Source: a virus | Reading direction: 5' to 3' (one strand) | Virus record (IMG/VR): IMGVR_UViG_3300021414_000003 | Coordinates: 1-58,070 of that record | DNA length: 58,070 bases | In this document: one piece after another, positions 1 through 58,070 of the stretch | How positions within the stretch are numbered: position 1 is the stretch's first letter | Layout: every line of letters starts with the position of its first letter | Program-made: the position numbers and the translations under genes | Notes under the pieces: model-generated | The model's input: only the letters and a program-made list of their open reading frames with translations | What the model was told of the DNA's origin: nothing | The model's database searches: none

Positions 1-66
1 GCTGGTGCTGGCGCGGCCAGGGCGGGTAGCGGGGAGCAAAAGGAAACCGTGATGGGAATGAACTGA
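1..66 (+). CDS. C-terminal end of a host gene, cut by the window edge
   Basis: An open frame from base 1 reads 21 codons (ending KETVMGMN) to a TGA at 64-66, followed by a hairpin terminator. It lies outside attL, so it would be chromosomal. Too short to recognise; it could be a chance frame. Confidence 0.35.
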   Translation, partial: AGAGAARAGSGEQKETVMGMN

Positions 67-77
67 CGCGCCAACGA

Positions 78-107
78 AAAAAAGCCACCTTGCGGTGGCT
101 TTCTTCT
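78..107. terminator. Bidirectional rho-independent terminator, host side
   Basis: GCCACC-TTGC-GGTGGC stem-loop with a seven-base A tract on its left and a T-rich tract on its right. It works best on the minus strand, where before integration it would have lain just downstream of tRNA-Ser. It also ends the plus-strand frame upstream. Confidence 0.7.
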
Positions 108-112
108 TGATT

Positions 113-127
113 CTGGCGGAGACGGTG
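113..127. other. attL: attL core, 15-bp repeat
   Basis: ctggcggagacggtg is repeated exactly at 57976-57990, where it forms the 3' end of tRNA-Ser including the CCA complement. The bases on either side of the two copies differ, so the shared core is 15 bp. The integrase gene starts 143 bases inside this end. Confidence 0.9.
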
Positions 128-197
128 TCCGCCAACCCGGCATCCATTAGCGTCCGAAACGATCCACTAAGTCCTTGATGTTAATGGATAAATACTC

Positions 198-227
198 TTC
201 AATTAGTCCGGCAGAGTCCGTTAATAT
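198..227 (+). promoter_or_regulatory. Possible integrase promoter
   Basis: TTCAAT, an 18-base spacer and TAATAT lie about 45 bases before the integrase start. A 7-bp inverted repeat (atacgct / agcgtat, 226-246) overlaps the -10 and could bind a regulator. Pattern only; weak -35. Confidence 0.3.
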
Positions 228-248
228 ACGCTAGAATCCAGCGTATCA

Positions 249-270
249 ACGTGGGTAGGAACGGGGGTAG
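249..270 (+). other. Candidate integrase arm-type sites, left pair
   Basis: acgtgggtag (249-258) and acgggggtag (261-270) are direct repeats 12 bases apart, ending exactly at the integrase start codon. The same decamer occurs twice with the same spacing and orientation beside attR (57912-57933). Position on both sides of the core fits arm-type binding sites of a P4-type integrase. Occupancy here would also cover the integrase start. Confidence 0.6.
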
Positions 271-1512
271 ATGGTGGGGCGGACGGTTGAAAAGCTGACG
301 GCATTGGCCGTCAATCGGCAGAAGGTGCCTGGGTATTATAGCGACGGCGCGGGTCTGTACCTGCAGGTTTCGAAGACTGGAACGAAAAGCTGGATCTTCA
401 GGTATTCGCGTGGCGGCAAGGAGCGCGAGATGGGCTTGGGGCCGCTGCATACGGTCAGCCTGGCCGAAGCGCGCGAGCATGCGCGAGGATGCAGGTCGAC
501 CTTGCTTGCCGGCGGCGATCCGCTCGAGATACGCAAAGCTGAGCAACTGGACGGTGCATTGGAGCGCGCGAAGACGATCACCTTCGACTATTGCGCCGCG
601 GCCTATATCGATGCGCATCGGGGCAGTTGGAAGAATCAGAAGCATGCTGCCCAGTGGGAGAGCACGATCGCTACCTACGCGAGTCCGATCATCGGCGAGC
701 TGCCAGTAGCGACCGTCGACACCGCCCTGGTCGTTAAAGTGCTTCAGCCGATCTGGCAAGAGAAGACCGAGACGGCGACCCGTGTGCGGAGTCGAATCGA
801 AAACATCCTGGACTGGGCCACGGTGAGCAAGTTCCGAACGGGCGAGAATCCCGCGCGCTGGCGCGGGCACCTTGACCACCTGCTGTCGGATCCATCGAAG
901 GCGGCGAGGGTCGAGCATCATGCCGCCCTACCGTGGCAGGAAATCGGTAATTTCATGGCCGACGTGCGGCAGCGCGATGGCGTGGCCGCGCGCGCAGTCG
1001 AGTTTGTCATACTCACGGCGGCCAGGTCGGGGGAGGTGCGCGGCGCCACTTGGTCTGAAATAGATCTGGATTCCGCTATCTGGACAGTGCCGGCCGAGCG
1101 CATGAAGGCTGGGCGTGAGCACCGCGTGCCGCTGTCGACCGCGGCGGTCTCGCTATTGAAATCGATGCCCCAGGTCGGCGACATCGTTTTCCCTGGCCAG
1201 CGGCACGGCCGGGGACTTTCCGACATGAGCCTCACCGCCGTGCTGCGCCGAATGGATCGCCGCGACATCACAGTGCACGGCTTCCGCTCGACGTTCCGCG
1301 ATTGGTGCGCGGAATCGGTCGGCAACTCGTTCCCACGGGAGGTGTGCGAGCACGCCCTCGCGCACAGCCTGCCCGACAAGGTCGAGGCGGCCTACCGGCG
1401 CGGCGACTTGATCGAGAAACGTAAGGTGCTGATGCAGGTATGGGCGGACTATTGCGGCAAGCGGCCGACCACCGCGGGCGTCTCGGCGCTTAGGCGTGAG
1501 GAAGCTGCGTGA
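271..1512 (+). CDS. int: P4-type tyrosine integrase
   Basis: Site-specific recombinase that would integrate the phage at tRNA-Ser and, with the AlpA-like protein at the other end, excise it. 413 aa, the usual length for P4-like integrases. The N-terminal arm-binding domain (about 1-95, starting RTVEKL with GLYLQVSKTGTKSW) is DUF4102-like; a core-binding domain follows. The catalytic set is visible: R252 (TAARSGE), K279, H336 and R339 (HGFRS), H365 (ALAH) and Y375 (EAAYRR). ATG at 271 follows directly on the candidate arm sites, suggesting autoregulation. Transcribed toward a convergent gene ending five bases away. All key residues are present, so it should be active. Confidence 0.95.
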   Translation: MVGRTVEKLTALAVNRQKVPGYYSDGAGLYLQVSKTGTKSWIFRYSRGGKEREMGLGPLHTVSLAEAREHARGCRSTLLAGGDPLEIRKAEQLDGALERAKTITFDYCAAAYIDAHRGSWKNQKHAAQWESTIATYASPIIGELPVATVDTALVVKVLQPIWQEKTETATRVRSRIENILDWATVSKFRTGENPARWRGHLDHLLSDPSKAARVEHHAALPWQEIGNFMADVRQRDGVAARAVEFVILTAARSGEVRGATWSEIDLDSAIWTVPAERMKAGREHRVPLSTAAVSLLKSMPQVGDIVFPGQRHGRGLSDMSLTAVLRRMDRRDITVHGFRSTFRDWCAESVGNSFPREVCEHALAHSLPDKVEAAYRRGDLIEKRKVLMQVWADYCGKRPTTAGVSALRREEAA

Positions 1513-1517
1513 TCAGT

Positions 1518-1820
1518 TCAGCCGGTTTTTGAGCCGGCCAGCACCATTACCGACCATTCCTGCACACACTCGGCGCCGCCCTCCCCTCGCTCGATTCCGC
1601 GAAACAGCATCTTGTCCAAGTGCATCGTCACCAGCTTCGCATCGGTTAGGATCGGGATAATCGGCTCCTGCCGCGAGTCGTCGTGCTTTGCCAGCTTAGC
1701 CTGAGGCCCGCCGCTGGATATGGAAAGCGTAAGCTCGCCGGCCGCGCCCGGATCCGCCTGGATATCCCGGTCGTTTTTGCGGATGCCCCCGCTGCGAAGG
1801 CGCTTGACGATACTGTACAT
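1518..1820 (-). CDS. Small SOS-linked protein of unknown function
   Basis: 100 aa, not recognised. It has no membrane segment; the C-terminal half (about 50-93) has mixed hydrophobic and charged residues with one Cys and a Trp, as in a folded domain. Its ATG (1818-1820) lies inside the LexA-type box at 1811-1830, and a TATACT -10 ends six bases before the ATG, so a leaderless transcript is predicted. Expression after DNA damage is therefore likely. Convergent with int. An alternative is a later start, as the first 25 residues are low complexity. Confidence 0.6.
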   Translation of the reverse strand: MYSIVKRLRSGGIRKNDRDIQADPGAAGELTLSISSGGPQAKLAKHDDSRQEPIIPILTDAKLVTMHLDKMLFRGIERGEGGAECVQEWSVMVLAGSKTG

Positions 1821-1832
1821 TTATCCAGTATA
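1804..1832 (+). promoter_or_regulatory. SOS-type promoter for the rightward small genes
   Basis: TTGACG (1804-1809), 17-base spacer, AGTATA (1827-1832). The spacer is filled by the LexA-type box, so repressor bound there would block RNA polymerase. The same box can serve the minus-strand gene at 1518-1820. Confidence 0.6.
1811..1830. promoter_or_regulatory. LexA-type SOS box
   Basis: TACTGTACATTTATCCAGTA, flanked by a further A and T, gives perfect arms ATACTG/CAGTAT and the CTG-N10-CAG core of proteobacterial LexA boxes. It lies between divergent genes and overlaps the minus-strand start codon. Confidence 0.75.
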
Positions 1833-1891
1833 TCAAAAACGCAACTGTCGCGCCTCAAGACCAGGTTGCGGTGCGCTGGCATCATCGCTGG

Positions 1892-2059
1892 ATGAAACAG
1901 CGAACCGACATAGCCACCGCTGCTGTGATTGACGCAGCAATCCATTTGAGCACCGCCGCTGGCGTCCGGCCCGCCGCGCACTTCTTGTTCACGCGCTGCG
2001 TTCCGATCTGGGTTGCGCACCGCGTGCTAGTCCGTCCGAGTCTGCGTCGGCCGCACTAG
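1892..2059 (+). CDS. Small basic protein, unknown
   Basis: 55 aa starting MKQRTDIATAAV. An Ala-rich helix is followed by a segment with VPIWVAHRVLVRP and an Arg-rich end. I recall similar short proteins in beta-proteobacterial prophages but know no function. The Shine-Dalgarno site is weak. It is the first gene right of the LexA box, 60 bases downstream of the predicted SOS promoter, so DNA-damage induction is likely. It ends 72 bases before the next gene. Moderate confidence, because the gene is short and the evidence is mainly composition and position. Confidence 0.5.
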   Translation: MKQRTDIATAAVIDAAIHLSTAAGVRPAAHFLFTRCVPIWVAHRVLVRPSLRRPH

Positions 2060-2078
2060 GAGCGGCAGAGGGGACGTG

Positions 2079-2107
2079 CTGACAGCGGCCGCACTTGATG
2101 ATAGGAT
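2079..2107 (+). promoter_or_regulatory. Possible sigma70 promoter
   Basis: CTGACA, 17-base spacer, TAGGAT, ending 24 bases before the ATG at 2132. Reasonable match; untested. Confidence 0.4.
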
Positions 2108-2131
2108 CGAATCTCTACCACGGGAGGGATC

Positions 2132-2398
2132 ATGAATAACCAGCAGCGGTTCGACAAGGCGCTATCTGATGCCAGAGACAAGCTGGATTCCTCATTTCTG
2201 AACCTGTCGCGAGCCGTGCAGGCGGCAACGTGCAGTTTCGAGAATTTCCGGCTCGCGGCTCCCACTGACGATATCCGTGCAGTGCGTCAGGAAGCAAGCG
2301 AGGCGGTCGACGGCGCGATGGCCCGCGCTCCTGAAATAATCGACCAATCGAACGCTATGGCGGCTCGCGCTCTCCAACGCGCCATGGGCCGCGGCTAA
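2132..2398 (+). CDS. Small helical protein, unknown
   Basis: 88 aa with a strong ribosome site (GGGAGGG six bases before ATG). The sequence is rich in Ala, Arg, Gln and Asp with heptad-like spacing, suggesting two or three helices and perhaps self-association. No signal peptide or motif is visible. It lies between the SOS genes and the amidase/immunity cassette. Not recognised. Confidence 0.65.
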   Translation: MNNQQRFDKALSDARDKLDSSFLNLSRAVQAATCSFENFRLAAPTDDIRAVRQEASEAVDGAMARAPEIIDQSNAMAARALQRAMGRG

Positions 2399-2530
2399 CC
2401 ACTTCGATTGCCCGGCCCCTGGTCCGTCCATCGCGGCATCGGCTGATATAGCCCAGTCCATCCGTTGACCGTTAACAACTTGCAGTAAACCCAACAGTTC
2501 GACAATGCCTCATCACATCGAGGAGGCATC

Positions 2531-2965
2531 ATGCTTTACACCATTTACCCCGGCAATGTAGACGCCCTGGAAGGCCACGCGCCCTTCCGGGATGGTGAGT
2601 GCGTAGCGCTCGTTCAGTCGACGACTGGCGTTGGCCACACAAGCAGATGGCGGCCGGGTCCCCGGGTGGTAGACCTCAGTTTCCTGAATCCCGGTACCGT
2701 TATTGCTAATTTCGTCTTCGACAACAAGGGTATCGGGCACTTTCCGAACCGACACGGCTACCACGCAGCGCTCTTCATCGAGTTTGGTGGGCGCGGTATG
2801 TCGAGCGGGAAAGCGATGAGCATTCACGTCATGGACCAGTGGCGAGGGCGGCGAGAGAACGTAGTGAAGCGGAGGGAAATTCCGGCGCGGGGCAAGAGCA
2901 AGGCGGAAGGCAACCCCTATTCCGACTCCGAGAACGCCGATCAGTTCTACGTGGTGATTGCGTGA
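2531..2965 (+). CDS. BPSL0067-family papain-like amidase/peptidase
   Basis: 144 aa. The pattern GECVALVQ (C24), a YHAALFI segment (H78) and MDQW (D102) gives a Cys-His-Asp order typical of NlpC/P60 and CHAP-like cell-wall amidases, and the sequence resembles the BPSL0067 family. From memory, that family overlaps with T6SS peptidoglycan amidase effectors (Tae2-like); this link is to be checked. There is no signal peptide, so it needs a carrier, holin or secretion system to reach the wall. Strong ribosome site (GAGGAGG). Its TGA overlaps the GTG of the next, exported protein, so the two are translationally coupled. It is not in the lysis cassette, which argues against a simple endolysin. Confidence 0.8.
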   Translation: MLYTIYPGNVDALEGHAPFRDGECVALVQSTTGVGHTSRWRPGPRVVDLSFLNPGTVIANFVFDNKGIGHFPNRHGYHAALFIEFGGRGMSSGKAMSIHVMDQWRGRRENVVKRREIPARGKSKAEGNPYSDSENADQFYVVIA

Positions 2966-3297
2966 GGGCCGCCATTGCTGTGGCCATCGCGGCGTGCATC
3001 GGGGTCGCGCATGCGGAAACAATCGAGTGCCCGCAGCGCTACGCCGGTGCGCAGCTGGTGGGCGGTAGCATGTACGACGGGGCTGCGCACGAGTATGAAC
3101 TGGTGGGCACGCTCGCGGAAATGCGCGACGGCCAGAGCGTCGCCTATGAGTTCCCAGGCGCGGAGGTGAAGTGGCTCGCGTGCTGGTACGGAAAGGGTGC
3201 AGTGCAGTGGCGTCAAGTAAGCACCGCAGTGAAGAGGTGTGAGGTCAGGGAGCGCCGTTCGCGCGATCGAGTGATAGTGATGGCCGAGTGCAAGTAA
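2962..3297 (+). CDS. Secreted STY0301-family protein, probable immunity partner
   Basis: 111 aa from a GTG at 2962 that overlaps the upstream stop (GTGA). Residues 1-18 form a signal peptide (MRAAIAVAIAACIGVAHA) with cleavage after AHA; the mature part has paired Cys at IECP, LACWYG, KRCE and AECK, suggesting periplasmic disulfides. The layout resembles STY0301-family proteins, which I recall next to BPSL0067-like genes. Periplasmic location and coupling to an amidase fit an immunity or inhibitor role. A longer in-frame upstream extension exists but would remove the signal peptide, so the GTG is preferred. Confidence 0.75.
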   Translation: MRAAIAVAIAACIGVAHAETIECPQRYAGAQLVGGSMYDGAAHEYELVGTLAEMRDGQSVAYEFPGAEVKWLACWYGKGAVQWRQVSTAVKRCEVRERRSRDRVIVMAECK

Positions 3298-3330
3298 CGC
3301 TATCTCGCGGCGAGGCCCTGATGCCCGCTG

Positions 3331-3636
3331 CTAACCCGACGGACCTTTTTGGCGAGGACACCCGGCGATCACCACCTCGAGCTTCGTCGCGTAGCCCTCC
3401 CACGCAGCCGCGTCGATGAGCGCGGCCTGCGCGGCGGCCTTGTCGCCCGGGTAGGCGCCGTCGCCGAACGTGTTGACCGGGCGCGCCGGCACCGGACCAA
3501 CGCAGCCGACCGTCACCGGCACCGGCACCTTCTGCGGCTCGACCGCGCAGCCGGCCAGCACCAGCGCCACTAGGGCGCAGGTGCTGCGGAAAAGTGCAGG
3601 TGCAGCCAAAAGCTGCAGGCGGTGCAGGCCCAGCAT
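3331..3636 (-). CDS. Rz1: Rz1-like spanin lipoprotein
   Basis: Outer-membrane spanin subunit that joins Rz to fuse the membranes in the last step of lysis. 101 aa; an N-terminal hydrophobic stretch ends in the lipobox LAGC, so it is lipid-anchored, and the mature protein is Pro-rich near its start, as in Rz1. ATG at 3636 is preferred over an in-frame GTG at 3651, because GGGGGAGG lies just upstream and the ATG overlaps the Rz stop (TGATG). It is longer than lambda Rz1 and only touches Rz at the end instead of being embedded. Confidence 0.8.
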   Translation of the reverse strand: MLGLHRLQLLAAPALFRSTCALVALVLAGCAVEPQKVPVPVTVGCVGPVPARPVNTFGDGAYPGDKAAAQAALIDAAAWEGYATKLEVVIAGCPRQKGPSG

Positions 3637-3995
3637 CACCACCTCCCCCACGCTTCGCGCATCACTCCGTCGCAGTCCTGCGCTTGGCTGGCGGTGACGG
3701 CCGCGCTACGGCTTTGCGTGCGCGCGATCGCGGCGGCGGCGAACTTCTCGGCCACCTGGCGGCGCTCGTCGGCCGCGCGCCTCTCGTCGCCCAGCTTGTT
3801 GACGGCGGCGCTCTGCTCGAGCAGCTGCTTTTCCACCGCGGCGCGCTTGCCGATTTCGATGGCGAGCGCTCGTTGATGCCCGGCAGCCAGGCGCCAGCCA
3901 TTGGCGACGGCACCGGTGGCGGCCGCGCCTGCTAGCGCCAGCACCAGGGCCGCGGCGCCGGCGACCAGCTTGTACTGCGGCGGGATGAGCATCAT
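3636..3995 (-). CDS. Rz: Rz-like i-spanin
   Basis: Inner-membrane spanin. 119 aa: one N-terminal membrane segment (about residues 8-32, KLVAGAAALVLALAGAAATG), then a long Ala/Glu/Arg-rich coiled coil (about 40-100) reaching into the periplasm. It starts at the first of two ATGs, overlapping the endolysin stop by ATGA, and is followed directly by Rz1, the classical spanin pair order. Confidence 0.85.
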   Translation of the reverse strand: MMLIPPQYKLVAGAAALVLALAGAAATGAVANGWRLAAGHQRALAIEIGKRAAVEKQLLEQSAAVNKLGDERRAADERRQVAEKFAAAAIARTQSRSAAVTASQAQDCDGVMREAWGRW

Positions 3996-4402
3996 GGGTA
4001 TGCCTTCCACGTGAGCTGGAAGTGCGGGCCGTCGACCAACGATTTCCAGTCGCCGCCCCATTCGATCGGCACGCCCAGCTCGGCCGCCGCCGCCTTCATG
4101 GCCTTGGCCAGCTTCGGGTACAGCGGCCAATCCCAGCGTACCTCGGTGCCGACCATTGCAGCCAAGTCGACCGCGCACGACAGGCCGCACTTGTTCGCCG
4201 TCGGCAGGTGGCGGGACCGGGCCGTCTGCGAGGCGCCGGCGGCGACCAGCTGCTGCTGGCGCGCCGCCGAGCGCACGCCTTCGGTCACGGCGAAGTCGAT
4301 GTCGGTGAGCTGGATCGCGCGCTTGACGACTTTCACCAGGTCGGGGTGCACGCCGTCCAGGCGCGAGAGTGAGCGCGCGCTCAGTTGGAAATTAGGCTTC
4401 AT
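3992..4402 (-). CDS. M15-family endolysin (zinc peptidase)
   Basis: Peptidoglycan peptidase of the D-Ala-D-Ala/L-Ala-D-Glu type. 136 aa, the normal size for phage M15 enzymes. Zinc ligands are visible as H65 (SRHL), D79 (CAVDL) and H127 (GPHFQL), with the acidic GGD segment near 118 before the last ligand. There is no signal peptide, so release depends on the holin. It lies between holin and Rz; the start overlaps the holin end by 11 bases. Confidence 0.9.
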   Translation of the reverse strand: MKPNFQLSARSLSRLDGVHPDLVKVVKRAIQLTDIDFAVTEGVRSAARQQQLVAAGASQTARSRHLPTANKCGLSCAVDLAAMVGTEVRWDWPLYPKLAKAMKAAAAELGVPIEWGGDWKSLVDGPHFQLTWKAYP

Positions 4403-4766
4403 TGGGCGGTTCTTTCGGCGATTGGGTAGATGGAAACTTGGTGTCGGCCCATGCGCTCAACTTGGCCTCGGCCTTGAAGAGCGCGCGCGAGCCCATGTGC
4501 GACGTGATGCCGACGAGCGCCGGCGCCAAGTCAGACGAGAAGCCCTGCCACTGGCACAGCTTGAAGGTAATGATCCCGACGAACGCGGACGTCGCCAGCT
4601 CGCCGATAAACTCGGTGATGTTCCAGGCGCGCACATGGCCGGCCCGCAGCTTCTGGTAGAACGACACGAAGCCGCCGAGCAGGGACAGGGCCACGACCCA
4701 CGCCCAGGTGAGTAGCGTCGCCAAGTCGCTGATGAAAATCGGCTGGTGCGGTGGTTTTTCGAGCAT
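4392..4766 (-). CDS. LydA-like holin
   Basis: 124 aa with three hydrophobic segments (about 15-38, 56-72 and 80-95) and a charged C-terminal tail, matching the LydA/holin superfamily III layout. It would permeabilise the inner membrane and let the M15 endolysin out. It is the first gene of the holin-endolysin-Rz-Rz1 set and is preceded by a hairpin with a U tract 22 bases before the ATG. Confidence 0.8.
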   Translation of the reverse strand: MLEKPPHQPIFISDLATLLTWAWVVALSLLGGFVSFYQKLRAGHVRAWNITEFIGELATSAFVGIITFKLCQWQGFSSDLAPALVGITSHMGSRALFKAEAKLSAWADTKFPSTQSPKEPPNEA

Positions 4767-4787
4767 GGGTGCCTTATGGTTGGGCGT

Positions 4788-4807
4788 AAAAAAACCGCTC
4801 GAGGCGG
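4788..4807 (-). terminator. Intra-operon hairpin with U tract before the holin
   Basis: On the minus strand CCGC-CTCGA-GCGG is followed by seven T. It sits between the permuted amidase gene and the holin, 22 bases before the holin ATG. One of six similar elements in the late operon. Confidence 0.6.
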
Positions 4808-4838
4808 CCTGGTTTGCTGGTTTCTGGTGCTGTGCGGC

Positions 4839-5339
4839 TCACGCGCGCATCAGTTCTGACTTGGGGTAGTCGACCATGTGCAGATCGATGGGGCGGACTC
4901 GCTTCATCATCGCCGGATCGAACAACCGCGTACCGCCGGCGAGCACGATCGCAAACGTCAGATCGGAACACCACCACCGATCATCGTCGGCCCAGTCCAC
5001 CGAGTAGGTGAGCGGGATGCCGACGGCGCCGCGGTAGTCGTACTTCTTCGGCTTCGCCGGCGGCGGTGGTGCGCACTGCGCTTCGGCGAAGGCGCGCGCT
5101 GCGTCGATGTCGGGCACGATCACGTGCATGTCCCGGTAGACCACGATACCTTCCATCAGCTGGTCGACCGTACCCGCCCGGCAGCCGTGCACCATCGACG
5201 CCTCATAGGCGCGGTCGCCAATGATCGTGATCGAGTGCGAGAACTGGCGCGAGCCCGAGCAAACCCCGACAGCCAGGCTGAGCGGGTTGTACGGCCACCG
5301 GCTGGTGAGCCGGACCGTGACGATTCCTGATCGCTTCAT
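4839..5339 (-). CDS. Permuted papain-like (YiiX/YebB-type) protein
   Basis: 166 aa from an ATG at 5339 with AAAGGAGG upstream (an in-frame TTG three bases earlier is less likely). H35 (FSHSITI) precedes C124 (RWWCSDL), with an acidic residue at E47 (YEASMV): the His-before-Cys order of permuted NlpC/P60 hydrolases. Such enzymes hydrolyse amide or ester bonds of wall peptides or lipids. There is no signal peptide. Its place between tail-tip and lysis genes suggests a role at infection or lysis; the substrate cannot be read from sequence. Confidence 0.65.
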   Translation of the reverse strand: MKRSGIVTVRLTSRWPYNPLSLAVGVCSGSRQFSHSITIIGDRAYEASMVHGCRAGTVDQLMEGIVVYRDMHVIVPDIDAARAFAEAQCAPPPPAKPKKYDYRGAVGIPLTYSVDWADDDRWWCSDLTFAIVLAGGTRLFDPAMMKRVRPIDLHMVDYPKSELMRA

Positions 5340-5998
5340 CAAACCTCCTTTAATGTAGAGCTAGTGGTGTATTGCTCCGAAAGTCCGAGCTGCTGAGCCA
5401 GCGCCCGCATATCCGCACGCATGTCGGCGACGATCGCGAAAACGGCGCCGGCGTCGGGCGCGTGCCGAGCATCCTCTTTGTTCAGCAATCGCAGCAAGCG
5501 CACCTTGCTGAGAACTGTTTCCCACAGCGCCGCTGTGGCCAGAATGTCGTCACAGGCCTGGCGTGCAGTCCAGCCGTTACGCCACTTCGCCATGGCCCAG
5601 CTGACCACATCGGGCGGCGCTGGCTGTTCGTCCGTCTCAGGGTAGCCGGAGCCGCGCCACGCCTGCGCCTGCTGTAACGCCTGACGATATTCCTCTGTCT
5701 GCATCGTCAGGCGATTGACGACCGCCAGGCGCAAGGCTTCGCCGGCGGCGTCGATTTGCCGGATGCCCACGGCGACAGCCTCATCCAGTGGGATTTCCCA
5801 GCGCGGCGCGCCACCAACCCAGCGCTGCACGCTGCTCGGTGTCGGCGCGCCCATGGTCACGGCGCCCTGCCATGGGACGTAGGTGAAGCCCTCGATATCG
5901 GTAGGCGTGGGTGCGGTCGGCCCAGCGTCGGGCGCGTCAGGCTGACCGACCGCATGGTTGACGCGGTTTTGCGAGTCCAAGCCTAGAAATTGGGTCAT
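5339..5998 (-). CDS. Tail-tip-linked protein, possible fibre assembly factor
   Basis: 219 aa, starting at the ATG that overlaps the J stop (ATGA, 5995-5998). The N-terminus (MTQFLGLDSQ) is followed by a Pro-rich linker, a central helical region and a C-terminal helical tail. The family is not firmly recognised; position after J suggests a tail-fibre chaperone or small tip protein. Translation is coupled to J and the stop overlaps the next start. Confidence 0.6.
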   Translation of the reverse strand: MTQFLGLDSQNRVNHAVGQPDAPDAGPTAPTPTDIEGFTYVPWQGAVTMGAPTPSSVQRWVGGAPRWEIPLDEAVAVGIRQIDAAGEALRLAVVNRLTMQTEEYRQALQQAQAWRGSGYPETDEQPAPPDVVSWAMAKWRNGWTARQACDDILATAALWETVLSKVRLLRLLNKEDARHAPDAGAVFAIVADMRADMRALAQQLGLSEQYTTSSTLKEV

Positions 5999-8900
5999 GT
6001 GAGATCCACGAAAATATCTTGCGAAACACCCTTGGTGGTGCCGTTGTCCGAAATGATGCAGGTAATGGTGACCGTCACCGAATCGCCAGCAACCGTATTT
6101 GCGTTCGCACGCACAGTGACGGCCGCTTGCGTTGCGCCGACCAGATTGAATTGCACCTGCGCCGGGGCATTCGTTATGGACCAGGAATACGACGGGTTGA
6201 CCGGATTTGAAATCGACGCGGTGTGCGTCCCGCAATACCCGTTCGTCACGTTGTGCGGAAGCTGGAACGTATTTCCAGGATTGGACGTAATTGAAACCGC
6301 GCGCCCGGCCAGTTGAAGCGTCGGATTGACGATCAGCAGTGGCGTGGACGATCCCGGGTCCATGATGATTTTGGATCCCGCCGAGTTGCCGATGCTCATG
6401 CGTGCGCTATGGCCGCTTCCTGCGCCCTCGATCCAGAAGCCGCTTCCCGTATCGAACGCGGTTTGACCACTGCTGATATCGCCGCCCACACTCAACTTCA
6501 GGTGCTTCGTTTCGATCGAACCCGGCGCCGTCGTGGAACCCTCGGTCATCAGGTCGAGGCGCAGACCGGTCACGGCCATGGCGTTGCTGGTTCCGCTGCC
6601 GCCTGCATTGATCTGCAGGAACACCGAACAGAACTTTGCTGCCGCAGGAATGGGTAGTCCGGCCACCTTCGCACCAAAGCCGCCATTCTTGTACGTGCGC
6701 CAAACGCCATCGCCCCCTGGGATGAAGTTTTGGACGAAGTGCGCGCCGAACTGATCGCTCCAGCTCGACGTGATAACCGCGCCTGCGCCGTCGTAGAAAT
6801 TCAGGCCGACACGCAGTGCACGATTGTTGCCCGACGAAGCCCAAGCGCTTACCGAGGCGTTGTAGGTGGCCGACGAGTCGATCGGGAAACGCTCACTGAC
6901 GGCATTGGCGTAATCAGCCGTACCTTGGACGTAGGTATTGGCAGGCGCCGCCCCGCCTGGCCCGGTGGCTGCGCTCATATTGTTGAGCGACCAGCCTGCA
7001 ATATCGGTGAAGTAGGGGTCGCGGTTGAGCGTCCCACCATCGCCCGTCGCAATGATATTGGACGCCTTTACAATCGTTCCCGTCAGGGTTCCGCCGAACG
7101 TCCCCGACATCGCCCATAGCTGCCCAGTATTCGACACGCGGAACGGCGCAGCGCCATAGGTGGCCGCACCAGCCCACTGGTTGCCGGCCGCATCTACGTG
7201 CATGCTTGTGGCACCCGAGCCGATATCTAGCGTACCGCCGATGATTGCAACGGAGCTAAATACGGCCGCGCCAGTGTTGGAGACGCGGTAAGGTGCACTG
7301 GCGAATGATCCGGCGCCAGCCCACTGGTTGCCGTTCGCGTCGACGTGCCAGCTCGTGGAGCCGCTGCCGATGTCCATGCTCCCGGACGTGATCGCGCCCA
7401 TGACACCGAGCGTGATCGCCGATAAGCTGGCGACTTTCAGCGATGACCAGTATGGGACTGACCAAGTGACGGTATCGTTGGCCGGGTTATAGATGCCGTC
7501 GACCTGGTACATGAACTCGCCCTGGGCGAGCGCCGGGACTCCTTTCGAATACATGCCCACGATGCCGCCGCTGTTCGACACTGGAACGCTCGTCCTGCCG
7601 GCCGTCGGCGCAGGGGGCGTGGTGGTGCTCGCCGTTGCCGAGGCGCAATAGGCCGTGACGTAGCTCGCTCCTTCAGCACCGGCAACGCTCGCCCCGGCGC
7701 GCGCTTTCGCGAGCGATAAGACGATCGGGATGATCACGCCACCATAAACTGCCTGCAGCGTGGCTGATGCCTGGTCGGCGCTCATCGCCGACACGGAGTA
7801 GACGCCTGCCGTTGTAATCCCGACGGTGCAGCCGGTTTGCGACGCGACCGAATAGGCGACCGCGGCGCCAGTTTTCTCGACCGTCCCTTCGTAGACCTTA
7901 AAAGTACCAAAAGCAGACGCGAACGAGCCGACTGTGCCCGCACTATTGGCCGCCAACGTCATCGACTGATTGGTAAGGAAGCCACCGATCGCCGACGCAC
8001 CATTGCTGCCGCCAGTGACCTGCAAGAGCGTCATCTCATCGGTGTAGACGGTACCCGCGATCGTGGTTTGCACGCGGAACACACGCGAGCCAGTGAAAGC
8101 GCCGGACGCCGCGGCGTACGTTGCCGCCGTGGCGCCTGCGATGTTTGTCCAAGCTGAACCCGTCCAATACTGCCATTGATTCGCGCTAGCGGCGCCACCG
8201 TAAGGAGTCGCCGTCAGCGTTATCGTAGTCGGAGCGAAAGCATCAGTTGACGTCGCGCGACTGAAAACCTGGCCGCCGGCTGTAGAAATATCGACATACA
8301 TTGCGGTACCGGCCGGACCTGTGGCACCAGCAGACCCGGCAACCGTGATCGATGCGCTCGACCAGTTAAATCCGGTCGACGAGACGGCAGCCGAGTCGAT
8401 GACGCGCACCGCGGCTTTCCACAGCGTGTAGCCCGGCGATGGCGAAACCCCGGGCGTCAGCGCCCAGCTAGCGGGAGCCGCGCCGAAAGCAAAGCTCGCC
8501 CAGGTGAGCGTGCCAGTACCCACTGGCCCCGCCGGGATTGTGGCCGCCCATTGGTAGACGGCGACCTCATACGACTGCAGGCCGCTCAAGCCATTCGCGC
8601 CGTTCTGCACGCCATCCTCAACGACCGCGCTTGTGTAGGCGACTGGCGACGTGGTGGCCGCGACAGCGGCCGACAGTGGGACCGCAGCTGCGAAGAGCCG
8701 CCACCCTGGCGTGCCTGGATTAGCCGCCGCTGGGTTTGCCCATCCATCCTGGCCAGTGTAGCCACTATTCGTCAGGGCCGCCCAGGTGAACGTGCTGACC
8801 CCGGTTGGCTTCGCGGGCGCGATCGGTGCCCATTGGAACAAGCGCGCGACTGCGGTTTTCAATCCATCAGCACCAGCTGCTCCGTCCCGGCTCTTGATGA

Positions 8901-11313
8901 GCTTGAGCGTGCGCGAGTACGTCCGGCCGAACGTCGTGATGCTCGCGGTTACCTCGGCTGACGATGCGGCCATATTGGCAAAGGTCAGTTGTGCAGTGGC
9001 GGCGGCCTTATTCGTCAGCGTGCCGCCAACGCAGGACCAGGTCACCGGGCCATCCAGTGCGATGAGGGTCGCAGAAAAGGTGATCACCCCAGGCGTGGTT
9101 TCGCCCGCCTGGTTGGTATGGAACGACGGAGCGTCCGAGGACAACAGGACGTCGGCGTTTTTCGAAACGCCATCCTTCGCGATCGCCACTGCTATCGACA
9201 GCGTCTCGATCGACGTGATACCGATCGAATTCACTGCCGCCATCTTCGCGGCATAGGTCCCGGGGAGCACGTCCTGCACGTCCAGCGTTGGATTCGGCTG
9301 GCGCGGAATGGCAACCCAGTTGTCATCGCCACGGCGGTATGCGCCCTCATATGCAACTGCACCCGGCACCGGTGCACAGCTGACCTGCAGCGCCAGCTTT
9401 TGCACGTCGGCGAGCGACACGGTATAGCCGACGAGGGTCACCGATGCCGGCGGCGCCTGACGGCTCACGTCGAGCGCCGTTTGCGTGCGAGGCGTGATGG
9501 CCGTGCCGTTTTCCACGAAATCGAACTTGCCCGGCTCGTGCTGGATTGCCGATATCGAAAACGTCAGCTCGTCCTTTTCCACGACGGACAGCACGCGGAA
9601 CAGCGGCGCGGACAACTCCGTGCTGTCCACCGACCATATCGATTGAGCCGCCGGCATGACCGACCAATCGGTGGCTACGGTGACAGAATCACCAGCCACG
9701 GCCGAGACGGCGCGGGTTTCGCTCTTGCCGGTAGGTAGGATGACGGTTAGGTTATCGCCTGCCTTGACCACCGGTGCCTTATCGAGCACCGCGGTGCGCC
9801 CGGTTGCCGAGCGAATACGCCCGCCAGCACGGCGGCCCATGCGTGAAGGATCGGAAATGCGCACGATCTGACCAGGCAGCGCGATTGCGCCGTCCAGGCC
9901 GACGTCGAACGTCAGCGCTTCGGTTTCCAGGCGCGAGGTGGCCAGCACCCAACGGCCAGCGCGCTGGGCTTGGGCTTGCGACGTGCAGCCGAAGGCTGTC
10001 AGCTCCGCCTGTTGGATTCCGTACCGCCGAACGCCCTCTTGGTCCTCGACATACTCGACCTTCGGCCTATAGAAATCCTCCGGGTCGTTCCAAGTAACAA
10101 GCGCCACGGTGTAGCGTGTCGCCTTACCACTTCCGGCGCGGGTAAATTTGGCGTCAATGACGTTGGCGGCGGTGTAGACGTAGACTGGGTCTGCCGGCAT
10201 GTCAGCGGACGCCATGATCGTACCACCACCCCAATACGAGATGCCGCGGAAAATCGACGCAATATCCTGCAGCACGGCATAGGCCGCCTTGCGGCTCTGT
10301 AGGTACAAATTGCAGGTAAATCGCGGCTCGGTGCCACCCCTTCCGTTCGGGACCATCTGGTCGCAGTACTGTGCGATGCGGTACAGGGACCACTTGTCCA
10401 GCTGGGCCGGCAGGATGCGGTCGCCTAGGCCATAGCGATCGTGCAGTACCAGGTCGCGGAACACCCACGCCGGATTGTTCGACCACGCCGGCTTGAACGT
10501 TCCATCCCACACGCCGCTGTACGTGCGCGTGATCGAGTTGTAATTGCTCGGCACCTGAATGATGCGACCTAGAAGGTCGTACGCCCGCATCGGCACGCTC
10601 TGGAACTGCTGCGCGTCTACCTGGATGCCGACGATTGCGGACATCGGATAGCGCAGCTTCGCATCGATGATCTCGGCGTAGCTGACGACGGTAGTCGTAT
10701 CGGCAATCGAGGAGGTGTTCGCGTTCGGGGTCAGGCGCGTCACGCGGATTTGCCACCCGGTGGTGGCGCGCGGCAGGTCAACCCGGGCCGAACGCTGGTA
10801 GGCAGACGTGGTCTTGCCGCTGAAGCTGTTTGAGATGACGACCTGGTAGGCGCCACCGTCCTTCGAAAGCTCAATCTGGTAGTCGATCTTATAGCCTAGA
10901 ATATCGCCGTTCGTGGTATCGGCCTTACTTAGGGCTGGCACGCCCAGGGTGATGCGGACGGCCGAAAGCTCGGTATTGCCGATCGCGCGAACCCAGGGAG
11001 CGCCCGACTTAAGTTCGACGCCCACCGAAATTTCATTCTCGACGTCCGCAAAGCCGGCAATATAGTCCTGGTCCTGCGTGCCGGTGCGGAAGTCGACGGC
11101 AATGCTCGCGAAATTGCGCGTGCCATCGGCGTTCTCCACGGGTGTCTGATTCAAGTATACCGATTCCATGCCTTTCGCCAGACCCAGAATTTCGCCTTCT
11201 GAGACAAGGTCAAGCACACGGGCGAACGACGTGTTGTGCAGGCTGTCCGTGGCCTCGTAATGCTTGTGCGACGAGCCACTCTTGCCGCTACCGTAGCCGA
11301 TAATGTCTGTCAT
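5995..11313 (-). CDS. J: Host-specificity tail tip protein J
   Basis: Central tail-tip protein that makes the baseplate hub and contacts the receptor. 1772 aa, longer than lambda J (1132). The N-terminal about 600 residues carry the conserved TipJ region (SHKHYEATDSLHNTSFARVLDLVSEGEI near the start). Ig/FN3-like modules follow; two related modules with QWAP/YQWA...TFTWA/TLTWA lie near 815-905 and 915-1005, and two near-identical modules with DIGSG...MHVDA.GNQWAGA lie near 1300-1370. The C-terminal beta-rich end probably determines host range. It overlaps I by ATGA. Confidence 0.95.
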   Translation of the reverse strand: MTDIIGYGSGKSGSSHKHYEATDSLHNTSFARVLDLVSEGEILGLAKGMESVYLNQTPVENADGTRNFASIAVDFRTGTQDQDYIAGFADVENEISVGVELKSGAPWVRAIGNTELSAVRITLGVPALSKADTTNGDILGYKIDYQIELSKDGGAYQVVISNSFSGKTTSAYQRSARVDLPRATTGWQIRVTRLTPNANTSSIADTTTVVSYAEIIDAKLRYPMSAIVGIQVDAQQFQSVPMRAYDLLGRIIQVPSNYNSITRTYSGVWDGTFKPAWSNNPAWVFRDLVLHDRYGLGDRILPAQLDKWSLYRIAQYCDQMVPNGRGGTEPRFTCNLYLQSRKAAYAVLQDIASIFRGISYWGGGTIMASADMPADPVYVYTAANVIDAKFTRAGSGKATRYTVALVTWNDPEDFYRPKVEYVEDQEGVRRYGIQQAELTAFGCTSQAQAQRAGRWVLATSRLETEALTFDVGLDGAIALPGQIVRISDPSRMGRRAGGRIRSATGRTAVLDKAPVVKAGDNLTVILPTGKSETRAVSAVAGDSVTVATDWSVMPAAQSIWSVDSTELSAPLFRVLSVVEKDELTFSISAIQHEPGKFDFVENGTAITPRTQTALDVSRQAPPASVTLVGYTVSLADVQKLALQVSCAPVPGAVAYEGAYRRGDDNWVAIPRQPNPTLDVQDVLPGTYAAKMAAVNSIGITSIETLSIAVAIAKDGVSKNADVLLSSDAPSFHTNQAGETTPGVITFSATLIALDGPVTWSCVGGTLTNKAAATAQLTFANMAASSAEVTASITTFGRTYSRTLKLIKSRDGAAGADGLKTAVARLFQWAPIAPAKPTGVSTFTWAALTNSGYTGQDGWANPAAANPGTPGWRLFAAAVPLSAAVAATTSPVAYTSAVVEDGVQNGANGLSGLQSYEVAVYQWAATIPAGPVGTGTLTWASFAFGAAPASWALTPGVSPSPGYTLWKAAVRVIDSAAVSSTGFNWSSASITVAGSAGATGPAGTAMYVDISTAGGQVFSRATSTDAFAPTTITLTATPYGGAASANQWQYWTGSAWTNIAGATAATYAAASGAFTGSRVFRVQTTIAGTVYTDEMTLLQVTGGSNGASAIGGFLTNQSMTLAANSAGTVGSFASAFGTFKVYEGTVEKTGAAVAYSVASQTGCTVGITTAGVYSVSAMSADQASATLQAVYGGVIIPIVLSLAKARAGASVAGAEGASYVTAYCASATASTTTPPAPTAGRTSVPVSNSGGIVGMYSKGVPALAQGEFMYQVDGIYNPANDTVTWSVPYWSSLKVASLSAITLGVMGAITSGSMDIGSGSTSWHVDANGNQWAGAGSFASAPYRVSNTGAAVFSSVAIIGGTLDIGSGATSMHVDAAGNQWAGAATYGAAPFRVSNTGQLWAMSGTFGGTLTGTIVKASNIIATGDGGTLNRDPYFTDIAGWSLNNMSAATGPGGAAPANTYVQGTADYANAVSERFPIDSSATYNASVSAWASSGNNRALRVGLNFYDGAGAVITSSWSDQFGAHFVQNFIPGGDGVWRTYKNGGFGAKVAGLPIPAAAKFCSVFLQINAGGSGTSNAMAVTGLRLDLMTEGSTTAPGSIETKHLKLSVGGDISSGQTAFDTGSGFWIEGAGSGHSARMSIGNSAGSKIIMDPGSSTPLLIVNPTLQLAGRAVSITSNPGNTFQLPHNVTNGYCGTHTASISNPVNPSYSWSITNAPAQVQFNLVGATQAAVTVRANANTVAGDSVTVTITCIISDNGTTKGVSQDIFVDLT

Positions 11314-11960
11314 TGAAGTTCCTGATACGGGTCGAGTACTTTAGGGATGCCGGGCCCGGTAAGCGGGGCTCCAACATAAGCCTGCTCCTGCGCCAAGATC
11401 CCGGCCGAGATCACGGCTGAGCCGACAATCATTCGGCCGTAGAGAAGTGGGACGGGATTGCCCTGAGCGGTGGTATTGACGGCGCCAGTGAAGTTGTAAG
11501 AAGCGCCGTTTTCGACCGACTCACCCGAAATCGACTGCGGTTGCGGCGAAAGCATCTGCACAACGCCGCCAAGGATCATCGACGCGCCAAACTTCATCAG
11601 CGGGACGCCGACCGCGCCAGCGCCAACGTAGGTCGCCACGGCGCCGACGACCACAAGTACAATTCCCACAATGGTCTGGAGCGCACCGGCCGCTTTCGCA
11701 CCCGCCAATACTGGAGCGATTCGAATATCTTGGCTGCCTCCCGAGAGTGTCAACTCTTCCCTGCCGATGTTCTGCTTACCCAGGAAGCATGCGTAATGCA
11801 CGCCCCGGTCTCGACTTGTCATCAGCTCTCGTTCGAAACCTGGCATCAGCACGCACAGCGCGCGAACCGCTTCGGCCGTACTCTCAACCGCCAGGCGGTG
11901 CACGCGGCCAAATTTTGCGCCCAGCTTGCCGTACAGGCGAATAGTGCGAAGGTTTTCCAT
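11310..11960 (-). CDS. I: Tail assembly protein I
   Basis: 216 aa from the ATG at 11960 with GGAG upstream; an in-frame 5' extension would run through a hairpin and is rejected. The N-terminus (RTIRLYGKLGAKFGR) and a central hydrophobic stretch (about 100-140) are typical of lambda gpI. It acts with K and J in tail-tip assembly and is not retained in large amounts in the virion. Its stop overlaps the J start. Confidence 0.9.
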   Translation of the reverse strand: MENLRTIRLYGKLGAKFGRVHRLAVESTAEAVRALCVLMPGFERELMTSRDRGVHYACFLGKQNIGREELTLSGGSQDIRIAPVLAGAKAAGALQTIVGIVLVVVGAVATYVGAGAVGVPLMKFGASMILGGVVQMLSPQPQSISGESVENGASYNFTGAVNTTAQGNPVPLLYGRMIVGSAVISAGILAQEQAYVGAPLTGPGIPKVLDPYQELQ

Positions 11961-11973
11961 AGGCTCCGGAAAT

Positions 11974-11997
11974 AAAAAAGCCCGCTCAAGGCGGGCT
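11974..11997 (-). terminator. Intra-operon hairpin with U tract before gene I
   Basis: Minus strand AGCCCGC-CTTGA-GCGGGCT followed by TTTTTT and TATTTC, 14 bases before the ATG of I and just after the K stop. Part of the repeated late-operon element. Confidence 0.65.
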
Positions 11998-11998
11998 G

Positions 11999-12739
11999 TC
12001 AGGCTTGCGGCTGGTGCCGCAGAATTGCGCGAGTGCACTCGCGGTACCACCCCCCATAGAGATCACGACTCGACAGCCGGCCGTGCATGTGGTGCAGCAT
12101 CAGTCCGTCGCCCAAGTAGACGCCAGCATGATTCGGAACGCCATTGCGGGCGCGAATCTGCATCAGGATGACGTCCCCTACCTCGGTGTCTACTCCCTCG
12201 GGCACTCGAACAAAGCCAGCTTTCGGGAAGCCTTCGGTGTATAGGTCGGAGCTGCCGTCGTTCCACCACTCGTCGGCGCGCGAGAACTGCGGCAGCGTAA
12301 CGCCGCGCTCCTGCGCATACCAGTCGACGATGAGCTGGTAACAGTCCAGCACGCCGTGGGAGAACTGGCGGCCCACCAGCGGCGCCTGATATCCAGACGG
12401 CTTGATCGTCTTCATCTCGCCGACCGTCGGCTTTCCGTCGACCAGGTCTACTCGTACGATGTGCCAAGGCAGTCCCGACGCCTCGCACGACACGAGGTCG
12501 GCCTGACTGGCCGCCGCCGGCGCGTCCGGATGAGAATGCACGACCGCCAGGATCTCGCCCAGCATCTCGGCATTCGCATAATCTTCGGCCGGCAGGACGA
12601 AGTGCTCGGTCCCCTGGGCTGCGTTTGTGCACGGCACGTACCGCTCGCGACCCTTGGCCACAGCGATCAGCCCGCATGCCTCACGCGGATATTCGGCCTG
12701 CGCATGCGCGCTAATCGCTGCAATGGTTTGTTTTTTCAT
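11999..12739 (-). CDS. K: Tail assembly protein K (JAB plus NlpC/P60)
   Basis: 246 aa starting MKKQTIAAI. The N-terminal JAB/Mov34 metalloprotease domain shows YPREACGLI and HSHPDAPAAASQAD (the H-x-H-x10-D metal site). The C-terminal NlpC/P60 domain has its Cys in HGVLDCYQL and its His in PNHAGVYLGD. In lambda-like phages this protein helps form the tail tip and may cut peptidoglycan on entry. No clear ribosome site; translation may be coupled to L, whose stop lies two bases upstream. Confidence 0.92.
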   Translation of the reverse strand: MKKQTIAAISAHAQAEYPREACGLIAVAKGRERYVPCTNAAQGTEHFVLPAEDYANAEMLGEILAVVHSHPDAPAAASQADLVSCEASGLPWHIVRVDLVDGKPTVGEMKTIKPSGYQAPLVGRQFSHGVLDCYQLIVDWYAQERGVTLPQFSRADEWWNDGSSDLYTEGFPKAGFVRVPEGVDTEVGDVILMQIRARNGVPNHAGVYLGDGLMLHHMHGRLSSRDLYGGWYRECTRAILRHQPQA

Positions 12740-12740
12740 G

Positions 12741-13430
12741 TCAGGCCTGGAGCAGAGCGGCAGCCGGGAAGCCACCGAAGTTGAGCACGCTGGTCGCGCC
12801 GAACCGCACCTTACACGAGCTCAACCTTTTCGAACACACATCGAGGGCCGAGTCCGTGACCGACTGGTCGTTGGCATTGAACTTCGCCGTACCGGCATAG
12901 CCGCAATACGCGCCCCGGTACTGCCAGGCGCACAGGTTCGCGATGATCTGGCGGCGCGGCAGCATCACCTCCTGGAAGTCGAGCGCACTTTTCAGCTCGA
13001 ACTCAACCACCTCATTCGTTTCGAACGTCTTCTGCTCGATGAACCAGACCTCCAGCGGGAATTCCTGGCTGGGGTCCGCGGTCGGATTGCCACCCGGGAA
13101 ATTGGAAGCGTCCAGATATTGCCTCAGCGTTACGTGCCGCGTCAGCTTGGCGCCGACCAGGTCGTCCAGCGTGATGCACAGCGCGGAGATCGACCCGTCG
13201 ACGTTACCGACCGAGAGCTTCGGTGCCGGCTGCTGCCCTTCGCTGGTCTTGGCGAAGCCCTCCGCTTCGATTGGCCAGGGCGTGTAGTCGTTGCCCTGCC
13301 AGCGGATCGTACCGGCCTGCTGGTATCCGTGGAACCGCAGGAGGCCGCCGTCGGCAATCGACGTGGCGTCCAGCTCATACAGGGCGACGCGCGCGCCAGG
13401 CTCGAGGCCTTGAATGTCGGCAGTGATCAT
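12741..13430 (-). CDS. L: Minor tail protein L (Fe-S)
   Basis: 229 aa. Four Cys in the C-terminal half (C167, C176, C199, C206) match the ligands known to hold a [4Fe-4S] cluster in lambda gpL. It joins the tail tip between M and the K/I/J complex. Order M-L-K-I-J is that of lambda. The start overlaps the M stop. Confidence 0.92.
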   Translation of the reverse strand: MITADIQGLEPGARVALYELDATSIADGGLLRFHGYQQAGTIRWQGNDYTPWPIEAEGFAKTSEGQQPAPKLSVGNVDGSISALCITLDDLVGAKLTRHVTLRQYLDASNFPGGNPTADPSQEFPLEVWFIEQKTFETNEVVEFELKSALDFQEVMLPRRQIIANLCAWQYRGAYCGYAGTAKFNANDQSVTDSALDVCSKRLSSCKVRFGATSVLNFGGFPAAALLQA

Positions 13431-13762
13431 GGCTGGAAGGACTCCTCAAAAGTGGCAGTCAACTGCCATACATCGCCGCCCATGTGCTTTGAATCGTAGG
13501 CCGCGCATTTGTAATACCCAGGCACCCCGAGCGGTGGCGTCCAGAAAAACGACTGCCACCCGCCGCGGGCATCGAGGAAGGCTTTGATTGCCGTGATCGT
13601 CGCGGCCTGGCCGGTGAACTGCAGCGGCCAGGACTGCGATTTGTTGTTGATGCCGTCGGCCGCCGTCTGCGTGTACCCGTCGCCGAACTGCGCCTTGAGC
13701 ACGCGGAAAGTACTCGTGCCGCTCGGCTTGGCGTCGTGCCTCCAACTGAAAGTCGTTGTCAT
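13427..13762 (-). CDS. M: Minor tail protein M
   Basis: 111 aa from the ATG overlapping the tape-measure stop (ATGA). Features of the family are TFSWRHDAKPSG, KAQFGDGYTQ and a FFWTPP segment. It links the tape measure/tail initiator to L. Confidence 0.9.
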   Translation of the reverse strand: MTTTFSWRHDAKPSGTSTFRVLKAQFGDGYTQTAADGINNKSQSWPLQFTGQAATITAIKAFLDARGGWQSFFWTPPLGVPGYYKCAAYDSKHMGGDVWQLTATFEESFQP

Positions 13763-16700
13763 CCTCGCCCCATTTTCATATTCCACAACAGGCCGCCCTG
13801 ACGGCTTTCTCGCATAATCACTTCCTTCGCTTTCGTCGAGATCATGTCCGCCAGCGCCCGGCCAGCGGTGCTCTGGTCGCCACTGGTCGTGCTCGTCGCG
13901 CCTCCGGCGGTCACCTGCACATTCGTCTGGATCGTGATCGGGGAGCCGCCTGCGCCGAGCATGTGGTTCGGTGTAATTGCGCCGCTCGATGAGGGCGTGA
14001 AGATTTCAGGCCCCTTCTCGCCGACCAGGTACGACAGCCCAGAATTGACCGGCCCGCCGGCGGCGCGGGCGCCGGACACGCCGAACGCCTGCATCAGCGA
14101 GGAAGTCCAGTCGCCGCCACTACCACCACTACCGATTGACCCCAGGATGGACGAGGCCACGCCACTCAGCGCCGACTTTGCCTGAATGCGCGCGAAATCA
14201 GCGATGATCGATGTCGCGAGGTCTCGGAAGTTCAGCTTGCCAGTGGTGACGAAGTTGGCGAATGCGTCCTCAGCGCTGCGCAGGCCATTCGACAGTGCGT
14301 CACCCACCATGCCACCGATGTTTTCCGCCTCTTCGCCGTATTGCTTGAGCGACGCGCGGAGGTTCACATAGGGGTCGCGCGACTTGGCGAAGCCGTCTCG
14401 CTCGGCGGCTGATCCGGCCCGGATCGATGCTGCCTGATCGCGGTAGATCTGGGCCAGTGCGCTGCCAGGCTGGATTGCCTCAAGCGCGGCCGCGGCCTCG
14501 TCCTTCAGCGACGCGATGTTCTCGACGCGCTGGCGGCGCAGCTCCGCCACTTCATTGCTGCTGAGGCCGATTTCCTCGTTATATTCCCTCTGCGCCTTCA
14601 GGTTTTCAGCCAGGCTTGCTCGTTCAGCCTGGGCCGCGACGATGCCCGATGTGTAAAGCTGGCTCGAATCATCTGCCCGCCGGCGCCGCGCCCCATCCAA
14701 CTCGAGATCGCGCTGCTCCTCACGGTTCCTGCGCTCCGCTTTGTTGATGTCGATCTGGCCCTCGAGGTCAGCCTGCTCTCTCTGGCTGTTGATCTTCGAG
14801 CGCACCAGACCCAACTGGTCTTGCAGCAGCTTCTTCTGGCGGTCGAGCGCGCCGATTTCGATCTGAGCCGTCTTGGCGATCGCATCGTCTTCCGAAATCG
14901 TGCCGACGGCGCGCTGCGCCTGTAGCCGGGCCAGGGCGCGCTGATCCAGCACGCTTTCGACTTCTGCGCGATTTCGCAGGGCTGTAATGCTGGTTTCAAT
15001 GCCGGACGTGTAGACGTCATTGTATTTCCGGCGCACCACGGTGAGGCGAGTCTGGATTTCCTCTTCGCTCAGTCCATTTGCCCGACCTTCGGTTTCGGCG
15101 GCGCCCAAGTCTCGCTTCAGCTGCTCCTGGCGCGTGAGCAAAATGTTCTGATCGGCCAGCCACCGCTTGCGCAACTCCTCGGCCTTCAGCGATTTCTCTT
15201 GAGCCTGGCCAGCGGCTTGCTCGTCTGCCATGCCGCCCTGGAGCACCACCCGACGCGCCTTCAGTTGTTCGATGTCCGCCTTCAGCTTCTGGGAGAAGTA
15301 AGAGTTGCCGTCATCGCCGTTAGCCGCGCGCTGCGATAGCCCAAGCTGCTTCGCGGCGATATCGCTGTCGATTTTGCCGATCTCTTCGTTCGGCGTATCC
15401 TTCCTGCCGATATCCAGGATGGCATCCCAGCCTTTTTTAGCCCATTCGGTGACGCCCATCCAGCCGCGCTTGAGCGTTCCCAGATTTTCCAGAACCTTCT
15501 TGTTTCGCTTTTCAAACTCATCAGCATAGGTGCTCTGCGCCAATGCTGCAGCTTCAGTCTGGCGACCTTCGTCTTGTAGCGCTTTCACTTGCGCATAAGT
15601 CGCCGCACTGACGAAGTGATACTTCTCGCCCAGCTTTTGCAGGGACTCTAGAGGGGCGTGGCGGAGATCGGCGAACTCAGCTGCAGTGTCCTGCACCGAT
15701 TTTCCAAGTACGCGCTCGACTTCTGCCGCTACTCCGGCGAAGCGCTCAAGGTTGGCAGATGAAATCGCGCCTGTGCTGACCAGCGCCTGAAGGGCCTCCG
15801 CCGCTGCCCCCTGGGTGCTCCTTGTCATCTCGGAAATGCCGCGGGCGGCATCCATCAGTTGATTGACAGACGTCCCGGCAGCGTTGCCGCTGAGAATAAT
15901 CGATTCGCCGAAGGCTCTGGCTTCGTGCGCTCCCTCGCTGTATGCATAGGCGAGAGTGCCAACGGCAGCGGCGGAGACGGTGATAGGATTGATCATCCCA
16001 ACCACAGCGCCACCGAGCGCCTTTGCAGCACCACCAACGCTGCCGAACATGTCGCGCAACTGGCCGCCCTGCTGGAGGAGCACAGTCAGCGGCGCTTGGC
16101 CGCCCTGCAGGCTGACGATGATGTCCGTCAACTGTGCTGGCGTCTGGCGCAGTGCCGCATTCAGGGCCGCGGCGGACATCTGCCCGTTCTGCAAGCCCTG
16201 GTCCGCGGCGCGCAACTGGTTGATGAACGGCTGCGCCCGGCTCGTGACGCCCATCTGGGCTGCCTGGAGCTCGAGCATTTCGACCCGGGTTTTCCCGATT
16301 GCGGCCGCCTGCTGCTCAAGGTTACGAATGAACGAATCTTTGCCGGCTTGCACCTGCTCGGCCTCGCGCTGTGCCTGTGCCGTTGCTTTGGCCGCGGCGG
16401 TTACCTGCTCCTGGGCTGTGCGCAGCGTATGCAGCTGCGCAATCAGTGGGTCGGCGGCGGTGGCCAGGCCCATCTGTGCAGCACGGTACCGCAGAGCTTC
16501 TTCCGTCGACAGCCCGAACAAGGCGATCTGTTCGCGCAGGCCTGCCAGGAAGGCATCCTTCCCGGCTTGGATGCGCAGGGCCTCGTGCTGCGCGCGCTCG
16601 GTCGCACGCGCTGCTTCCGTTACCTGGTCCTGCGCGGCGCGCATGTTCTGCAGCTGGAGAATGAGGGCCGACGATTCTTGAGCGGCGCCGGCCTGCGCGG

Positions 16701-17244
16701 CGCGGTAGCGCAGCACCTCGTCGGTCGACTTGCCGAAGAGCGCAACCTGCTCGCGCAGACCTGCGACGAACGAATCACGGGTGGCCTGGGCCTGGGCCAA
16801 CTCGCGCTGCGCTGCGGCCTGGGCCAGAGCCGCTTCGGTCGCCCGCTGCTGCACGGCCTGCTGCGCGGCAAGCGTTTGCGCCGACTGCGACTGCGCGCGC
16901 TCCACCGCTCGCAACTGGACGAGGTATGCTTCCAAGGCGGCCGGATCGACGCCCCGCTGGCGGGCCAGCATCTCGTAATAGGCACTCCCGGACTTCCCGC
17001 CGGCCTCCATCGCGGCGGTTGTCCGCTGGATGGAGTTGATCAGGCTGCGCTGCGCATCCGCGACTTTTTTTGCTGAGTTGCTCGCGCTTCCACCAATGCC
17101 GTCCACTGCCCGGTCGGCCTGCTGGCTGGCACGCTGCACACTTCCGGCCATTGCCCCAGCCTCACGAACGATCTCGTTAAAGCCGGTGCGGGCGCCGGTC
17201 GTATTGACCTGGGTTTCTAGTACGACGGCGCGGGTTTCGCTCAT
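13759..17244 (-). CDS. H: Tail length tape measure protein
   Basis: 1161 aa. It templates tail-tube length and is likely ejected during DNA entry. About residues 150-340 hold three diverged repeats of about 80 residues sharing a pattern such as GLREQIALFG.STEEALRYRAAQ.G. Hydrophobic segments near 400-460 are typical. The C-terminal part resembles the lambda tape-measure C-terminus. At the usual 0.15 nm per residue a tail of about 170 nm is expected. The ATG overlaps the T stop and has GGAAGTGAAG before it. Confidence 0.95.
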   Translation of the reverse strand: MSETRAVVLETQVNTTGARTGFNEIVREAGAMAGSVQRASQQADRAVDGIGGSASNSAKKVADAQRSLINSIQRTTAAMEAGGKSGSAYYEMLARQRGVDPAALEAYLVQLRAVERAQSQSAQTLAAQQAVQQRATEAALAQAAAQRELAQAQATRDSFVAGLREQVALFGKSTDEVLRYRAAQAGAAQESSALILQLQNMRAAQDQVTEAARATERAQHEALRIQAGKDAFLAGLREQIALFGLSTEEALRYRAAQMGLATAADPLIAQLHTLRTAQEQVTAAAKATAQAQREAEQVQAGKDSFIRNLEQQAAAIGKTRVEMLELQAAQMGVTSRAQPFINQLRAADQGLQNGQMSAAALNAALRQTPAQLTDIIVSLQGGQAPLTVLLQQGGQLRDMFGSVGGAAKALGGAVVGMINPITVSAAAVGTLAYAYSEGAHEARAFGESIILSGNAAGTSVNQLMDAARGISEMTRSTQGAAAEALQALVSTGAISSANLERFAGVAAEVERVLGKSVQDTAAEFADLRHAPLESLQKLGEKYHFVSAATYAQVKALQDEGRQTEAAALAQSTYADEFEKRNKKVLENLGTLKRGWMGVTEWAKKGWDAILDIGRKDTPNEEIGKIDSDIAAKQLGLSQRAANGDDGNSYFSQKLKADIEQLKARRVVLQGGMADEQAAGQAQEKSLKAEELRKRWLADQNILLTRQEQLKRDLGAAETEGRANGLSEEEIQTRLTVVRRKYNDVYTSGIETSITALRNRAEVESVLDQRALARLQAQRAVGTISEDDAIAKTAQIEIGALDRQKKLLQDQLGLVRSKINSQREQADLEGQIDINKAERRNREEQRDLELDGARRRRADDSSQLYTSGIVAAQAERASLAENLKAQREYNEEIGLSSNEVAELRRQRVENIASLKDEAAAALEAIQPGSALAQIYRDQAASIRAGSAAERDGFAKSRDPYVNLRASLKQYGEEAENIGGMVGDALSNGLRSAEDAFANFVTTGKLNFRDLATSIIADFARIQAKSALSGVASSILGSIGSGGSGGDWTSSLMQAFGVSGARAAGGPVNSGLSYLVGEKGPEIFTPSSSGAITPNHMLGAGGSPITIQTNVQVTAGGATSTTSGDQSTAGRALADMISTKAKEVIMRESRQGGLLWNMKMGRG

Positions 17245-17980
17245 TCTTCACTTCCTTCTCTCATGGCGGCCATCGCGGCCAGTTCCATAACGCGCATATC
17301 GGATTCAACGTCGTCATACTGATCCGGAGTGAGGCCCAGCCGGTCCATCTTGCGGTACATGACGTTGTAGTCGAGCCCTATGACCCCCATGCCTCCGGCG
17401 CGCCACTGCGTCTGGATTTCACAGAGCAGCCGGAAGGACAGCCAGTTTTCCGGCCAAACTTCGACGCACTCACCTTCGAAGTCCTCCGGACACAGGCCGG
17501 CGGCGGCCAGTTCCTCTTTCGAGGGCGGCGCGGTGAACAGGGCGCGCGCCGCCTCCGTCAGTTTCCCTGGCGGCCTTCGGTGATCGCGTCGCGGTAGGTG
17601 CCGACAATCGCCGGGATTGCGGCCGGGACCTCGCGCACGAGCTGGGCGACAGCCGATTTATCGAAGGGGACGTCGAGATCCCAGCCTTCGACGCAGCCCA
17701 TGATGTAGCGAACGTTGGTCTCGTTCTGGCTCGCCAGCACCTCAGATTCGGTCAGCTCCGGAACCGGAAGATCGTTCTCGACCAAATTCTTGATCTTGTT
17801 CATTTCGGCCTCATGCTCGGCCTTGAGCTCGGCGACGATGCCGTCCGTGAACTCGCCGAACTCGACACGATCGCGGTACTTATAGGTCGCAACGATTTCG
17901 CCGGGCGAGCCGTCCACCTGCAGGAATTTCACGGTGCGGCGGAACGAGGTTGGGGGTTTTCCTAGGATGATCTTTGCCAT
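17241..17980 (-). CDS. GT: Tail assembly chaperone GT (programmed -1 frameshift product)
   Basis: G (17558-17980) ends at TGA 17558-17560. Just before it is the heptamer GGGAAAC (plus-strand 17561-17567), in phase G-GGA-AAC. A -1 slip continues for 106 codons (LTEAARALFT ... REGSEE) to a TGA at 17241-17243 that overlaps the tape-measure ATG. The extension contains VWPENWLSF and QWRAGGMGVIGLDY, the pattern of the DUF1799/gpT domain. The fusion would be 246 aa. GT recruits tail tube subunits to the tape measure. Confidence 0.85.
17558..17980 (-). CDS. G: Tail assembly chaperone G
   Basis: 140 aa, starting MAKIILGKPP, with a beta-rich N-terminus and an acidic helical middle. It is the in-frame product of the G-GT pair and coats the tape measure during tube assembly. 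Most ribosomes should stop here; a few shift at 17561-17567. It lies between the tube protein and the tape measure, as in lambda. Confidence 0.85.
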   Translation of the reverse strand: MAKIILGKPPTSFRRTVKFLQVDGSPGEIVATYKYRDRVEFGEFTDGIVAELKAEHEAEMNKIKNLVENDLPVPELTESEVLASQNETNVRYIMGCVEGWDLDVPFDKSAVAQLVREVPAAIPAIVGTYRDAITEGRQGN

Positions 17981-18002
17981 GTTCTTGTGCTTTCATTGGA
18001 AT

Positions 18003-18056
18003 AAAAAGACCGGCGGTGATGACCCGCCGGCGGGAGAGGCCGGGAAGCCCGGCCTG
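18003..18056 (-). terminator. Double hairpin with U tract between V and G
   Basis: Minus strand: a GGCCGGG/CCCGGCC hairpin (about 18037-18054), then CCGGCGG-GTCATCA-CCGCCGG followed by TCTTTTT (18003-18030). It lies after the tail tube gene and 23 bases before the G start, and could lower chaperone relative to tube protein. Confidence 0.65.
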
Positions 18057-18063
18057 GCAAAAC

Positions 18064-18711
18064 TTAGGACGCGTAGCGCACCGGCTGCCCCTGCTGGGCC
18101 ATGTTTGCCTTGACGCTCATGACCTGGCCCTTGGTGAGGGTCGGGGTCTCGTCGTAGGTGATGTAGCCGTTGTAGAGGATGATGCTGCCGCTCGGCAGCT
18201 GCGCGCGCACCGCGGCGATCTTGCGGCCGTCCGAAATAGCCTTGAGCGCAGCGTGATGCGGCAGCGTCGGGTCGTCGCCGATCGTGATGGCCAGCGTGCG
18301 CGCCGAGTAGCCGGCCGGAATATTCAGCTCGGTGTCGGTGTCCATCGGCTCGACGGTCACGAACTTCGCGTCGCCGCCCGATGGCTCGCAGGAGATGACC
18401 TGCGTGATCGGGGTCCACGTGGTGATCTTCCGCAGCGAGCCGATGCCGGCGCCAGCTGGGAATAGCGCCACGGCCGTCGTGTCGAAGCCCTCCAGGGTCA
18501 CCGAGGTGCCGGTGACGGCCTTGGCGCGGAAAACACGGTTGTTGGCACGAGTCCAGCCGGAGGTATATTCCAGCAGGTCGCCGACCGCATAGGTGTTTGC
18601 CGCGGTCGTGAGCACCGCTTCAGTCGCGTTGGTGGCCGCCGAGACGGCAATCAGCGTCGCGTAGATCGACGCAACCGCATACGTCGTGCCATTGGGGAGT
18701 GAGAATGCCAT
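18064..18711 (-). CDS. V: Major tail tube protein
   Basis: 215 aa, beta-rich, in the position of lambda gpV immediately before the GT chaperones. It starts MAFSLPNGTTYA. It forms the hexameric rings of the tail tube. Hairpins lie on both sides, consistent with separate control of a highly made protein. Confidence 0.85.
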   Translation of the reverse strand: MAFSLPNGTTYAVASIYATLIAVSAATNATEAVLTTAANTYAVGDLLEYTSGWTRANNRVFRAKAVTGTSVTLEGFDTTAVALFPAGAGIGSLRKITTWTPITQVISCEPSGGDAKFVTVEPMDTDTELNIPAGYSARTLAITIGDDPTLPHHAALKAISDGRKIAAVRAQLPSGSIILYNGYITYDETPTLTKGQVMSVKANMAQQGQPVRYAS

Positions 18712-18729
18712 TTATGAGGCCTTTCGTGT

Positions 18730-18772
18730 AAGCCCGGCGACCGGGCATAAAAAAAGCCACCCGGAGGTGGCT
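18730..18772 (-). terminator. Hairpin with U tract before the tail tube gene
   Basis: Minus strand AGCCACC-TCCG-GGTGGCT followed by TTTTTTT (18748-18772), then a second GCCCGG-tcg-CCGGGC hairpin (18730-18745). Located after the DUF3168 gene and before V. Confidence 0.65.
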
Positions 18773-18791
18773 GGTTTGGATGGGGCGGCGA

Positions 18792-19145
18792 TCAGCGATC
18801 GGCCCAAATGTCGAAGTCTTGCCTGCTGCAGTACCGCGCCATGTCAGCTTCGAAGTCGCTCACGGCTGCGGCGATTGGGCTAGCCTGGATTTCGGTAGCT
18901 CCGCTCAGGCGCGCTTCGATCGCCAGGATCACGGCCTTGGCCTCCTTGCGAGAGTCGGCCCAGACGTTCACCTGCATATCGGCGTTCTCTTTCGATGGCA
19001 CAGTGTTATCGAGGCACTCGACCACCTCGCCGCCGATCTGTTGAAAGGTCACGTACGGACGCTCAGTCTCAGGCGGCGCAAAGTCGGGGAACACGCGCGG
19101 GCAGACGGCCGCCAGCTCGATGTACAGTCGCTCCTCAAGTGTCAT
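18792..19145 (-). CDS. Tail terminator-like protein (DUF3168)
   Basis: 117 aa from MTLEERLYIEL. The segment VFPDFAPPETERPYVTFQQIGG is typical of DUF3168 proteins, which act as tail completion/terminator proteins like lambda U. The start overlaps the upstream gene by 11 bases; a longer frame upstream is ignored. Confidence 0.8.
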   Translation of the reverse strand: MTLEERLYIELAAVCPRVFPDFAPPETERPYVTFQQIGGEVVECLDNTVPSKENADMQVNVWADSRKEAKAVILAIEARLSGATEIQASPIAAAVSDFEADMARYCSRQDFDIWADR

Positions 19146-19665
19146 TGTTGATGGCCTGTAGCAATTTGGTTTTGGCCGCCTCGGCAGCCTGCTCTGATTT
19201 CGACGTCGCCCTGCGCACGAATGCGCGTGCTGCAACCTGCTTCGGCGCCGGCAGCGGGACGTAGTAGGCATCCTTTTCGGCCTGCGATGCGTTTCGGCGG
19301 GGCCTGCGGGTTCCGCGCTTGCTCGGGCGTATGGCAGTGTAAAAATTGCCGTCGCTACCCTGGTAGGTCACGTACCGCTGAATGTGGCCGAACTCGACCA
19401 GGCCGCCGTGCGGCGCTTTTCTGTGGTTCCAACTGGCTTGGTAGGTGGCAATGCCCGGGCTACTGCGCGATTCCGAGTAGACCTGGTAGATGCTGCGCCC
19501 GAGATTCCCGGTTTTTTGTGGAATGGCAGCGACGTTGCGCTTAATCTCGTCGTACAGGACCTGAATCGCTGCCTGGCTCGCTGGCCGCGCCGCAGCTTCT
19601 GCAGCATCGGCCCGATTCTCCATGAATTCTTCAAGATGTCCGAGATCCAACTGCAAAAGGCTCAT
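19135..19665 (-). CDS. HK97 gp10-like neck/tail completion protein
   Basis: 176 aa. KTGNLGRSIYQVYS and HGGLVEFGHIQ fit the HK97-gp10/minor tail Z group, which connects neck and tail. The C-terminal tail is basic and Ala-rich. ATGA overlap with the upstream head-closure gene. Confidence 0.8.
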   Translation of the reverse strand: MSLLQLDLGHLEEFMENRADAAEAAARPASQAAIQVLYDEIKRNVAAIPQKTGNLGRSIYQVYSESRSSPGIATYQASWNHRKAPHGGLVEFGHIQRYVTYQGSDGNFYTAIRPSKRGTRRPRRNASQAEKDAYYVPLPAPKQVAARAFVRRATSKSEQAAEAAKTKLLQAINNDT

Positions 19666-19967
19666 TTCGCAGCCTCGCAGACCAGGTCCATGAACCGCCG
19701 GTCCGCGTTGCGCAGTGGTGGCGACTTGATCTCATAAGTCGTTTCGCCGTGCACCAGGCGCATGGCCGCATCGACTTCCGACCGGTACCACATGCGAACG
19801 GAGGCGCGCAGCACCGACACGTCGGCGCCGGCGCGCAAAGTCTCCAGCCCGCGCAGGTGGCGAACGTCGGCCCAGAAAACGCCGAGATCGATCCATTCGC
19901 TAATGGGTTGCCCGATCGTGTCGGCGCCGACGGCGCGTTGCTGAATGGTGATGCGGTCGTTGAACAT
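19662..19967 (-). CDS. Head closure/head-tail joining protein
   Basis: 101 aa with the RITIQQRA ... WADVRHLRGLE pattern of the SPP1 gp16/HK97 gp7-like joining family. It closes the portal channel after packaging. Coupled to its neighbours by ATG overlaps. Confidence 0.85.
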   Translation of the reverse strand: MFNDRITIQQRAVGADTIGQPISEWIDLGVFWADVRHLRGLETLRAGADVSVLRASVRMWYRSEVDAAMRLVHGETTYEIKSPPLRNADRRFMDLVCEAAK

Positions 19968-20512
19968 TAGAGGTACACCCTTTCACCATCCAGCAACCGC
20001 GGCGCGCTCGCTGCCAGCGATGCTGACAGCTGTCCGAATTGATCTGCCACGCGGCGCAGGATGAAGCCTTTGATCGAATCAGGCACACTCGTGTGGTCCG
20101 GGCCGTAGCCGGCGGTGTACTGCACCTCGACGGCGTTGATTCGATCCGCCGTTGGGGGCCAGGCCTTGCGCGGTGCCGGAACGATATAGCCCGGCTCGCT
20201 TACTGAGTCGGCCTCGTAGTCCTGAGGGTCGATCGTCTGCCACTGGCCGTTGGTGTCGAGGTATTTCACGTGCGCGACCGAAACCAGCGGTGGTCGCTCG
20301 AGCTTCAGCGCCGGCGAGAACTTGTCGACCGTGAGACGCCAGGTCTGGTTGATGAGCGCGCGCTGGGTTTCGAACTCGGCTTCAGCCGTGTACGTCCGAA
20401 CCGCCTGCTCGACCTCACTGTCGATACCTGCGCCGTTCGCGCGCGCCGCTGTGATGGCGGCTTCGAGCGAAACGGCCAGGCCAACCGCCGGGGTAATCAG
20501 TTTTGCGGTCAT
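19967..20512 (-). CDS. Head-tail connector (gp6/gp15-like)
   Basis: 181 aa. The first half has the helical connector region; FSPALKLERPPLVSV and the VEVQYTAGYG pattern in the second half match phage head-tail connectors. It forms the ring beneath the portal. Start overlaps the upstream repeat-protein stop. Confidence 0.85.
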   Translation of the reverse strand: MTAKLITPAVGLAVSLEAAITAARANGAGIDSEVEQAVRTYTAEAEFETQRALINQTWRLTVDKFSPALKLERPPLVSVAHVKYLDTNGQWQTIDPQDYEADSVSEPGYIVPAPRKAWPPTADRINAVEVQYTAGYGPDHTSVPDSIKGFILRRVADQFGQLSASLAASAPRLLDGERVYL

Positions 20513-21669
20513 CGGATATTCCTTTGGATTTCAGCTATGCGCGCACCGCCGACCTGGGCCGGGCGCGCCCGATATTCGTTGCGTTGCGGGGCATAGCCAG
20601 AGCCCGCTGGCGCGCGTGCATATCGGACACCGGCACCAAGTACACCGCCAGCCGACACGACAGTGTGCGTATTACCCGACAGCGCGATCCAGGTGATGAG
20701 CGAACCGCTCGCCGTGATGCGCGCCGGCATCACGCCGGACAGCACGATCGCGGTGAACAGGTCGCCGGTACCGATCGCGCGCATGGACGCACCGCCGGAC
20801 AGCACCACGGCCGATCCCGCCAACGCGCCGCCGGCAAACACCTGAAGCGCGGCGGTGCCGGCCAGGAGAATGGATGTCGACAGCGTGCCAGCGGCGGACG
20901 CCCGGACAGCGGCGTCGCCGGCCAGCGCAGCGCCAGCACCGGCAAGTGATCCGGACGCGGCCGCCTGTAGCGCGGCGGCGCCGGAGAACGGAATGGACGT
21001 TGAGAGCGATCCAGCGACAGCCACGCGGGCGACAGCAGCACCGGCCATCTGCGCAGCGCCGCTGTCCAATTGGCCCGACGCGGACGCGGTGACCGACGCG
21101 GCACCGGATAACGGGATATCGGTGGTAAACACGCCGGCGACGAAGGTGCGCACCGAAGCACCGCCGACCAGGGTCGCACCGCCGCCGGTCAATGCGCCCA
21201 ACGCGGACACCTGCAGCGCGGCAGCACCGACCAACCGAATGACAGTCGACAGCGCGCCGGTGGCGGACGCGACCAGCGAAGCGCTACCGGCCAGTCGAAC
21301 CTGCGTGGTTAGCGCGCCCGAGGCGGATACCTGGAGCGCAGCGGTGCCGGACAGAATCGCGCTGGCGGAAGCGAGCGAACCGGACGTGGACGCAACGAGC
21401 GCGGCCGAGCCGGACAGCGGGATCGAAGTGGTCAGTGTGCCCGATGATGAAGCTGCGAGCATGCCGGCACCGGTCAAACGCACTTGCGTCGACAGCGAGC
21501 CCGATGCGGCAACCGCGCCAGCGGCGCTGCCTGCCAAGCGAATGACGCTGGACAGCGTTCCGGTGGCGGACACTTGGAGCGCGGCGGCGCCGGCCAGAAC
21601 CGCACCGGAGGTCACGCCCCCTGTATCGAAAGCGTTACTGGCGAATGCGTTACTGGCGAAAACACCCAT
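20509..21669 (-). CDS. Repetitive beta-strand structural protein
   Basis: 386 aa. Residues about 25-345 consist of about sixteen units of 20 or 21 residues, pattern L-(S/A)-G-x-A-A-L-x-V-S-A-(S/T)-G-x-L-x-(T/S)-x-(I/V). Small residues and regular Gly suggest a beta-solenoid or stacked hairpins. The C-terminus is basic (QRNEYRARPAQVGGARIAE) and may anchor it. It lies among head and neck genes, so a head fibre, decoration or whisker protein is likely. I do not recognise a family; function is inference. Confidence 0.7.
   Translation of the reverse strand: MGVFASNAFASNAFDTGGVTSGAVLAGAAALQVSATGTLSSVIRLAGSAAGAVAASGSLSTQVRLTGAGMLAASSSGTLTTSIPLSGSAALVASTSGSLASASAILSGTAALQVSASGALTTQVRLAGSASLVASATGALSTVIRLVGAAALQVSALGALTGGGATLVGGASVRTFVAGVFTTDIPLSGAASVTASASGQLDSGAAQMAGAAVARVAVAGSLSTSIPFSGAAALQAAASGSLAGAGAALAGDAAVRASAAGTLSTSILLAGTAALQVFAGGALAGSAVVLSGGASMRAIGTGDLFTAIVLSGVMPARITASGSLITWIALSGNTHTVVSAGGVLGAGVRYARAPAGSGYAPQRNEYRARPAQVGGARIAEIQRNIR
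20700..21635 (-). repeat. Tandem about 60-bp coding repeats
   Basis: DNA counterpart of the sixteen 20/21-residue units in the gene at 20509-21669. Copies are diverged but share GC-rich blocks built around gcggcgcc(g)gc on the plus strand. Confidence 0.6.
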
Positions 21670-21671
21670 GG

Positions 21672-22058
21672 CTACAGGCTCGCGGCCAGTTGGAACAGCG
21701 CGTACATTTCGTCAACCGACTTGCCCAGGCCCGCGCCCATGGTGATGGTCAGCTCGTTGTCCGAGTAGAAGCGCGGCGAGTGCAGCCAGCCGATCTTCAG
21801 TTCGATGTTATTGCTTGCCGCCACTGCTGCTTCGACAAGGTCAAAAAGACCCATCCTGATCAACGCCTTGCGGATTTGAAAAGCCGACACGTCGATGCGC
21901 GGCAGGAACGGTTCGGCGTCTGGTACTTTGGTCGGGCCATTCCCGGCGCGCAGGAAGTCCAGGTAGCGCTGATACGCCTGCGTGCTGTCGTCCTGCTCGA
22001 GCGGCACGCCGCTTTCGAAGATCCTCCCGCTCGGCACGGAGATAGTCCAGGCAGTCAT
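21672..22058 (-). CDS. Small structural or fibre-associated protein
   Basis: 128 aa. The C-terminal part (SAFQIRKALIRMGLFDLVEAA ... MGAGLGKSVDEMYALFQLAA) has the short helical pattern (Q.R.AL...GL.D.VEAA) I have seen at the end of many phage fibre-linked proteins. The N-terminus is beta-like. Stop lies directly before the repeat protein. Confidence 0.65.
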   Translation of the reverse strand: MTAWTISVPSGRIFESGVPLEQDDSTQAYQRYLDFLRAGNGPTKVPDAEPFLPRIDVSAFQIRKALIRMGLFDLVEAAVAASNNIELKIGWLHSPRFYSDNELTITMGAGLGKSVDEMYALFQLAASL

Positions 22059-22059
22059 A

Positions 22060-22965
22060 TCAATTCTCCGTTTCGATGTACATCAGCATGAGGTCGACGC
22101 CAGCGGCGACACCTGACGGCCCATTCGACACGTTGAGGTGCGGCTGCAGCAGTATCTCAATGGGGAGGTCGCCAAGCATGGTGCCGGTTGCGGTCACGCC
22201 GGTCGTCAGGTTTGTGGCCTGCCAGGAAACCGTTTGTGCACCCGGCGCCACGCGCATGACAAACTCGATCACATCGGTGTTGTTGGTGTTGCATGGGAAG
22301 CCAGCCGGGAGCGGCGTCTTGGTCGGGACGCCGCTCCCGTCGTTGCAGTAAACGCTCCAGACGGTATCGCCCGCATCAAAGCCAATGCCGATCATGTCGG
22401 TGAGCGAGCTCGGGGACGCCGAGCCGTATGCCGACGAGCTCCCCATCATGCCGAAAAAGCAACGAGCATCGTTCACATACGCCGAGGTGCCGAAGCGCCA
22501 CACCTGCAAGAAACCGCCCGTGCGCGGCGCGCTGCCGATGATGTAAAGCCGCTCAGCCGCACTGCCTGCGCGGGCATTGACATTGGCGTTGGCAGTCGCG
22601 GCGGTCACGTAGCCGACGCGACGGTGCGAGGCGAAGAACGACAATGACCCCACCGATCGCGCGGTAGGAGCGCCCGGATTAATGAGGATACCACTGGCGG
22701 TGATGGTGGTCGAGCCGCCGTTGGGCAGCCAGTAGGCCGGACGACAGCGCAAGAAGGCCGTCTGCATCAACGCGATCGAACCGCCAGGGGCGACAACGCC
22801 CAGCACCGGTCGCCCTGCATAGTCCTGGGCGACCGGGCTCAGGCCGGCAGCAGGTGCGGTCGCGTCCGCGTCGAAAATGTGCGGCTCGTTCCACTTGCCC
22901 GAGTCGACGTCGGTTGGGTCAGGTGTCGCCGGCGCTACCGTAACGAACAAGTGTCGCATTGACAT
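22060..22965 (-). CDS. Putative virion surface protein with lectin-like end
   Basis: 301 aa, mostly beta-strand and aromatic-rich, with QVWRFGTSAYVN and a final LQPHLNVSNGP...LMLMYIETEN strand set that resembles jelly-roll carbohydrate-binding domains. No signal peptide. No clear ribosome site; two closely spaced ATGs (22965, 22959). Between capsid genes and connectors, so likely a head or neck appendage. Confidence 0.65.
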   Translation of the reverse strand: MSMRHLFVTVAPATPDPTDVDSGKWNEPHIFDADATAPAAGLSPVAQDYAGRPVLGVVAPGGSIALMQTAFLRCRPAYWLPNGGSTTITASGILINPGAPTARSVGSLSFFASHRRVGYVTAATANANVNARAGSAAERLYIIGSAPRTGGFLQVWRFGTSAYVNDARCFFGMMGSSSAYGSASPSSLTDMIGIGFDAGDTVWSVYCNDGSGVPTKTPLPAGFPCNTNNTDVIEFVMRVAPGAQTVSWQATNLTTGVTATGTMLGDLPIEILLQPHLNVSNGPSGVAAGVDLMLMYIETEN

Positions 22966-22967
22966 GA

Positions 22968-23438
22968 TTAATTATCGATCTGGATGGTCAGCGCGCCGGC
23001 TGCGAATGACGGTGCGGGGTCGCCGTTGTTGATCGTTTTCGGCGCGCCCAGTGCAGCGTAGAACAGCTCGACGCCGCCGGTCAGCGAGTCGTGCACGCCG
23101 AAGCCGACAACCTGACCCCACGGAGCACCTGGCGTGCCGAAGGTGATCGCCGCGTTGTTCGAGGTGGTGCCGCTGGTGCCCGTCGACGCCACGGTGGTGC
23201 CGGCGCCTTGCGTGCCCGCCCAGGCGGCCAGGGTGCAGGGCACGGCCACACGCGCGTAACCAGCGCCCGAGACTTCCGCGCCCTGCGCGGCGTCGCTGTC
23301 GGCGGCAGTTTTCAGGCTGATGAACACCTGCGACAGGCCGGTGCCGGAACCAGCGGAAGCGCCAGCCAAGCCGAGCGCCTGACCACGCAGGAGGAAGTCG
23401 ATCAGTTTATTTTCGAAGTTGTCGCTTGCTGCGCTCAT
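22968..23438 (-). CDS. Phage structural protein with Gp80-like N-terminus
   Basis: 156 aa from the ATG at 23438 (AGGAC upstream); an in-frame GTG nine codons earlier overlaps the previous gene. FENKLIDFLLRGQALGLAG followed by SDAAQGAEVSGAGYARV is a recurrent start of phage structural or fibre proteins. The C-terminal half is Gly/Thr-rich. Confidence 0.75.
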   Translation of the reverse strand: MSAASDNFENKLIDFLLRGQALGLAGASAGSGTGLSQVFISLKTAADSDAAQGAEVSGAGYARVAVPCTLAAWAGTQGAGTTVASTGTSGTTSNNAAITFGTPGAPWGQVVGFGVHDSLTGGVELFYAALGAPKTINNGDPAPSFAAGALTIQIDN

Positions 23439-23445
23439 GTGGTCC

Positions 23446-23733
23446 TCAATTATTCGTTTCGCCACCGGCGACAGGCGCCGACAGCTCGATTGTTTTCATG
23501 CGCCCGCGCCGCTCGAGCATCACCGTGGTGACGCCGCTGTCACGCAGCAGGTTGAGCATCGCTTCCCAGGTCTCGCGGTCGGCGATGCCATGGGCGCCAC
23601 TCAGGTAGACGATTTGGTCGTTGAGGTGCGTTACGGTGACGATTGCGCGGTAAGGCAATCGTTTTTCGTAGCCGCCTGGCTGGTCGTAGGCGCGGATCTC
23701 GGAAGTTCGCGTGCTCATTTCCAGGTGGATCAT
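23446..23733 (-). CDS. Small conserved-type head-region protein
   Basis: 95 aa, with GGAGG five bases before the ATG. Beta-rich N-terminus with LPYRAIVTVTHLND, then DRETWEAMLNLLRDSG. Not recognised; soluble. It lies between structural genes. Confidence 0.65.
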   Translation of the reverse strand: MIHLEMSTRTSEIRAYDQPGGYEKRLPYRAIVTVTHLNDQIVYLSGAHGIADRETWEAMLNLLRDSGVTTVMLERRGRMKTIELSAPVAGGETNN

Positions 23734-23806
23734 GTCGACCTCCAGGCGGCCGGGAACGGCAGCACTTCCGATTTGCGGGATGGTGCGAGCCGGCCCGGCC
23801 TGCGGA

Positions 23807-23959
23807 TTACTTCGCGTCGGTCTTAGCCGGCTTGCTTTCCGGCTCGACGGCTTCCGCCACCTTGCCGTCGATGAGGGTTTTTGCCTGCTCTGGCTCGAAG
23901 CCGGCGACGTCGCCGCGGCTGTAAATCTTCCACGGCTTGATAAATTTGACCGATTTCAT
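23807..23959 (-). CDS. 50-residue head-region protein
   Basis: MKSVKFIKPWKIYSRGDVAGF start, then EQAKTLIDGKVAEAV. This short pattern (RGD.AGF..EQA..LI..G.A) is common downstream of HK97-type capsid genes and may be a minor head component. Ribosome site TAGGAG. An upstream in-frame extension is disregarded. Confidence 0.7.
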   Translation of the reverse strand: MKSVKFIKPWKIYSRGDVAGFEPEQAKTLIDGKVAEAVEPESKPAKTDAK

Positions 23960-23984
23960 GCTCGGACTCCTATTGAATGGGTGA

Positions 23985-24008
23985 GCCGACCTGCGGTTGC
24001 AGGTCGGC
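23985..24008 (-). terminator. Perfect 10-bp hairpin after the capsid gene
   Basis: GCCGACCTGC-AACC-GCAGGTCGGC on the minus strand between the capsid stop and the 50-aa gene. There is no U tract, so it may stabilise or process the capsid mRNA and not terminate. Confidence 0.5.
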
Positions 24009-24020
24009 AATCAGGTCGCT

Positions 24021-25352
24021 TTACGCGCCCCAGGTAACGCCGGTCAGGATCGATACCGATTCGACGTGGCGTGGGCCGAAGTCGTGCTTCGCGATCACGC
24101 GGACCAGGGTCTGGTCACGCTGGAACGCGCTGACGACGTTGCCGCCTTCGTCCTTGTAGGTCGCCTCTTTCGAATAGTCGATCAGCAGGGTCTCGTCTTC
24201 GCCGATGAAGCAGTCGTTGAAGTCCACGAAGTAGATTTCCGACGCGTTCGAACCGGCGCCCAGGTTGTTTGGCACCTGGGTGGTCTTGCCGATCGGGTAA
24301 CCCTTCAGGTTGCCATCCTTCATTTCCGGATAGACCTTGTTGCCGTTGCCGTCGCGCAGGCCTTCGAGGAAGCGGAACGAGCGCGGCGACATGATCCAGC
24401 CAGGCTTGCCCATGTTGGCGTTGACGGCTTCGAGGCACAGGATCAGCTTATTGAGATCGGTTTCGATCTTCTGCAGCGTATCGCCGGCCGAGGCGACAAT
24501 CTTGAAGCCGGCGAGCGCCCAGGACAACAGGCCTTTTGGCGTGTCCAAGGTGCCATCGTCGCGAATGAACGCCTTGTCCTCGCGGGATGCCATGGCTCCG
24601 GTGAGATCGTCCACGACGAGCTTGTCGACGTTCGGGCTCGTACCAGCATAGGCCAGCAGGTCATTCGAGATCGGCACCAGGCCAGTCAGCTTTTTGGCCG
24701 ACAGCTTCAGATTGTCGAAGGTCTGGCCAGTCGTCGGGATATCGGTGTCGCTACCGATGTAGCCGACCACGGCGCCGCCCTTCAAGCGCGGCAGCGTGAT
24801 GTTGCCGTTGGTGAGCGGCAGCGAGCGCGCACCGAGCCGGCGCACGACCGATTGCGGACGCCACAGCTCGATCACTTCGCGCGCCATGTTGGCCGGAACC
24901 AGCACACCACCGGCGCCGGGGGTCAGGGTGTTCAGTGCCATCGCCACGTCTTCGCCGAACTGGTTGTCCATGGCGAATTTGGCAGCGACCTGCTGGTTGC
25001 CGCCGGCGACGACGAGCGCACGCACCATGCGCGACATGCCGGAGCCCGGCAGATCGGCGGTGCGCGGGCGTGCAGGCATGCTTGTCGAAGCGCCGGCCGC
25101 CGGTGGCGCGGCTGGCTGGTGAGCGGCGGCCAGCGCGCGGTCGACCGGCACCGCGGCCGCGGCGGCGATGCTTTCGGCAGATTCCATGCGGGTGATTTGA
25201 GCGGTCAGTTCGCCGAAGCGAGCCTGCAGGTCGGTGAATTCTTGCACCTGCTCGACGCTCAGCTGGGTGCCGGTGGCTTCGATCACGGCCAGAGCCTGGA
25301 CGCTGGCGTTGACCTTGGCGCGTTCGCTGCGGAGTTCGTTAATGGTTGGCAT
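24021..25352 (-). CDS. HK97-fold major capsid protein
   Basis: 443 aa starting MPTINELRSER. Residues about 1-115 are a charged helical delta/scaffold domain ending in an Ala/Pro-rich linker, probably removed by the S49 protease next door. The remainder has hallmark segments GGVLVPANMAREVIE, VRRLGARSLPLTNG and a final GPRHVESVSILTGV strand. It forms the icosahedral shell. AGGAAGG ribosome site; hairpin and U tract 20 bases upstream. Confidence 0.95.
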   Translation of the reverse strand: MPTINELRSERAKVNASVQALAVIEATGTQLSVEQVQEFTDLQARFGELTAQITRMESAESIAAAAAVPVDRALAAAHQPAAPPAAGASTSMPARPRTADLPGSGMSRMVRALVVAGGNQQVAAKFAMDNQFGEDVAMALNTLTPGAGGVLVPANMAREVIELWRPQSVVRRLGARSLPLTNGNITLPRLKGGAVVGYIGSDTDIPTTGQTFDNLKLSAKKLTGLVPISNDLLAYAGTSPNVDKLVVDDLTGAMASREDKAFIRDDGTLDTPKGLLSWALAGFKIVASAGDTLQKIETDLNKLILCLEAVNANMGKPGWIMSPRSFRFLEGLRDGNGNKVYPEMKDGNLKGYPIGKTTQVPNNLGAGSNASEIYFVDFNDCFIGEDETLLIDYSKEATYKDEGGNVVSAFQRDQTLVRVIAKHDFGPRHVESVSILTGVTWGA

Positions 25353-25371
25353 ATTGCCCTTCCTAGAAATG

Positions 25372-25394
25372 AAAAAGCCGCCTCGAGGGCGGCT
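25372..25394 (-). terminator. Hairpin with U tract before the capsid gene
   Basis: Minus strand AGCCGCC-CTCGA-GGCGGCT followed by TTTTCATTTC, ending 20 bases before the capsid ATG and just after the protease gene. Confidence 0.65.
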
Positions 25395-25417
25395 GGTTGC
25401 TTGTCCCGCGAACGCGG

Positions 25418-26377
25418 TCAAATTTGGTTCTGGATTGCCATCGCTTTCGCGCGGGCGCCGATGGAGGTTTGCTTCGTGGTGCGTGCTGCCCGGGCCTGCC
25501 GCGCTTGTGCGGCCACACGGTCGGCGGCCGCCTGGGGTGTTTCGATGCGGTCGGCAAGGCCGAGGTCGATGCCCTTCTGGCCGAAGAAGACGCCCGCCTC
25601 GGTTCCACGCACGGCGTCTGCACCAATGCTGCGGTACTTTGCGACGGCGTCAGTTAACTGGGTGTAGTAGCCCTGCACCATCTCGTTGAGGAACTGCATC
25701 GACTGGTCGGTCAGCGCTTCGTGAGGGCTCATATCGTTCTTGTGCGCGCCGGCGTAGACCGTCGTCACCTTCACGCCCATTTGTTCGTTGCGCGCCGAGA
25801 CGTCCATGTGCTTCGCAATCACGCCGATCGAGCCGACGCCCGACGTGCGCGACACGGAAACGTCGCCGATGGCCGAGGCCAGGAGATAGGCTGCCGAGAA
25901 GGCATTGAAGTTCACGATCGCGCTCATAGGCTTGATGCCGCGGGCTTCGAACAGGAAATCAGCCAGCTCGAAGCAGCCGGTCGTGCTGCCGCCTGGGCTG
26001 TCGACGTCGAAAGCGATGTGCTCGACGGCCGGGTCGGCCAGCGCCGCGCTGACCTGCGAACGGATCTGCTCGTAGCTGGTCATCGTCTCGCACAGGCTCA
26101 GCTGCGTGCTGCGGCTGACCAGGACGCCGTGGATCGGGATCATGGCCACGCCGGTGTCGGCGATCGCCTGGCGGCGTGCCTCATCGGCGCGGGCGGCGCT
26201 ACTTTCGTACGCGCCCTCGTCTTCCATCATCTGCGGCTGGGTGCCGTTGACGCTCAAGTTGACGATATTCAGGCTCATTTGCTGGTTGGCCCACTGCGCG
26301 ACCTGGTCCAGCATCGATTCAGTGACCATCTGCGGCTGGTTGAAGATCAGGCCGGCGAGGCGGAAGCGATTTTTCAT
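25418..26377 (-). CDS. S49 (SppA/lambda C-like) prohead protease
   Basis: 319 aa starting MKNRFRLAGL. The Ser nucleophile is S161 (FNAFSAAY) and the Lys base K213 (AGAHKND), 52 residues apart as in lambda C and SppA. DSPGG (126-130) and SGVGSIG (179-185) are family motifs. It would trim the capsid delta domain and portal region during prohead maturation. It overlaps the portal stop by ATGA. The C-terminal basic tail could be scaffold-like. Confidence 0.93.
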   Translation of the reverse strand: MKNRFRLAGLIFNQPQMVTESMLDQVAQWANQQMSLNIVNLSVNGTQPQMMEDEGAYESSAARADEARRQAIADTGVAMIPIHGVLVSRSTQLSLCETMTSYEQIRSQVSAALADPAVEHIAFDVDSPGGSTTGCFELADFLFEARGIKPMSAIVNFNAFSAAYLLASAIGDVSVSRTSGVGSIGVIAKHMDVSARNEQMGVKVTTVYAGAHKNDMSPHEALTDQSMQFLNEMVQGYYTQLTDAVAKYRSIGADAVRGTEAGVFFGQKGIDLGLADRIETPQAAADRVAAQARQARAARTTKQTSIGARAKAMAIQNQI

Positions 26378-27624
26378 GCAAGGATTCCTTCGATTTCTGC
26401 GACCTGCGCAGCACTGGCCTTCGGTGGTGTGGCAGGCATAGGCTTGGCCGCGTCGACCATGTTCAGCGGCTGCAGGTAGGTGTTTCCGCCTGCGATCGGC
26501 GGCAGGTTTTCCAGCCGTCGGATGTCGTTCACCGACAGCCAGCCCCACTGGCGGGCGACGGCGTAGGCGTCGTAGCGCGATTTCTGGTCGCCGCGCAGCA
26601 GGCCGGAGACGTTGAATTCGATGTAATACTCGTCACGCTCGCTCGGCAGCAGCAGGTCGCGCATCATGGCCTGCTCGTGCCGCTTGATCCAGGGCAGGAG
26701 CGTGTAAATCACGAACTGGATTGCCTGGTGCTCGATATTCGAGAACGTGGCCTTGTCCAGCTCGCCGATCATGTGCGGCGGGATCTTGTAGATGCGCGCG
26801 ATCTCGAGCGCGCTCAGCTTCAGCGAAGCGATCAGGTCCGAATCGATGTTCGTCATCGACAACGGCTTGAAGGTCATCCCCTCCTGCAGCATCGCCACTT
26901 TTTTGGCGTTGCTACTGCCGCCGTAGCGCTGCGCCCACTGCTCAACCAGGCGGTCGACCACGCCCTGGTCTTTGATCGCGCCGCTCTCCCGTGGCCGTTC
27001 GATAACGCCCGAGAGCGCCGTCCCGTTCAGGAAGGACTTGCCGGCGTACTGCTGGATTGCCTGGGCGTGCCCGATCGCATTCGCATGCAGCATGATCGGC
27101 GAAACGCCCACATAGCCGTTCAGGCTCCACCAGCGCACGTGGTGCACCATGCGTTGAGGGATTGGCTCTTGGCCGTCGATGCGGTAGTACGGGAGCAGGT
27201 CCGGGCCTTTCAGCACCTGGACCGACTCGGAAGGCACAGGGTACAACCCGGTGACCGTGCTATCCCCGTCGCGGCCGATTATGCTGATCGAATTCCCGCG
27301 CGTACCGGCCTTCATCTGGCTTTGCTCGCGGTACTCGAACGGCGTCTGCCATTCATTCGGCGCATATGCCAGGATCCGGTATAGCGAGTGATCCTTTGCC
27401 GCCTCTCGGCCGCCGTCCTCGGTGCGCCGGAACAGCTCGAGCGGCAGCTGCGCGATGCTCTCGGCGAGCAGCGTTGTGCATGCCTGCAAAGCCGTATGCG
27501 CAAGCGCCGATTCGACCGTGACGATGGGGCCCGCATCGGAGCGCCCGCCGCCGAGTCCGGACAGCCAACCACCCTCCCCGCCGCCACCGCCGCCCGAGGC
27601 GCTAAAAAACTGTCGTGAGAACAT
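26374..27624 (-). CDS. HK97-family portal protein
   Basis: 416 aa. A Gly-rich N-terminus is followed by the portal body: ALQACTTLLAESIAQLPLELFRR, the ...HHVRWWSLNGYVGVSP segment, and KATFSNIEHQAIQFV. It forms the dodecameric ring for DNA packaging. Placed between terminase and protease, the standard order. Confidence 0.95.
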   Translation of the reverse strand: MFSRQFFSASGGGGGGEGGWLSGLGGGRSDAGPIVTVESALAHTALQACTTLLAESIAQLPLELFRRTEDGGREAAKDHSLYRILAYAPNEWQTPFEYREQSQMKAGTRGNSISIIGRDGDSTVTGLYPVPSESVQVLKGPDLLPYYRIDGQEPIPQRMVHHVRWWSLNGYVGVSPIMLHANAIGHAQAIQQYAGKSFLNGTALSGVIERPRESGAIKDQGVVDRLVEQWAQRYGGSSNAKKVAMLQEGMTFKPLSMTNIDSDLIASLKLSALEIARIYKIPPHMIGELDKATFSNIEHQAIQFVIYTLLPWIKRHEQAMMRDLLLPSERDEYYIEFNVSGLLRGDQKSRYDAYAVARQWGWLSVNDIRRLENLPPIAGGNTYLQPLNMVDAAKPMPATPPKASAAQVAEIEGILA

Positions 27625-27627
27625 CCG

Positions 27628-27789
27628 TTACCCTTTGCTGCCGCGACGGGCGACGATGTACGACCAGGCGACCAAGGCCGCCCCCGGGACGATGAAGCCG
27701 GCAGGGGTATAGATCATGGCCGCGCCTGCAGTCAGCAGGCCCAGGCCAATGAGGCCGGCGAGGAAGGTGATCAGGTCAAGCTTGGTCAT
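27628..27789 (-). CDS. Small two-pass membrane protein
   Basis: 53 aa, starting MTKLDLITFLAGLIGL and ending VARRGSKG. Two hydrophobic segments (about 6-27 and 30-46) flank a short loop; the end is basic. Its ATG overlaps the terminase stop by four bases. Small membrane proteins are seen at this position in other HK97-type genomes; role unknown. Confidence 0.75.
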   Translation of the reverse strand: MTKLDLITFLAGLIGLGLLTAGAAMIYTPAGFIVPGAALVAWSYIVARRGSKG

Positions 27790-29468
27790 ATCGTTATGCC
27801 TTCGTCGTAAATTGAGCGAGTCGACACAGCGACGGGATTCAGTGCCATCAGGTACACCGCGTTGAAAAGAGCCATCAGCGGGTCGATCTTAGCTTTGCCC
27901 GAGGCCGCCTTCGTTACCGAAATCGCGTTACCGCGGTCCTCGATTCGCGCGTTGCTGACGCACCAGGCCATCATGGGTGTGGCGCCATGCACTAAGTCGC
28001 CGCCAGCGATTTTTCGCTCGGTAGTTTTGATCGCGCCGTTCAGTCTCCAGCCTTGAGAGACCGCGACGATCTGCTCGATGTTGATATCCCGGCCGGGAGA
28101 TACCAGTTCATCGACAATGTCGGTGATGCCGGCAGCATCCACGCCGATTGCGTTCTTTTCTGGGAGTAGCCCGGCGTCGCGCACGCGACAGATGACGTCC
28201 GCCACTTCTTTGACGTCATCGCCAGGTCGTTCGACGATCGTCAAATCGCCCTGCGCCTTGAAGTCGAGGAGCGCTGGAGCGATCTCTTTGCGTCGCTCGA
28301 GCGCGATTTCATGACACCAAGCATGCGACCAGGTCAACCAGCGGCCAGTCGCGATCTCGCGACCGACCAGTGTCAGGCCCAACAAGTCATCCAGACCGCC
28401 GCCGTCGATGCCGGCCACGACCACCTCGCTGTTTTCAAGCAGGTAGCCCAGGGTGACATTGACGGCGCCGGCGGCCTCCCAGAAATCCGTACCCGCCCAG
28501 CGGTCGGACCGCAGATTGAGTCCGATCTCTACGTTGAGATGCTTTGCAAGGAACTGCTGGAGCGTGCCATCGGTCTTGTTCTGGTTTTTTTTAAGCTGAT
28601 CCTCAAGCCATTCCGCGCTCACAGAGCGCCCCATGTTTGGATTGGTAACGTAAAAATTACCAGGCTCGAGGTAGCCCTTGTTCTTGATCATCGCCGGCGG
28701 GAACTCGTAGAGCACGCCCAGCGTTTTCCGGTCGTCGATCTTTTCGTCGCGGACGTCACGCCAGTAGTTCAGTCGCTCCCGAAACACTCCGGCAGGGGGC
28801 TCATCACTCTGGGTTGTCAGGTAGATGACCCATCCTTCATCGCGCGACACCTGGCCGCCCAGGGCTTCCATGAACATCGCCTCAGCGTTCGCCCGCTTGC
28901 CAAACAGCCAGAGCTCGTCGACCAGCACCTTGCCGGACTTTTTGCCTGAGACCGTGTCGGTATCGGCAGCCACCACCTTGAGGCTGTTGCGGGTCGTGCG
29001 GTCCGTGATGGTTCGGATGTGGTCTTGGATATGGAAGATGTCCATCAGCTCGTCATCCGCGCGGATCATGCTCGCCGCAGGCTTGAAGCTGTTGTCCGCC
29101 ACCTCCTTGGTAGGCGCTAGAATGAGGTGCTCCTCCTCCTCGCGCCAGCACAGCATCAGGGCCGTGACCATGATTCCGGCTGCGATTGTAGATTTCGTGT
29201 TCTTCTTGCTGATCAGCAGCCCGAACTCGCGTATCAACTGCTTGCCGGAGTCGGAATCATATGCGCCGAAAATCGCGGCAACATAGTCAAAGACCCAAGC
29301 TTCGCTACACTCGCCGAATGTCGGCTTCCCTGGAAGGTCCGTTACGCGGAGCTGCCTGAATATCTTGAGGGCTTCCTCAGCCTGGTCCGGGAAGATCGGA
29401 GCGGGAATGATCGATTGCTTGCCGATCAGCCGCCGCTCCCAGTCGGGGCAACTTGTGGACCATTGCAT
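27786..29468 (-). CDS. terL: Terminase large subunit
   Basis: 560 aa. The ATPase domain has a deviant Walker A (SKKNTKST, 87-94) and Walker B VLVDE (181-185). The nuclease domain begins near VVVAGIDGGGLDDLLG with the metal-binding Asp and continues with AIGVDAAG. It packages DNA into the prohead. The start follows the small subunit by two bases. Confidence 0.95.
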   Translation of the reverse strand: MQWSTSCPDWERRLIGKQSIIPAPIFPDQAEEALKIFRQLRVTDLPGKPTFGECSEAWVFDYVAAIFGAYDSDSGKQLIREFGLLISKKNTKSTIAAGIMVTALMLCWREEEEHLILAPTKEVADNSFKPAASMIRADDELMDIFHIQDHIRTITDRTTRNSLKVVAADTDTVSGKKSGKVLVDELWLFGKRANAEAMFMEALGGQVSRDEGWVIYLTTQSDEPPAGVFRERLNYWRDVRDEKIDDRKTLGVLYEFPPAMIKNKGYLEPGNFYVTNPNMGRSVSAEWLEDQLKKNQNKTDGTLQQFLAKHLNVEIGLNLRSDRWAGTDFWEAAGAVNVTLGYLLENSEVVVAGIDGGGLDDLLGLTLVGREIATGRWLTWSHAWCHEIALERRKEIAPALLDFKAQGDLTIVERPGDDVKEVADVICRVRDAGLLPEKNAIGVDAAGITDIVDELVSPGRDINIEQIVAVSQGWRLNGAIKTTERKIAGGDLVHGATPMMAWCVSNARIEDRGNAISVTKAASGKAKIDPLMALFNAVYLMALNPVAVSTRSIYDEGITI

Positions 29469-29470
29469 GC

Positions 29471-29935
29471 TTAAACCTTTTTCCCGCCGTTAGCCACCAG
29501 CTTCGGCGGGGTGGCGCGACCAAACCGGCTCGCCGCCTTCTGTGCTGCCTCCTGCTTCTGGTCCTTCTTGCCGCCCTCGCCCAGCTTCTGATGCTTAAAC
29601 GGGAGCATCGCCTTCGCTGCGTCGATCCGGAGCCGCAGGTCTGCGGCCGGCTCATTCATGACGTTGGTCAGAAATTCGACAGGATCGACAGTGTGCGGAA
29701 TTTCGACCGCATCGTCCGGCGGCCCAGGTGCTGCTGACGGCAGTTTCGCGCCAGTCGTTGCAGGGTTTTTCCGGTGCGCGTCGACGTAGGCTTTAACATC
29801 CGGGTCTTTAACATTTCGGGACCCGGCAGCGGACGCCGTTTTTTCACTGAAGCCAGCGCGAATTGCCGCTTCCTTATTCGAGAACCCGGCCAAAACGGCA
29901 TCGGCGAAGGCTCGCTTTTTGCCTGTTAAAGCCAT
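29471..29935 (-). CDS. terS: Terminase small subunit
   Basis: 154 aa from MALTGKKRAFADAVLAG, ribosome site GGAGGA. The N-terminal HTH-like region (GFSNKEAAIRAGFSEKTASAAGSR) matches terminase_2 small subunits. A Pro-rich linker and basic C-terminus follow. It recognises the packaging site, which may lie nearby. Confidence 0.88.
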   Translation of the reverse strand: MALTGKKRAFADAVLAGFSNKEAAIRAGFSEKTASAAGSRNVKDPDVKAYVDAHRKNPATTGAKLPSAAPGPPDDAVEIPHTVDPVEFLTNVMNEPAADLRLRIDAAKAMLPFKHQKLGEGGKKDQKQEAAQKAASRFGRATPPKLVANGGKKV

Positions 29936-30011
29936 TAACAAATTCCTCCAAGGGGGATTTTTTCTGCGCGTGAGAGACAAGGTGGTGTCCGAGGGCCGAC
30001 GGCCCCAGACT

Positions 30012-30356
30012 TCAGATACCCCCTCCCCATGGGGTGACCAGGCCGCCGGCGGCGCGCTGCCGCGCCTCGTGGGCGCTCTTGGCGTCATGGCAAGGCTGGC
30101 ACAGCAGCCACTTGTTGCTGTCCTCGTCGGTGCCTTCGGCCCAGAGAGGGATGATGTGGTCGACCGCGACGCCGACGGCTGTTCGACCTTTGGCTTTGCA
30201 TGCCTGGCACAGGCCGCAGTCTCGCTGACGGATGCGCTCTCGGTCCCGCATGCCAGCACTGCCGCGCTTCCGCTCGACCGTCGCGGTCGGCGCCGGCGCG
30301 AGCCGTGTGTTGATGGCAGGCTTGAGGCGGGATTGCAGGGTGCGAAGCTTCGCCAT
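30012..30356 (-). CDS. HNH endonuclease
   Basis: 114 aa. Zinc Cys at C47/C50 and C86/C89, catalytic DH at 66-67 (VAVDHIIPL), N81 and H90. HNH enzymes next to terminase genes cooperate in cos cutting in HK97-like phages, which suggests cohesive-end packaging here. It starts at the TGATG junction with the upstream gene. Confidence 0.9.
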   Translation of the reverse strand: MAKLRTLQSRLKPAINTRLAPAPTATVERKRGSAGMRDRERIRQRDCGLCQACKAKGRTAVGVAVDHIIPLWAEGTDEDSNKWLLCQPCHDAKSAHEARQRAAGGLVTPWGGGI

Positions 30357-30613
30357 CAGCGCCGTCGCTTCCGGCCCTTGCGGGTCGGTGGCGCCGATGC
30401 AGTCGGCAGCAGCTGGACGATCTCGGTGAGCGTCATCCACGGCTGCCCGTATCCTTTGGCGCGCAAGAGACGCTTAGCCTCGCAGCCATCGGCGAGCGAG
30501 TTACAGAAGTCTTCCAGCACGGTGGGCTGGTGTACCTGGCGCAGCATGGCCGGGCGATCAGGGACAACTGCGCGTATCAGCTCGTCGCGGTACATCTCGG
30601 CAGTCGGATTCAT
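30356..30613 (-). CDS. Small protein upstream of HNH nuclease, unknown
   Basis: 85 aa, mainly helical, with a basic end (RKGRKRRR). Not recognised. Stop and start overlap both neighbours (ATGA, TGATG), so it is translated with the packaging genes; the basic tail suggests nucleic-acid contact. Confidence 0.65.
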   Translation of the reverse strand: MNPTAEMYRDELIRAVVPDRPAMLRQVHQPTVLEDFCNSLADGCEAKRLLRAKGYGQPWMTLTEIVQLLPTASAPPTRKGRKRRR

Positions 30614-30975
30614 ATGCCAGTCCCATTGATGTACCGCTCAATGGCTTCGGGAGGGAACGTCAGCCAGTCGCATGAAGGGTGATAAGACGTGCGCTCCATG
30701 TACTTGGCGTGCGCGACGTTGATTCGGTGGCGGTACCAGGTGTCGAAGTCAAGGGGCTCGACAGGCGGCAGCACTGCGACGCACTCGCCTTCCGTCAAGA
30801 TGATCGGGATATCACCCAGGCGCTCGCACAGGATCTCGCCTTTCCGGACTTGCGGCCGCATGTGGACGATGGTCGGGTTGCCGGCTGCATCGCGTGACAA
30901 CACCTCAACCTCGGCGCGGCGCAGCACGACCTCTTGACCGATCTGCACTCGCAGACTCGGGACTGTTCGATCCAT
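30610..30975 (-). CDS. Unknown protein
   Basis: 121 aa. Beta-rich N-terminal half (LRVQIGQEVVLRRAEVEVL) and a helical C-terminal half with DTWYRHRINVAHAKYME. No motif recognised. Between the phosphatase and the packaging genes. Confidence 0.65.
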   Translation of the reverse strand: MDRTVPSLRVQIGQEVVLRRAEVEVLSRDAAGNPTIVHMRPQVRKGEILCERLGDIPIILTEGECVAVLPPVEPLDFDTWYRHRINVAHAKYMERTSYHPSCDWLTFPPEAIERYINGTGI

Positions 30976-30985
30976 TGCTGGCCTC

Positions 30986-31639
30986 TTAATTGAACTGCAG
31001 GATCGTCAGCGCCTTGCCGAACACGGCGCCCGTATCGATGTAGTGAACGTTGCCGAGCGAGGTCGGCTGCTTCACCGGGGTGTGACCGACGAATACCATG
31101 GCCACGCCCGTGACGCCCGAGCAATCCTTACTCGTGATGCGCTCACGACTCCAGGCGCACGCCTCCGCAACGAGCTGCGCGCAGCCACCGGCAAGCGCGG
31201 CCTCCAGCCGTGGCCACGACTCGAACGGGCAGTCGGCGTGAACGATGCCGACGAGGCCCGTCGGCGTCTCCACCTCGATCGCAATCGGCAGCGCGTTGAA
31301 CGCATCGGCGAACGCCTTCCGCTCAGGTGCCGTCCTGCTGAGGAACCACGCACCACCATTCTGGATATAACAACCAGCGTCCATGTTGCCCGCGACTGCG
31401 TCGATGGCCATCTGCTCATGATTGCCGCGCACCGCGTGGAACCATGGCTTGTTCAGCCACTCGAGGGCCAGCTCGGAATCAGGTCCACGGTCGACCAGGT
31501 CGCCAACGCTGAACAGCCGGTCGCATGCTGAATCGAACCCGAGGACGGCCAGCTCAACCTCGAGCTTCCTGAAGCAGCCGTGGATGTCGCCCACGACGAA
31601 GTCCCTGCCGGTTGTATTCGCGGCGAAGTGCTGGAACAT
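30986..31639 (-). CDS. Lambda-phosphatase-like metallophosphoesterase
   Basis: 217 aa, like lambda NinI/orf221 and PrpA. Motifs GDIHG (17-21), GDLVDRG (46-52), GNHE (72-75), a later VHAD and GHTPV give the full two-metal site. It would remove phosphate from protein Ser/Thr/Tyr. It is the first gene after the late leader, so made late or just ahead of packaging genes. Confidence 0.93.
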   Translation of the reverse strand: MFQHFAANTTGRDFVVGDIHGCFRKLEVELAVLGFDSACDRLFSVGDLVDRGPDSELALEWLNKPWFHAVRGNHEQMAIDAVAGNMDAGCYIQNGGAWFLSRTAPERKAFADAFNALPIAIEVETPTGLVGIVHADCPFESWPRLEAALAGGCAQLVAEACAWSRERITSKDCSGVTGVAMVFVGHTPVKQPTSLGNVHYIDTGAVFGKALTILQFN

Positions 31640-31655
31640 GGGCGACCTCAGAAAT

Positions 31656-31689
31656 AAAAAGCCGCCAGCAGCGAGAACGCTACGGCGGC
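31656..31689 (-). terminator. tR'-like terminator before the first late gene
   Basis: Minus strand GCCGCC-GT-AGCG-TTCT-CGCT-GCT-GGCGGC followed by TTTTTATTTC, 17 bases before the phosphoesterase ATG. It would stop late transcription unless an antiterminator acts. Confidence 0.75.
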
Positions 31690-32177
31690 GAAGTCCAGCC
31701 GAGAGACTGGAGGAGGCAAGTAGTGGTGGCCGGTGCTACACCCGGCAATGCCTAAGGAGGATTCAACAGGCGATTCGCGCCTGCGTCTCATTTCACCACA
31801 CAGCGGCCGGCTACCTCTCAAGTCCCAGACGGGAACAGCGAGGCGGCCAAGGCCGGTGTGTGGTCACTGGTTGCGCCAGTGAGGCGGCTACTTACAGCGT
31901 GTAGCGACGAGGCGCGCTTGGGTAGCGCTCGCCTGTTCTGGCCGATGCCAGGTCAAATTCGATTGTGTGTGTGCGCCGTCTCTTGAGTATCGCCGGGCGG
32001 GTGCTCCGGCACTCATCGGGCAACTGAGATCCCGTGCGCGTTTCGTCGCGCTTTCACGTGAAGACCAGATGCGGGAGCAGTGATTACTTCATGTGTCACC
32101 TCATTAGGTAGGTAGCCCGCCCCGAGTGAGGCGAGCCGAACGAGCCCCAGAGCTATCTACTAAGTGGGCCGTAAACG

Positions 32178-32213
32178 AAAAAAGCCCGAACGTTTGAAGG
32201 TTCGAGCTTTTTT
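32178..32213 (-). terminator. Terminator of the Q-position gene
   Basis: Minus strand GCTCGAAC-CTTCAAAC-GTTCGGGC with T6. The one imperfect pair is a U-G wobble on the minus strand but an A-C mismatch on the plus, so it favours leftward termination. Confidence 0.75.
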
Positions 32214-32245
32214 CTAGGCGAGCAGAATCGCCCTATGCGCACAGT

Positions 32246-32680
32246 TTACGAGAAGTGCAGCCGAGTTGCAACATTGTTGCGCAATTTCTTTTCGAGGTCG
32301 TCGCGTGCATCCGTCAACACATCCTCGTACCGGGCATTTGGGAAGCGCCAAGCCGAAGCAATGCCCTGGCTTTTATAGATCGCCCAGCGGTGCTGCATCG
32401 TCAGGCTGTCGACCATGGCATTGACGGTCTCGCCCATCCGCAAGTCGGCGATGCGTTGCTGCGCGTGGACGTCGTGATCCACTTCCGCGTCGCTGGCCAG
32501 CTTCATGCCGCGCGAGCCTAGGTCCCGGTCGTCAACGCGCATGTAATCGCTCCAGCACGTCATCAGCTGGGCGTAAGCGTCCGGCTTGTCGAAAGCTGGG
32601 CGCGCCACTTCCTCCCGTCTAACTCGGCGAAGTTGTGGTGCGTGGATGGCGCCGAACGCAGCGCTTAGGGTCGCAGTCAT
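32246..32680 (-). CDS. Putative late antiterminator/regulator (Q position)
   Basis: 144 aa from MTATLSAAFG with GGAG upstream. A helical protein with paired Arg (QLRRVRREEV) near the start and a C-terminal region (VDSLTMQHRWAIYKSQGIASAWRF...DDLEKKLRNNV) like the sigma-like/HTH end of phage antitermination proteins. It is the last gene before the late leader and has its own terminator, exactly the Q position. Assignment rests mainly on context. Confidence 0.6.
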   Translation of the reverse strand: MTATLSAAFGAIHAPQLRRVRREEVARPAFDKPDAYAQLMTCWSDYMRVDDRDLGSRGMKLASDAEVDHDVHAQQRIADLRMGETVNAMVDSLTMQHRWAIYKSQGIASAWRFPNARYEDVLTDARDDLEKKLRNNVATRLHFS

Positions 32681-32827
32681 GGTGTGATCTCCGTATGGAT
32701 GACCTGAGATTACCATGTGCCGTCAAAAACATTGCCGTGCCCGAACTTCTTTTGCTAGCCCTGCGTTGCATATTTTTCTCATTGATAGCCAGTTATCGGC
32801 GTCTTGTGAAACTTTTTTTATAATCCG

Positions 32828-34039
32828 TTACATTTGTTTATCCTGTGGCTTCCCCAACTTCTCGAGAAGCTCCCTCAGTTTTTCACCAGTTTCTTGCATC
32901 GTCTTGACGCCGCTCGCAGGGAATTGCCTAGCTCCAGTGCCAACTTCGCTGTCTTCCGAAACTGAAATTTTGCTTAGCTCTTCACGCCGTTGCGACTGAG
33001 TCATGCTGGTATCTGCCAAAATGCTATTGTAACGGCTTCTTATTATGTCATCTTGCAAACGCAACCTATTGTTAGCGATTCCCATTCTACTCATGCATGC
33101 TGACGCCATACTTTTCGGGTCTTTGTATGCTTCAGCATCAGAGCCTTGTCCTGCAGAGTTCTCTTGATTCTTAATGTTGCCAAACTTAGCAATACAGATC
33201 TGGAGGAAGTCATCAGTAAGTGTCACATTATCGACGATATGCTGAATGACCGAAGTAATCCCACTAACATCCGCCGGAGTGCTCGCCACTTTTGTATCTT
33301 TAAGGGAGCCAGAAGTCGTAGTAACCGCTTTTTCAGGCACCATGTTCGCTATAGACTTTAAAATTCCATCATTCGATGTTTTCAGTCTAACTATATCTAC
33401 TTGCGCCTCTTTTTTCCTTTCCTCGTTTATGCCAGGCACTTTAATCTCATTCTCCAGAGAATTTATTTTCGTGAATTGTTCTTCAAATACACTTTGAAGA
33501 AACGCGATCGCTGATCCTTGGGCAGAACCCGAGGCGCTAACTAACGCTGCTGACGCACTGACTACCCCCGTCATCTGCTCGATTGCAAGCAACGCCACAG
33601 TTTGCTTTTGATAGCGCCTAATGAGCAAGCTGTATTCTGAAGCACTGATTGCCTGGTTCATATACGCTTCACATGCCCTGAAAAATTGATCGCGCAAAAG
33701 CTGAATACTCTGCGTTCGCAGACCTACGAACGCGGCGCTCTCCGCACTAGCGAATGTCGTGCTCAGCGATTTCCCTGTGGGTAGCTTCCCTTGCGCGGCT
33801 AGATCAAAAGCATAAGCAGATAAAGCATCGGGACTGGGCTCTGCACAAACTACGGGATGCGTCGTAGTCGCCCCCTGGCCCTCATCGCGCATGGTGGATG
33901 CAAATATACCACGCTGCTTTATGTCAATCAGAACGCCTTGCCCATTAGAGGTGTCTAAAGTTCGGTGAATACTATTTAAATTACCACAGCCACCAAGACC
34001 ACATCCCACAAGCATTATTGCTGCAAAACATGATCTCAT
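32828..34039 (-). CDS. AT-rich lipoprotein moron
   Basis: 403 aa. Residues 1-18 form a lipoprotein signal with lipobox LGGC (C18). A conserved-looking core (about 64-165: VCAEPSPDALSAYAF, AAFVGLRTQSIQLLRDQFFRACEAYM, RRYQKQTVALLAIEQMTG) resembles unannotated lipoproteins I recall from other bacteria. The rest is helical with coiled-coil potential. It is clearly more AT-rich than its neighbours and has its own sigma70 promoter inside the early operon, so it is probably expressed in the lysogen and changes the host envelope (exclusion or fitness). Function unknown. Confidence 0.8.
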   Translation of the reverse strand: MRSCFAAIMLVGCGLGGCGNLNSIHRTLDTSNGQGVLIDIKQRGIFASTMRDEGQGATTTHPVVCAEPSPDALSAYAFDLAAQGKLPTGKSLSTTFASAESAAFVGLRTQSIQLLRDQFFRACEAYMNQAISASEYSLLIRRYQKQTVALLAIEQMTGVVSASAALVSASGSAQGSAIAFLQSVFEEQFTKINSLENEIKVPGINEERKKEAQVDIVRLKTSNDGILKSIANMVPEKAVTTTSGSLKDTKVASTPADVSGITSVIQHIVDNVTLTDDFLQICIAKFGNIKNQENSAGQGSDAEAYKDPKSMASACMSRMGIANNRLRLQDDIIRSRYNSILADTSMTQSQRREELSKISVSEDSEVGTGARQFPASGVKTMQETGEKLRELLEKLGKPQDKQM

Positions 34040-34076
34040 GGAGTTCTCCGTTATTTGAGACTAGCTTGAACGATTT

Positions 34077-34105
34077 ATAATAGTGATGAATTGGTCTTTG
34101 CTCAA
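34077..34105 (-). promoter_or_regulatory. Moron promoter
   Basis: Minus strand TTGAGC, 17-base spacer, TATTAT, 37 bases before the lipoprotein ATG, in an AT-rich stretch; GGAGA ribosome site follows. Confidence 0.65.
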
Positions 34106-34163
34106 GCACCATATCTTTTTGCCCCCTGAGCGTGAAAAAATTACAACATGCATTTTGAAGGGG

Positions 34164-34508
34164 CTAGAATTCTTCCAACAACCAGCCGCCGCCCTCCTTC
34201 TTCGGTTTCGCCTGGATCGCGACGAAGCGCATCGGGTACAGGTCGGCGGCGATCTTGATCTTCGCGCGCGCGTCGTCGAGCCAGTAGCCTTTCACTTCGT
34301 GCATCTCCAGCTGGCCGTCGGCGAGCATAACGGCGAAGTCCGGCGAGTAGAAGGTGTTGTCGGCCAGCCGTAGTTTGATCCCCTCGAACTTGAACCAGGC
34401 AACCTCGCCGGCGTGCCGCCGCTGCTCCAGCGTTGCGGCGTAGGCCTGCTCGGTCTTGTTCATGGCGCCGGTCTTGAGGCGGCCAAGTGCTTGCAGGCCG
34501 CGCTTCAT
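34164..34508 (-). CDS. DUF1064 nuclease-like protein
   Basis: 114 aa from the ATG overlapping the upstream stop. SPDF (D57) and EMHEVKG (E71, K73) form a PD-(D/E)xK site; DUF1064 proteins resemble T7 endonuclease I/VRR nucleases and act in phage DNA processing. Near the end of the early operon. Confidence 0.85.
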   Translation of the reverse strand: MKRGLQALGRLKTGAMNKTEQAYAATLEQRRHAGEVAWFKFEGIKLRLADNTFYSPDFAVMLADGQLEMHEVKGYWLDDARAKIKIAADLYPMRFVAIQAKPKKEGGGWLLEEF

Positions 34509-34846
34509 CGCTGCCGCTCCAGCAGCTTCATCGTGACCGCACTGACGATTGCATGGCGGACGGCACCGTCCTTTGATTCGCCGGCCTCGCGCGGCCACAT
34601 TAAGTCGAGCTCGTCGATTGCCCTGACAGTGGTCCATGGTTCGCCGATGCGCAAGACCTCTACGTGTTCGACCAGCAGTGGCCCGCAGTCGCGCCAGTCG
34701 CCCGTCCAGTTCGGCACCTTCGCCTGGTTACGGCACGCCGCCCCGCCCGGAGGAGGGGTTCCGAGCAGCGCGCCGCCGACGTCGAAAATGTCCGTCCAGC
34801 CGAGCAGCTCGGCCAAGCGGCGGTTTGCGGCGAGTGCCGCGATCAA
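34505..34846 (-). CDS. DUF2591-like phage protein
   Basis: 113 aa if started at TTG 34846, which overlaps the upstream stop (TTGA); longer starts would lie inside the previous gene. ALAANRRLAELLG, a DWRDCGPLLVEH segment and the final AVRHAIVSAVTMKLLERQ match NinX/DUF2591-type small early proteins. Function unknown. Confidence 0.6.
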   Translation of the reverse strand: MIAALAANRRLAELLGWTDIFDVGGALLGTPPPGGAACRNQAKVPNWTGDWRDCGPLLVEHVEVLRIGEPWTTVRAIDELDLMWPREAGESKDGAVRHAIVSAVTMKLLERQR

Positions 34847-35133
34847 ACGGGCACCTGCAGCGCGTGGAATGCCAGCTTGCGCATGTCGGACAGGTGCTTC
34901 TCTGTGGCGGCGAGCGAACCGGCGCTGCCCGAGCCTTCCGTTGGCCGGAGGCCGCAGTCCCACAGTGCATCCATGAGGCGCTGTGCGTCATTCATCTGCA
35001 GCGACATCAGCGGGGGCGACAATTGGCCCTGCTCGCGCTTCTCGAAAGTGACGTGCCGGGCGATGTTGTCGCCGTCAAGTAAGTGCAAATCGATGGCGTC
35101 CATGATGATCTGCCGTTGTGCATAGAATTTCAT
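34843..35133 (-). CDS. Conserved early-operon protein, unknown
   Basis: 96 aa. MKFYAQRQIIMDAIDLHLL ... LWDCGLRPTEGSGSAGSLAATEKHLSDMRKLAFHAL; the GLRPTEG and SLAAT..HL.DMR patterns recur in phage early regions. No function known to me. ATGA coupling on both sides. Confidence 0.7.
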   Translation of the reverse strand: MKFYAQRQIIMDAIDLHLLDGDNIARHVTFEKREQGQLSPPLMSLQMNDAQRLMDALWDCGLRPTEGSGSAGSLAATEKHLSDMRKLAFHALQVPV

Positions 35134-35396
35134 TCAATCCCCTTTTCGGTTTGTGCTTCGTGGTTTTTCTGCTTTTGCTTCTGCTTCTCGATCCACGCGC
35201 TGCGTGGTGCCATTGGGTTGGCCCAGACAAAGTGCACGCAGACCCGGTGATCCCAGGCTATGAACGGGTGGCGCAATTCGTAGCTCGTGCCGTCGTAGCC
35301 GGTGCACCGCCCTTCCCCGCGCTCCTTGAGTTCCGGGTAGCCGATGGTGGTGAAGTGTCGGCACCGGCCGCAAATCTCTTCCCATCGCTCCGTCAC
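35130..35396 (-). CDS. Small Cys-containing protein
   Basis: 88 aa from a GTG overlapping the dnaC-like stop (GTGA); a GTG eight codons earlier is possible. CGRC near the start and further Cys (GRCTGY, HRVCVHF) suggest a zinc site. It ends with a QKQKQK tract, also seen in the 39-aa gene at 42591-42710. Confidence 0.6.
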   Translation of the reverse strand: MTERWEEICGRCRHFTTIGYPELKERGEGRCTGYDGTSYELRHPFIAWDHRVCVHFVWANPMAPRSAWIEKQKQKQKNHEAQTEKGIE

Positions 35397-36145
35397 GCGA
35401 ATGCTCGCTGGCTCTCCCACGGGAAATTGCAGGGGTAGGCGTTGTCGCGCAGCCGGTCGTGCACGCGGTCGCCAACGAAGTCCTTGAGCGTGTCGAGCTT
35501 CTGGTTCGTGATTGCGATCATCGGCTTGTTGTTCGAATAACGCCTGTTGACGACCTCGGTGAGCAGGAGCTTCGCGTTGTCCTTGTCCGATACCGCGTCG
35601 ATCTCATCCAGGACGAGCAGGTCGTACCGGGCGAAGCGCGCGATCTCCGTTTCCTCGGCCTTGCCCTCCCGCCCGTAGCTGGACTGGATCTCGCTGATCA
35701 TGCCGCGCGCCGTGATGTACCGCGCCGAGCGCCCCGTCTTGGCGATGTAGGCCTCTGTCAGCTCGCAGGCCAGCAGCGTCTTCCCGGTGCCGACCTCGCC
35801 CACCATCAGCAGCACTGCCCAGCGCGGTGCCGGCGTGATGGCATCGCGGAACCTGGCTGCGATCGCGCGGATCGCTTTGTGCTCGTCGGTCAGGCCCTTG
35901 AAGCTTTGGCCGCGGTATCGCGCTGGGATGTCCGCCGCCTTCGCGACGTGCTCGCGGCGGTCTTTTGCCCAGATCGCGTCGAAGTCAGGGCGCTTCTGCT
36001 GGTCCAGGCAGTGCGGGCAATACCAGCCGGCGCCGGAACGGGCGAGCACCTTGCTTGCGCCGTGCTCGCCGCAGGAGCCATCGACGTATTGCAGCCGCGC
36101 GCCGAGACCCTCGATCAAACTCCCGACATGCTGGAAGCCGCTCAT
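35393..36145 (-). CDS. dnaC: DnaC-like helicase loader
   Basis: 250 aa AAA+ ATPase. N-terminal zinc-type Cys (C25, C43, C46), Walker A GEVGTGKT (116-123), Walker B LLVLDEID (176-183), sensor ITNQ (212-215) and an Arg-rich RVHDRLRD (227-234). It loads the host replicative helicase at the phage origin, together with the protein encoded just upstream. ATGA overlap. Confidence 0.93.
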   Translation of the reverse strand: MSGFQHVGSLIEGLGARLQYVDGSCGEHGASKVLARSGAGWYCPHCLDQQKRPDFDAIWAKDRREHVAKAADIPARYRGQSFKGLTDEHKAIRAIAARFRDAITPAPRWAVLLMVGEVGTGKTLLACELTEAYIAKTGRSARYITARGMISEIQSSYGREGKAEETEIARFARYDLLVLDEIDAVSDKDNAKLLLTEVVNRRYSNNKPMIAITNQKLDTLKDFVGDRVHDRLRDNAYPCNFPWESQRAFA

Positions 36146-36669
36146 AGTGGAACGTCCTCAGCCGGGACCGCGATCGCGTGTCGCTGCATGAAGTTGTCCT
36201 GCGCGCCCTGGTCGCCCGACCGGTCGGCGCCGGCGAAGTTGAACTTCTGGCGCGGCAAAGCGATAGGCTTGGCACCAGCGGTATTGCTCGCTGCCGGCGG
36301 CGTCCAGTCGGAACCGAAGTGCTCATCGGGCCCGAAGAACGTCTCCGGCAGCTTCAGATGTTGGCCGGTCGCCTGAATGTAGGCAGAGTAGCCCCGCGCT
36401 CCGGCGAGCATCGTCTCGGCAGCCACACCGGACCTGATCCGCGCCGTCCAGGCCTTGAACGTCGCGCGCTTGTTTGCGCCCGGGCGCGTCGGGTAGGCCT
36501 GCCACGCCTCTTCGAACGCCGCCGGGTAGTCGTTTCGCTTCGGCTTGCCCGGCACCGCCGCGCTGCGCAGCGCTTCTAGCTCGTCCAGCAGCTCGTTGAT
36601 CGTCGAGGCCTTGAGCAGTACCGTCTCGGATTTCGCGGCCCGCTCGCGCAGTGGGGAATAGTCACGCAT
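36142..36669 (-). CDS. Replication initiation/primosomal protein
   Basis: 175 aa. EEAWQAYPTRPGANKRATFKAWTARIRSG, then TFFGPDEHF, is the pattern of phage replication proteins found directly upstream of dnaC-like genes (lambda O/P-like pair). It probably binds the origin or helicase. Start overlaps the antirepressor end by eight bases. Confidence 0.75.
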   Translation of the reverse strand: MRDYSPLRERAAKSETVLLKASTINELLDELEALRSAAVPGKPKRNDYPAAFEEAWQAYPTRPGANKRATFKAWTARIRSGVAAETMLAGARGYSAYIQATGQHLKLPETFFGPDEHFGSDWTPPAASNTAGAKPIALPRQKFNFAGADRSGDQGAQDNFMQRHAIAVPAEDVPL

Positions 36670-37396
36670 GGGCCACCTCCGGCGTGCGCTGCTTCAATTG
36701 CCATTTCGCCCACTCGCCGGTCACCCACAGCACACCCTTCGGCGTGAAGCGTGCGGCATTGTAGGCATGGCCACTGACTTGGGCGGTACCGGCCTTGACG
36801 CAGAACCGGCCGGCGTCGATGTGCGCGGCGTGCGGCGTCAGTTCGCGGCCCAGGCGATACAGGATCTTCTGATCGATGAGGAACTCGCGGAAGTGGTTCT
36901 CGTTTGCGCCCAGCAGCTTGGCCACTTGCCGGAAGCCCTTCGTGCCGGTCGAGTCAGCGTAGCGCCCGACGAACTCCACGGCCGGCGCCGCGGCGGCGAG
37001 CTGCTCGGCCTGGGCTGCGATCACATCCTGCTGGTCGGCGGCCAGGCGCAGCGCATCGGCGAAGGACTTCGGCAAGGCCATGGCCGGCGCCGGCACCGCA
37101 GACTCCAGTTCGATCCAGCGGTCGATGATCTTGGCGCGCAGAACCGCGTTGTAGCCAGAGATGACGATCAGGCAATCGCGCTTCGCCAGGTCGTAGACCA
37201 TCGTTGGACGCCCGCCGCCCTCCGGCGCATGGGGACGAGCGGTATTACGACCAAGTCGTAAAACCCCCTGATTGATCAAAAGCTCGATCGTCGCAATGAC
37301 GTCGTTGTGGCGCGCCTCGCAGATGTCGGCGATTTCGCGGCTCGACATCGTCGCTTCGGTCGAGCCAGTCGGATGCAAACTCAGAATGCTTCCCAT
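36662..37396 (-). CDS. Rha-family/KilAC antirepressor-like regulator
   Basis: 244 aa. N-terminal Rha-type domain (SSREIADICEARHNDVIATIELL, then RDCLIVISGYNAVLRAKIIDRWIELE) and C-terminal KilAC/ANT domain (RQVAKLLGANENHFREFLIDQKILYR, TPKGVLWV). Such proteins control lytic growth or inactivate repressors. AAGGAAA ribosome site. First gene of the replication block. Confidence 0.9.
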   Translation of the reverse strand: MGSILSLHPTGSTEATMSSREIADICEARHNDVIATIELLINQGVLRLGRNTARPHAPEGGGRPTMVYDLAKRDCLIVISGYNAVLRAKIIDRWIELESAVPAPAMALPKSFADALRLAADQQDVIAAQAEQLAAAAPAVEFVGRYADSTGTKGFRQVAKLLGANENHFREFLIDQKILYRLGRELTPHAAHIDAGRFCVKAGTAQVSGHAYNAARFTPKGVLWVTGEWAKWQLKQRTPEVAHA

Positions 37397-37426
37397 GTCG
37401 TTTCCTTTTTGTCTATTGGCGCCGCG

Positions 37427-37915
37427 TCAAGCTGCCTCTCGCGCCAGCTCGCGCACAACGCTGGTCGAGTTGATGTGGTGGCGCACCCGGCGGTCGACTT
37501 CCCGACACGCGCGCTCGACGTCGATGGCGCGCACGTTCTCCAGTTGGGCGTCATGGCAGGCCAGGCCCTCGCGAATGGCGTTCAACTCATCGCCTTTCAA
37601 GATGACGCGGTCGATCTTGAGGATGCGCTTACCGACTTCCAGCAGTGCGTCGCGAGCGGCGATCGTCTGCGCGCGGAACTCGTTGCCGATTTTCTGCTCG
37701 CACATCACGTTCGCCATGTTGATTGCACCGACCAGCAAGTCCCAGCCTTCGCGCGTGCCGGCTCCCTGAGCCATGTCGGCGAGCGCCTTGTGGCTGCGGA
37801 TCTGGATCAGGCGCAGGTGCTCAATGTGGTCACCGCTCATGCCGCCGAAGATGGTCGTCAGGACGTTGCGGGCGACGTACTTCGGGACGTATGGTTTGTT
37901 TCGGCGCTTTTTCAT
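37427..37915 (-). CDS. Early-operon protein, unknown
   Basis: 162 aa, helical. A basic start (MKKRRNKPYVPKYVARNVL) and a middle with DGWDLL-like and EQKIGNEFRAQTIAARDALLEVG features. It resembles unannotated phage proteins of Burkholderiales. Coupled to the upstream gene by ATGA. Confidence 0.65.
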   Translation of the reverse strand: MKKRRNKPYVPKYVARNVLTTIFGGMSGDHIEHLRLIQIRSHKALADMAQGAGTREGWDLLVGAINMANVMCEQKIGNEFRAQTIAARDALLEVGKRILKIDRVILKGDELNAIREGLACHDAQLENVRAIDVERACREVDRRVRHHINSTSVVRELAREAA

Positions 37916-38139
37916 GCTGCCTCCAGCTCATTCTGGTTACCACTGTGCTGGGCTAGAAACGCGCGGCGCTCGCCTATCTGCCGGCCCGGTGCCACCTTGA
38001 ACAGCACCGTCGGCGGTGCGTCGGCGCGGACGTACCGCTCGTAGCCCAGACACCAGCCGTGACCCTCCGCCGCCTCCTGCTCGTGGCCGCTGATAATGAA
38101 GCGCGCACACATAGCACATGGATCGTGAGCGTGCGTCAT
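37912..38139 (-). CDS. Small Cys/His-rich protein
   Basis: 75 aa. CAMCARF with HAHD before it and WCLGY form a likely zinc site (C-x2-C ... C). Function unknown. ATGA overlaps at both ends. Confidence 0.6.
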   Translation of the reverse strand: MTHAHDPCAMCARFIISGHEQEAAEGHGWCLGYERYVRADAPPTVLFKVAPGRQIGERRAFLAQHSGNQNELEAA

Positions 38140-38531
38140 GCTGCAGCGGCCATCGACACGGCGACGGGGATCTTCAGGCGCCTGCACTCATCCTCGTACG
38201 GCAGCCAGGTCTCGGCAGGGGCGCCGTTCTTGATAACCGGATTCCCGTTCTTGTCGCGCTTCGGGCCACGCACCATCAGCACCGTGTCGCGCACGTGCCC
38301 GGGGTCAGCCGCGATCCAGTCGATGCAGAAATGCGGCGTATCGAGCTCAGGGCTGATCTTCACGCGGCGCCCCCCCTGGTTGAACATTTGAGCTGCCAGG
38401 GCGTCACGGCGGGTTGCCCACTCGCTTGGCGTCAGGTTGCGACTACCATCCTGAGTCGAGGTCTTCTTCGCCGCTGCTGCGCGGCACACCGTCAAGCTGA
38501 TTCCATAAACACAAAATGCACCCATGGTCAT
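38136..38531 (-). CDS. Early-operon protein, unknown
   Basis: 131 aa. A short hydrophobic start, then a segment with FCIDWIAADPGHVRDTVLMVRG and a C-terminal Ala tract. No family recognised. ATG overlaps the upstream stop; a second ATG two codons later is possible. Confidence 0.6.
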   Translation of the reverse strand: MTMGAFCVYGISLTVCRAAAAKKTSTQDGSRNLTPSEWATRRDALAAQMFNQGGRRVKISPELDTPHFCIDWIAADPGHVRDTVLMVRGPKRDKNGNPVIKNGAPAETWLPYEDECRRLKIPVAVSMAAAA

Positions 38532-39061
38532 AACTCCGTAGTGGTTTGTGCGACTACCGCAGGGGTTGCACCCGCCGCGGCTTCGCTATTTGTGAGCAGG
38601 CCCTGGGCCCGCAGTTTTTCTTGGCTCTCGGCGCGCGCGGCGTCGAACGTGGCATCGACGGCAGCGCGCGGCATCCGGCCGGCATAGCCACCATCGAGCC
38701 AGGCGTGGCAGTCCGAGCAGCCGTAGCAGCCCTCCTCGTCCGGGGCCTTCAACCCCATGCCCTTGCCGTCTACCAGACGGTTCGAGTGGCACCAGGCCGT
38801 CGTCTCCGGGTTGCGGTTGCAGATGCCGGGGAAGCGGAGCGTGCACTCCTGGCCGCGCGCCGACTTGCGGATTGGCGTCATCTTCGGGCGCGTCGACTTC
38901 ATCGGCTTGCGTGCTTTCGGCGCCCGATCGCGGGCCTTCGCCTGCACCGCGGCGACCCGCAGCACGCCAGCGCCGGCCGCCAGGGTCTTCGTGCTCGAGC
39001 TGCTCATCGGCTTCTTGCGCTGGAGGGGCTTGCCCTGCTTGAGGGGTGAGCGACGCATCAT
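38528..39061 (-). CDS. YbcO-like nuclease (DUF1364)
   Basis: 177 aa. A long basic N-terminal tail (many Lys/Arg, about 1-65) precedes the DUF1364 domain: ARGQECTLRFPGICNRNPETT, WCHSN, GCSDCHAWLDG. Cys and His residues match the zinc/HNH-like site of E. coli YbcO. Probably DNA processing or recombination. The long basic tail is unusual. Confidence 0.85.
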   Translation of the reverse strand: MMRRSPLKQGKPLQRKKPMSSSSTKTLAAGAGVLRVAAVQAKARDRAPKARKPMKSTRPKMTPIRKSARGQECTLRFPGICNRNPETTAWCHSNRLVDGKGMGLKAPDEEGCYGCSDCHAWLDGGYAGRMPRAAVDATFDAARAESQEKLRAQGLLTNSEAAAGATPAVVAQTTTEL

Positions 39062-39093
39062 GCTAAGATTTCGCTTTCGACAACGGAGGCACT

Positions 39094-39315
39094 ATGGACT
39101 GGCGTAGCGAGGAATACCGTGATCATGAAATCGGCGCGCTTGCGCACGAGTCGGGCAGCAGTCCAGGTAAATGGCTGGGGAGCTACGAGATCAAGAAAGA
39201 CGGCGAGGTAGTCGCTCGCGCCGCCGTCGTGAATCTCTATGACAGCGCTGCTGAGGCGCGGCAGAACATCCTCCGGATTGCGAAGCAGGTTCTGGATGAT
39301 TTGCTTGATCGCTGA
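39094..39315 (+). CDS. Plus-strand small gene inside the leftward operon
   Basis: 73 aa with a strong ribosome site (CGGAGG). WLGSYEIKKDGEVVARAAVVNLYDSAAEARQNIL reads as a small beta-hairpin plus helix protein of a type common in beta-proteobacteria. It is divergent from ybcO and convergent with the ASCH gene, so it needs its own promoter (a weak TAAGAT -10 lies near 39062-39067). The overlapping minus frame lacks a ribosome site. Confidence 0.65.
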   Translation: MDWRSEEYRDHEIGALAHESGSSPGKWLGSYEIKKDGEVVARAAVVNLYDSAAEARQNILRIAKQVLDDLLDR

Positions 39316-39317
39316 AA

Positions 39318-40004
39318 TCATGGCGTCACCCGCTTGAACTCGACCACCCACACCCATGGGTTAGCGCCCCAGCTGCCGGCACCGTTGAGCTGCTCCCAGA
39401 GGGTGGCGTAGCGCAGCACCGCGTCCTGGTGCGGGCCCATGCGGCGCGCCAGGTCGAGGATTTCGGCATTGCTGCCCAAGCCATCACACTGACCGATACC
39501 CTCGGCGCGGCAATCGCCCGCGCTGATGGTGTTCAGCCGCTCGACGCGCACCGACACCACCTCGAGCAGGATGCGGCTGGCCCAGCGCGGCATGTGAATG
39601 CTCGGCTTGCAGCTTGTCCGCAGGTTGTCGTCGGCGTCCATAAATTCCTGCACGCCGTCGGTGGCCGGGTAGCTGACGCGGTACCCGGCGCCGGTCTTCC
39701 AGTTGGTTGTGCTCTCGCGCTCGATGCCCTCGGCCCACAGCGGCTGGTAGGTCTCGCGCACCCACAGGCGGTCGCCGGGCTGACCGTACGGGCAGATGAC
39801 CGGATCCTTCCCGACCGCCTTGCCCATCATCCGGTTGTACGTCTCAATGGCCAGGGTAACCGCCTTGTGCACGATCTTCCAGCCACCGCTCCATCCAGCG
39901 TCCTGTTCGATCGGCAGTTTCACCACGCGCCGCGTCTGCGTCTTGGTGCCGCCGAGCAGCGCACGCACCATCGGCGCGCTAAAGAGGATTGGGCGCTCCT
40001 TCAT
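39318..40004 (-). CDS. ASCH/PUA-like phage protein
   Basis: 228 aa beginning KERPILFSAPMVRALLGGTKTQTRRV, the hallmark of a phage family with an ASCH-like fold, with GDRLWVRETYQPLW later and NPWVWVVEFKR at the end. ASCH proteins are thought to bind RNA or modified nucleotides. Ends three bases from the convergent plus gene. Confidence 0.85.
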   Translation of the reverse strand: MKERPILFSAPMVRALLGGTKTQTRRVVKLPIEQDAGWSGGWKIVHKAVTLAIETYNRMMGKAVGKDPVICPYGQPGDRLWVRETYQPLWAEGIERESTTNWKTGAGYRVSYPATDGVQEFMDADDNLRTSCKPSIHMPRWASRILLEVVSVRVERLNTISAGDCRAEGIGQCDGLGSNAEILDLARRMGPHQDAVLRYATLWEQLNGAGSWGANPWVWVVEFKRVTP

Positions 40005-40435
40005 GCCTCACCTCCGCCGATGTTCTTGAAGCCGAAGCCGGCCGGACGCCGGGACCAGGTCGGGACATCTTCACGGGTGCCGCGCGAGTTCAGCATGTAA
40101 GCCTTGCGCAGTGGCGGGCGGTTGAGCGCGCCGAGTCCGTCACGCGCCACGGCGATCTGCCCCACGTACGCGACTTTCACGACACCCGCCTCCTTGTCGT
40201 AGTGCGCCTTGGCGAACTCGCTGCAGTCCACCTTGCCGCCGCCGACGATGCGGAACCACCCGGCGCGCACGCCGCGCTGGATCATCTCGTTGCGAATGTG
40301 GGTGCGCATCGTGTTGCCCATGGCATCGAACAGGGCGTCCTCGGTTTGAGGCCCGTTCTTGTAGAGGTACTGGCCGCCGGTGTACTGGAAGGTGTCCCGG
40401 GCGGCGGTACGGATTGTTCCGCTATCGATGCTCAT
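40001..40435 (-). CDS. Early-operon protein, unknown
   Basis: 144 aa. TEDALFDAMGNTMRTHIRNEMIQRG could be a winged-helix-like segment, with beta strands around VKVAYVGQIAV. Not recognised. Overlaps its neighbours by ATGA and TGATG. Confidence 0.6.
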   Translation of the reverse strand: MSIDSGTIRTAARDTFQYTGGQYLYKNGPQTEDALFDAMGNTMRTHIRNEMIQRGVRAGWFRIVGGGKVDCSEFAKAHYDKEAGVVKVAYVGQIAVARDGLGALNRPPLRKAYMLNSRGTREDVPTWSRRPAGFGFKNIGGGEA

Positions 40436-40692
40436 CAGTGAGCCCTCCGAATAGTTACTTGTGCGACCCAGCAGCCAGCGATGTGCGGCTCTCCTTCAGC
40501 CTCACCGCAGCAGATGCAGCGGGCCGGGCCCTGGGCGATGCTGGGCGCGGCGGCGCGCACTGGCGCAGGCGCCGGGCGGCAGTTGCATGGGCGGCGACCG
40601 CCGGAGCAGTCGCCGCCGCAGTCGCCGCCGCAGCCCGGCGCCGTGCGCACCAGGTCGATCAGCGCGGCGAGTGGAGCGATGAAGCGATTCAT
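40435..40692 (-). CDS. Cys-rich small protein
   Basis: 85 aa with ten Cys, including GCGGDCGGDCSGG and RCICCGEAEG, suggesting one or two metal sites. Directly downstream of the methyltransferase and coupled to it (ATGA). Function unknown. Confidence 0.6.
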   Translation of the reverse strand: MNRFIAPLAALIDLVRTAPGCGGDCGGDCSGGRRPCNCRPAPAPVRAAAPSIAQGPARCICCGEAEGEPHIAGCWVAQVTIRRAH

Positions 40693-41603
40693 GCTGCCTC
40701 CAGCATCGCGGTGATGACGTCGCGCGCGGCCGGCGGCGCGACGGCGTTGCCCAGCATGTGCACGGCATCGCTGTGGCGCGCGGGCAGGATGTAGTCAGCG
40801 GGGAAGCCCATCGCAGCCCGGCACTCCTGCGCCGAGAACATGCGCATCCGGTCGCCGTCGACGATCGCGTGGCGGTCGCGCGTGGTGATGGTGCCGACCG
40901 GGCGCGCGAGCGAACGTCCGCCCTTCTCGGCGCCGTAGTAGCTGCTGATGAAGCGGTCACCGTGCACAACGCGCCCGGCGGCGATACGCGCGAGCGTGTT
41001 GGCTGCGCGACCTGGCTTCTCGATCGGCTGCCAGTTGCCCGTGCCGAAGTCGATGAAGGTGCTCGCCGGGACGTGCGAGCGCTTCTCAAGGTCGATCATC
41101 AACGGGTGTTTCGCTCGAGTCGCGACAATGAACAGGCGCTCGCGGTGCTGCGGCGTGCCGTGATCGGCCGCGTCGACGATCATCGGCGTCAGCGCGTACC
41201 CCAAGGCGCCCATTGCGGCGCACCAAGCTGGATACAGCGACCAGCACGTGAACTCAGGAACATTTTCGACAACTGCGAACGCGGGGCGGTGGTATTCGGC
41301 AGCAGAGACGACAGCCCAGGCCGTAGAGCGGCGCGCGTCGTGCTGCGGATTTCCGTTTGCCTTCCCGCGCGCCCTGCTGTGACCTTGGCAGCACGGCGAC
41401 GCCAGCAGGATGTCGTGTGCGGGCACGTCCTGCCAGTTCGCCTGGTGCAGATCCTGGCATGCGTGTTCGGCGCCCGGGTGATTCTGCGAGTGGATGTCGA
41501 CGGCCGCCGGCCAGTGGTTCGCGGCCCACACGACTTCAACGCCCGCCATCTTCGCGCCGGTGCTGAATCCGCCGGCGCCGGCAAACAGATCGATCGCCTT
41601 CAT
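40689..41603 (-). CDS. Orphan C5-cytosine DNA methyltransferase
   Basis: 304 aa. Motif I DLFAGAGGFS (5-14), catalytic PC at 70-71 (ASPCCQGHS), ENV at 113-115, QHRERLF at 152-158 and GNAVAPP near the C-terminus. The full order of C5 enzymes is present; the PCCQ form of motif IV is slightly unusual. No restriction gene is adjacent, so it likely protects phage DNA from host restriction or tunes host expression. The target is unknown. Confidence 0.92.
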   Translation of the reverse strand: MKAIDLFAGAGGFSTGAKMAGVEVVWAANHWPAAVDIHSQNHPGAEHACQDLHQANWQDVPAHDILLASPCCQGHSRARGKANGNPQHDARRSTAWAVVSAAEYHRPAFAVVENVPEFTCWSLYPAWCAAMGALGYALTPMIVDAADHGTPQHRERLFIVATRAKHPLMIDLEKRSHVPASTFIDFGTGNWQPIEKPGRAANTLARIAAGRVVHGDRFISSYYGAEKGGRSLARPVGTITTRDRHAIVDGDRMRMFSAQECRAAMGFPADYILPARHSDAVHMLGNAVAPPAARDVITAMLEAA

Positions 41604-42064
41604 GCCCGCACCTCGTGACGGCTAGCGCCGAAGAATGCAGCCACCATTGGATCGCGCATAGGCGGCGTGCGGCTGACGCGCACCGAGAAGTGGGCGTCAT
41701 CGCGCATGATGTGGAAGTGACGGGACGGGTCGCGGGCGGCAGCCAGCAAGCTCGATTTCGGCTCGACGACGGCGCGCGCGCAGGTGTTCGAAGTCAGGCC
41801 GTCCAGGTAGGCCTGGGCTTCAGCCTCGGTGATGGTCAGGCGGTAGACGGTGACGCTCTCCAGTGCCGCGGTGACGTCGACCTGGCGCGCAACCATGGCG
41901 CCCAGCTCGGCGACGTACTTGCGAACGCCAGACGGGCCGACCTGCAGCATCTCACCGATCGCATCGCGCTCCATTTGGCTGGCCAGCAGCGCGTTGATCA
42001 GGATGCGCAGCTTTTCCACCCGGGCAGCCGTTTTGCGGTGGGTAACGTGCCGAGCGCGGGTCAT
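41600..42064 (-). CDS. HTH-containing early protein
   Basis: 154 aa. RILINALLASQMERDAIGEMLQVGPSGVRKYVAELG resembles a winged-HTH regulator. The C-terminal half has beta-type FHIMRDDAHFSVRVSR. Possibly an early transcription regulator. ATGA overlaps on both sides. Confidence 0.6.
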   Translation of the reverse strand: MTRARHVTHRKTAARVEKLRILINALLASQMERDAIGEMLQVGPSGVRKYVAELGAMVARQVDVTAALESVTVYRLTITEAEAQAYLDGLTSNTCARAVVEPKSSLLAAARDPSRHFHIMRDDAHFSVRVSRTPPMRDPMVAAFFGASRHEVRA

Positions 42065-42537
42065 TGCTGACCGCCGATCTCGGCCGGCACCGATGCCGCG
42101 GTGAAGTCGGCTTCGGTCAGGGTGTGACGGTGGACGGTTTCCGCCCGGTAGACGACGTCGCCGGGGCGCAGCCGGTCGTTCTGGCTGATCAGGCTGTCGA
42201 GCGTGGACGCCGTGAACGGCTCAACGATGACGGACCAGATATCGACCTTCACCTGGCCGGCGGTGGCCAAGTGCGAAGCACCCGCGGCACTCAGTCCGAG
42301 GGCTTTGGCGCGCGCCACCTGGTTGAACAGGTTGACTACTGCTCCGTGGTGATCGGCATCGATGCAAGCCTGGGCACTGTCGCGCTCTTCCTGCAGGTAG
42401 ACGAAGGCCAACGTGTTGGCGGCGCCGAACAGGCCGACGAGGACATTCTTCCAGTGTGCATCGCGGGCTGCGAACACATCGGGCGAAGACTGATCTTCAC
42501 CGCCGTGCGACGCCGGCGTGATTTTCTCTGATAACAT
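42061..42537 (-). CDS. Early-operon protein, unknown
   Basis: 158 aa with AGGAG before the ATG. Helical middle (WKNVLVGLFGAANTLAFVYLQEER, ACIDADHHGAVVNLFNQVARAK). No membrane segment is certain, though the first helix is hydrophobic. Not recognised. Confidence 0.6.
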   Translation of the reverse strand: MLSEKITPASHGGEDQSSPDVFAARDAHWKNVLVGLFGAANTLAFVYLQEERDSAQACIDADHHGAVVNLFNQVARAKALGLSAAGASHLATAGQVKVDIWSVIVEPFTASTLDSLISQNDRLRPGDVVYRAETVHRHTLTEADFTAASVPAEIGGQQ

Positions 42538-42566
42538 GCGTTCTCCTAAGTTGTTCTTGTTTCATG

Positions 42567-42595
42567 AAGCCCGGCTGCAACCGGGCTTTTCTATT
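42567..42595 (+). terminator. Hairpin between early genes
   Basis: aGCCCGG-CTGCAA-CCGGGCt followed by TTTTCTATTT on the plus strand; little U tract on the minus strand. It may block rightward antisense transcription or be an RNA element of the leftward operon. Confidence 0.45.
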
Positions 42596-42710
42596 TCTGC
42601 TTCTGCTTCTGCGCATCTACCAGGCGTTGGTACTGCTTAGGGCTCATTACGTGGCCGGGCTCGATCGGCAGCGGCACCGGTGGCGGGTGGTCGTTCTTCG
42701 GTTGATCCAT
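42591..42710 (-). CDS. 39-residue Pro-rich peptide
   Basis: Starts MDQPKNDHPPPVPLPIEPGH and ends in QKQKQK. A strong ribosome site (AAGGAG) supports the short start over a longer frame. Function unknown. Confidence 0.5.
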   Translation of the reverse strand: MDQPKNDHPPPVPLPIEPGHVMSPKQYQRLVDAQKQKQK

Positions 42711-42783
42711 CTCTTCTCCTTCGTTGAGGCGCCGCAGTCGTGCTGACGGGCGCGCGGTTATCGTGGTATCGGTGGGGAGCGGA

Positions 42784-42990
42784 TTACGCTGCCGCCAGTT
42801 CGCGAATTTCTTCAACCGGCAGCTTCATGCGCTCGTGGATGCGCAAGATCGTCGTGTCGTTCAGCGGGTTCTTCTGGTTGCGCATCTTCGAAACGATCGC
42901 CTGCTGAAGGCCGAGCGCCGCACACATCGCCTTGTCGTTCTTCAGGCCGAAGCGCTTCTGCACCGTGTCAAACAAATTCGCTACGCTCAT
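42784..42990 (-). CDS. Small XRE-type HTH protein
   Basis: 68 aa. NDKAMCAALGLQQAIVSKMRNQKNPLNDTTILRIHERMKLPVEEIREL is a classic helix-turn-helix. It lies between YdaT and later early genes, like CII or a Cro-type activator. Likely DNA-binding. Confidence 0.75.
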   Translation of the reverse strand: MSVANLFDTVQKRFGLKNDKAMCAALGLQQAIVSKMRNQKNPLNDTTILRIHERMKLPVEEIRELAAA

Positions 42991-43048
42991 CTCTTCGTTC
43001 CTCGCTCTGGTTTATTGGTGACGGCGCGCCCCGCCGCCTGGGTGCTGC

Positions 43049-43654
43049 CTACTTCGAAGATGAGGCGGCAGCGCGATCCATCGCTTGGCGGGCGGTGATC
43101 TCGACCATCAGGGCGCACGCGGCGCGCTCGTTGGCCTGGGCGGCTTCCACCAATTCGTTGTGCGCGGCCAGCAGCTCCGCATGTGTTGCGGTCGACGGCA
43201 GGCTGACCAGGGCCAGCTGCGCTTCTCCGCTTTCTTTCATGACCGAGCGCAGGTGGGTCGATACGTCCAGGCGCTCGCCGACGTGGCAGCCGACTGAGCG
43301 CGCCTCGATGCCCAGCTGGCACAGCCACTGATTCAGAAAGCTCAGGCGGCCTTCCATTGGCATGGCTGCCAGGATCGAAGGCAGCATGTTCGCCGGCAGC
43401 TTCGCCTCCTGCTCGTCGTCGCCACCCAGCCAGCGGTACAGCTTCTGCGCGGCCGATTTGGCCCGGGTGTAGCAGTCCTTGTTCGCGGAATCGAATCCGA
43501 TGCCGGTCACCGCCTCGGCGCCCAGGGCCTCATGCGCCTCGGTGACGCACACGGCGACCGCTTCACGGCTCATCGAGTTGCTGCTCCGGCGCCACCCTTC
43601 GATAGTCGATCGCAGGATTTCTACCAGGGACTGATTTTGAAGATGCTGCTTCAT
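43049..43654 (-). CDS. YdaT-family protein
   Basis: 201 aa. SREAVAVCVTEAHEALG, then KSAAQKLYRWLGG and LPANMLPSILAAMPMEGRLSFLNQ, match prophage YdaT proteins (labelled toxin in some databases). These lie just after cro in many prophages and probably act as early regulators with DNA binding. C-terminal helical tail. AGGAAAAAG ribosome site. Confidence 0.8.
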   Translation of the reverse strand: MKQHLQNQSLVEILRSTIEGWRRSSNSMSREAVAVCVTEAHEALGAEAVTGIGFDSANKDCYTRAKSAAQKLYRWLGGDDEQEAKLPANMLPSILAAMPMEGRLSFLNQWLCQLGIEARSVGCHVGERLDVSTHLRSVMKESGEAQLALVSLPSTATHAELLAAHNELVEAAQANERAACALMVEITARQAMDRAAASSSK

Positions 43655-43769
43655 GACTTTTTCCTAATCGAAAGCTAATCTGTGAACACTGGATAACAAC
43701 AAAGACAACGACCATGAAACCGACTGCCACCACCCGCAACGACCGCCAGGCTCAAGACGCGGAGGCCGG

Positions 43770-44084
43770 TTATGGCTTAGGTTCGCCCCCTACTGGGGAT
43801 GGGTCAGCGAGCGTCATAAGTTTGTCGCGCGAAGGCGGCGATCGCCCAGCGCGCCCGGCATCCGGCTCTGGATCAGTCGAACGACGACCAGGAGGCGGCT
43901 CAGCCAATCCGAGCTTTACGAAGACGGCAGGCCGGGCCAGTCGCAAAAAATTCAACTGTGCTTTCGGTATGCCTAATTTCCGCCAGCCCGAAACCGAGGG
44001 CGGCTGGATCTCGCAAAGGCGCGCTACTTCTGACGTCCCGCCCAGGGCGTCGATAATTTCATCGGGCGTAACATTGGGGCTCAT
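43770..44084 (-). CDS. cro: Cro-like repressor
   Basis: 104 aa from MSPNVTPDEI; an ATG two codons upstream (44090) is possible. HTH: ALGGTSEVARLCEIQPPSVSGWRKLGIP. The C-terminal 50 residues are disordered and Pro/Arg-rich. It reads away from cI across the operator region. The -10 lies right next to the start, so the mRNA is probably leaderless. Confidence 0.8.
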   Translation of the reverse strand: MSPNVTPDEIIDALGGTSEVARLCEIQPPSVSGWRKLGIPKAQLNFLRLARPAVFVKLGLAEPPPGRRSTDPEPDAGRAGRSPPSRDKLMTLADPSPVGGEPKP

Positions 44085-44090
44085 GGGCAT

Positions 44091-44119
44091 ATTTTAGGGA
44101 TACCTAAATTTTTAGGCAA
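44091..44119 (-). promoter_or_regulatory. Leftward early promoter (PR-like)
   Basis: Minus strand TTGCCT, 17-base spacer, TAAAAT, overlapped by operator 44093-44108. Transcription would begin at or near the cro ATG codons. Confidence 0.7.
44093..44108. promoter_or_regulatory. CI/Cro operator 1
   Basis: TTTAGG-GATA-CCTAAA, perfect palindromic arms, covering the leftward -10. Confidence 0.75.
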
Positions 44120-44125
44120 GCTTTT

Positions 44126-44141
44126 TTTAGGCTTACCTCAA
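44126..44141. promoter_or_regulatory. CI/Cro operator 2
   Basis: TTTAGG-CTTA-CCTCAA, one arm mismatch; spaced between operators 1 and 3. An extra half site TTTAGG lies at 44111-44116. Confidence 0.65.
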
Positions 44142-44150
44142 CGAAAAAAG

Positions 44151-44166
44151 TTTAGGATTACCTAAT
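44151..44166. promoter_or_regulatory. CI/Cro operator 3, over the cI start
   Basis: TTTAGG-ATTA-CCTAAT; the last two bases are the start of the cI ATG, so bound protein would block cI expression. A leaderless cI mRNA is implied. Confidence 0.7.
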
Positions 44167-44884
44167 GGAACAATGGAAACTAAGACTGAAGGCAGCGCGT
44201 GAGGCGAAAGGTCTCAACAAGACCGAATTTGCAAGGGCTGTTCGTGCCTCTAACCCGACGGTCACCGACTGGGAGAAGGCCGTCATTGAAGGCGGCATTA
44301 AGGAAATCTCTGGGGTCAGACTGACGAAGGTGTGCGAGGTACTGGGGGTTGATGCATCCTGGCTCCTGCATGGCAGGGGGAGTGGCGCCGCCGCAGTTAC
44401 GCCGGCATCCACAGATCAGATTGACAAGTTAAAGCCCGTTCAAGGTCTGGATGAAGGCGACCCGACGTTCGTGCACATACCGAAAGTCCGCCTGCTCGTG
44501 TCTGCTGGGGTCAGTGGCTTCGGTGTTGAACCCGAGCCATATGATGGCGCAACTGCACCGGTGCCGACCGAGTGGCTCCAGCGGCGCCAGCTACGACCGG
44601 AGCGACTCCTTGCGACTCGGGTGCGCGGGCGCAGCATGGAGCCGACCTTCTTCGAAGATGACGCCGTGATCATCAACCTCGACGCAATAACGCCCATTGA
44701 CGGGGCGGTCTTCGTCATAAATTACGAGGGTGAAGACATAATCAAGCGACTCATGAGGGACGCCGGCGACTGGTGGCTTGAGTCTGACAACCCCGATAAA
44801 CAACGTTACCCCAGAAAGCTTTGCAGAGGCGCGGAGTGCCTCATCCTTGGCCGAGTGGTGCGCAGCGAACGAGAGCACTACTAG
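44165..44884 (+). CDS. cI: CI-type, LexA-like prophage repressor
   Basis: 239 aa. N-terminal XRE HTH (about 5-65), linker, then an S24 peptidase domain with the A114-G115 cleavage site (VSAGVSG), S157 (RGRSMEP) and K194 (DIIKR). It maintains lysogeny by binding the TTTAGG operators and should self-cleave when RecA is activated. No leader; the operator overlaps the start. A LexA-like lytic switch matches the SOS box elsewhere in the phage. Confidence 0.93.
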   Translation: MEQWKLRLKAAREAKGLNKTEFARAVRASNPTVTDWEKAVIEGGIKEISGVRLTKVCEVLGVDASWLLHGRGSGAAAVTPASTDQIDKLKPVQGLDEGDPTFVHIPKVRLLVSAGVSGFGVEPEPYDGATAPVPTEWLQRRQLRPERLLATRVRGRSMEPTFFEDDAVIINLDAITPIDGAVFVINYEGEDIIKRLMRDAGDWWLESDNPDKQRYPRKLCRGAECLILGRVVRSEREHY

Positions 44885-45043
44885 GTGCAGTGCGTAGTAA
44901 TCGATTTGTGCTGCGTTCGAATCGCAGTGATACGGGTTGCGCCTGCGCTCCTGGTTGAACCTCAGTCGACTAGGACGATACGTGAGCTGCAGCCGCGCTT
45001 TGGGGTAGTGCCTCTGCTGCTTGCATCTTTTGAGGATCCGGAC

Positions 45044-45175
45044 ATGAGCGATGTTCGCGGCTATTCAGAGTTCCCGGCCGCCGATTATCTGGCGGATCTG
45101 CTGGACTGGCATAGCATGGAACCCATCGAATGGGGGCCACTGCCGGTGCCGGCCGAAGAAGAGTTACCGTTTTAG
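45044..45175 (+). CDS. 43-residue acidic protein after cI
   Basis: MSDVRGYSEFPAADYLADLL start, with GAGGA upstream. Very acidic, ending PVPAEEELPF. A longer frame back to 44885 exists but has no ribosome site. Likely in the cI transcript; function unknown. Confidence 0.5.
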   Translation: MSDVRGYSEFPAADYLADLLDWHSMEPIEWGPLPVPAEEELPF

Positions 45176-45219
45176 GCGCTACGGCACGCCACGGTGCCGA
45201 TTACATACCAAAGCGAAAA

Positions 45220-45666
45220 ATGGGTCTCGCAAAAAAGCTGGCTGTTGTTGTGATTGCTATTCCTGTCCTTCTCGTGGGCGGCTCCTACATCCGCAATAAG
45301 GCAGTTGGCCCAGAGGGATGGGCCATGGACAACACGGCGACTCGGCTGAAAGTGCACTTTAAGGATCCTGACTCGGTAGTGATCAGGTCATCCCGAACGA
45401 TCGCGAAGGTGGACCCGGAAAGCAAAGGTACCGTCATCCATATTTGCGGCTTGGTCGATGGGAAGAACTCTTTTGGGGCTTACCCCGGCGCCGTTCGGTT
45501 CGTATCGCGCAGCGTCTACAGTAAAGTCACAGATACGTTCGATACCTACTCGGTGACGGTCGAAAATCCGCTGGAAACCGCAACCGCGCATCGGATCGAC
45601 AGGCGGAGCGGTTTCGAGAAGGTTTACTGGGACCCGAACTGCGAAACCGACAGCAAGGCCACCTGA
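45220..45666 (+). CDS. Membrane-anchored exported protein
   Basis: 148 aa from MGLAKKLAVVVIAIPVLLVG; a basic start and hydrophobic helix (about 6-24) give a signal anchor. The periplasmic part has LKVHFKDPDSVVIRS and HICGLVDGKNSFGAYPGAVRFVS, a pattern I recall in small exported bacterial proteins of unknown role, plus two Cys. Located in the immunity region, so likely made in the lysogen. Confidence 0.65.
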   Translation: MGLAKKLAVVVIAIPVLLVGGSYIRNKAVGPEGWAMDNTATRLKVHFKDPDSVVIRSSRTIAKVDPESKGTVIHICGLVDGKNSFGAYPGAVRFVSRSVYSKVTDTFDTYSVTVENPLETATAHRIDRRSGFEKVYWDPNCETDSKAT

Positions 45667-45953
45667 GCCGCAGCGACGCACCAGGCTGCAGTCACTGCAA
45701 CAATTGGCGAGATTTCAAGCATTGTTAGCAGGATATACTCATCGGGCGATACAGCACACAGAGGTGCTGATTCGACGGTAAATACTACCGGTTTAGCAGT
45801 ACTTATTTCTGTCTTTAACCGCTTGATCTGCGTGGGCATCAGCAACACGGCACGATCTTCAAATAGTCTTGAAGTATCTTGATTTGAAGCAACCAGTTAA
45901 TTCGCTCAACCGATGATTCTGAATAGCAGAATATGTGAAATTTTGGAGTTTTA

Positions 45954-46958
45954 GTGAAAACAGTTAAAAACCGGAAGCAGTTATATTATAAACAGGCTAA
46001 GTTTTCGTCTAAGACTTCCGATACCCTTCAGTTGCTTCTTGAAAAGGCGCTCAAGACCTTTAAGGTACCAGACAGGAGTCAAACCATTTATGAAACGCGA
46101 ACAACCCTAGAAGATAAGACTTCGCAGGAATGGCTGCGGTTGATAAACAGTCCTCGACTCGTTTCCGGCTTCCAGTGCGGAACCTTAGTCTCCTATTCCC
46201 CTGGAATGCATCATATGGTGATTTCTATCGCCAAGTCTAACGAGGATGAACTTGACGTTTCAAAGCACCCGCCTCCTGATGGCAAGCGGTTTATGGAAGC
46301 GCCGTTGTACTTCGCAGTCCGCGACAATCATGTGGTGATTCTGCAGTCCATGTCTTTGCGAGCTGATGCATTTGAATCTCATCTAAACTGGTTACTGCAA
46401 AAAACTGGCGGGTTGCATGCCGGTGAATCCGTGCGCCTCAGCGACGCAATCCCAGGGGAGATCAGACGAAAGATTAAGAACCGTGCGATTAAGAAAATAA
46501 CGTTACAGTCGCCGTTCTTTGAATCTCAGGCGAAGGATACTATTGAGCATCGTAGTGTAACAAGCTCTATAAAGGCTGCCGCCGGGAGAGGACTTGATAT
46601 TCTTAAAGGCATCATCCCTGCGGTGCAGTACGACAAACTCGTTGCACAAGATCTTACCGACGTTAGCGATATACAGTTGAACTTGGAAATCAAAGTGGTT
46701 GGGCGGCGGCGTTCTGACAATCACGATGAGCAAGCAATGCGGACACTTATGGATGCAATACGACATGTCGACGATCCAGATTTAGTGCGCGCTGAGGTCG
46801 AAGGTATCGGAACGATTAAAGGAAGCGAGTTAAGGGTTCACGACTATCGTAACATTAAGGTAATTGATGGCATTCTAGATACTGCCGATACTTATGACAC
46901 CATGTGCACATGGGTGATAAGTTTGGTTGACAATAACCGAATATCAGGCGACCATTGA
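45954..46958 (+). CDS. RexA-like soluble exclusion protein (putative)
   Basis: 334 aa from a GTG with TGGAG before it; much more AT-rich than the phage core. Soluble, no signal peptide. A segment AGESVRLSDAIPGEIRRKI aligns by eye with the SGERVQIEPLMRG part of lambda RexA, followed in both by a beta-rich stretch and a ...D.QL.LEIKV / D.DIVIKPK strand. With a four-helix membrane protein three bases downstream and cI upstream, the layout equals cI-rexA-rexB. Homology is an inference from pattern and context; identity is low. A different two-gene exclusion system is the alternative. Confidence 0.6.
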   Translation: MKTVKNRKQLYYKQAKFSSKTSDTLQLLLEKALKTFKVPDRSQTIYETRTTLEDKTSQEWLRLINSPRLVSGFQCGTLVSYSPGMHHMVISIAKSNEDELDVSKHPPPDGKRFMEAPLYFAVRDNHVVILQSMSLRADAFESHLNWLLQKTGGLHAGESVRLSDAIPGEIRRKIKNRAIKKITLQSPFFESQAKDTIEHRSVTSSIKAAAGRGLDILKGIIPAVQYDKLVAQDLTDVSDIQLNLEIKVVGRRRSDNHDEQAMRTLMDAIRHVDDPDLVRAEVEGIGTIKGSELRVHDYRNIKVIDGILDTADTYDTMCTWVISLVDNNRISGDH

Positions 46959-46961
46959 TAT

Positions 46962-47534
46962 ATGAAATATTTAATGGCAGTCGTGGGCTCGGCAATTTCC
47001 TGGGGAATATACAAATATTTCCCCACTGCCTTTTCACAGCTCATTAAGGTTGCCGGTTTTTATGGTGGGGTGACTGCAATTCTTACGGTGCTTACAGCCG
47101 GCTGGGTCATCTGCCTTTCGAGGCTTTCGACATTTGAAAAGCTAGAGGATTTGCCAAGTGGTGGCCGAGACAGAATTATCGATTATGCCAAACGTTTACG
47201 CCGAAGAATATTGGGCACTATAACGTTAAATGTCGTTTTCGCTTTTTTGCTGTTTGTCGTCATTTTTTCCGCTCAGGTCGCCGCATTTAGTCAACTTAGC
47301 TTGGATTCAAAAATCGGATATATCATTTGTGCAACTTTGGGTTTTTGCTTAGGTGGCTCTTTAGATTCTTGGAGATGTTATAGCGCGATCGAAAGTACGA
47401 AAGAAGAGTTTATACTTGCACAAATAGAGTCAAAAGCAAGAAAAACCCTTCTTGAGAAGCTTAGAAAAGATGCTCAAGAAAAACCGGTTTCACGCGACGA
47501 CCCGCATTTGAATGGATATACCGAGAATTTTTAA
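46962..47534 (+). CDS. RexB-like four-helix membrane protein (putative)
   Basis: 190 aa. Hydrophobic segments at about 3-20, 30-52, 84-106 and 117-135 give four membrane helices; the C-terminal about 50 residues are charged, helical and cytoplasmic. Lambda RexB (144 aa) also has four. AT-rich, starts three bases after the upstream stop, so co-expressed. It could be an ion channel or membrane effector triggered by the upstream sensor. Confidence 0.65.
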   Translation: MKYLMAVVGSAISWGIYKYFPTAFSQLIKVAGFYGGVTAILTVLTAGWVICLSRLSTFEKLEDLPSGGRDRIIDYAKRLRRRILGTITLNVVFAFLLFVVIFSAQVAAFSQLSLDSKIGYIICATLGFCLGGSLDSWRCYSAIESTKEEFILAQIESKARKTLLEKLRKDAQEKPVSRDDPHLNGYTENF

Positions 47535-47602
47535 ATACGGAATCGCTCGAACGAGTTATAGGCTTTTTAGGTAACCCAGTTGGCATTCGGTATCGTGACC
47601 AT

Positions 47603-48013
47603 TCATTTCGCGCCATTAGTGCTGCCCTCAGAACTCACCCGGCGCCTCGCATAGCGTCGCGCTGCCCGCAGCGTAAGGCCGAAAAACGATTTCGCCTCAG
47701 TTTTTCCATCTGCCTTTCCACCTGCAGTGATGTTGCGCTTGTCTCGGGGGCCTTCGCAGATGACTAGCCCTTTATCCCGCCGAACCCCATTCAGGCCGCG
47801 CTGCGCCTTCTCAGCCGTTGATGATTTCGCGCGCCCGATTTTTTCCAGCAGCGCGTCGAGCATGTCCTGCGTGATCGGCGCTACGCCATGCCTGTGCGCC
47901 CATCCTTTCTGCAATGGGTACGGCACTCCGAATACCTCCGCCTCGATGCGCGTCAGCGCTTTGACGGATCCCCGCTTCTCTAGGTAGACCTCGAGGGTCA
48001 GACTTTCGGGCAT
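47603..48013 (-). CDS. Unknown basic protein, opposite strand
   Basis: 136 aa. TLEVYLEKRGSVKALTRIEAEVFGVPYPLQKGWAHRHGVAPIT looks like a folded N-terminal domain; the C-terminus is basic (TLRAARRYARRRVSS). It lies between the RexB-like gene and the second early promoter, converging on the RexB-like gene. A TATACA -10 lies upstream. Not recognised. Confidence 0.5.
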   Translation of the reverse strand: MPESLTLEVYLEKRGSVKALTRIEAEVFGVPYPLQKGWAHRHGVAPITQDMLDALLEKIGRAKSSTAEKAQRGLNGVRRDKGLVICEGPRDKRNITAGGKADGKTEAKSFFGLTLRAARRYARRRVSSEGSTNGAK

Positions 48014-48402
48014 TTTCGGGCCTTTTTTCTTTGCACCTTGTATAGGTACTGTTGACGTTCTTGTTCTTGGCTGTTCAGAGAGGCTGTTCAGCTTTTAGGG
48101 TTTCGAATTATCCCAGCGGAGCCTCGGTTCCAGAGCGGCACCCTCCCTAAAGGCCAGTCAAAAAAGACTCGCCTTCGTGGTGAGCGCCTGCATCCCTTGC
48201 TTTCGCACTTCGGACACTTTCGCTTGTTCGCAGACTTCCCAGGTGTTTCCACCTGTCCCCCGGCGCGCTCTACGACCTACCACCCACGCTTTGCCCCTGC
48301 CGGACGTCCTTGGCTCTTAGTCCTGGACGTCGGCGGTTTCCCCTCCCTACCCCAGGCTTGCAATCAACCGAACTCGGCCGATGGGGCAATTGTACCTAAA
48401 TA

Positions 48403-48418
48403 TTTAGGTATGCCGAAA
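48403..48418. promoter_or_regulatory. Repressor operator at the second early promoter
   Basis: TTTAGG-TATG-CCGAAA, one mismatch to the cI-region operators. The half site CCTAAA at 48395-48400 gives CCTAAA-TA-TTTAGG, mirroring CCTAAA-TT-TTTAGG at 44103-44116. Confidence 0.65.
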
Positions 48419-48426
48419 TAAATCTG

Positions 48427-48455
48427 TTGATTTTCTTTTAGGTGTACCTAATAAT
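48427..48455 (+). promoter_or_regulatory. Rightward early promoter (PL-like)
   Basis: TTGATT, 17-base spacer, AATAAT, overlapped by the operator at 48437-48452; 38 bases before the first gene. Confidence 0.75.
48437..48452. promoter_or_regulatory. Repressor operator over the rightward promoter
   Basis: TTTAGG-TGTA-CCTAAT, identical arms to operator 3 at the cI start. It covers spacer and -10, so CI binding should silence the rightward early operon. Confidence 0.75.
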
Positions 48456-48493
48456 GGAGCCACACGAAGCGAACTCACCAGCAGGAGCCAGCG

Positions 48494-48658
48494 ATGCCGC
48501 AGACCAGCAACCGACCTACAAACGAACAGGTGCGCAGCTGGATGCAACAGCGCCAGGCAGACAGATCGCCTCCGCCGGCACCGGAGGAAATCCGGAGGCA
48601 GTTGGGCTGGGGACTGGTTGAGGCAGAGCGGCAGGCAACCGGGCAGGGAAAACGATGA
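48494..48658 (+). CDS. 54-residue first gene of the right early operon
   Basis: Starts MPQTSNRPTNEQVRSWMQQR and includes PAPEEIRRQLGW; AGGAG ribosome site. Arg/Gln-rich and helical. As the first gene after a CI-controlled promoter it sits where lambda N is, but no Arg-rich RNA-binding motif of N type is clear. ATGA coupling to the next gene. Confidence 0.65.
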   Translation: MPQTSNRPTNEQVRSWMQQRQADRSPPPAPEEIRRQLGWGLVEAERQATGQGKR

Positions 48659-49788
48659 AGACCACAAAACCACAGGGGAACCACATGGAAAAGCAGGAAG
48701 CTGCAGCGGCACCCGCCGAGCAAGAAACGATCACCTCATACAAGGGGTTCGACAGCAATTGGCAATGCCGCGGCTTCCAGTACGCGCTCGGTCAGACCGT
48801 GGTTCACGATGGCGACGTCGAGGCCTGTGCATCGGGCTTCCATGCATGCGAGTACCCGCTCGACGTCTTCAGCTACTACGAGCCGTCCACCAGCAAGTTC
48901 GCCGTGGTCGAGCAGTCGGGCCAATTGAGCCGCCATAGCGACGACACGAAGGTGGCTAGCAAGACGCTGACCGTGAAAGCCGAAATCAACCTGCCAGGCC
49001 TGATCAAGGCGGCGATCGAATACACGGTCAAGCGCTGCGCACCGATCGACAAGGCTTCGCCGGCATATTCCGAGAGCGAGCGTGGCGCGGCCAGCAGCAC
49101 CGGCTACGGTGGCGCGGCCAGCAGCACCGGCTACGGTGGCGCGGCCAGCAGCACCGGCACCCGTGGCGCGGCCAGCAGCACCGGCGACGGTGGCGCGGCC
49201 AGCAGCACCGGCTACGGTGGCGCGGCCAGCAGCACCGGCGACGGTGGCGCGGCCAGCAGCACCGGCTACGGTGGCGCGGCCAGCAGCACCGGCTACGGTG
49301 GCGCGGCCAGCAGCACCGGCGACGGTGGCGCGGCCAGCAGCACCGGCTACGGTGGCGCGGCCAGCAGCACCGGCGACGGTGGCGCGGCCAGCAGCACCGG
49401 CTACGGTGGCGCGGCCAGCAGCACCGGCGACGGTGGCGCGGCCAGCAGCACCGGCTACGGTGGCGCGGCCAGCAGCACCGGCTACGGTGGCGCGGCCAGC
49501 AGCACCGGCGACGGTGGCGCGGCCAGCAGCACCGGCTACGGTGGCGCGGCCAGCAGCACCGGCTACGGTGGCGCGGCCAGCAGCACCGGCAAGCACGCGG
49601 TCGCGATGGCGTGCGGCTACGAAGGCCGGGCAATGGCTGGCGAAACCGGCGCGATCGTGCTGGCTCACCGTAACGATGACGGCGTCCTGGTGCACATCCG
49701 TGCGAGCAAAGTCGGTGAGAACGGCATCAAGGCAGGCGCCTGGTACCAACTCAACGTCGACGGTCAATTCGTGGAGTGCGCAGCGTGA
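48655..49788 (+). CDS. DUF7666-like protein with 19 nonapeptide repeats
   Basis: 377 aa. Residues about 25-135 form the N-terminal domain (YKGFDSNWQCRGFQY, ACASGFHACEYPLDVFSYY). Residues 144-314 are 19 units of GAASSTGYG or GAASSTGDG. The C-terminal cap reads HAVAMACGYEGRAMAGETGAIVLAHRN, then GIKAGAWYQL. The repeats should form a beta-solenoid with stacked Tyr/Asp, like ice-nucleation-type repeats. Phages often carry such proteins; the role is unknown. No signal peptide. Confidence 0.8.
   Translation: MKTTKPQGNHMEKQEAAAAPAEQETITSYKGFDSNWQCRGFQYALGQTVVHDGDVEACASGFHACEYPLDVFSYYEPSTSKFAVVEQSGQLSRHSDDTKVASKTLTVKAEINLPGLIKAAIEYTVKRCAPIDKASPAYSESERGAASSTGYGGAASSTGYGGAASSTGTRGAASSTGDGGAASSTGYGGAASSTGDGGAASSTGYGGAASSTGYGGAASSTGDGGAASSTGYGGAASSTGDGGAASSTGYGGAASSTGDGGAASSTGYGGAASSTGYGGAASSTGDGGAASSTGYGGAASSTGYGGAASSTGKHAVAMACGYEGRAMAGETGAIVLAHRNDDGVLVHIRASKVGENGIKAGAWYQLNVDGQFVECAA
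49084..49596 (+). repeat. 19 x 27-bp tandem repeat
   Basis: Unit ggcgcggccagcagcaccgg plus c(t/g)acggt; almost identical copies, in frame. The only frequent change is TAC/GAC (Tyr/Asp), with one ACC-CGT unit (third) and a final AAG-CAC. Likely to expand or contract by recombination. Confidence 0.95.
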
Positions 49789-49886
49789 AAAAGAAATACG
49801 TCGCCCAGGACCGCGCTGTCAACTGCGTGATCGCCGCCGGCATCGCGGCTGTGGCCTACGGCCTGATTCAAGCCTTCGGGAGCTGA
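49785..49886 (+). CDS. 33-residue membrane peptide
   Basis: GTG overlaps the previous stop (GTGA). MKKKYVAQDRAVNCVIAAGI start, then one hydrophobic helix to residue 31. Small single-pass protein of unknown role. Confidence 0.5.
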   Translation: MKKKYVAQDRAVNCVIAAGIAAVAYGLIQAFGS

Positions 49887-49888
49887 TC

Positions 49889-50305
49889 ATGACGACCTGG
49901 ACCCAGAAGTACCTAAAGGAAGCGATCGCCGACGAGATCGAGCTGGCCGCGCTGCTCAATTACGGAAAGCTGGTCCGACCACCGGCGCCGACGATGTACA
50001 CGCTGCTGCAGCGCGCTGGCGGCCCGCGCACCGCTCGCGGCGCCCTGGGCTCCGGTGGAGACGCTGGCACTTCGGCGATCCCGATGTGGCGCCGTAACTG
50101 GGGCGCTGCCGGGTCGCTGATCTCGCGCCTCTGCCTGCAGATCAGGCACGACATGGACGAGCGCACCGTTTCGGTTGGTGCAAGCGATAGGCGCCGCAGC
50201 GTCACCGAAGCCTATGCGGACCATCCGTCGGCCGATGCTGCGATCTGGGCCGCGGTCGTGCGCGCTTCGATCCAGCTGCTGACCGAGATGCGCGACGCCA
50301 CCTGA
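49889..50305 (+). CDS. Early protein, unknown
   Basis: 138 aa from MTTWTQKYLKEAIADEIELA with GGGAG upstream. Helical N-terminus, Gly-rich middle, helical C-terminus (AAIWAAVVRASIQLLTEMRD). The long open frame upstream of this ATG, through the repeats, is a shadow. Not recognised. Confidence 0.65.
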   Translation: MTTWTQKYLKEAIADEIELAALLNYGKLVRPPAPTMYTLLQRAGGPRTARGALGSGGDAGTSAIPMWRRNWGAAGSLISRLCLQIRHDMDERTVSVGASDRRRSVTEAYADHPSADAAIWAAVVRASIQLLTEMRDAT

Positions 50306-50307
50306 CC

Positions 50308-50430
50308 ATGATCCTGGCGCCCCTGACCGCCTGCCGCGTCCTCTACTGGCTACTGCCAGCGCCGTATGCCGACGGCGAATATGAGGTGGCAGGTTTGATC
50401 GAACGGCCTCTGCAACTTGAGTATGGCTAG
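50308..50430 (+). CDS. 40-residue peptide
   Basis: MILAPLTACRVLYWLLPAPY start; amphipathic. Follows the previous gene by two bases without a clear ribosome site. Low confidence. Confidence 0.4.
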   Translation: MILAPLTACRVLYWLLPAPYADGEYEVAGLIERPLQLEYG

Positions 50431-50554
50431 ATCACGCGCTTACAGGCCGGCATGCCGGTAAGCGCGCCCACCAGCAGCACTTAGAGCCCCACGCGATGGG
50501 GCTTTATCACTGAGAGGGTCACACCGGCCCCGAACATAACCAAGGGAGAGCGCC

Positions 50555-50689
50555 ATGCACCTGCGAATCACGGTCCGCGACGAAAACGACCGACCAGAGA
50601 CCTACACCGCTATCGGCGATCCAGCGGCGCTAGAGGCTGCGGCCTATGACGCCGGCGCCGTCGGCGTGACCGTGATGGTGATCGCATGA
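50555..50689 (+). CDS. 44-residue small protein
   Basis: MHLRITVRDENDRPETYTAI start, GGGAGAG ribosome site, beta-alpha-beta-like, ending VGVTVMVIA. ATGA coupled to the next gene. Confidence 0.6.
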   Translation: MHLRITVRDENDRPETYTAIGDPAALEAAAYDAGAVGVTVMVIA

Positions 50690-50832
50690 ACCGCGCGCAG
50701 ACAGCCCCGGCCGCGGCGGTGCCGGTCGTGAGCGAGCGCGAGATTCAGGCCGGCATGGTGTCGTACGCGGTCGAGTGCATCGCTGCAGTTGGCCTGGTGG
50801 TCCTGATCTTTCTGACGAAGGTGGCCGCGTGA
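50686..50832 (+). CDS. 48-residue single-pass membrane protein
   Basis: Polar Ala/Pro-rich N-terminus, then a membrane helix (about 24-45, CIAAVGLVVLIFLTKVA). Overlaps both neighbours. Unknown. Confidence 0.55.
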   Translation: MNRAQTAPAAAVPVVSEREIQAGMVSYAVECIAAVGLVVLIFLTKVAA

Positions 50833-50957
50833 TCCGCCGCGCCGCTACGGCACTCGTCGCCGTCCTGGCCCTCTTGATCCTCCTGGCCGAAGTGCAGCGC
50901 GCTGACGATGCGGCCGCCGACCAGTTCGCCCAGCACCACCTGGCCGCACGCCAATAA
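50829..50957 (+). CDS. 42-residue membrane-anchored peptide
   Basis: GTG start overlapping the previous stop. Basic start, hydrophobic helix (LVAVLALLILLAEV), then a soluble tail rich in Asp, Gln and His. Its order after another membrane peptide resembles spanin-like pairs, but there is no lipobox. Confidence 0.5.
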   Translation: MIRRAATALVAVLALLILLAEVQRADDAAADQFAQHHLAARQ

Positions 50958-50977
50958 CGAAAACACGAAGGAACTCA

Positions 50978-51871
50978 ATGTTCAAGAATCTCCAGTTGTA
51001 CCGCCTCCCCGCCCCATGGCCGATGACCGCCGCGACGCTCGAGCAGGCGATCACCCCGCAGGCCTTCACGCCGGCGTCGAGCAACGAGCTTTCGCGCCAG
51101 GGCTGGGTGGCGCCGCGCGACGGTGGCGACCTGGTACACAACGTCGCCGGCCAGTTCCTTCTGACGCTCAAAATTGAGAAGAAGGTGATGCCGGCCGCCG
51201 CGGTGGATGCCGTGGCGAAGGCGAAAGCCGCCGAGATGGAAGAGCAGCAAGGCTTCCCGCCCGGGAAGAAGGCGATGAAGGACCTGAAGGAGCGCGCCGC
51301 CGAAGAGATGCTGCCGCGCGCGTTCACGATCCCGTCCCATACGAGCATCTGGATCGACCCGATCAACGGCTGGCTGGCGGTCGACGCTGCGAGCCCCGCC
51401 AAAGCCGACGACGTCGTGAAGATGCTGCTCAAGACGGTCGACCGCATGCCGCTCGAATCGCTGCGCGTGCAGAGATCCCCGGTAGCGGTAATGACGGGCT
51501 GGCTGGAAACCGATGAGGCGCCGGCCGGCTTCACGGTCGACCAGGACACCGAGCTGCGCGCCACCGGTGAAAGCCGCGCCGCGGTGCGCTTCGTGAAGCA
51601 CTCCCTGGATCCTGCTGACGTCGGTCGCCACATCGCCGCCGGCAAGCAGTGCACGCGCCTGGCGATGACCTGGAACAGTCGGATCTCGTTCGTACTGACC
51701 GAATCACTGGCGATCAAGAGCATCAAGCCGCTCGACATCCTGAAGGAGGGTGCGCCGGGCGGGGCGAACGACGTCGAGCGCTTCGACAACGACTTCGCCC
51801 TGATGGCCGGTGAATACGCGCAGATGCTGGCCGACCTGGTCGAGGCCCTGGGCGGCGAGGTACGCCCGTGA
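50978..51871 (+). CDS. rdgC: RdgC-family recombination-associated protein
   Basis: 297 aa, near the E. coli RdgC length. Starts MFKNLQLYRL as in the family, with GWVAPRDGG, KAMKDLKERAAEEMLPRAF and a C-terminal FDNDFALM. RdgC forms a ring on DNA and limits RecA. In this phage it occupies the place of recombination genes and may shape replication or protect phage ends. Confidence 0.92.
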   Translation: MFKNLQLYRLPAPWPMTAATLEQAITPQAFTPASSNELSRQGWVAPRDGGDLVHNVAGQFLLTLKIEKKVMPAAAVDAVAKAKAAEMEEQQGFPPGKKAMKDLKERAAEEMLPRAFTIPSHTSIWIDPINGWLAVDAASPAKADDVVKMLLKTVDRMPLESLRVQRSPVAVMTGWLETDEAPAGFTVDQDTELRATGESRAAVRFVKHSLDPADVGRHIAAGKQCTRLAMTWNSRISFVLTESLAIKSIKPLDILKEGAPGGANDVERFDNDFALMAGEYAQMLADLVEALGGEVRP

Positions 51872-52071
51872 GCCGCCAGGGATACGCGCCGCGGCCCCGC
51901 GCCGGCACTGATGCGAATGGAATGACCGCTGAAGACCGCGAGGCAGTGCGCAACCACCGCACGCGCGTGCTCGGTGGCGGCCTGATCTCGAAGCGCTACC
52001 GCCAGGACATGAGCGACATCACTAATTCGGCGCCGGAAACGAAGACGCCAGCCCCAGCCAACGACAAATAA
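51868..52071 (+). CDS. Small hydrophilic protein
   Basis: 67 aa, GTG overlapping the rdgC stop. Arg-rich first half (EDREAVRNHRTRVLGGGLIS), disordered tail. Unknown; perhaps a partner of RdgC. Confidence 0.55.
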   Translation: MSRQGYAPRPRAGTDANGMTAEDREAVRNHRTRVLGGGLISKRYRQDMSDITNSAPETKTPAPANDK

Positions 52072-52098
52072 AACCTAGACCACGAGCCGAGAGAACCC

Positions 52099-53214
52099 AT
52101 GGACACTATCGACACCAACGAAGCACCAAAGCGCCGCATCGAGGACCACACGCCAGACGCCACCCTCGACTGGACGAAGCCAGGCGCGCCGGCAATACCT
52201 GTAGCAGCGGTTGCGGCCGCGCGAGTCCCGTTGCGCGCGGTGGCGTCGATGTGCGTGAAGAATGGCGAAATCTCGGTCTTCCCTACCCCGGCTGCGAAGG
52301 ATCTGGCGCCAGGGCACTACATGCTGTCGGCGTCGGCCGTCGAGCGGGCGCAGAGCCCAGTGACCGGTACGGCTGCCCCTGCCGCGCCAGCCGTGCCGCA
52401 CCAATACCGCAAGCTGACGAGCGAACTGACGTTGAAGGAGCTGGCCGCCGAGTTCTTCGCCGTGTCCGCGCTGGGCGGCGAAGCGGTCATTTCGGCCGGC
52501 GTGTGCCAAAAGCTTTTCGAGGCCATGACCACCGCGCCAGCCGTGCCGGTCATCGATGCGCCGCGCGTTGAGAATCGGATCGTGATAACGCTGCGGCAGG
52601 CGCACGAGCTGGTGAAGTTCTTCGGCGGGCACGATGCCGAGGTTACCGTTGCTGCACCGCTCCCTGCATGGGGCGAAATGGCACCGGGCCTGTACGCCTA
52701 CTGCACGGATTATCCGGAGGAAGGGTCGGATTACCTCGGCCCTACCGAGGTTGACGACGATTTGAGTTCACTGGGTGAGCGTGGGCGCAAGGCACGAGCG
52801 GCGCTTGCGGCTCTGCCGATTGCACGCCAGGCGCAGCCGACCGACCTCTCGAAGCGTTTGCGCGCTAAGGCAAGCCAGCCATTCGGGCCGGAAGACTTTG
52901 CGCTGCTGACGCAAGCCGCCGAGGAAATCGAGCGTTACTACGGCGGCATGATGGCATGGAAGCGGACGGCCGAGAAGAAGGATCGAGACTGGAGCGAGGC
53001 ACGCATGGCGCGCGAGAACGACCGTGCAGCCGCTCGAGCGCAGCCGACCGACCGCGATGCCGTGCTCGATTTGGCATTAGCGGCTATCGAAGCTGAGCGA
53101 ATCGCAGCTGTTGGCGAGGGGACGCTTTGCTATAACGAAGGGATCAGCGATGCCCTCAAGGTTGTTCACGCCCTGAAGTCTGGCGGGAGCACTACAGAAG
53201 GAGCGGCATCGTGA
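52099..53214 (+). CDS. Mosaic Ea22/Ead-like early protein
   Basis: 371 aa. Blocks of Ala/Pro-rich linker alternate with short folded segments (KLTSELTLKELAAEFFAVSALGG; APLPAWGEMAPGLYAYC; AEEIERYYGGMMAWKRTAEKKDRDW). Such mosaics are typical of phage early ead genes and vary by recombination. Function unknown. Confidence 0.7.
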   Translation: MDTIDTNEAPKRRIEDHTPDATLDWTKPGAPAIPVAAVAAARVPLRAVASMCVKNGEISVFPTPAAKDLAPGHYMLSASAVERAQSPVTGTAAPAAPAVPHQYRKLTSELTLKELAAEFFAVSALGGEAVISAGVCQKLFEAMTTAPAVPVIDAPRVENRIVITLRQAHELVKFFGGHDAEVTVAAPLPAWGEMAPGLYAYCTDYPEEGSDYLGPTEVDDDLSSLGERGRKARAALAALPIARQAQPTDLSKRLRAKASQPFGPEDFALLTQAAEEIERYYGGMMAWKRTAEKKDRDWSEARMARENDRAAARAQPTDRDAVLDLALAAIEAERIAAVGEGTLCYNEGISDALKVVHALKSGGSTTEGAAS

Positions 53215-53558
53215 AAAAACGCTACACCGTCACCTATGACTGGAATTTCGACATGGTTGTCGAGATTGACCACGAGGTATGCAAGGACGAGCTGCTGCAT
53301 GAAATCAATAAGTTCTGGTCGGATGCTGACTGGCGTCTGGGCCAGGCTGACGGGAACATTCTGAACGCGGTGCTGAAGCTGATGGCGCAAATGGCGTTCC
53401 GCCTGAACATTTCGGACTGGCGCGATACCGCCTCGCTGCTGAAAAAGTCCGAGACATGCCCTGAAGGCTGGCCGGTGCTCGACGGATCGGCCGGCATCAC
53501 CCTGGTAAGCATCGATGACTTTGAGTTCGATGCCGACGAATTCACCATCAAGGACTGA
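53211..53558 (+). CDS. DUF2528-family protein
   Basis: 115 aa. KRYTVTYDWNFDMVVEIDHEVCKDELLHEINKFWSDADWRL and EGWPVLDGSAGITL match DUF2528. Role unknown; a common neighbour of ead genes. Coupled by GTGA. Confidence 0.8.
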   Translation: MKKRYTVTYDWNFDMVVEIDHEVCKDELLHEINKFWSDADWRLGQADGNILNAVLKLMAQMAFRLNISDWRDTASLLKKSETCPEGWPVLDGSAGITLVSIDDFEFDADEFTIKD

Positions 53559-53561
53559 ACC

Positions 53562-54845
53562 ATGACCGACACTACCCAACCAGGGGCCGACAACGCCCTA
53601 GACCTCGACAAGCTGGAAGCACTGTTGAGCGCAGCAACGCCGGGGTCATGGGACTACCGCGAAGCCGATGGGATTTCGGCTATCGCGCACCCGCTCGGCT
53701 GGGTACTTGAATCTGGCGATGAGCAAGAGTGTGCCGACAAGCGCTTCATCGTCGCCGCCAAGAACGCGATGCCAGCCCTTATCGCTTTGGCCCGCCGCGC
53801 CGCGCAGCCTGTAAGGGCAAAGCCATTTCCCACGCCTGATGAGGGCTACGAGCGGCAGTGGTTGAAATGCCGCACCTGCGGGCACCTGCAATACTACGAC
53901 TACATTCCGTACTCGCTGAGCAATCCCATCATGACGACCGCGTGCGGCCACGGTTCGGGCGAGCGCGATTATGGATGCGACCGAATCAGCGAGGACAAGG
54001 CGCGCAGTGCGTGGGTCGCCACCCATCCCTCCGAGCCTGCCGTGCCTGCTGTGGGCAGCGCAGCGCCGGTATCGAGCGACCTGTCTGCCGCACATCATGC
54101 CTTGTTCAACGCAGTACGGTTCCTTCTGACCGCTTCGGTTCCGGTGACCCGCCAGCAAGACGAATGCTGGCCCGGCTTGAAATCCGCGTTCGACGCATGC
54201 CAGCAGGCCCTCGCAGCAGTAGCTGCCGCCAAGGCTGCACCTGTGGGCGGCGCACTGGTGGCGATGCCCGACCTGTTGCCGCCGATGGGCATCCGTAACG
54301 ACCGCGACATGCTGAACTACCTGATGGTGGCTTTCGACAACGAAATTGGCACCTGTGAACGCTGCGGCCATTCGGAGCCGACGAAGAACATGGACAGCGC
54401 TGGCTTCCTGCGCGAATACCTCCGCGCCGCCCCTGCTGGCGCACTGGTGGCGAGCGATGAGGATGCGGCGTTTGAAGCGTGGGCCGTTTCGAGCTGCGAC
54501 GAGGAAATCTGCAAGCCGCGCACCATCGGCGGCAGGTCGGCGGGATGGGTCTTCAGCGACCGCGCCCGCACGGCATGGAAGGCCCGCGCCAGTCTCGCCG
54601 CCCCAACAGGGAGCGCAGCGGCACCAGCAGACCTGACGAAGCGGCGCATTGAGCAGATCGGCTGGTCTTTGCGCATGCAGGCTTTTGAGAACGCCGTTTT
54701 CCGCGCTGACCACGGCCAGCAGATGACTAGCCCCGAACAGGACGAGTACAACCAGATCGTCAACTTCGCGCGGGCCATCGCATCCGAGGTGCGAGCCCAA
54801 TTCATCGCCACCAGTCAGCCTATCCCTACCGGAGAAAAAGCATGA
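53562..54845 (+). CDS. Mosaic Ead-like early protein
   Basis: 427 aa. N-terminal ead-type domain (KLEALLSAATPGSWDYREA ... DKRFIVAAKNAMPALIALAR), a Cys-containing segment (CRTCGHLQYYDYIPY, CERCGHSEP), then FEAWAVSSCDEEICKP and a helical C-terminus. GGALVA/AGALVA linkers repeat in it. Unknown function. Confidence 0.7.
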   Translation: MTDTTQPGADNALDLDKLEALLSAATPGSWDYREADGISAIAHPLGWVLESGDEQECADKRFIVAAKNAMPALIALARRAAQPVRAKPFPTPDEGYERQWLKCRTCGHLQYYDYIPYSLSNPIMTTACGHGSGERDYGCDRISEDKARSAWVATHPSEPAVPAVGSAAPVSSDLSAAHHALFNAVRFLLTASVPVTRQQDECWPGLKSAFDACQQALAAVAAAKAAPVGGALVAMPDLLPPMGIRNDRDMLNYLMVAFDNEIGTCERCGHSEPTKNMDSAGFLREYLRAAPAGALVASDEDAAFEAWAVSSCDEEICKPRTIGGRSAGWVFSDRARTAWKARASLAAPTGSAAAPADLTKRRIEQIGWSLRMQAFENAVFRADHGQQMTSPEQDEYNQIVNFARAIASEVRAQFIATSQPIPTGEKA

Positions 54846-55039
54846 GCGCCGCCCGCCGCATTCCGAACCGCATCAAGTTCAGCATGGTCATGAGCGACCG
54901 CAGCAAGATCGAAGGCACGTTGAAGTGCAGCGACGAGCAGTGGAGCGCTATTTTCGCCATCTTGCTGCCCGAAATCGTACCAGCCGAGCAGCCTATCCCT
55001 ACCGGGAATGGCGACACCGATAAGGGAGAACAAGCATGA
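54842..55039 (+). CDS. Small early protein, unknown
   Basis: 65 aa: RRIPNRIKFSMVMSDRSKIEGTLKCSDEQW then a tail with QPIPTG, which repeats the end of the previous gene (shared DNA cctatccctaccgg). Coupled by ATGA on both sides. Confidence 0.6.
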   Translation: MSAARRIPNRIKFSMVMSDRSKIEGTLKCSDEQWSAIFAILLPEIVPAEQPIPTGNGDTDKGEQA

Positions 55040-55230
55040 AACTGATTTCCCTGATCTGGACGTACCTGACCTGCTGGAAGCACGATCTGGTATTTAAGAG
55101 AAACATTTACGGCGACGAGATTATTCACAGCGGCAGGTTCAAGCGCAGCTGGTGGCGATGTTCCAAGTGCGGGGCGTGGAAGTCGAAAGAGCATTTACAT
55201 ATTGACCCGAAAACCGGAGAACCAGCATGA
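55036..55230 (+). CDS. Zinc-ribbon-like small protein
   Basis: 64 aa. An aromatic start (LISLIWTYLTCWKHD) and WWRCSKCGAWKSKEHLH form a half zinc ribbon. Unknown function. Confidence 0.6.
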   Translation: MKLISLIWTYLTCWKHDLVFKRNIYGDEIIHSGRFKRSWWRCSKCGAWKSKEHLHIDPKTGEPA

Positions 55231-56651
55231 CCACCACCCCTACCCACGCCTCGCAGCAATCCCCGTGGTTCGATACCGCGATGGACACCGGAATTATGCC
55301 GGATCACGTGCAGCCATCCCTGGAACAGCAAGTTGAGCAGGTATTGCTCGGCACGAAAGAGCAATATCAAGAGGCAATGCAGCCATCCCCGGCACCCGCC
55401 GACTGGCGCATTGATGAGCTGGACGCGCTGAGCGATCTGCGCCAAGCCGTGATCGACGGTGCGAGTAACGACTGGCTGCTGACATTTATTCGTCAGCGCC
55501 CGCTGTCTGGGCAGCCATCCCCGGCGCGTAGCGACAAGGATGCAGAGCGCGAAGCTTTTGAAGCATGGCACCGCAGCAAGTTCGAGACGAAACATTCGAC
55601 CGGCCAGCCCACGCGGGACATGCACAACGGTATTTATGCCGAGAAATACGGGCCGGAAAACCAGCAGCAGATGTGGGAAGCATGGCAGTTCCGCGCAGCC
55701 AAAGCCCAAGAGAGCGCCCCGAGCAGCGAGAGCATCGCAACGTGGCAAGAGCGCGCGGCAAAAGAATACCCGAGCATCACGACCGGCACACTGGCGCCCT
55801 GGGCGAAGCTGAAATGTGCTGCCGACGAAATTGCCGACCTTCGCGCAGCACTCGCCCGCCGCGCTACCTCTGAACGCAGTGAAGAGAAACCCGCAGGCAC
55901 TATTACACACGATTTCAACGATGAAGGCGTTTGCCGCCGATGCTGCGCGTACAGCAGCAAAGCGCACTTACCTTGTATTGCAGGCACTACTGCTGCCCCG
56001 AACGGTGAAACATCGAACGTTATTGCCGGGTTCACCGAGTGGATGCGCGACACCAGCCACTACCCGCACAACGACGACCGCCGCAAGCCGTTCGACGCAT
56101 TTGATGCCGGCGCAGCATGGGCAAGGCGCGCTACCGCAGGCAATGCCGCACCGACCGAAGCGCAGGCAGCGCGCGACCGCGCCGACGCCATCCGTTATCG
56201 CTTCCTCATTGCCAGCAATGCCGCAACCGCCGCACCGGGCGGTCTGCCTGACTTGATTTGCAAAATCGAAGCCATCATCGACAGCTGCACGGTTTTCCGG
56301 CGCTGCGCCGAAGCAAAGGCCATCGGCTCGCTTCTCGACCAGATGCGCGAATACGGCAGGGCATGTATCGACAGCAATGCAGGGGCAGTTATACCGGAAG
56401 GCTGGAAGATTCCGCGCGAGAGCAACGACAAGTTGATTGCGTTCGCTCGCCGCTGGAAGCTCGACGGCGATTGGCTGACGTGCAAGGGCTGCAAGCGAAG
56501 CCTGATCGCATCGCGCGACGGCGAGGAACTGAACCACGCGGCCGGCTGCAAACTCGCCGCCGAACAGCATCCATGGGCACAGTTGCGCGAACTCGTCACC
56601 AAGCGCGCCCCATCTAATCCGCCAGCAGGCGCAAAGGAGCAAGCCAAGTGA
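55227..56651 (+). CDS. Mosaic Ead-like early protein
   Basis: 474 aa. Three linkers built on QPSPA (cagccatcccc in DNA) separate short modules: DWRIDELDALSDLRQAVIDGAS, EAFEAWHRSKFETKHSTG, CRRCCAYSS, and a final WLTCKGCKRSLIASRDG zinc-like segment. The FEAW module is shared with 53562-54845 and 57036-57524. Function unknown. Confidence 0.7.
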   Translation: MTTTPTHASQQSPWFDTAMDTGIMPDHVQPSLEQQVEQVLLGTKEQYQEAMQPSPAPADWRIDELDALSDLRQAVIDGASNDWLLTFIRQRPLSGQPSPARSDKDAEREAFEAWHRSKFETKHSTGQPTRDMHNGIYAEKYGPENQQQMWEAWQFRAAKAQESAPSSESIATWQERAAKEYPSITTGTLAPWAKLKCAADEIADLRAALARRATSERSEEKPAGTITHDFNDEGVCRRCCAYSSKAHLPCIAGTTAAPNGETSNVIAGFTEWMRDTSHYPHNDDRRKPFDAFDAGAAWARRATAGNAAPTEAQAARDRADAIRYRFLIASNAATAAPGGLPDLICKIEAIIDSCTVFRRCAEAKAIGSLLDQMREYGRACIDSNAGAVIPEGWKIPRESNDKLIAFARRWKLDGDWLTCKGCKRSLIASRDGEELNHAAGCKLAAEQHPWAQLRELVTKRAPSNPPAGAKEQAK

Positions 56652-56854
56652 GCATCGAACGCGCATCACCAACCCAGCAGCGCAAGTCGCTTGAGGTGGC
56701 AAACCTGTTCGTCAAGATGGGCGTCGGCTTCGTCCCGATCCCTGTCGCGAGCGAAGCGGAATATGACGCGCTGGCGAAGAAGGCGCTCGACAAGCTGGCC
56801 GAAATGGAAGGCATTGCAGATGAGCCGGTAGGCGCAGAAAGGAAAGCACCGTGA
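56648..56854 (+). CDS. DUF1382-like small protein
   Basis: 68 aa. RASPTQQRKSLEVANLFVKMGVGFVPIPV is the DUF1382 signature, found in lambda-like early left operons. ATGA/GTGA coupling. Confidence 0.75.
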   Translation: MSIERASPTQQRKSLEVANLFVKMGVGFVPIPVASEAEYDALAKKALDKLAEMEGIADEPVGAERKAP

Positions 56855-57039
56855 GCATCGTTCGCGAAAATCTGATGACGCAGCCAGGCTACGCGCCATA
56901 TTGCGGCGGCCAAAACTGTAGCACGATGCCACGCGCGCCATTCAACGGCAGCCAGTTCGAGTGCCGCGTGTGCGGCTGGAAATCCGCCTTTGATCCGCAT
57001 TTCATTGCCGAATATAAAACGAAATGGGGGAAAGCATGA
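56851..57039 (+). CDS. Small zinc-binding-type protein
   Basis: 62 aa. PYCGGQNCSTMPRAPFNGSQFECRVCGWKSAF holds four Cys (C-x4-C and C-x2-C), a likely zinc ribbon. GTG start overlapping the upstream stop. Confidence 0.6.
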   Translation: MSIVRENLMTQPGYAPYCGGQNCSTMPRAPFNGSQFECRVCGWKSAFDPHFIAEYKTKWGKA

Positions 57040-57524
57040 CCCAAGACACCGACCAGTACCGCGCAGGTTTTGAGGCGTGGGCGCGCGCCAAATCGCTGCC
57101 GATCATCCGCGAAACGACCCCGTTCGCCGGGGCGGATGGCTACGAGGACGCAGAAACGCACATTGCATGGACTTCCTGGATCGCGGCAAAAAGCGAAGCC
57201 AGCACCGAGCCTGGCGCGCTGACGGCATGCGCGAACTGCCTGCGCCCGAAGTGCGAGCACAACGGCAAGCTGTGCCCTGCGCCGTACACGACCGTCTGGC
57301 ACGCATGGGACTACAAAATTCAGCCGATGCCAACCTACAAAGAATATGCGGCCGGTGCGCTGTCGGATGATGCGAAGGACGCGGCGCGGTATCGAATAAT
57401 CAGGAGCGGCAGCACCGGCAACGACGAGCTTACTGTCGCAACCCTGTTCATCACCGGGACAGAGTTGGACGAAATCACCGACGCTGCTATTGAAGCGAAC
57501 AAGGCCGGGAGCCTCGATGCGTGA
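57036..57524 (+). CDS. Ead-like early protein
   Basis: 162 aa starting MTQDTDQYRAGFEAWARAKSL; the FEAW module, a Cys cluster (CANCLRPKCEHNGKLC) and a helical C-terminal region (YRIIRSGSTGNDELTVATLF). Shares modules with the larger mosaic genes upstream. Confidence 0.65.
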   Translation: MTQDTDQYRAGFEAWARAKSLPIIRETTPFAGADGYEDAETHIAWTSWIAAKSEASTEPGALTACANCLRPKCEHNGKLCPAPYTTVWHAWDYKIQPMPTYKEYAAGALSDDAKDAARYRIIRSGSTGNDELTVATLFITGTELDEITDAAIEANKAGSLDA

Positions 57525-57711
57525 CATGGCAGGCCGGCGCATGACCCTGGATCGCCGGTTCCGCAAGCTACTGGCGGCGCTGTACTTGATCGGCAAGCGC
57601 AAGAGCGAGCGGCGCGGCGGCTGGGATCGGCGCCGGGGAGTGGCAGAAGAAACGTGCGCGGGATGCGCGCACTTCAGTAACGAAAGGAAAGACGATGGAC
57701 AAGCAATCTGA
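57517..57711 (+). CDS. Small basic protein
   Basis: 64 aa from MRDMAGRRMTLDRRF. Very Arg/Lys-rich, with CAGCAHF near the end (C-x2-C). Overlaps both neighbours; perhaps a DNA-binding helper of excision. Unknown. Confidence 0.55.
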   Translation: MRDMAGRRMTLDRRFRKLLAALYLIGKRKSERRGGWDRRRGVAEETCAGCAHFSNERKDDGQAI

Positions 57712-57910
57712 AACCCCGAAGCAATTTCTTCGGCTGCCGGCCGTCATCAGCACTGTCGGCATCGGCCGCACAACAATCTATGACCGAATCAAGGCGGGAA
57801 CGTTTCCGGCGCCGGTTCAGCTCGGCCCGCGTGCCGTCGCCTGGGATGCGGCGGCGATCGCCAAGTGGCAGTCGAGCCTCGTGAGTGGGGTGAAAAAGAC
57901 CCTCGTTTAG
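57695..57910 (+). CDS. AlpA-family excisionase/regulator
   Basis: 71 aa. LRLPAVISTVGIGRTTIYDRIKAGTFPAPVQLGPRAVAWDAAAIAKW is the AlpA winged-HTH. Such proteins bend DNA at att and act as excisionase or activate int. It is the last gene before attR, and its stop is one base from the right arm-type sites. It lies at the end of the right early operon, so it should be made on induction. Confidence 0.92.
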   Translation: MDKQSETPKQFLRLPAVISTVGIGRTTIYDRIKAGTFPAPVQLGPRAVAWDAAAIAKWQSSLVSGVKKTLV

Positions 57911-57911
57911 G

Positions 57912-57933
57912 ACGGGGGTAGAGACGGGGGTAG
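57912..57933 (+). other. Candidate integrase arm-type sites, right pair
   Basis: acgggggtag at 57912-57921 and 57924-57933, direct repeats 12 bases apart, 42 bases left of the attR core. Same unit, spacing and orientation as at 249-270. Confidence 0.6.
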
Positions 57934-57943
57934 CAGGAAAAAG

Positions 57944-57967
57944 AAAAGCCCCTTCATAGGGGCTTTT
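57944..57967. terminator. Bidirectional terminator between alpA and tRNA-Ser
   Basis: AAAAGCCCC-TTCATA-GGGGCTTTT. It ends the right early operon and, on the minus strand, replaces the terminator of tRNA-Ser displaced to the left of attL by integration. Confidence 0.8.
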
Positions 57968-57975
57968 CAAGGTAA

Positions 57976-57990
57976 CTGGCGGAGACGGTG
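57976..57990. other. attR: attR core, 15-bp repeat
   Basis: ctggcggagacggtg, identical to 113-127. It includes the CCA end and 3' acceptor strand of tRNA-Ser, so the tRNA stays complete after integration. Confidence 0.9.
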
Positions 57991-58069
57991 GGATTCGAAC
58001 CCACGATACAGGTATAAGCCGTATGCATCCTTAGCAGGGATGTGCCTTCGGCCACTCGGCCACGTCTCC
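57977..58069 (-). tRNA. tRNA-Ser (anticodon GCU)
   Basis: About 93 nt with encoded CCA. Acceptor GGAGACG pairs with CGTCTCC; anticodon loop CTGCTAA gives GCU (reads AGC/AGU); a long variable arm typical of Ser (ATACGGCTTATACCTGTAT); T arm GTGGGTTCGAATCCCAC. Integration target of the prophage. Confidence 0.95.
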
Positions 58070-58070
58070 A

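What the first reader, a model, noticed from the sequence alone, without database searches (positions are those of the whole stretch)
45954..47534. RexA/RexB-like two-gene exclusion module downstream of cI
Two AT-rich genes three bases apart encode a 334-aa soluble protein and a 190-aa four-helix membrane protein, on the same strand as and downstream of cI, as in lambda cI-rexA-rexB. A short segment (AGESVRLSDAIPG) resembles RexA SGERVQIEPLMRG. Seen: layout, topology, composition. Known: RexAB is a sensor plus membrane effector that excludes superinfecting phages. Inference: this is a diverged or analogous exclusion system in a beta-proteobacterial prophage.
Basis: partly seen in the sequence, partly recalled or inferred. 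Interest (0 to 1): 0.75.

Follow-up and report, generated by a model that had tools for sequence, protein, structure and literature searches.

The report
Rex-type phage-exclusion gene pair
Two adjacent prophage genes encode a protein folded like phage lambda's RexA and a four-helix membrane protein; they belong to a widespread, unannotated family of gene pairs that most likely stop other phages from growing in the host cell.

Summary
The two ORFs are at the stated coordinates, 3 bp apart. They lie in the lowest-GC 1.6 kb of the window, downstream of a CI-like repressor, though one small membrane-protein gene lies in between. By sequence neither protein is detectably RexA or RexB (BLASTP, Pfam, hhalign all negative). 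By fold the first protein (A) is RexA-like: searching its AlphaFold2 model against the whole PDB gives one significant hit, lambda RexA (8twq, E=1.9e-5), then yeast Chl4, a published structural relative of RexA. The second protein (B) is modelled as four long helices with a charged cytoplasmic loop. A belongs to phrog_3482 ("unknown function"). Only about 28 sit next to a cI-type repressor; others lie beside Q/lysis genes, in head or tail regions, or next to hsdM. So this is a portable two-gene cassette. Best explanation: a diverged RexAB-type abortive-infection system, with a DNA-binding sensor that activates a membrane effector. Function was not tested.

The parts
43770..44090 (-). Cro-like regulator, divergent from cI
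   Evidence: weak P22_Cro match, E=4.9e-4, below Pfam cut-off
44165..44884 (+). CI-like repressor (HTH + S24 peptidase domain)
   Evidence: Pfam Peptidase_S24 E=2e-17, HTH_3 E=3e-7; phrog_4 transcriptional repressor E=2.6e-37
45220..45666 (+). small membrane-anchored protein between cI and the pair; not conserved with the pair
   Evidence: phrog_2320 E=1.7e-9; no relative of it in the other A-B loci
45945..45948 (+). GGAG ribosome-binding site 5 nt before the GTG of gene A
   Evidence: read from sequence
45954..46958 (+). gene A: 334-aa soluble protein with RexA-like fold (putative DNA-binding sensor)
   Evidence: phrog_3482 E=6e-41; AF2 pLDDT 78.4, pTM 0.77; Foldseek PDB top and only significant hit lambda RexA 8twq E=1.9e-5
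46962..47534 (+). gene B: 190-aa four-helix inner-membrane protein (putative effector)
   Evidence: AF2 pLDDT 88.2, helices 2-19, 31-59, 66-107, 113-173; B-type protein follows A in all 96 testable loci
47118..47213 (+). B central cytoplasmic loop (residues 53-84), which with the C-terminal helix holds the most conserved residues of the B family
   Evidence: conservation by column; the equivalent loop of Sbash gp31 is needed for defence (PMC6426596)

Best explanation
A and B form a diverged RexAB-type two-component exclusion (abortive-infection) cassette. A is a soluble protein with the RexA/RdgC-like fold. It probably dimerises and binds DNA non-specifically, and so monitors replication or recombination intermediates, or a phage protein bound to them, during infection by another phage. 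B is a four-helix inner-membrane protein held silent in the lysogen. When A is activated, it contacts B's charged central loop and C-terminal helix on the cytoplasmic side; B then opens or oligomerises, permeabilises the membrane and halts growth before the infecting phage matures. In this prophage the pair is probably expressed in the lysogen by read-through from the cI operon. Shown here: coordinates, coding constraint, RexA-like fold of A, four-helix model of B, invariant pairing, mobility as a unit. Inferred: dimerisation, DNA binding, sensing, A-B contact, pore formation, expression and defence.
For: Fold: lambda RexA 8twq is the only PDB hit below E=0.001, with 348 alignment columns for a 279-aa target, probability 1.00; the next hit is 8ovw_N from the yeast CCAN complex, and PMC11077077 reports Chl4 as a RexA structural relative. 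The high rmsd (16.8) fits a different arrangement of the two domains; the RexA crystal is described as a closed form. Pairing: 94 of 97 A loci have a downstream ORF, nearly all 160-195 aa with 3-4 TM segments; of the three others, L018 and L088 encode the B sequence in frame and L081 ends inside A. Only 5.4% of comparable ORFs in the same loci have 3 or more TM segments. Portable unit: the same pair occurs by cI, between Q and lysis genes, in head and tail regions and by hsdM. In coliphage Perceval the pair sits directly after cI where lambda has rexAB. Outside support: an Acinetobacter homologue is annotated 'DefenseFinder protein'. RexABpp of P. putida (a soluble RexA-fold DNA-binding protein of 37.5 kDa with its tag, plus a 4-TM partner, downstream of cI) defends against phages through RexBpp-dependent growth arrest and membrane damage (PMC12894663). 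B's most conserved residues lie in the cytoplasmic loop and C-terminal helix; R70A and D73A in that loop of Sbash gp31 abolish defence.
Against: No significant sequence link of A to RexA (3 of 149 shuffles score as high) or of B to RexB. The full-length TM-score to 8twq is low (0.35-0.40), so the match rests on the local 3Di+AA score and not on a global superposition. Most homologues are not in a cI operon, so sharing the repressor's transcript is not general. The window's B lacks several family-consensus residues (for example G68 and A153 where 34 of 36 have E and R), so this copy could have drifted. No experiment on any phrog_3482 member was found.
Confidence: 0.76

Rival explanations
1. Reversed roles, as reported for mycobacteriophage Butters gp30/gp31: A is the antiviral and toxic agent, and B tethers and silences it at the membrane; infection releases A.
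For: The Butters pair is described as working this way (PMC12894663 discussion). B has a large charged cytoplasmic surface and a long C-terminal helix that could hold A.
Against: P. putida RexABpp, lambda and the CarolAnn/Sbash pairs use the membrane protein as effector. B is a four-helix protein as in those systems.
Confidence: 0.1
2. The pair mainly tunes the phage's own lysis-lysogeny switch: A, a RexA-like non-specific DNA-binding protein, acts on the repressor region, and exclusion is secondary or absent.
For: Lambda RexA binds DNA and biases the CI/Cro switch (PMC11077077). Here the pair lies by cI.
Against: About 70% of the family loci are not adjacent to a cI-type repressor, including tail or head regions and a place next to hsdM; B is always kept. 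P. putida RexA did not affect its cI promoter.
Confidence: 0.08
3. B alone is a membrane exclusion or holin-like protein that blocks DNA entry or lyses cells, and A is an unrelated regulator.
For: One homologue of B is annotated 'holin-x' (L007).
Against: That annotation matches a Pfam model only below its cut-off (E=0.088). A is always present and fold-related to RexA. Many copies lie on the strand opposite the phage's own holin and lysin genes.
Confidence: 0.04
4. Chance neighbours with no joint function.
For: None beyond lack of annotation.
Against: All 96 testable loci pair A with B across at least five genomic settings.
Confidence: 0.01

Closest known systems
Phage lambda RexA/RexB (PF15969/PF15968; 8twq)
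   Same: Soluble protein then four-helix membrane protein, same order and strand, downstream of cI; fold of A matches RexA
   Different: No detectable sequence similarity; A is 334 aa against 279, B is 190 aa with a long C-terminal cytoplasmic helix against 144 aa; an extra gene lies between cI and A; most relatives are not beside cI
Pseudomonas putida RexABpp (PP_5643/PP_5644, PMC12894663)
   Same: RexA-fold protein of similar size plus 4-TM protein, downstream of a CI-like gene with intervening genes; found by remote homology, not BLAST; defence tested
   Different: Its sequence is not held here, so whether PP_5643 belongs to phrog_3482 could not be tested
CarolAnn gp44/gp43 and Sbash gp30/gp31
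   Same: Two genes, RexA-like soluble protein plus 4-TM protein, central cytoplasmic loop important, CarolAnn pair co-transcribed with the repressor
   Different: No significant profile similarity of CarolAnn gp44/gp43 with the A and B families; actinobacteriophage hosts
phrog_3482 (A) with phrog_16807 / phrog_4510 (B): 'unknown function'
   Same: A is a clear member (E=6e-41); relatives in Escherichia phage Perceval, Shigella SfIV, Acinetobacter Ab1656-2 and Klebsiella
   Different: Window A is a divergent member (about 20-30% identical to most, 42% to L008); its B is 32% identical to L008 B and weakly similar to others

Membership tests
RexA | Sequence match to PF15969 / phrog_12654 | tested here: not met
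   No hit in Pfam or PHROGs; hhalign against a 9-10-member RexA alignment not significant
RexA | Two-domain RexA fold | tested here: met
   Foldseek PDB: 8twq E=1.9e-5, probability 1.00, only hit below 0.001; model pLDDT 78, pTM 0.77; global TM low (0.35-0.40)
RexA | Dimer that binds DNA non-specifically | not testable with these tools
   No complex prediction offered; pI of A is 8.7, which shows little
RexB | Sequence match to PF15968 / phrog_14878 | tested here: not met
RexB | Membrane protein with four membrane helices, termini and central loop cytoplasmic | tested here: met
   AF2 four long helices, pLDDT 88; positive charges in the central loop and C-terminus; orientation inferred from charge
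RexB | Same fold as RexB | tested here: inconclusive
   BFVD search gave no hit below E=0.001 and no RexB among the 50 listed; simple helical bundles score poorly
RexAB system | Two-gene unit, soluble protein then membrane protein, co-inherited | tested here: met
   96 of 96 testable loci
RexAB system | Located downstream of the CI repressor | tested here: met
   Met in the window with one intervening gene; about 28 of 97 loci overall
RexAB system | Both genes needed to exclude other phages; membrane depolarisation | not testable with these tools
   Needs plating and membrane assays

The most novel reading that the evidence does not exclude
phrog_3482-type pairs are a large, unrecognised second branch of Rex-type systems: mobile defence cassettes with their own membrane effector family that move between prophage hot spots independently of cI. 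Lambda rexAB would then be one special, repressor-linked case of a general defence class.
Probability: 0.5. Interest if true: 0.65.

Novelty: new variant of a known kind. Interest (0 to 1): 0.55.

Why it matters
RexAB is described as the first abortive-infection system, yet its trigger is still unknown and only five Rex-like systems had been described by 2026 (PMC12894663). Linking a family of unknown function, with 157 tblastn-confirmed loci in one IMG/VR scan, to the RexA fold gives many natural variants, some in E. coli, Shigella and Acinetobacter prophages, with which to compare what different Rex-type sensors respond to. It also shows that the module moves as a unit and is not tied to the repressor, which argues for defence over control of the lysogenic switch.

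Tried and rejected
Direct BLASTP to RexA and RexB: nothing. Profile-profile comparison with RexA alignments of 2, 9 and 10 members, whole or restricted to the matching segment: not significant; bridging through Pseudomonas L125/L127 links them to A (score 59.4 against a shuffle maximum of 26) but not to RexA. B against RexB profile and BFVD fold search: no support. PADLOC, NCBIfam, PDB sequence search: nothing. Search of IMG/VR with window A alone found no relatives; an alignment was needed. B-only scan for orphan B genes failed because the alignment has no conserved stretch. The question whether P. putida PP_5643 is in this family was left open: its sequence is not held. Comparison with CarolAnn gp44/gp43: no significant similarity. 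Promoter and terminator scan: no plus-strand terminator-like site between cI and A, no strong promoter before A; weak evidence only.

Full report
OBSERVATION. The two ORFs exist as described: A 45954-46958 (334 aa, GTG start with GGAG 5 nt upstream) and B 46962-47534 (190 aa), 3 nt apart on the plus strand. They are the lowest-GC 1.6 kb of the window (A 46.6%, B 41.9%, window 62.1%). Third-codon-position changes dominate against the closest relative, so both are coding. The CI-like repressor at 44165-44884 is supported by Pfam and PHROGs, and the divergent gene has a weak Cro match. The window is an IMG/VR record with integrase, lambda-type tail tip protein J, tape measure, portal, terminase and capsid genes. 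After an unannotated metagenomic record, the nearest terminases are from Bordetella and Burkholderia phages, in line with a betaproteobacterial temperate siphophage.

SEQUENCE LEVEL. A belongs to phrog_3482, 'unknown function' (E=6e-41), and has no significant Pfam, NCBIfam or PADLOC match. B has no match in any library. Lambda RexA and RexB were fetched and fall in other families (PF15969/phrog_12654 and PF15968/phrog_14878). BLASTP and hhalign found no significant relation of A to RexA or of B to RexB.

FOLD LEVEL. A 34-sequence alignment of A relatives gave an AlphaFold2 model of window A with pLDDT 78.4 and pTM 0.77. Foldseek over 350,542 PDB chains returned one hit below E=0.001: 8twq, lambda RexA, E=1.9e-5, probability 1.00, 348 alignment columns. 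The second hit, 8ovw_N (E=7e-3, probability 0.33), is a chain of the yeast CCAN complex; the RexA structure paper names Chl4 and Iml3 of that complex as RexA/RdgC-like (PMC11077077; that chain N is Chl4 is my own knowledge, not a tool result). The global TM-score is low and the rmsd high; I infer that the two domains are oriented differently, as that paper proposes for open and closed RexA. BFVD hits were uncharacterised phage proteins. B was modelled from 36 relatives as four long helices, pLDDT 88, with positive charge concentrated in the central loop and C-terminus. A BFVD search of B gave nothing significant.

NEIGHBOUR SURVEY. tblastn and profile searches brought in relatives in Escherichia phage Perceval, Shigella SfIV, Acinetobacter phages, a Klebsiella plasmid prophage, 157 confirmed IMG/VR loci of which 80 were kept, and 11 GTDB loci. 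Of 97 loci with A (window included), 94 have a B-type ORF right after it. L018 and L088 have it in frame although the ORF rule missed it, and L081 ends inside A. Only 5.4% of comparable ORFs reach 3 TM segments. The B proteins are homologous to each other (43 of 46 non-redundant ones in one BLAST cluster; the window and L008 form a pair weakly joined to it). Settings: 28 loci after a cI-type repressor, 36 next to Q or RusA (18 of these with lysis genes detected on the other side), 33 others including head and tail regions and other HTH-type regulators, one next to hsdM (L098) and one next to an S-type pyocin gene (L097). The closest relative of the window pair, L008, lies away from any repressor found, between a T6SS-like effector cluster and P2-like portal and terminase genes (these names are from my reading of the sequence). 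Counts include near-identical loci; in the 34 non-redundant loci the pairing is still complete.

MECHANISM. Published Rex-type pairs give the model: RexA binds DNA non-specifically (PMC11077077); in P. putida RexABpp both genes are needed, and RexA over-expression causes RexB-dependent growth arrest and membrane damage (PMC12894663); in Sbash gp31 single substitutions in the loop between helices 2 and 3 abolish defence (PMC6426596). In the B family the strongest conservation (apart from Met1) is in that same loop (consensus L...E.RRL) and in the C-terminal cytoplasmic helix (F......R....K), not in the membrane segments. The window copy keeps only part of these residues. I conclude that A senses and B acts, with A-B contact on the cytoplasmic face; each of these steps is inferred for this pair.

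VERDICT. What it works like: a RexAB exclusion system (0.76). What it is: a member of the RexA-fold superfamily by structure, not of PF15969/PF15968 by sequence. CarolAnn gp44/gp43, which experiments accept as Rex-like, are just as invisible to these small profiles, so the negative sequence result does not exclude membership in the broader class. The novelty is a large unannotated lineage that moves as a cassette independent of cI; whether P. putida RexABpp already belongs to it is open.

Noticed in passing
window 50978-51871 (+): A phage-encoded RdgC (PF04381, E=2.5e-103). RexA is a published structural relative of RdgC, so this phage carries two proteins of that fold class within 5 kb.
   Followed up: partly
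window 48655-49788 (+): DUF7666 protein with a long run of GAASSTG[YD]G-type repeats; function unknown.
   Followed up: no
window 43049-43654 (-): ORF with a YdaT_toxin (PF06254) match above the Pfam cut-off, next to the Cro-like gene; possibly a CII-equivalent regulator (a YdaT paper is listed).
   Followed up: no
L114:101-1382 and L116:458-1716: RexA-RexB-like pairs, related in sequence to lambda RexAB, on small mobilizable plasmids of E. coli (3.3 kb) and Yersinia ruckeri (5.2 kb).
   Followed up: partly
L128:1023-2337: A protein matching the RexA alignment (E=1.4e-60) with a RexB-like partner behind a CI-like gene in a Pseudomonas genome.
   Followed up: no
L125:983-2400 and L127:956-2457: A further, diverged cluster of soluble-plus-membrane pairs in Pseudomonas, homologous to the A family by profile (probability 94%); L125 appears to lie beside a tRNA gene by eye.
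   Followed up: partly
L098:3818-8094: An A-B pair 0.4 kb upstream of hsdM (type I restriction-modification) in Psychrobacter, a defence-island-like setting.
   Followed up: no
L124:1411-3739: cI, a CsrA-like small gene, then A and B in a Pseudomonas prophage.
   Followed up: no
window 32500-34100: Second AT-rich island of the window (GC about 0.47), with a 403-aa ORF at 32828-34039 (-) without PHROG match.
   Followed up: no
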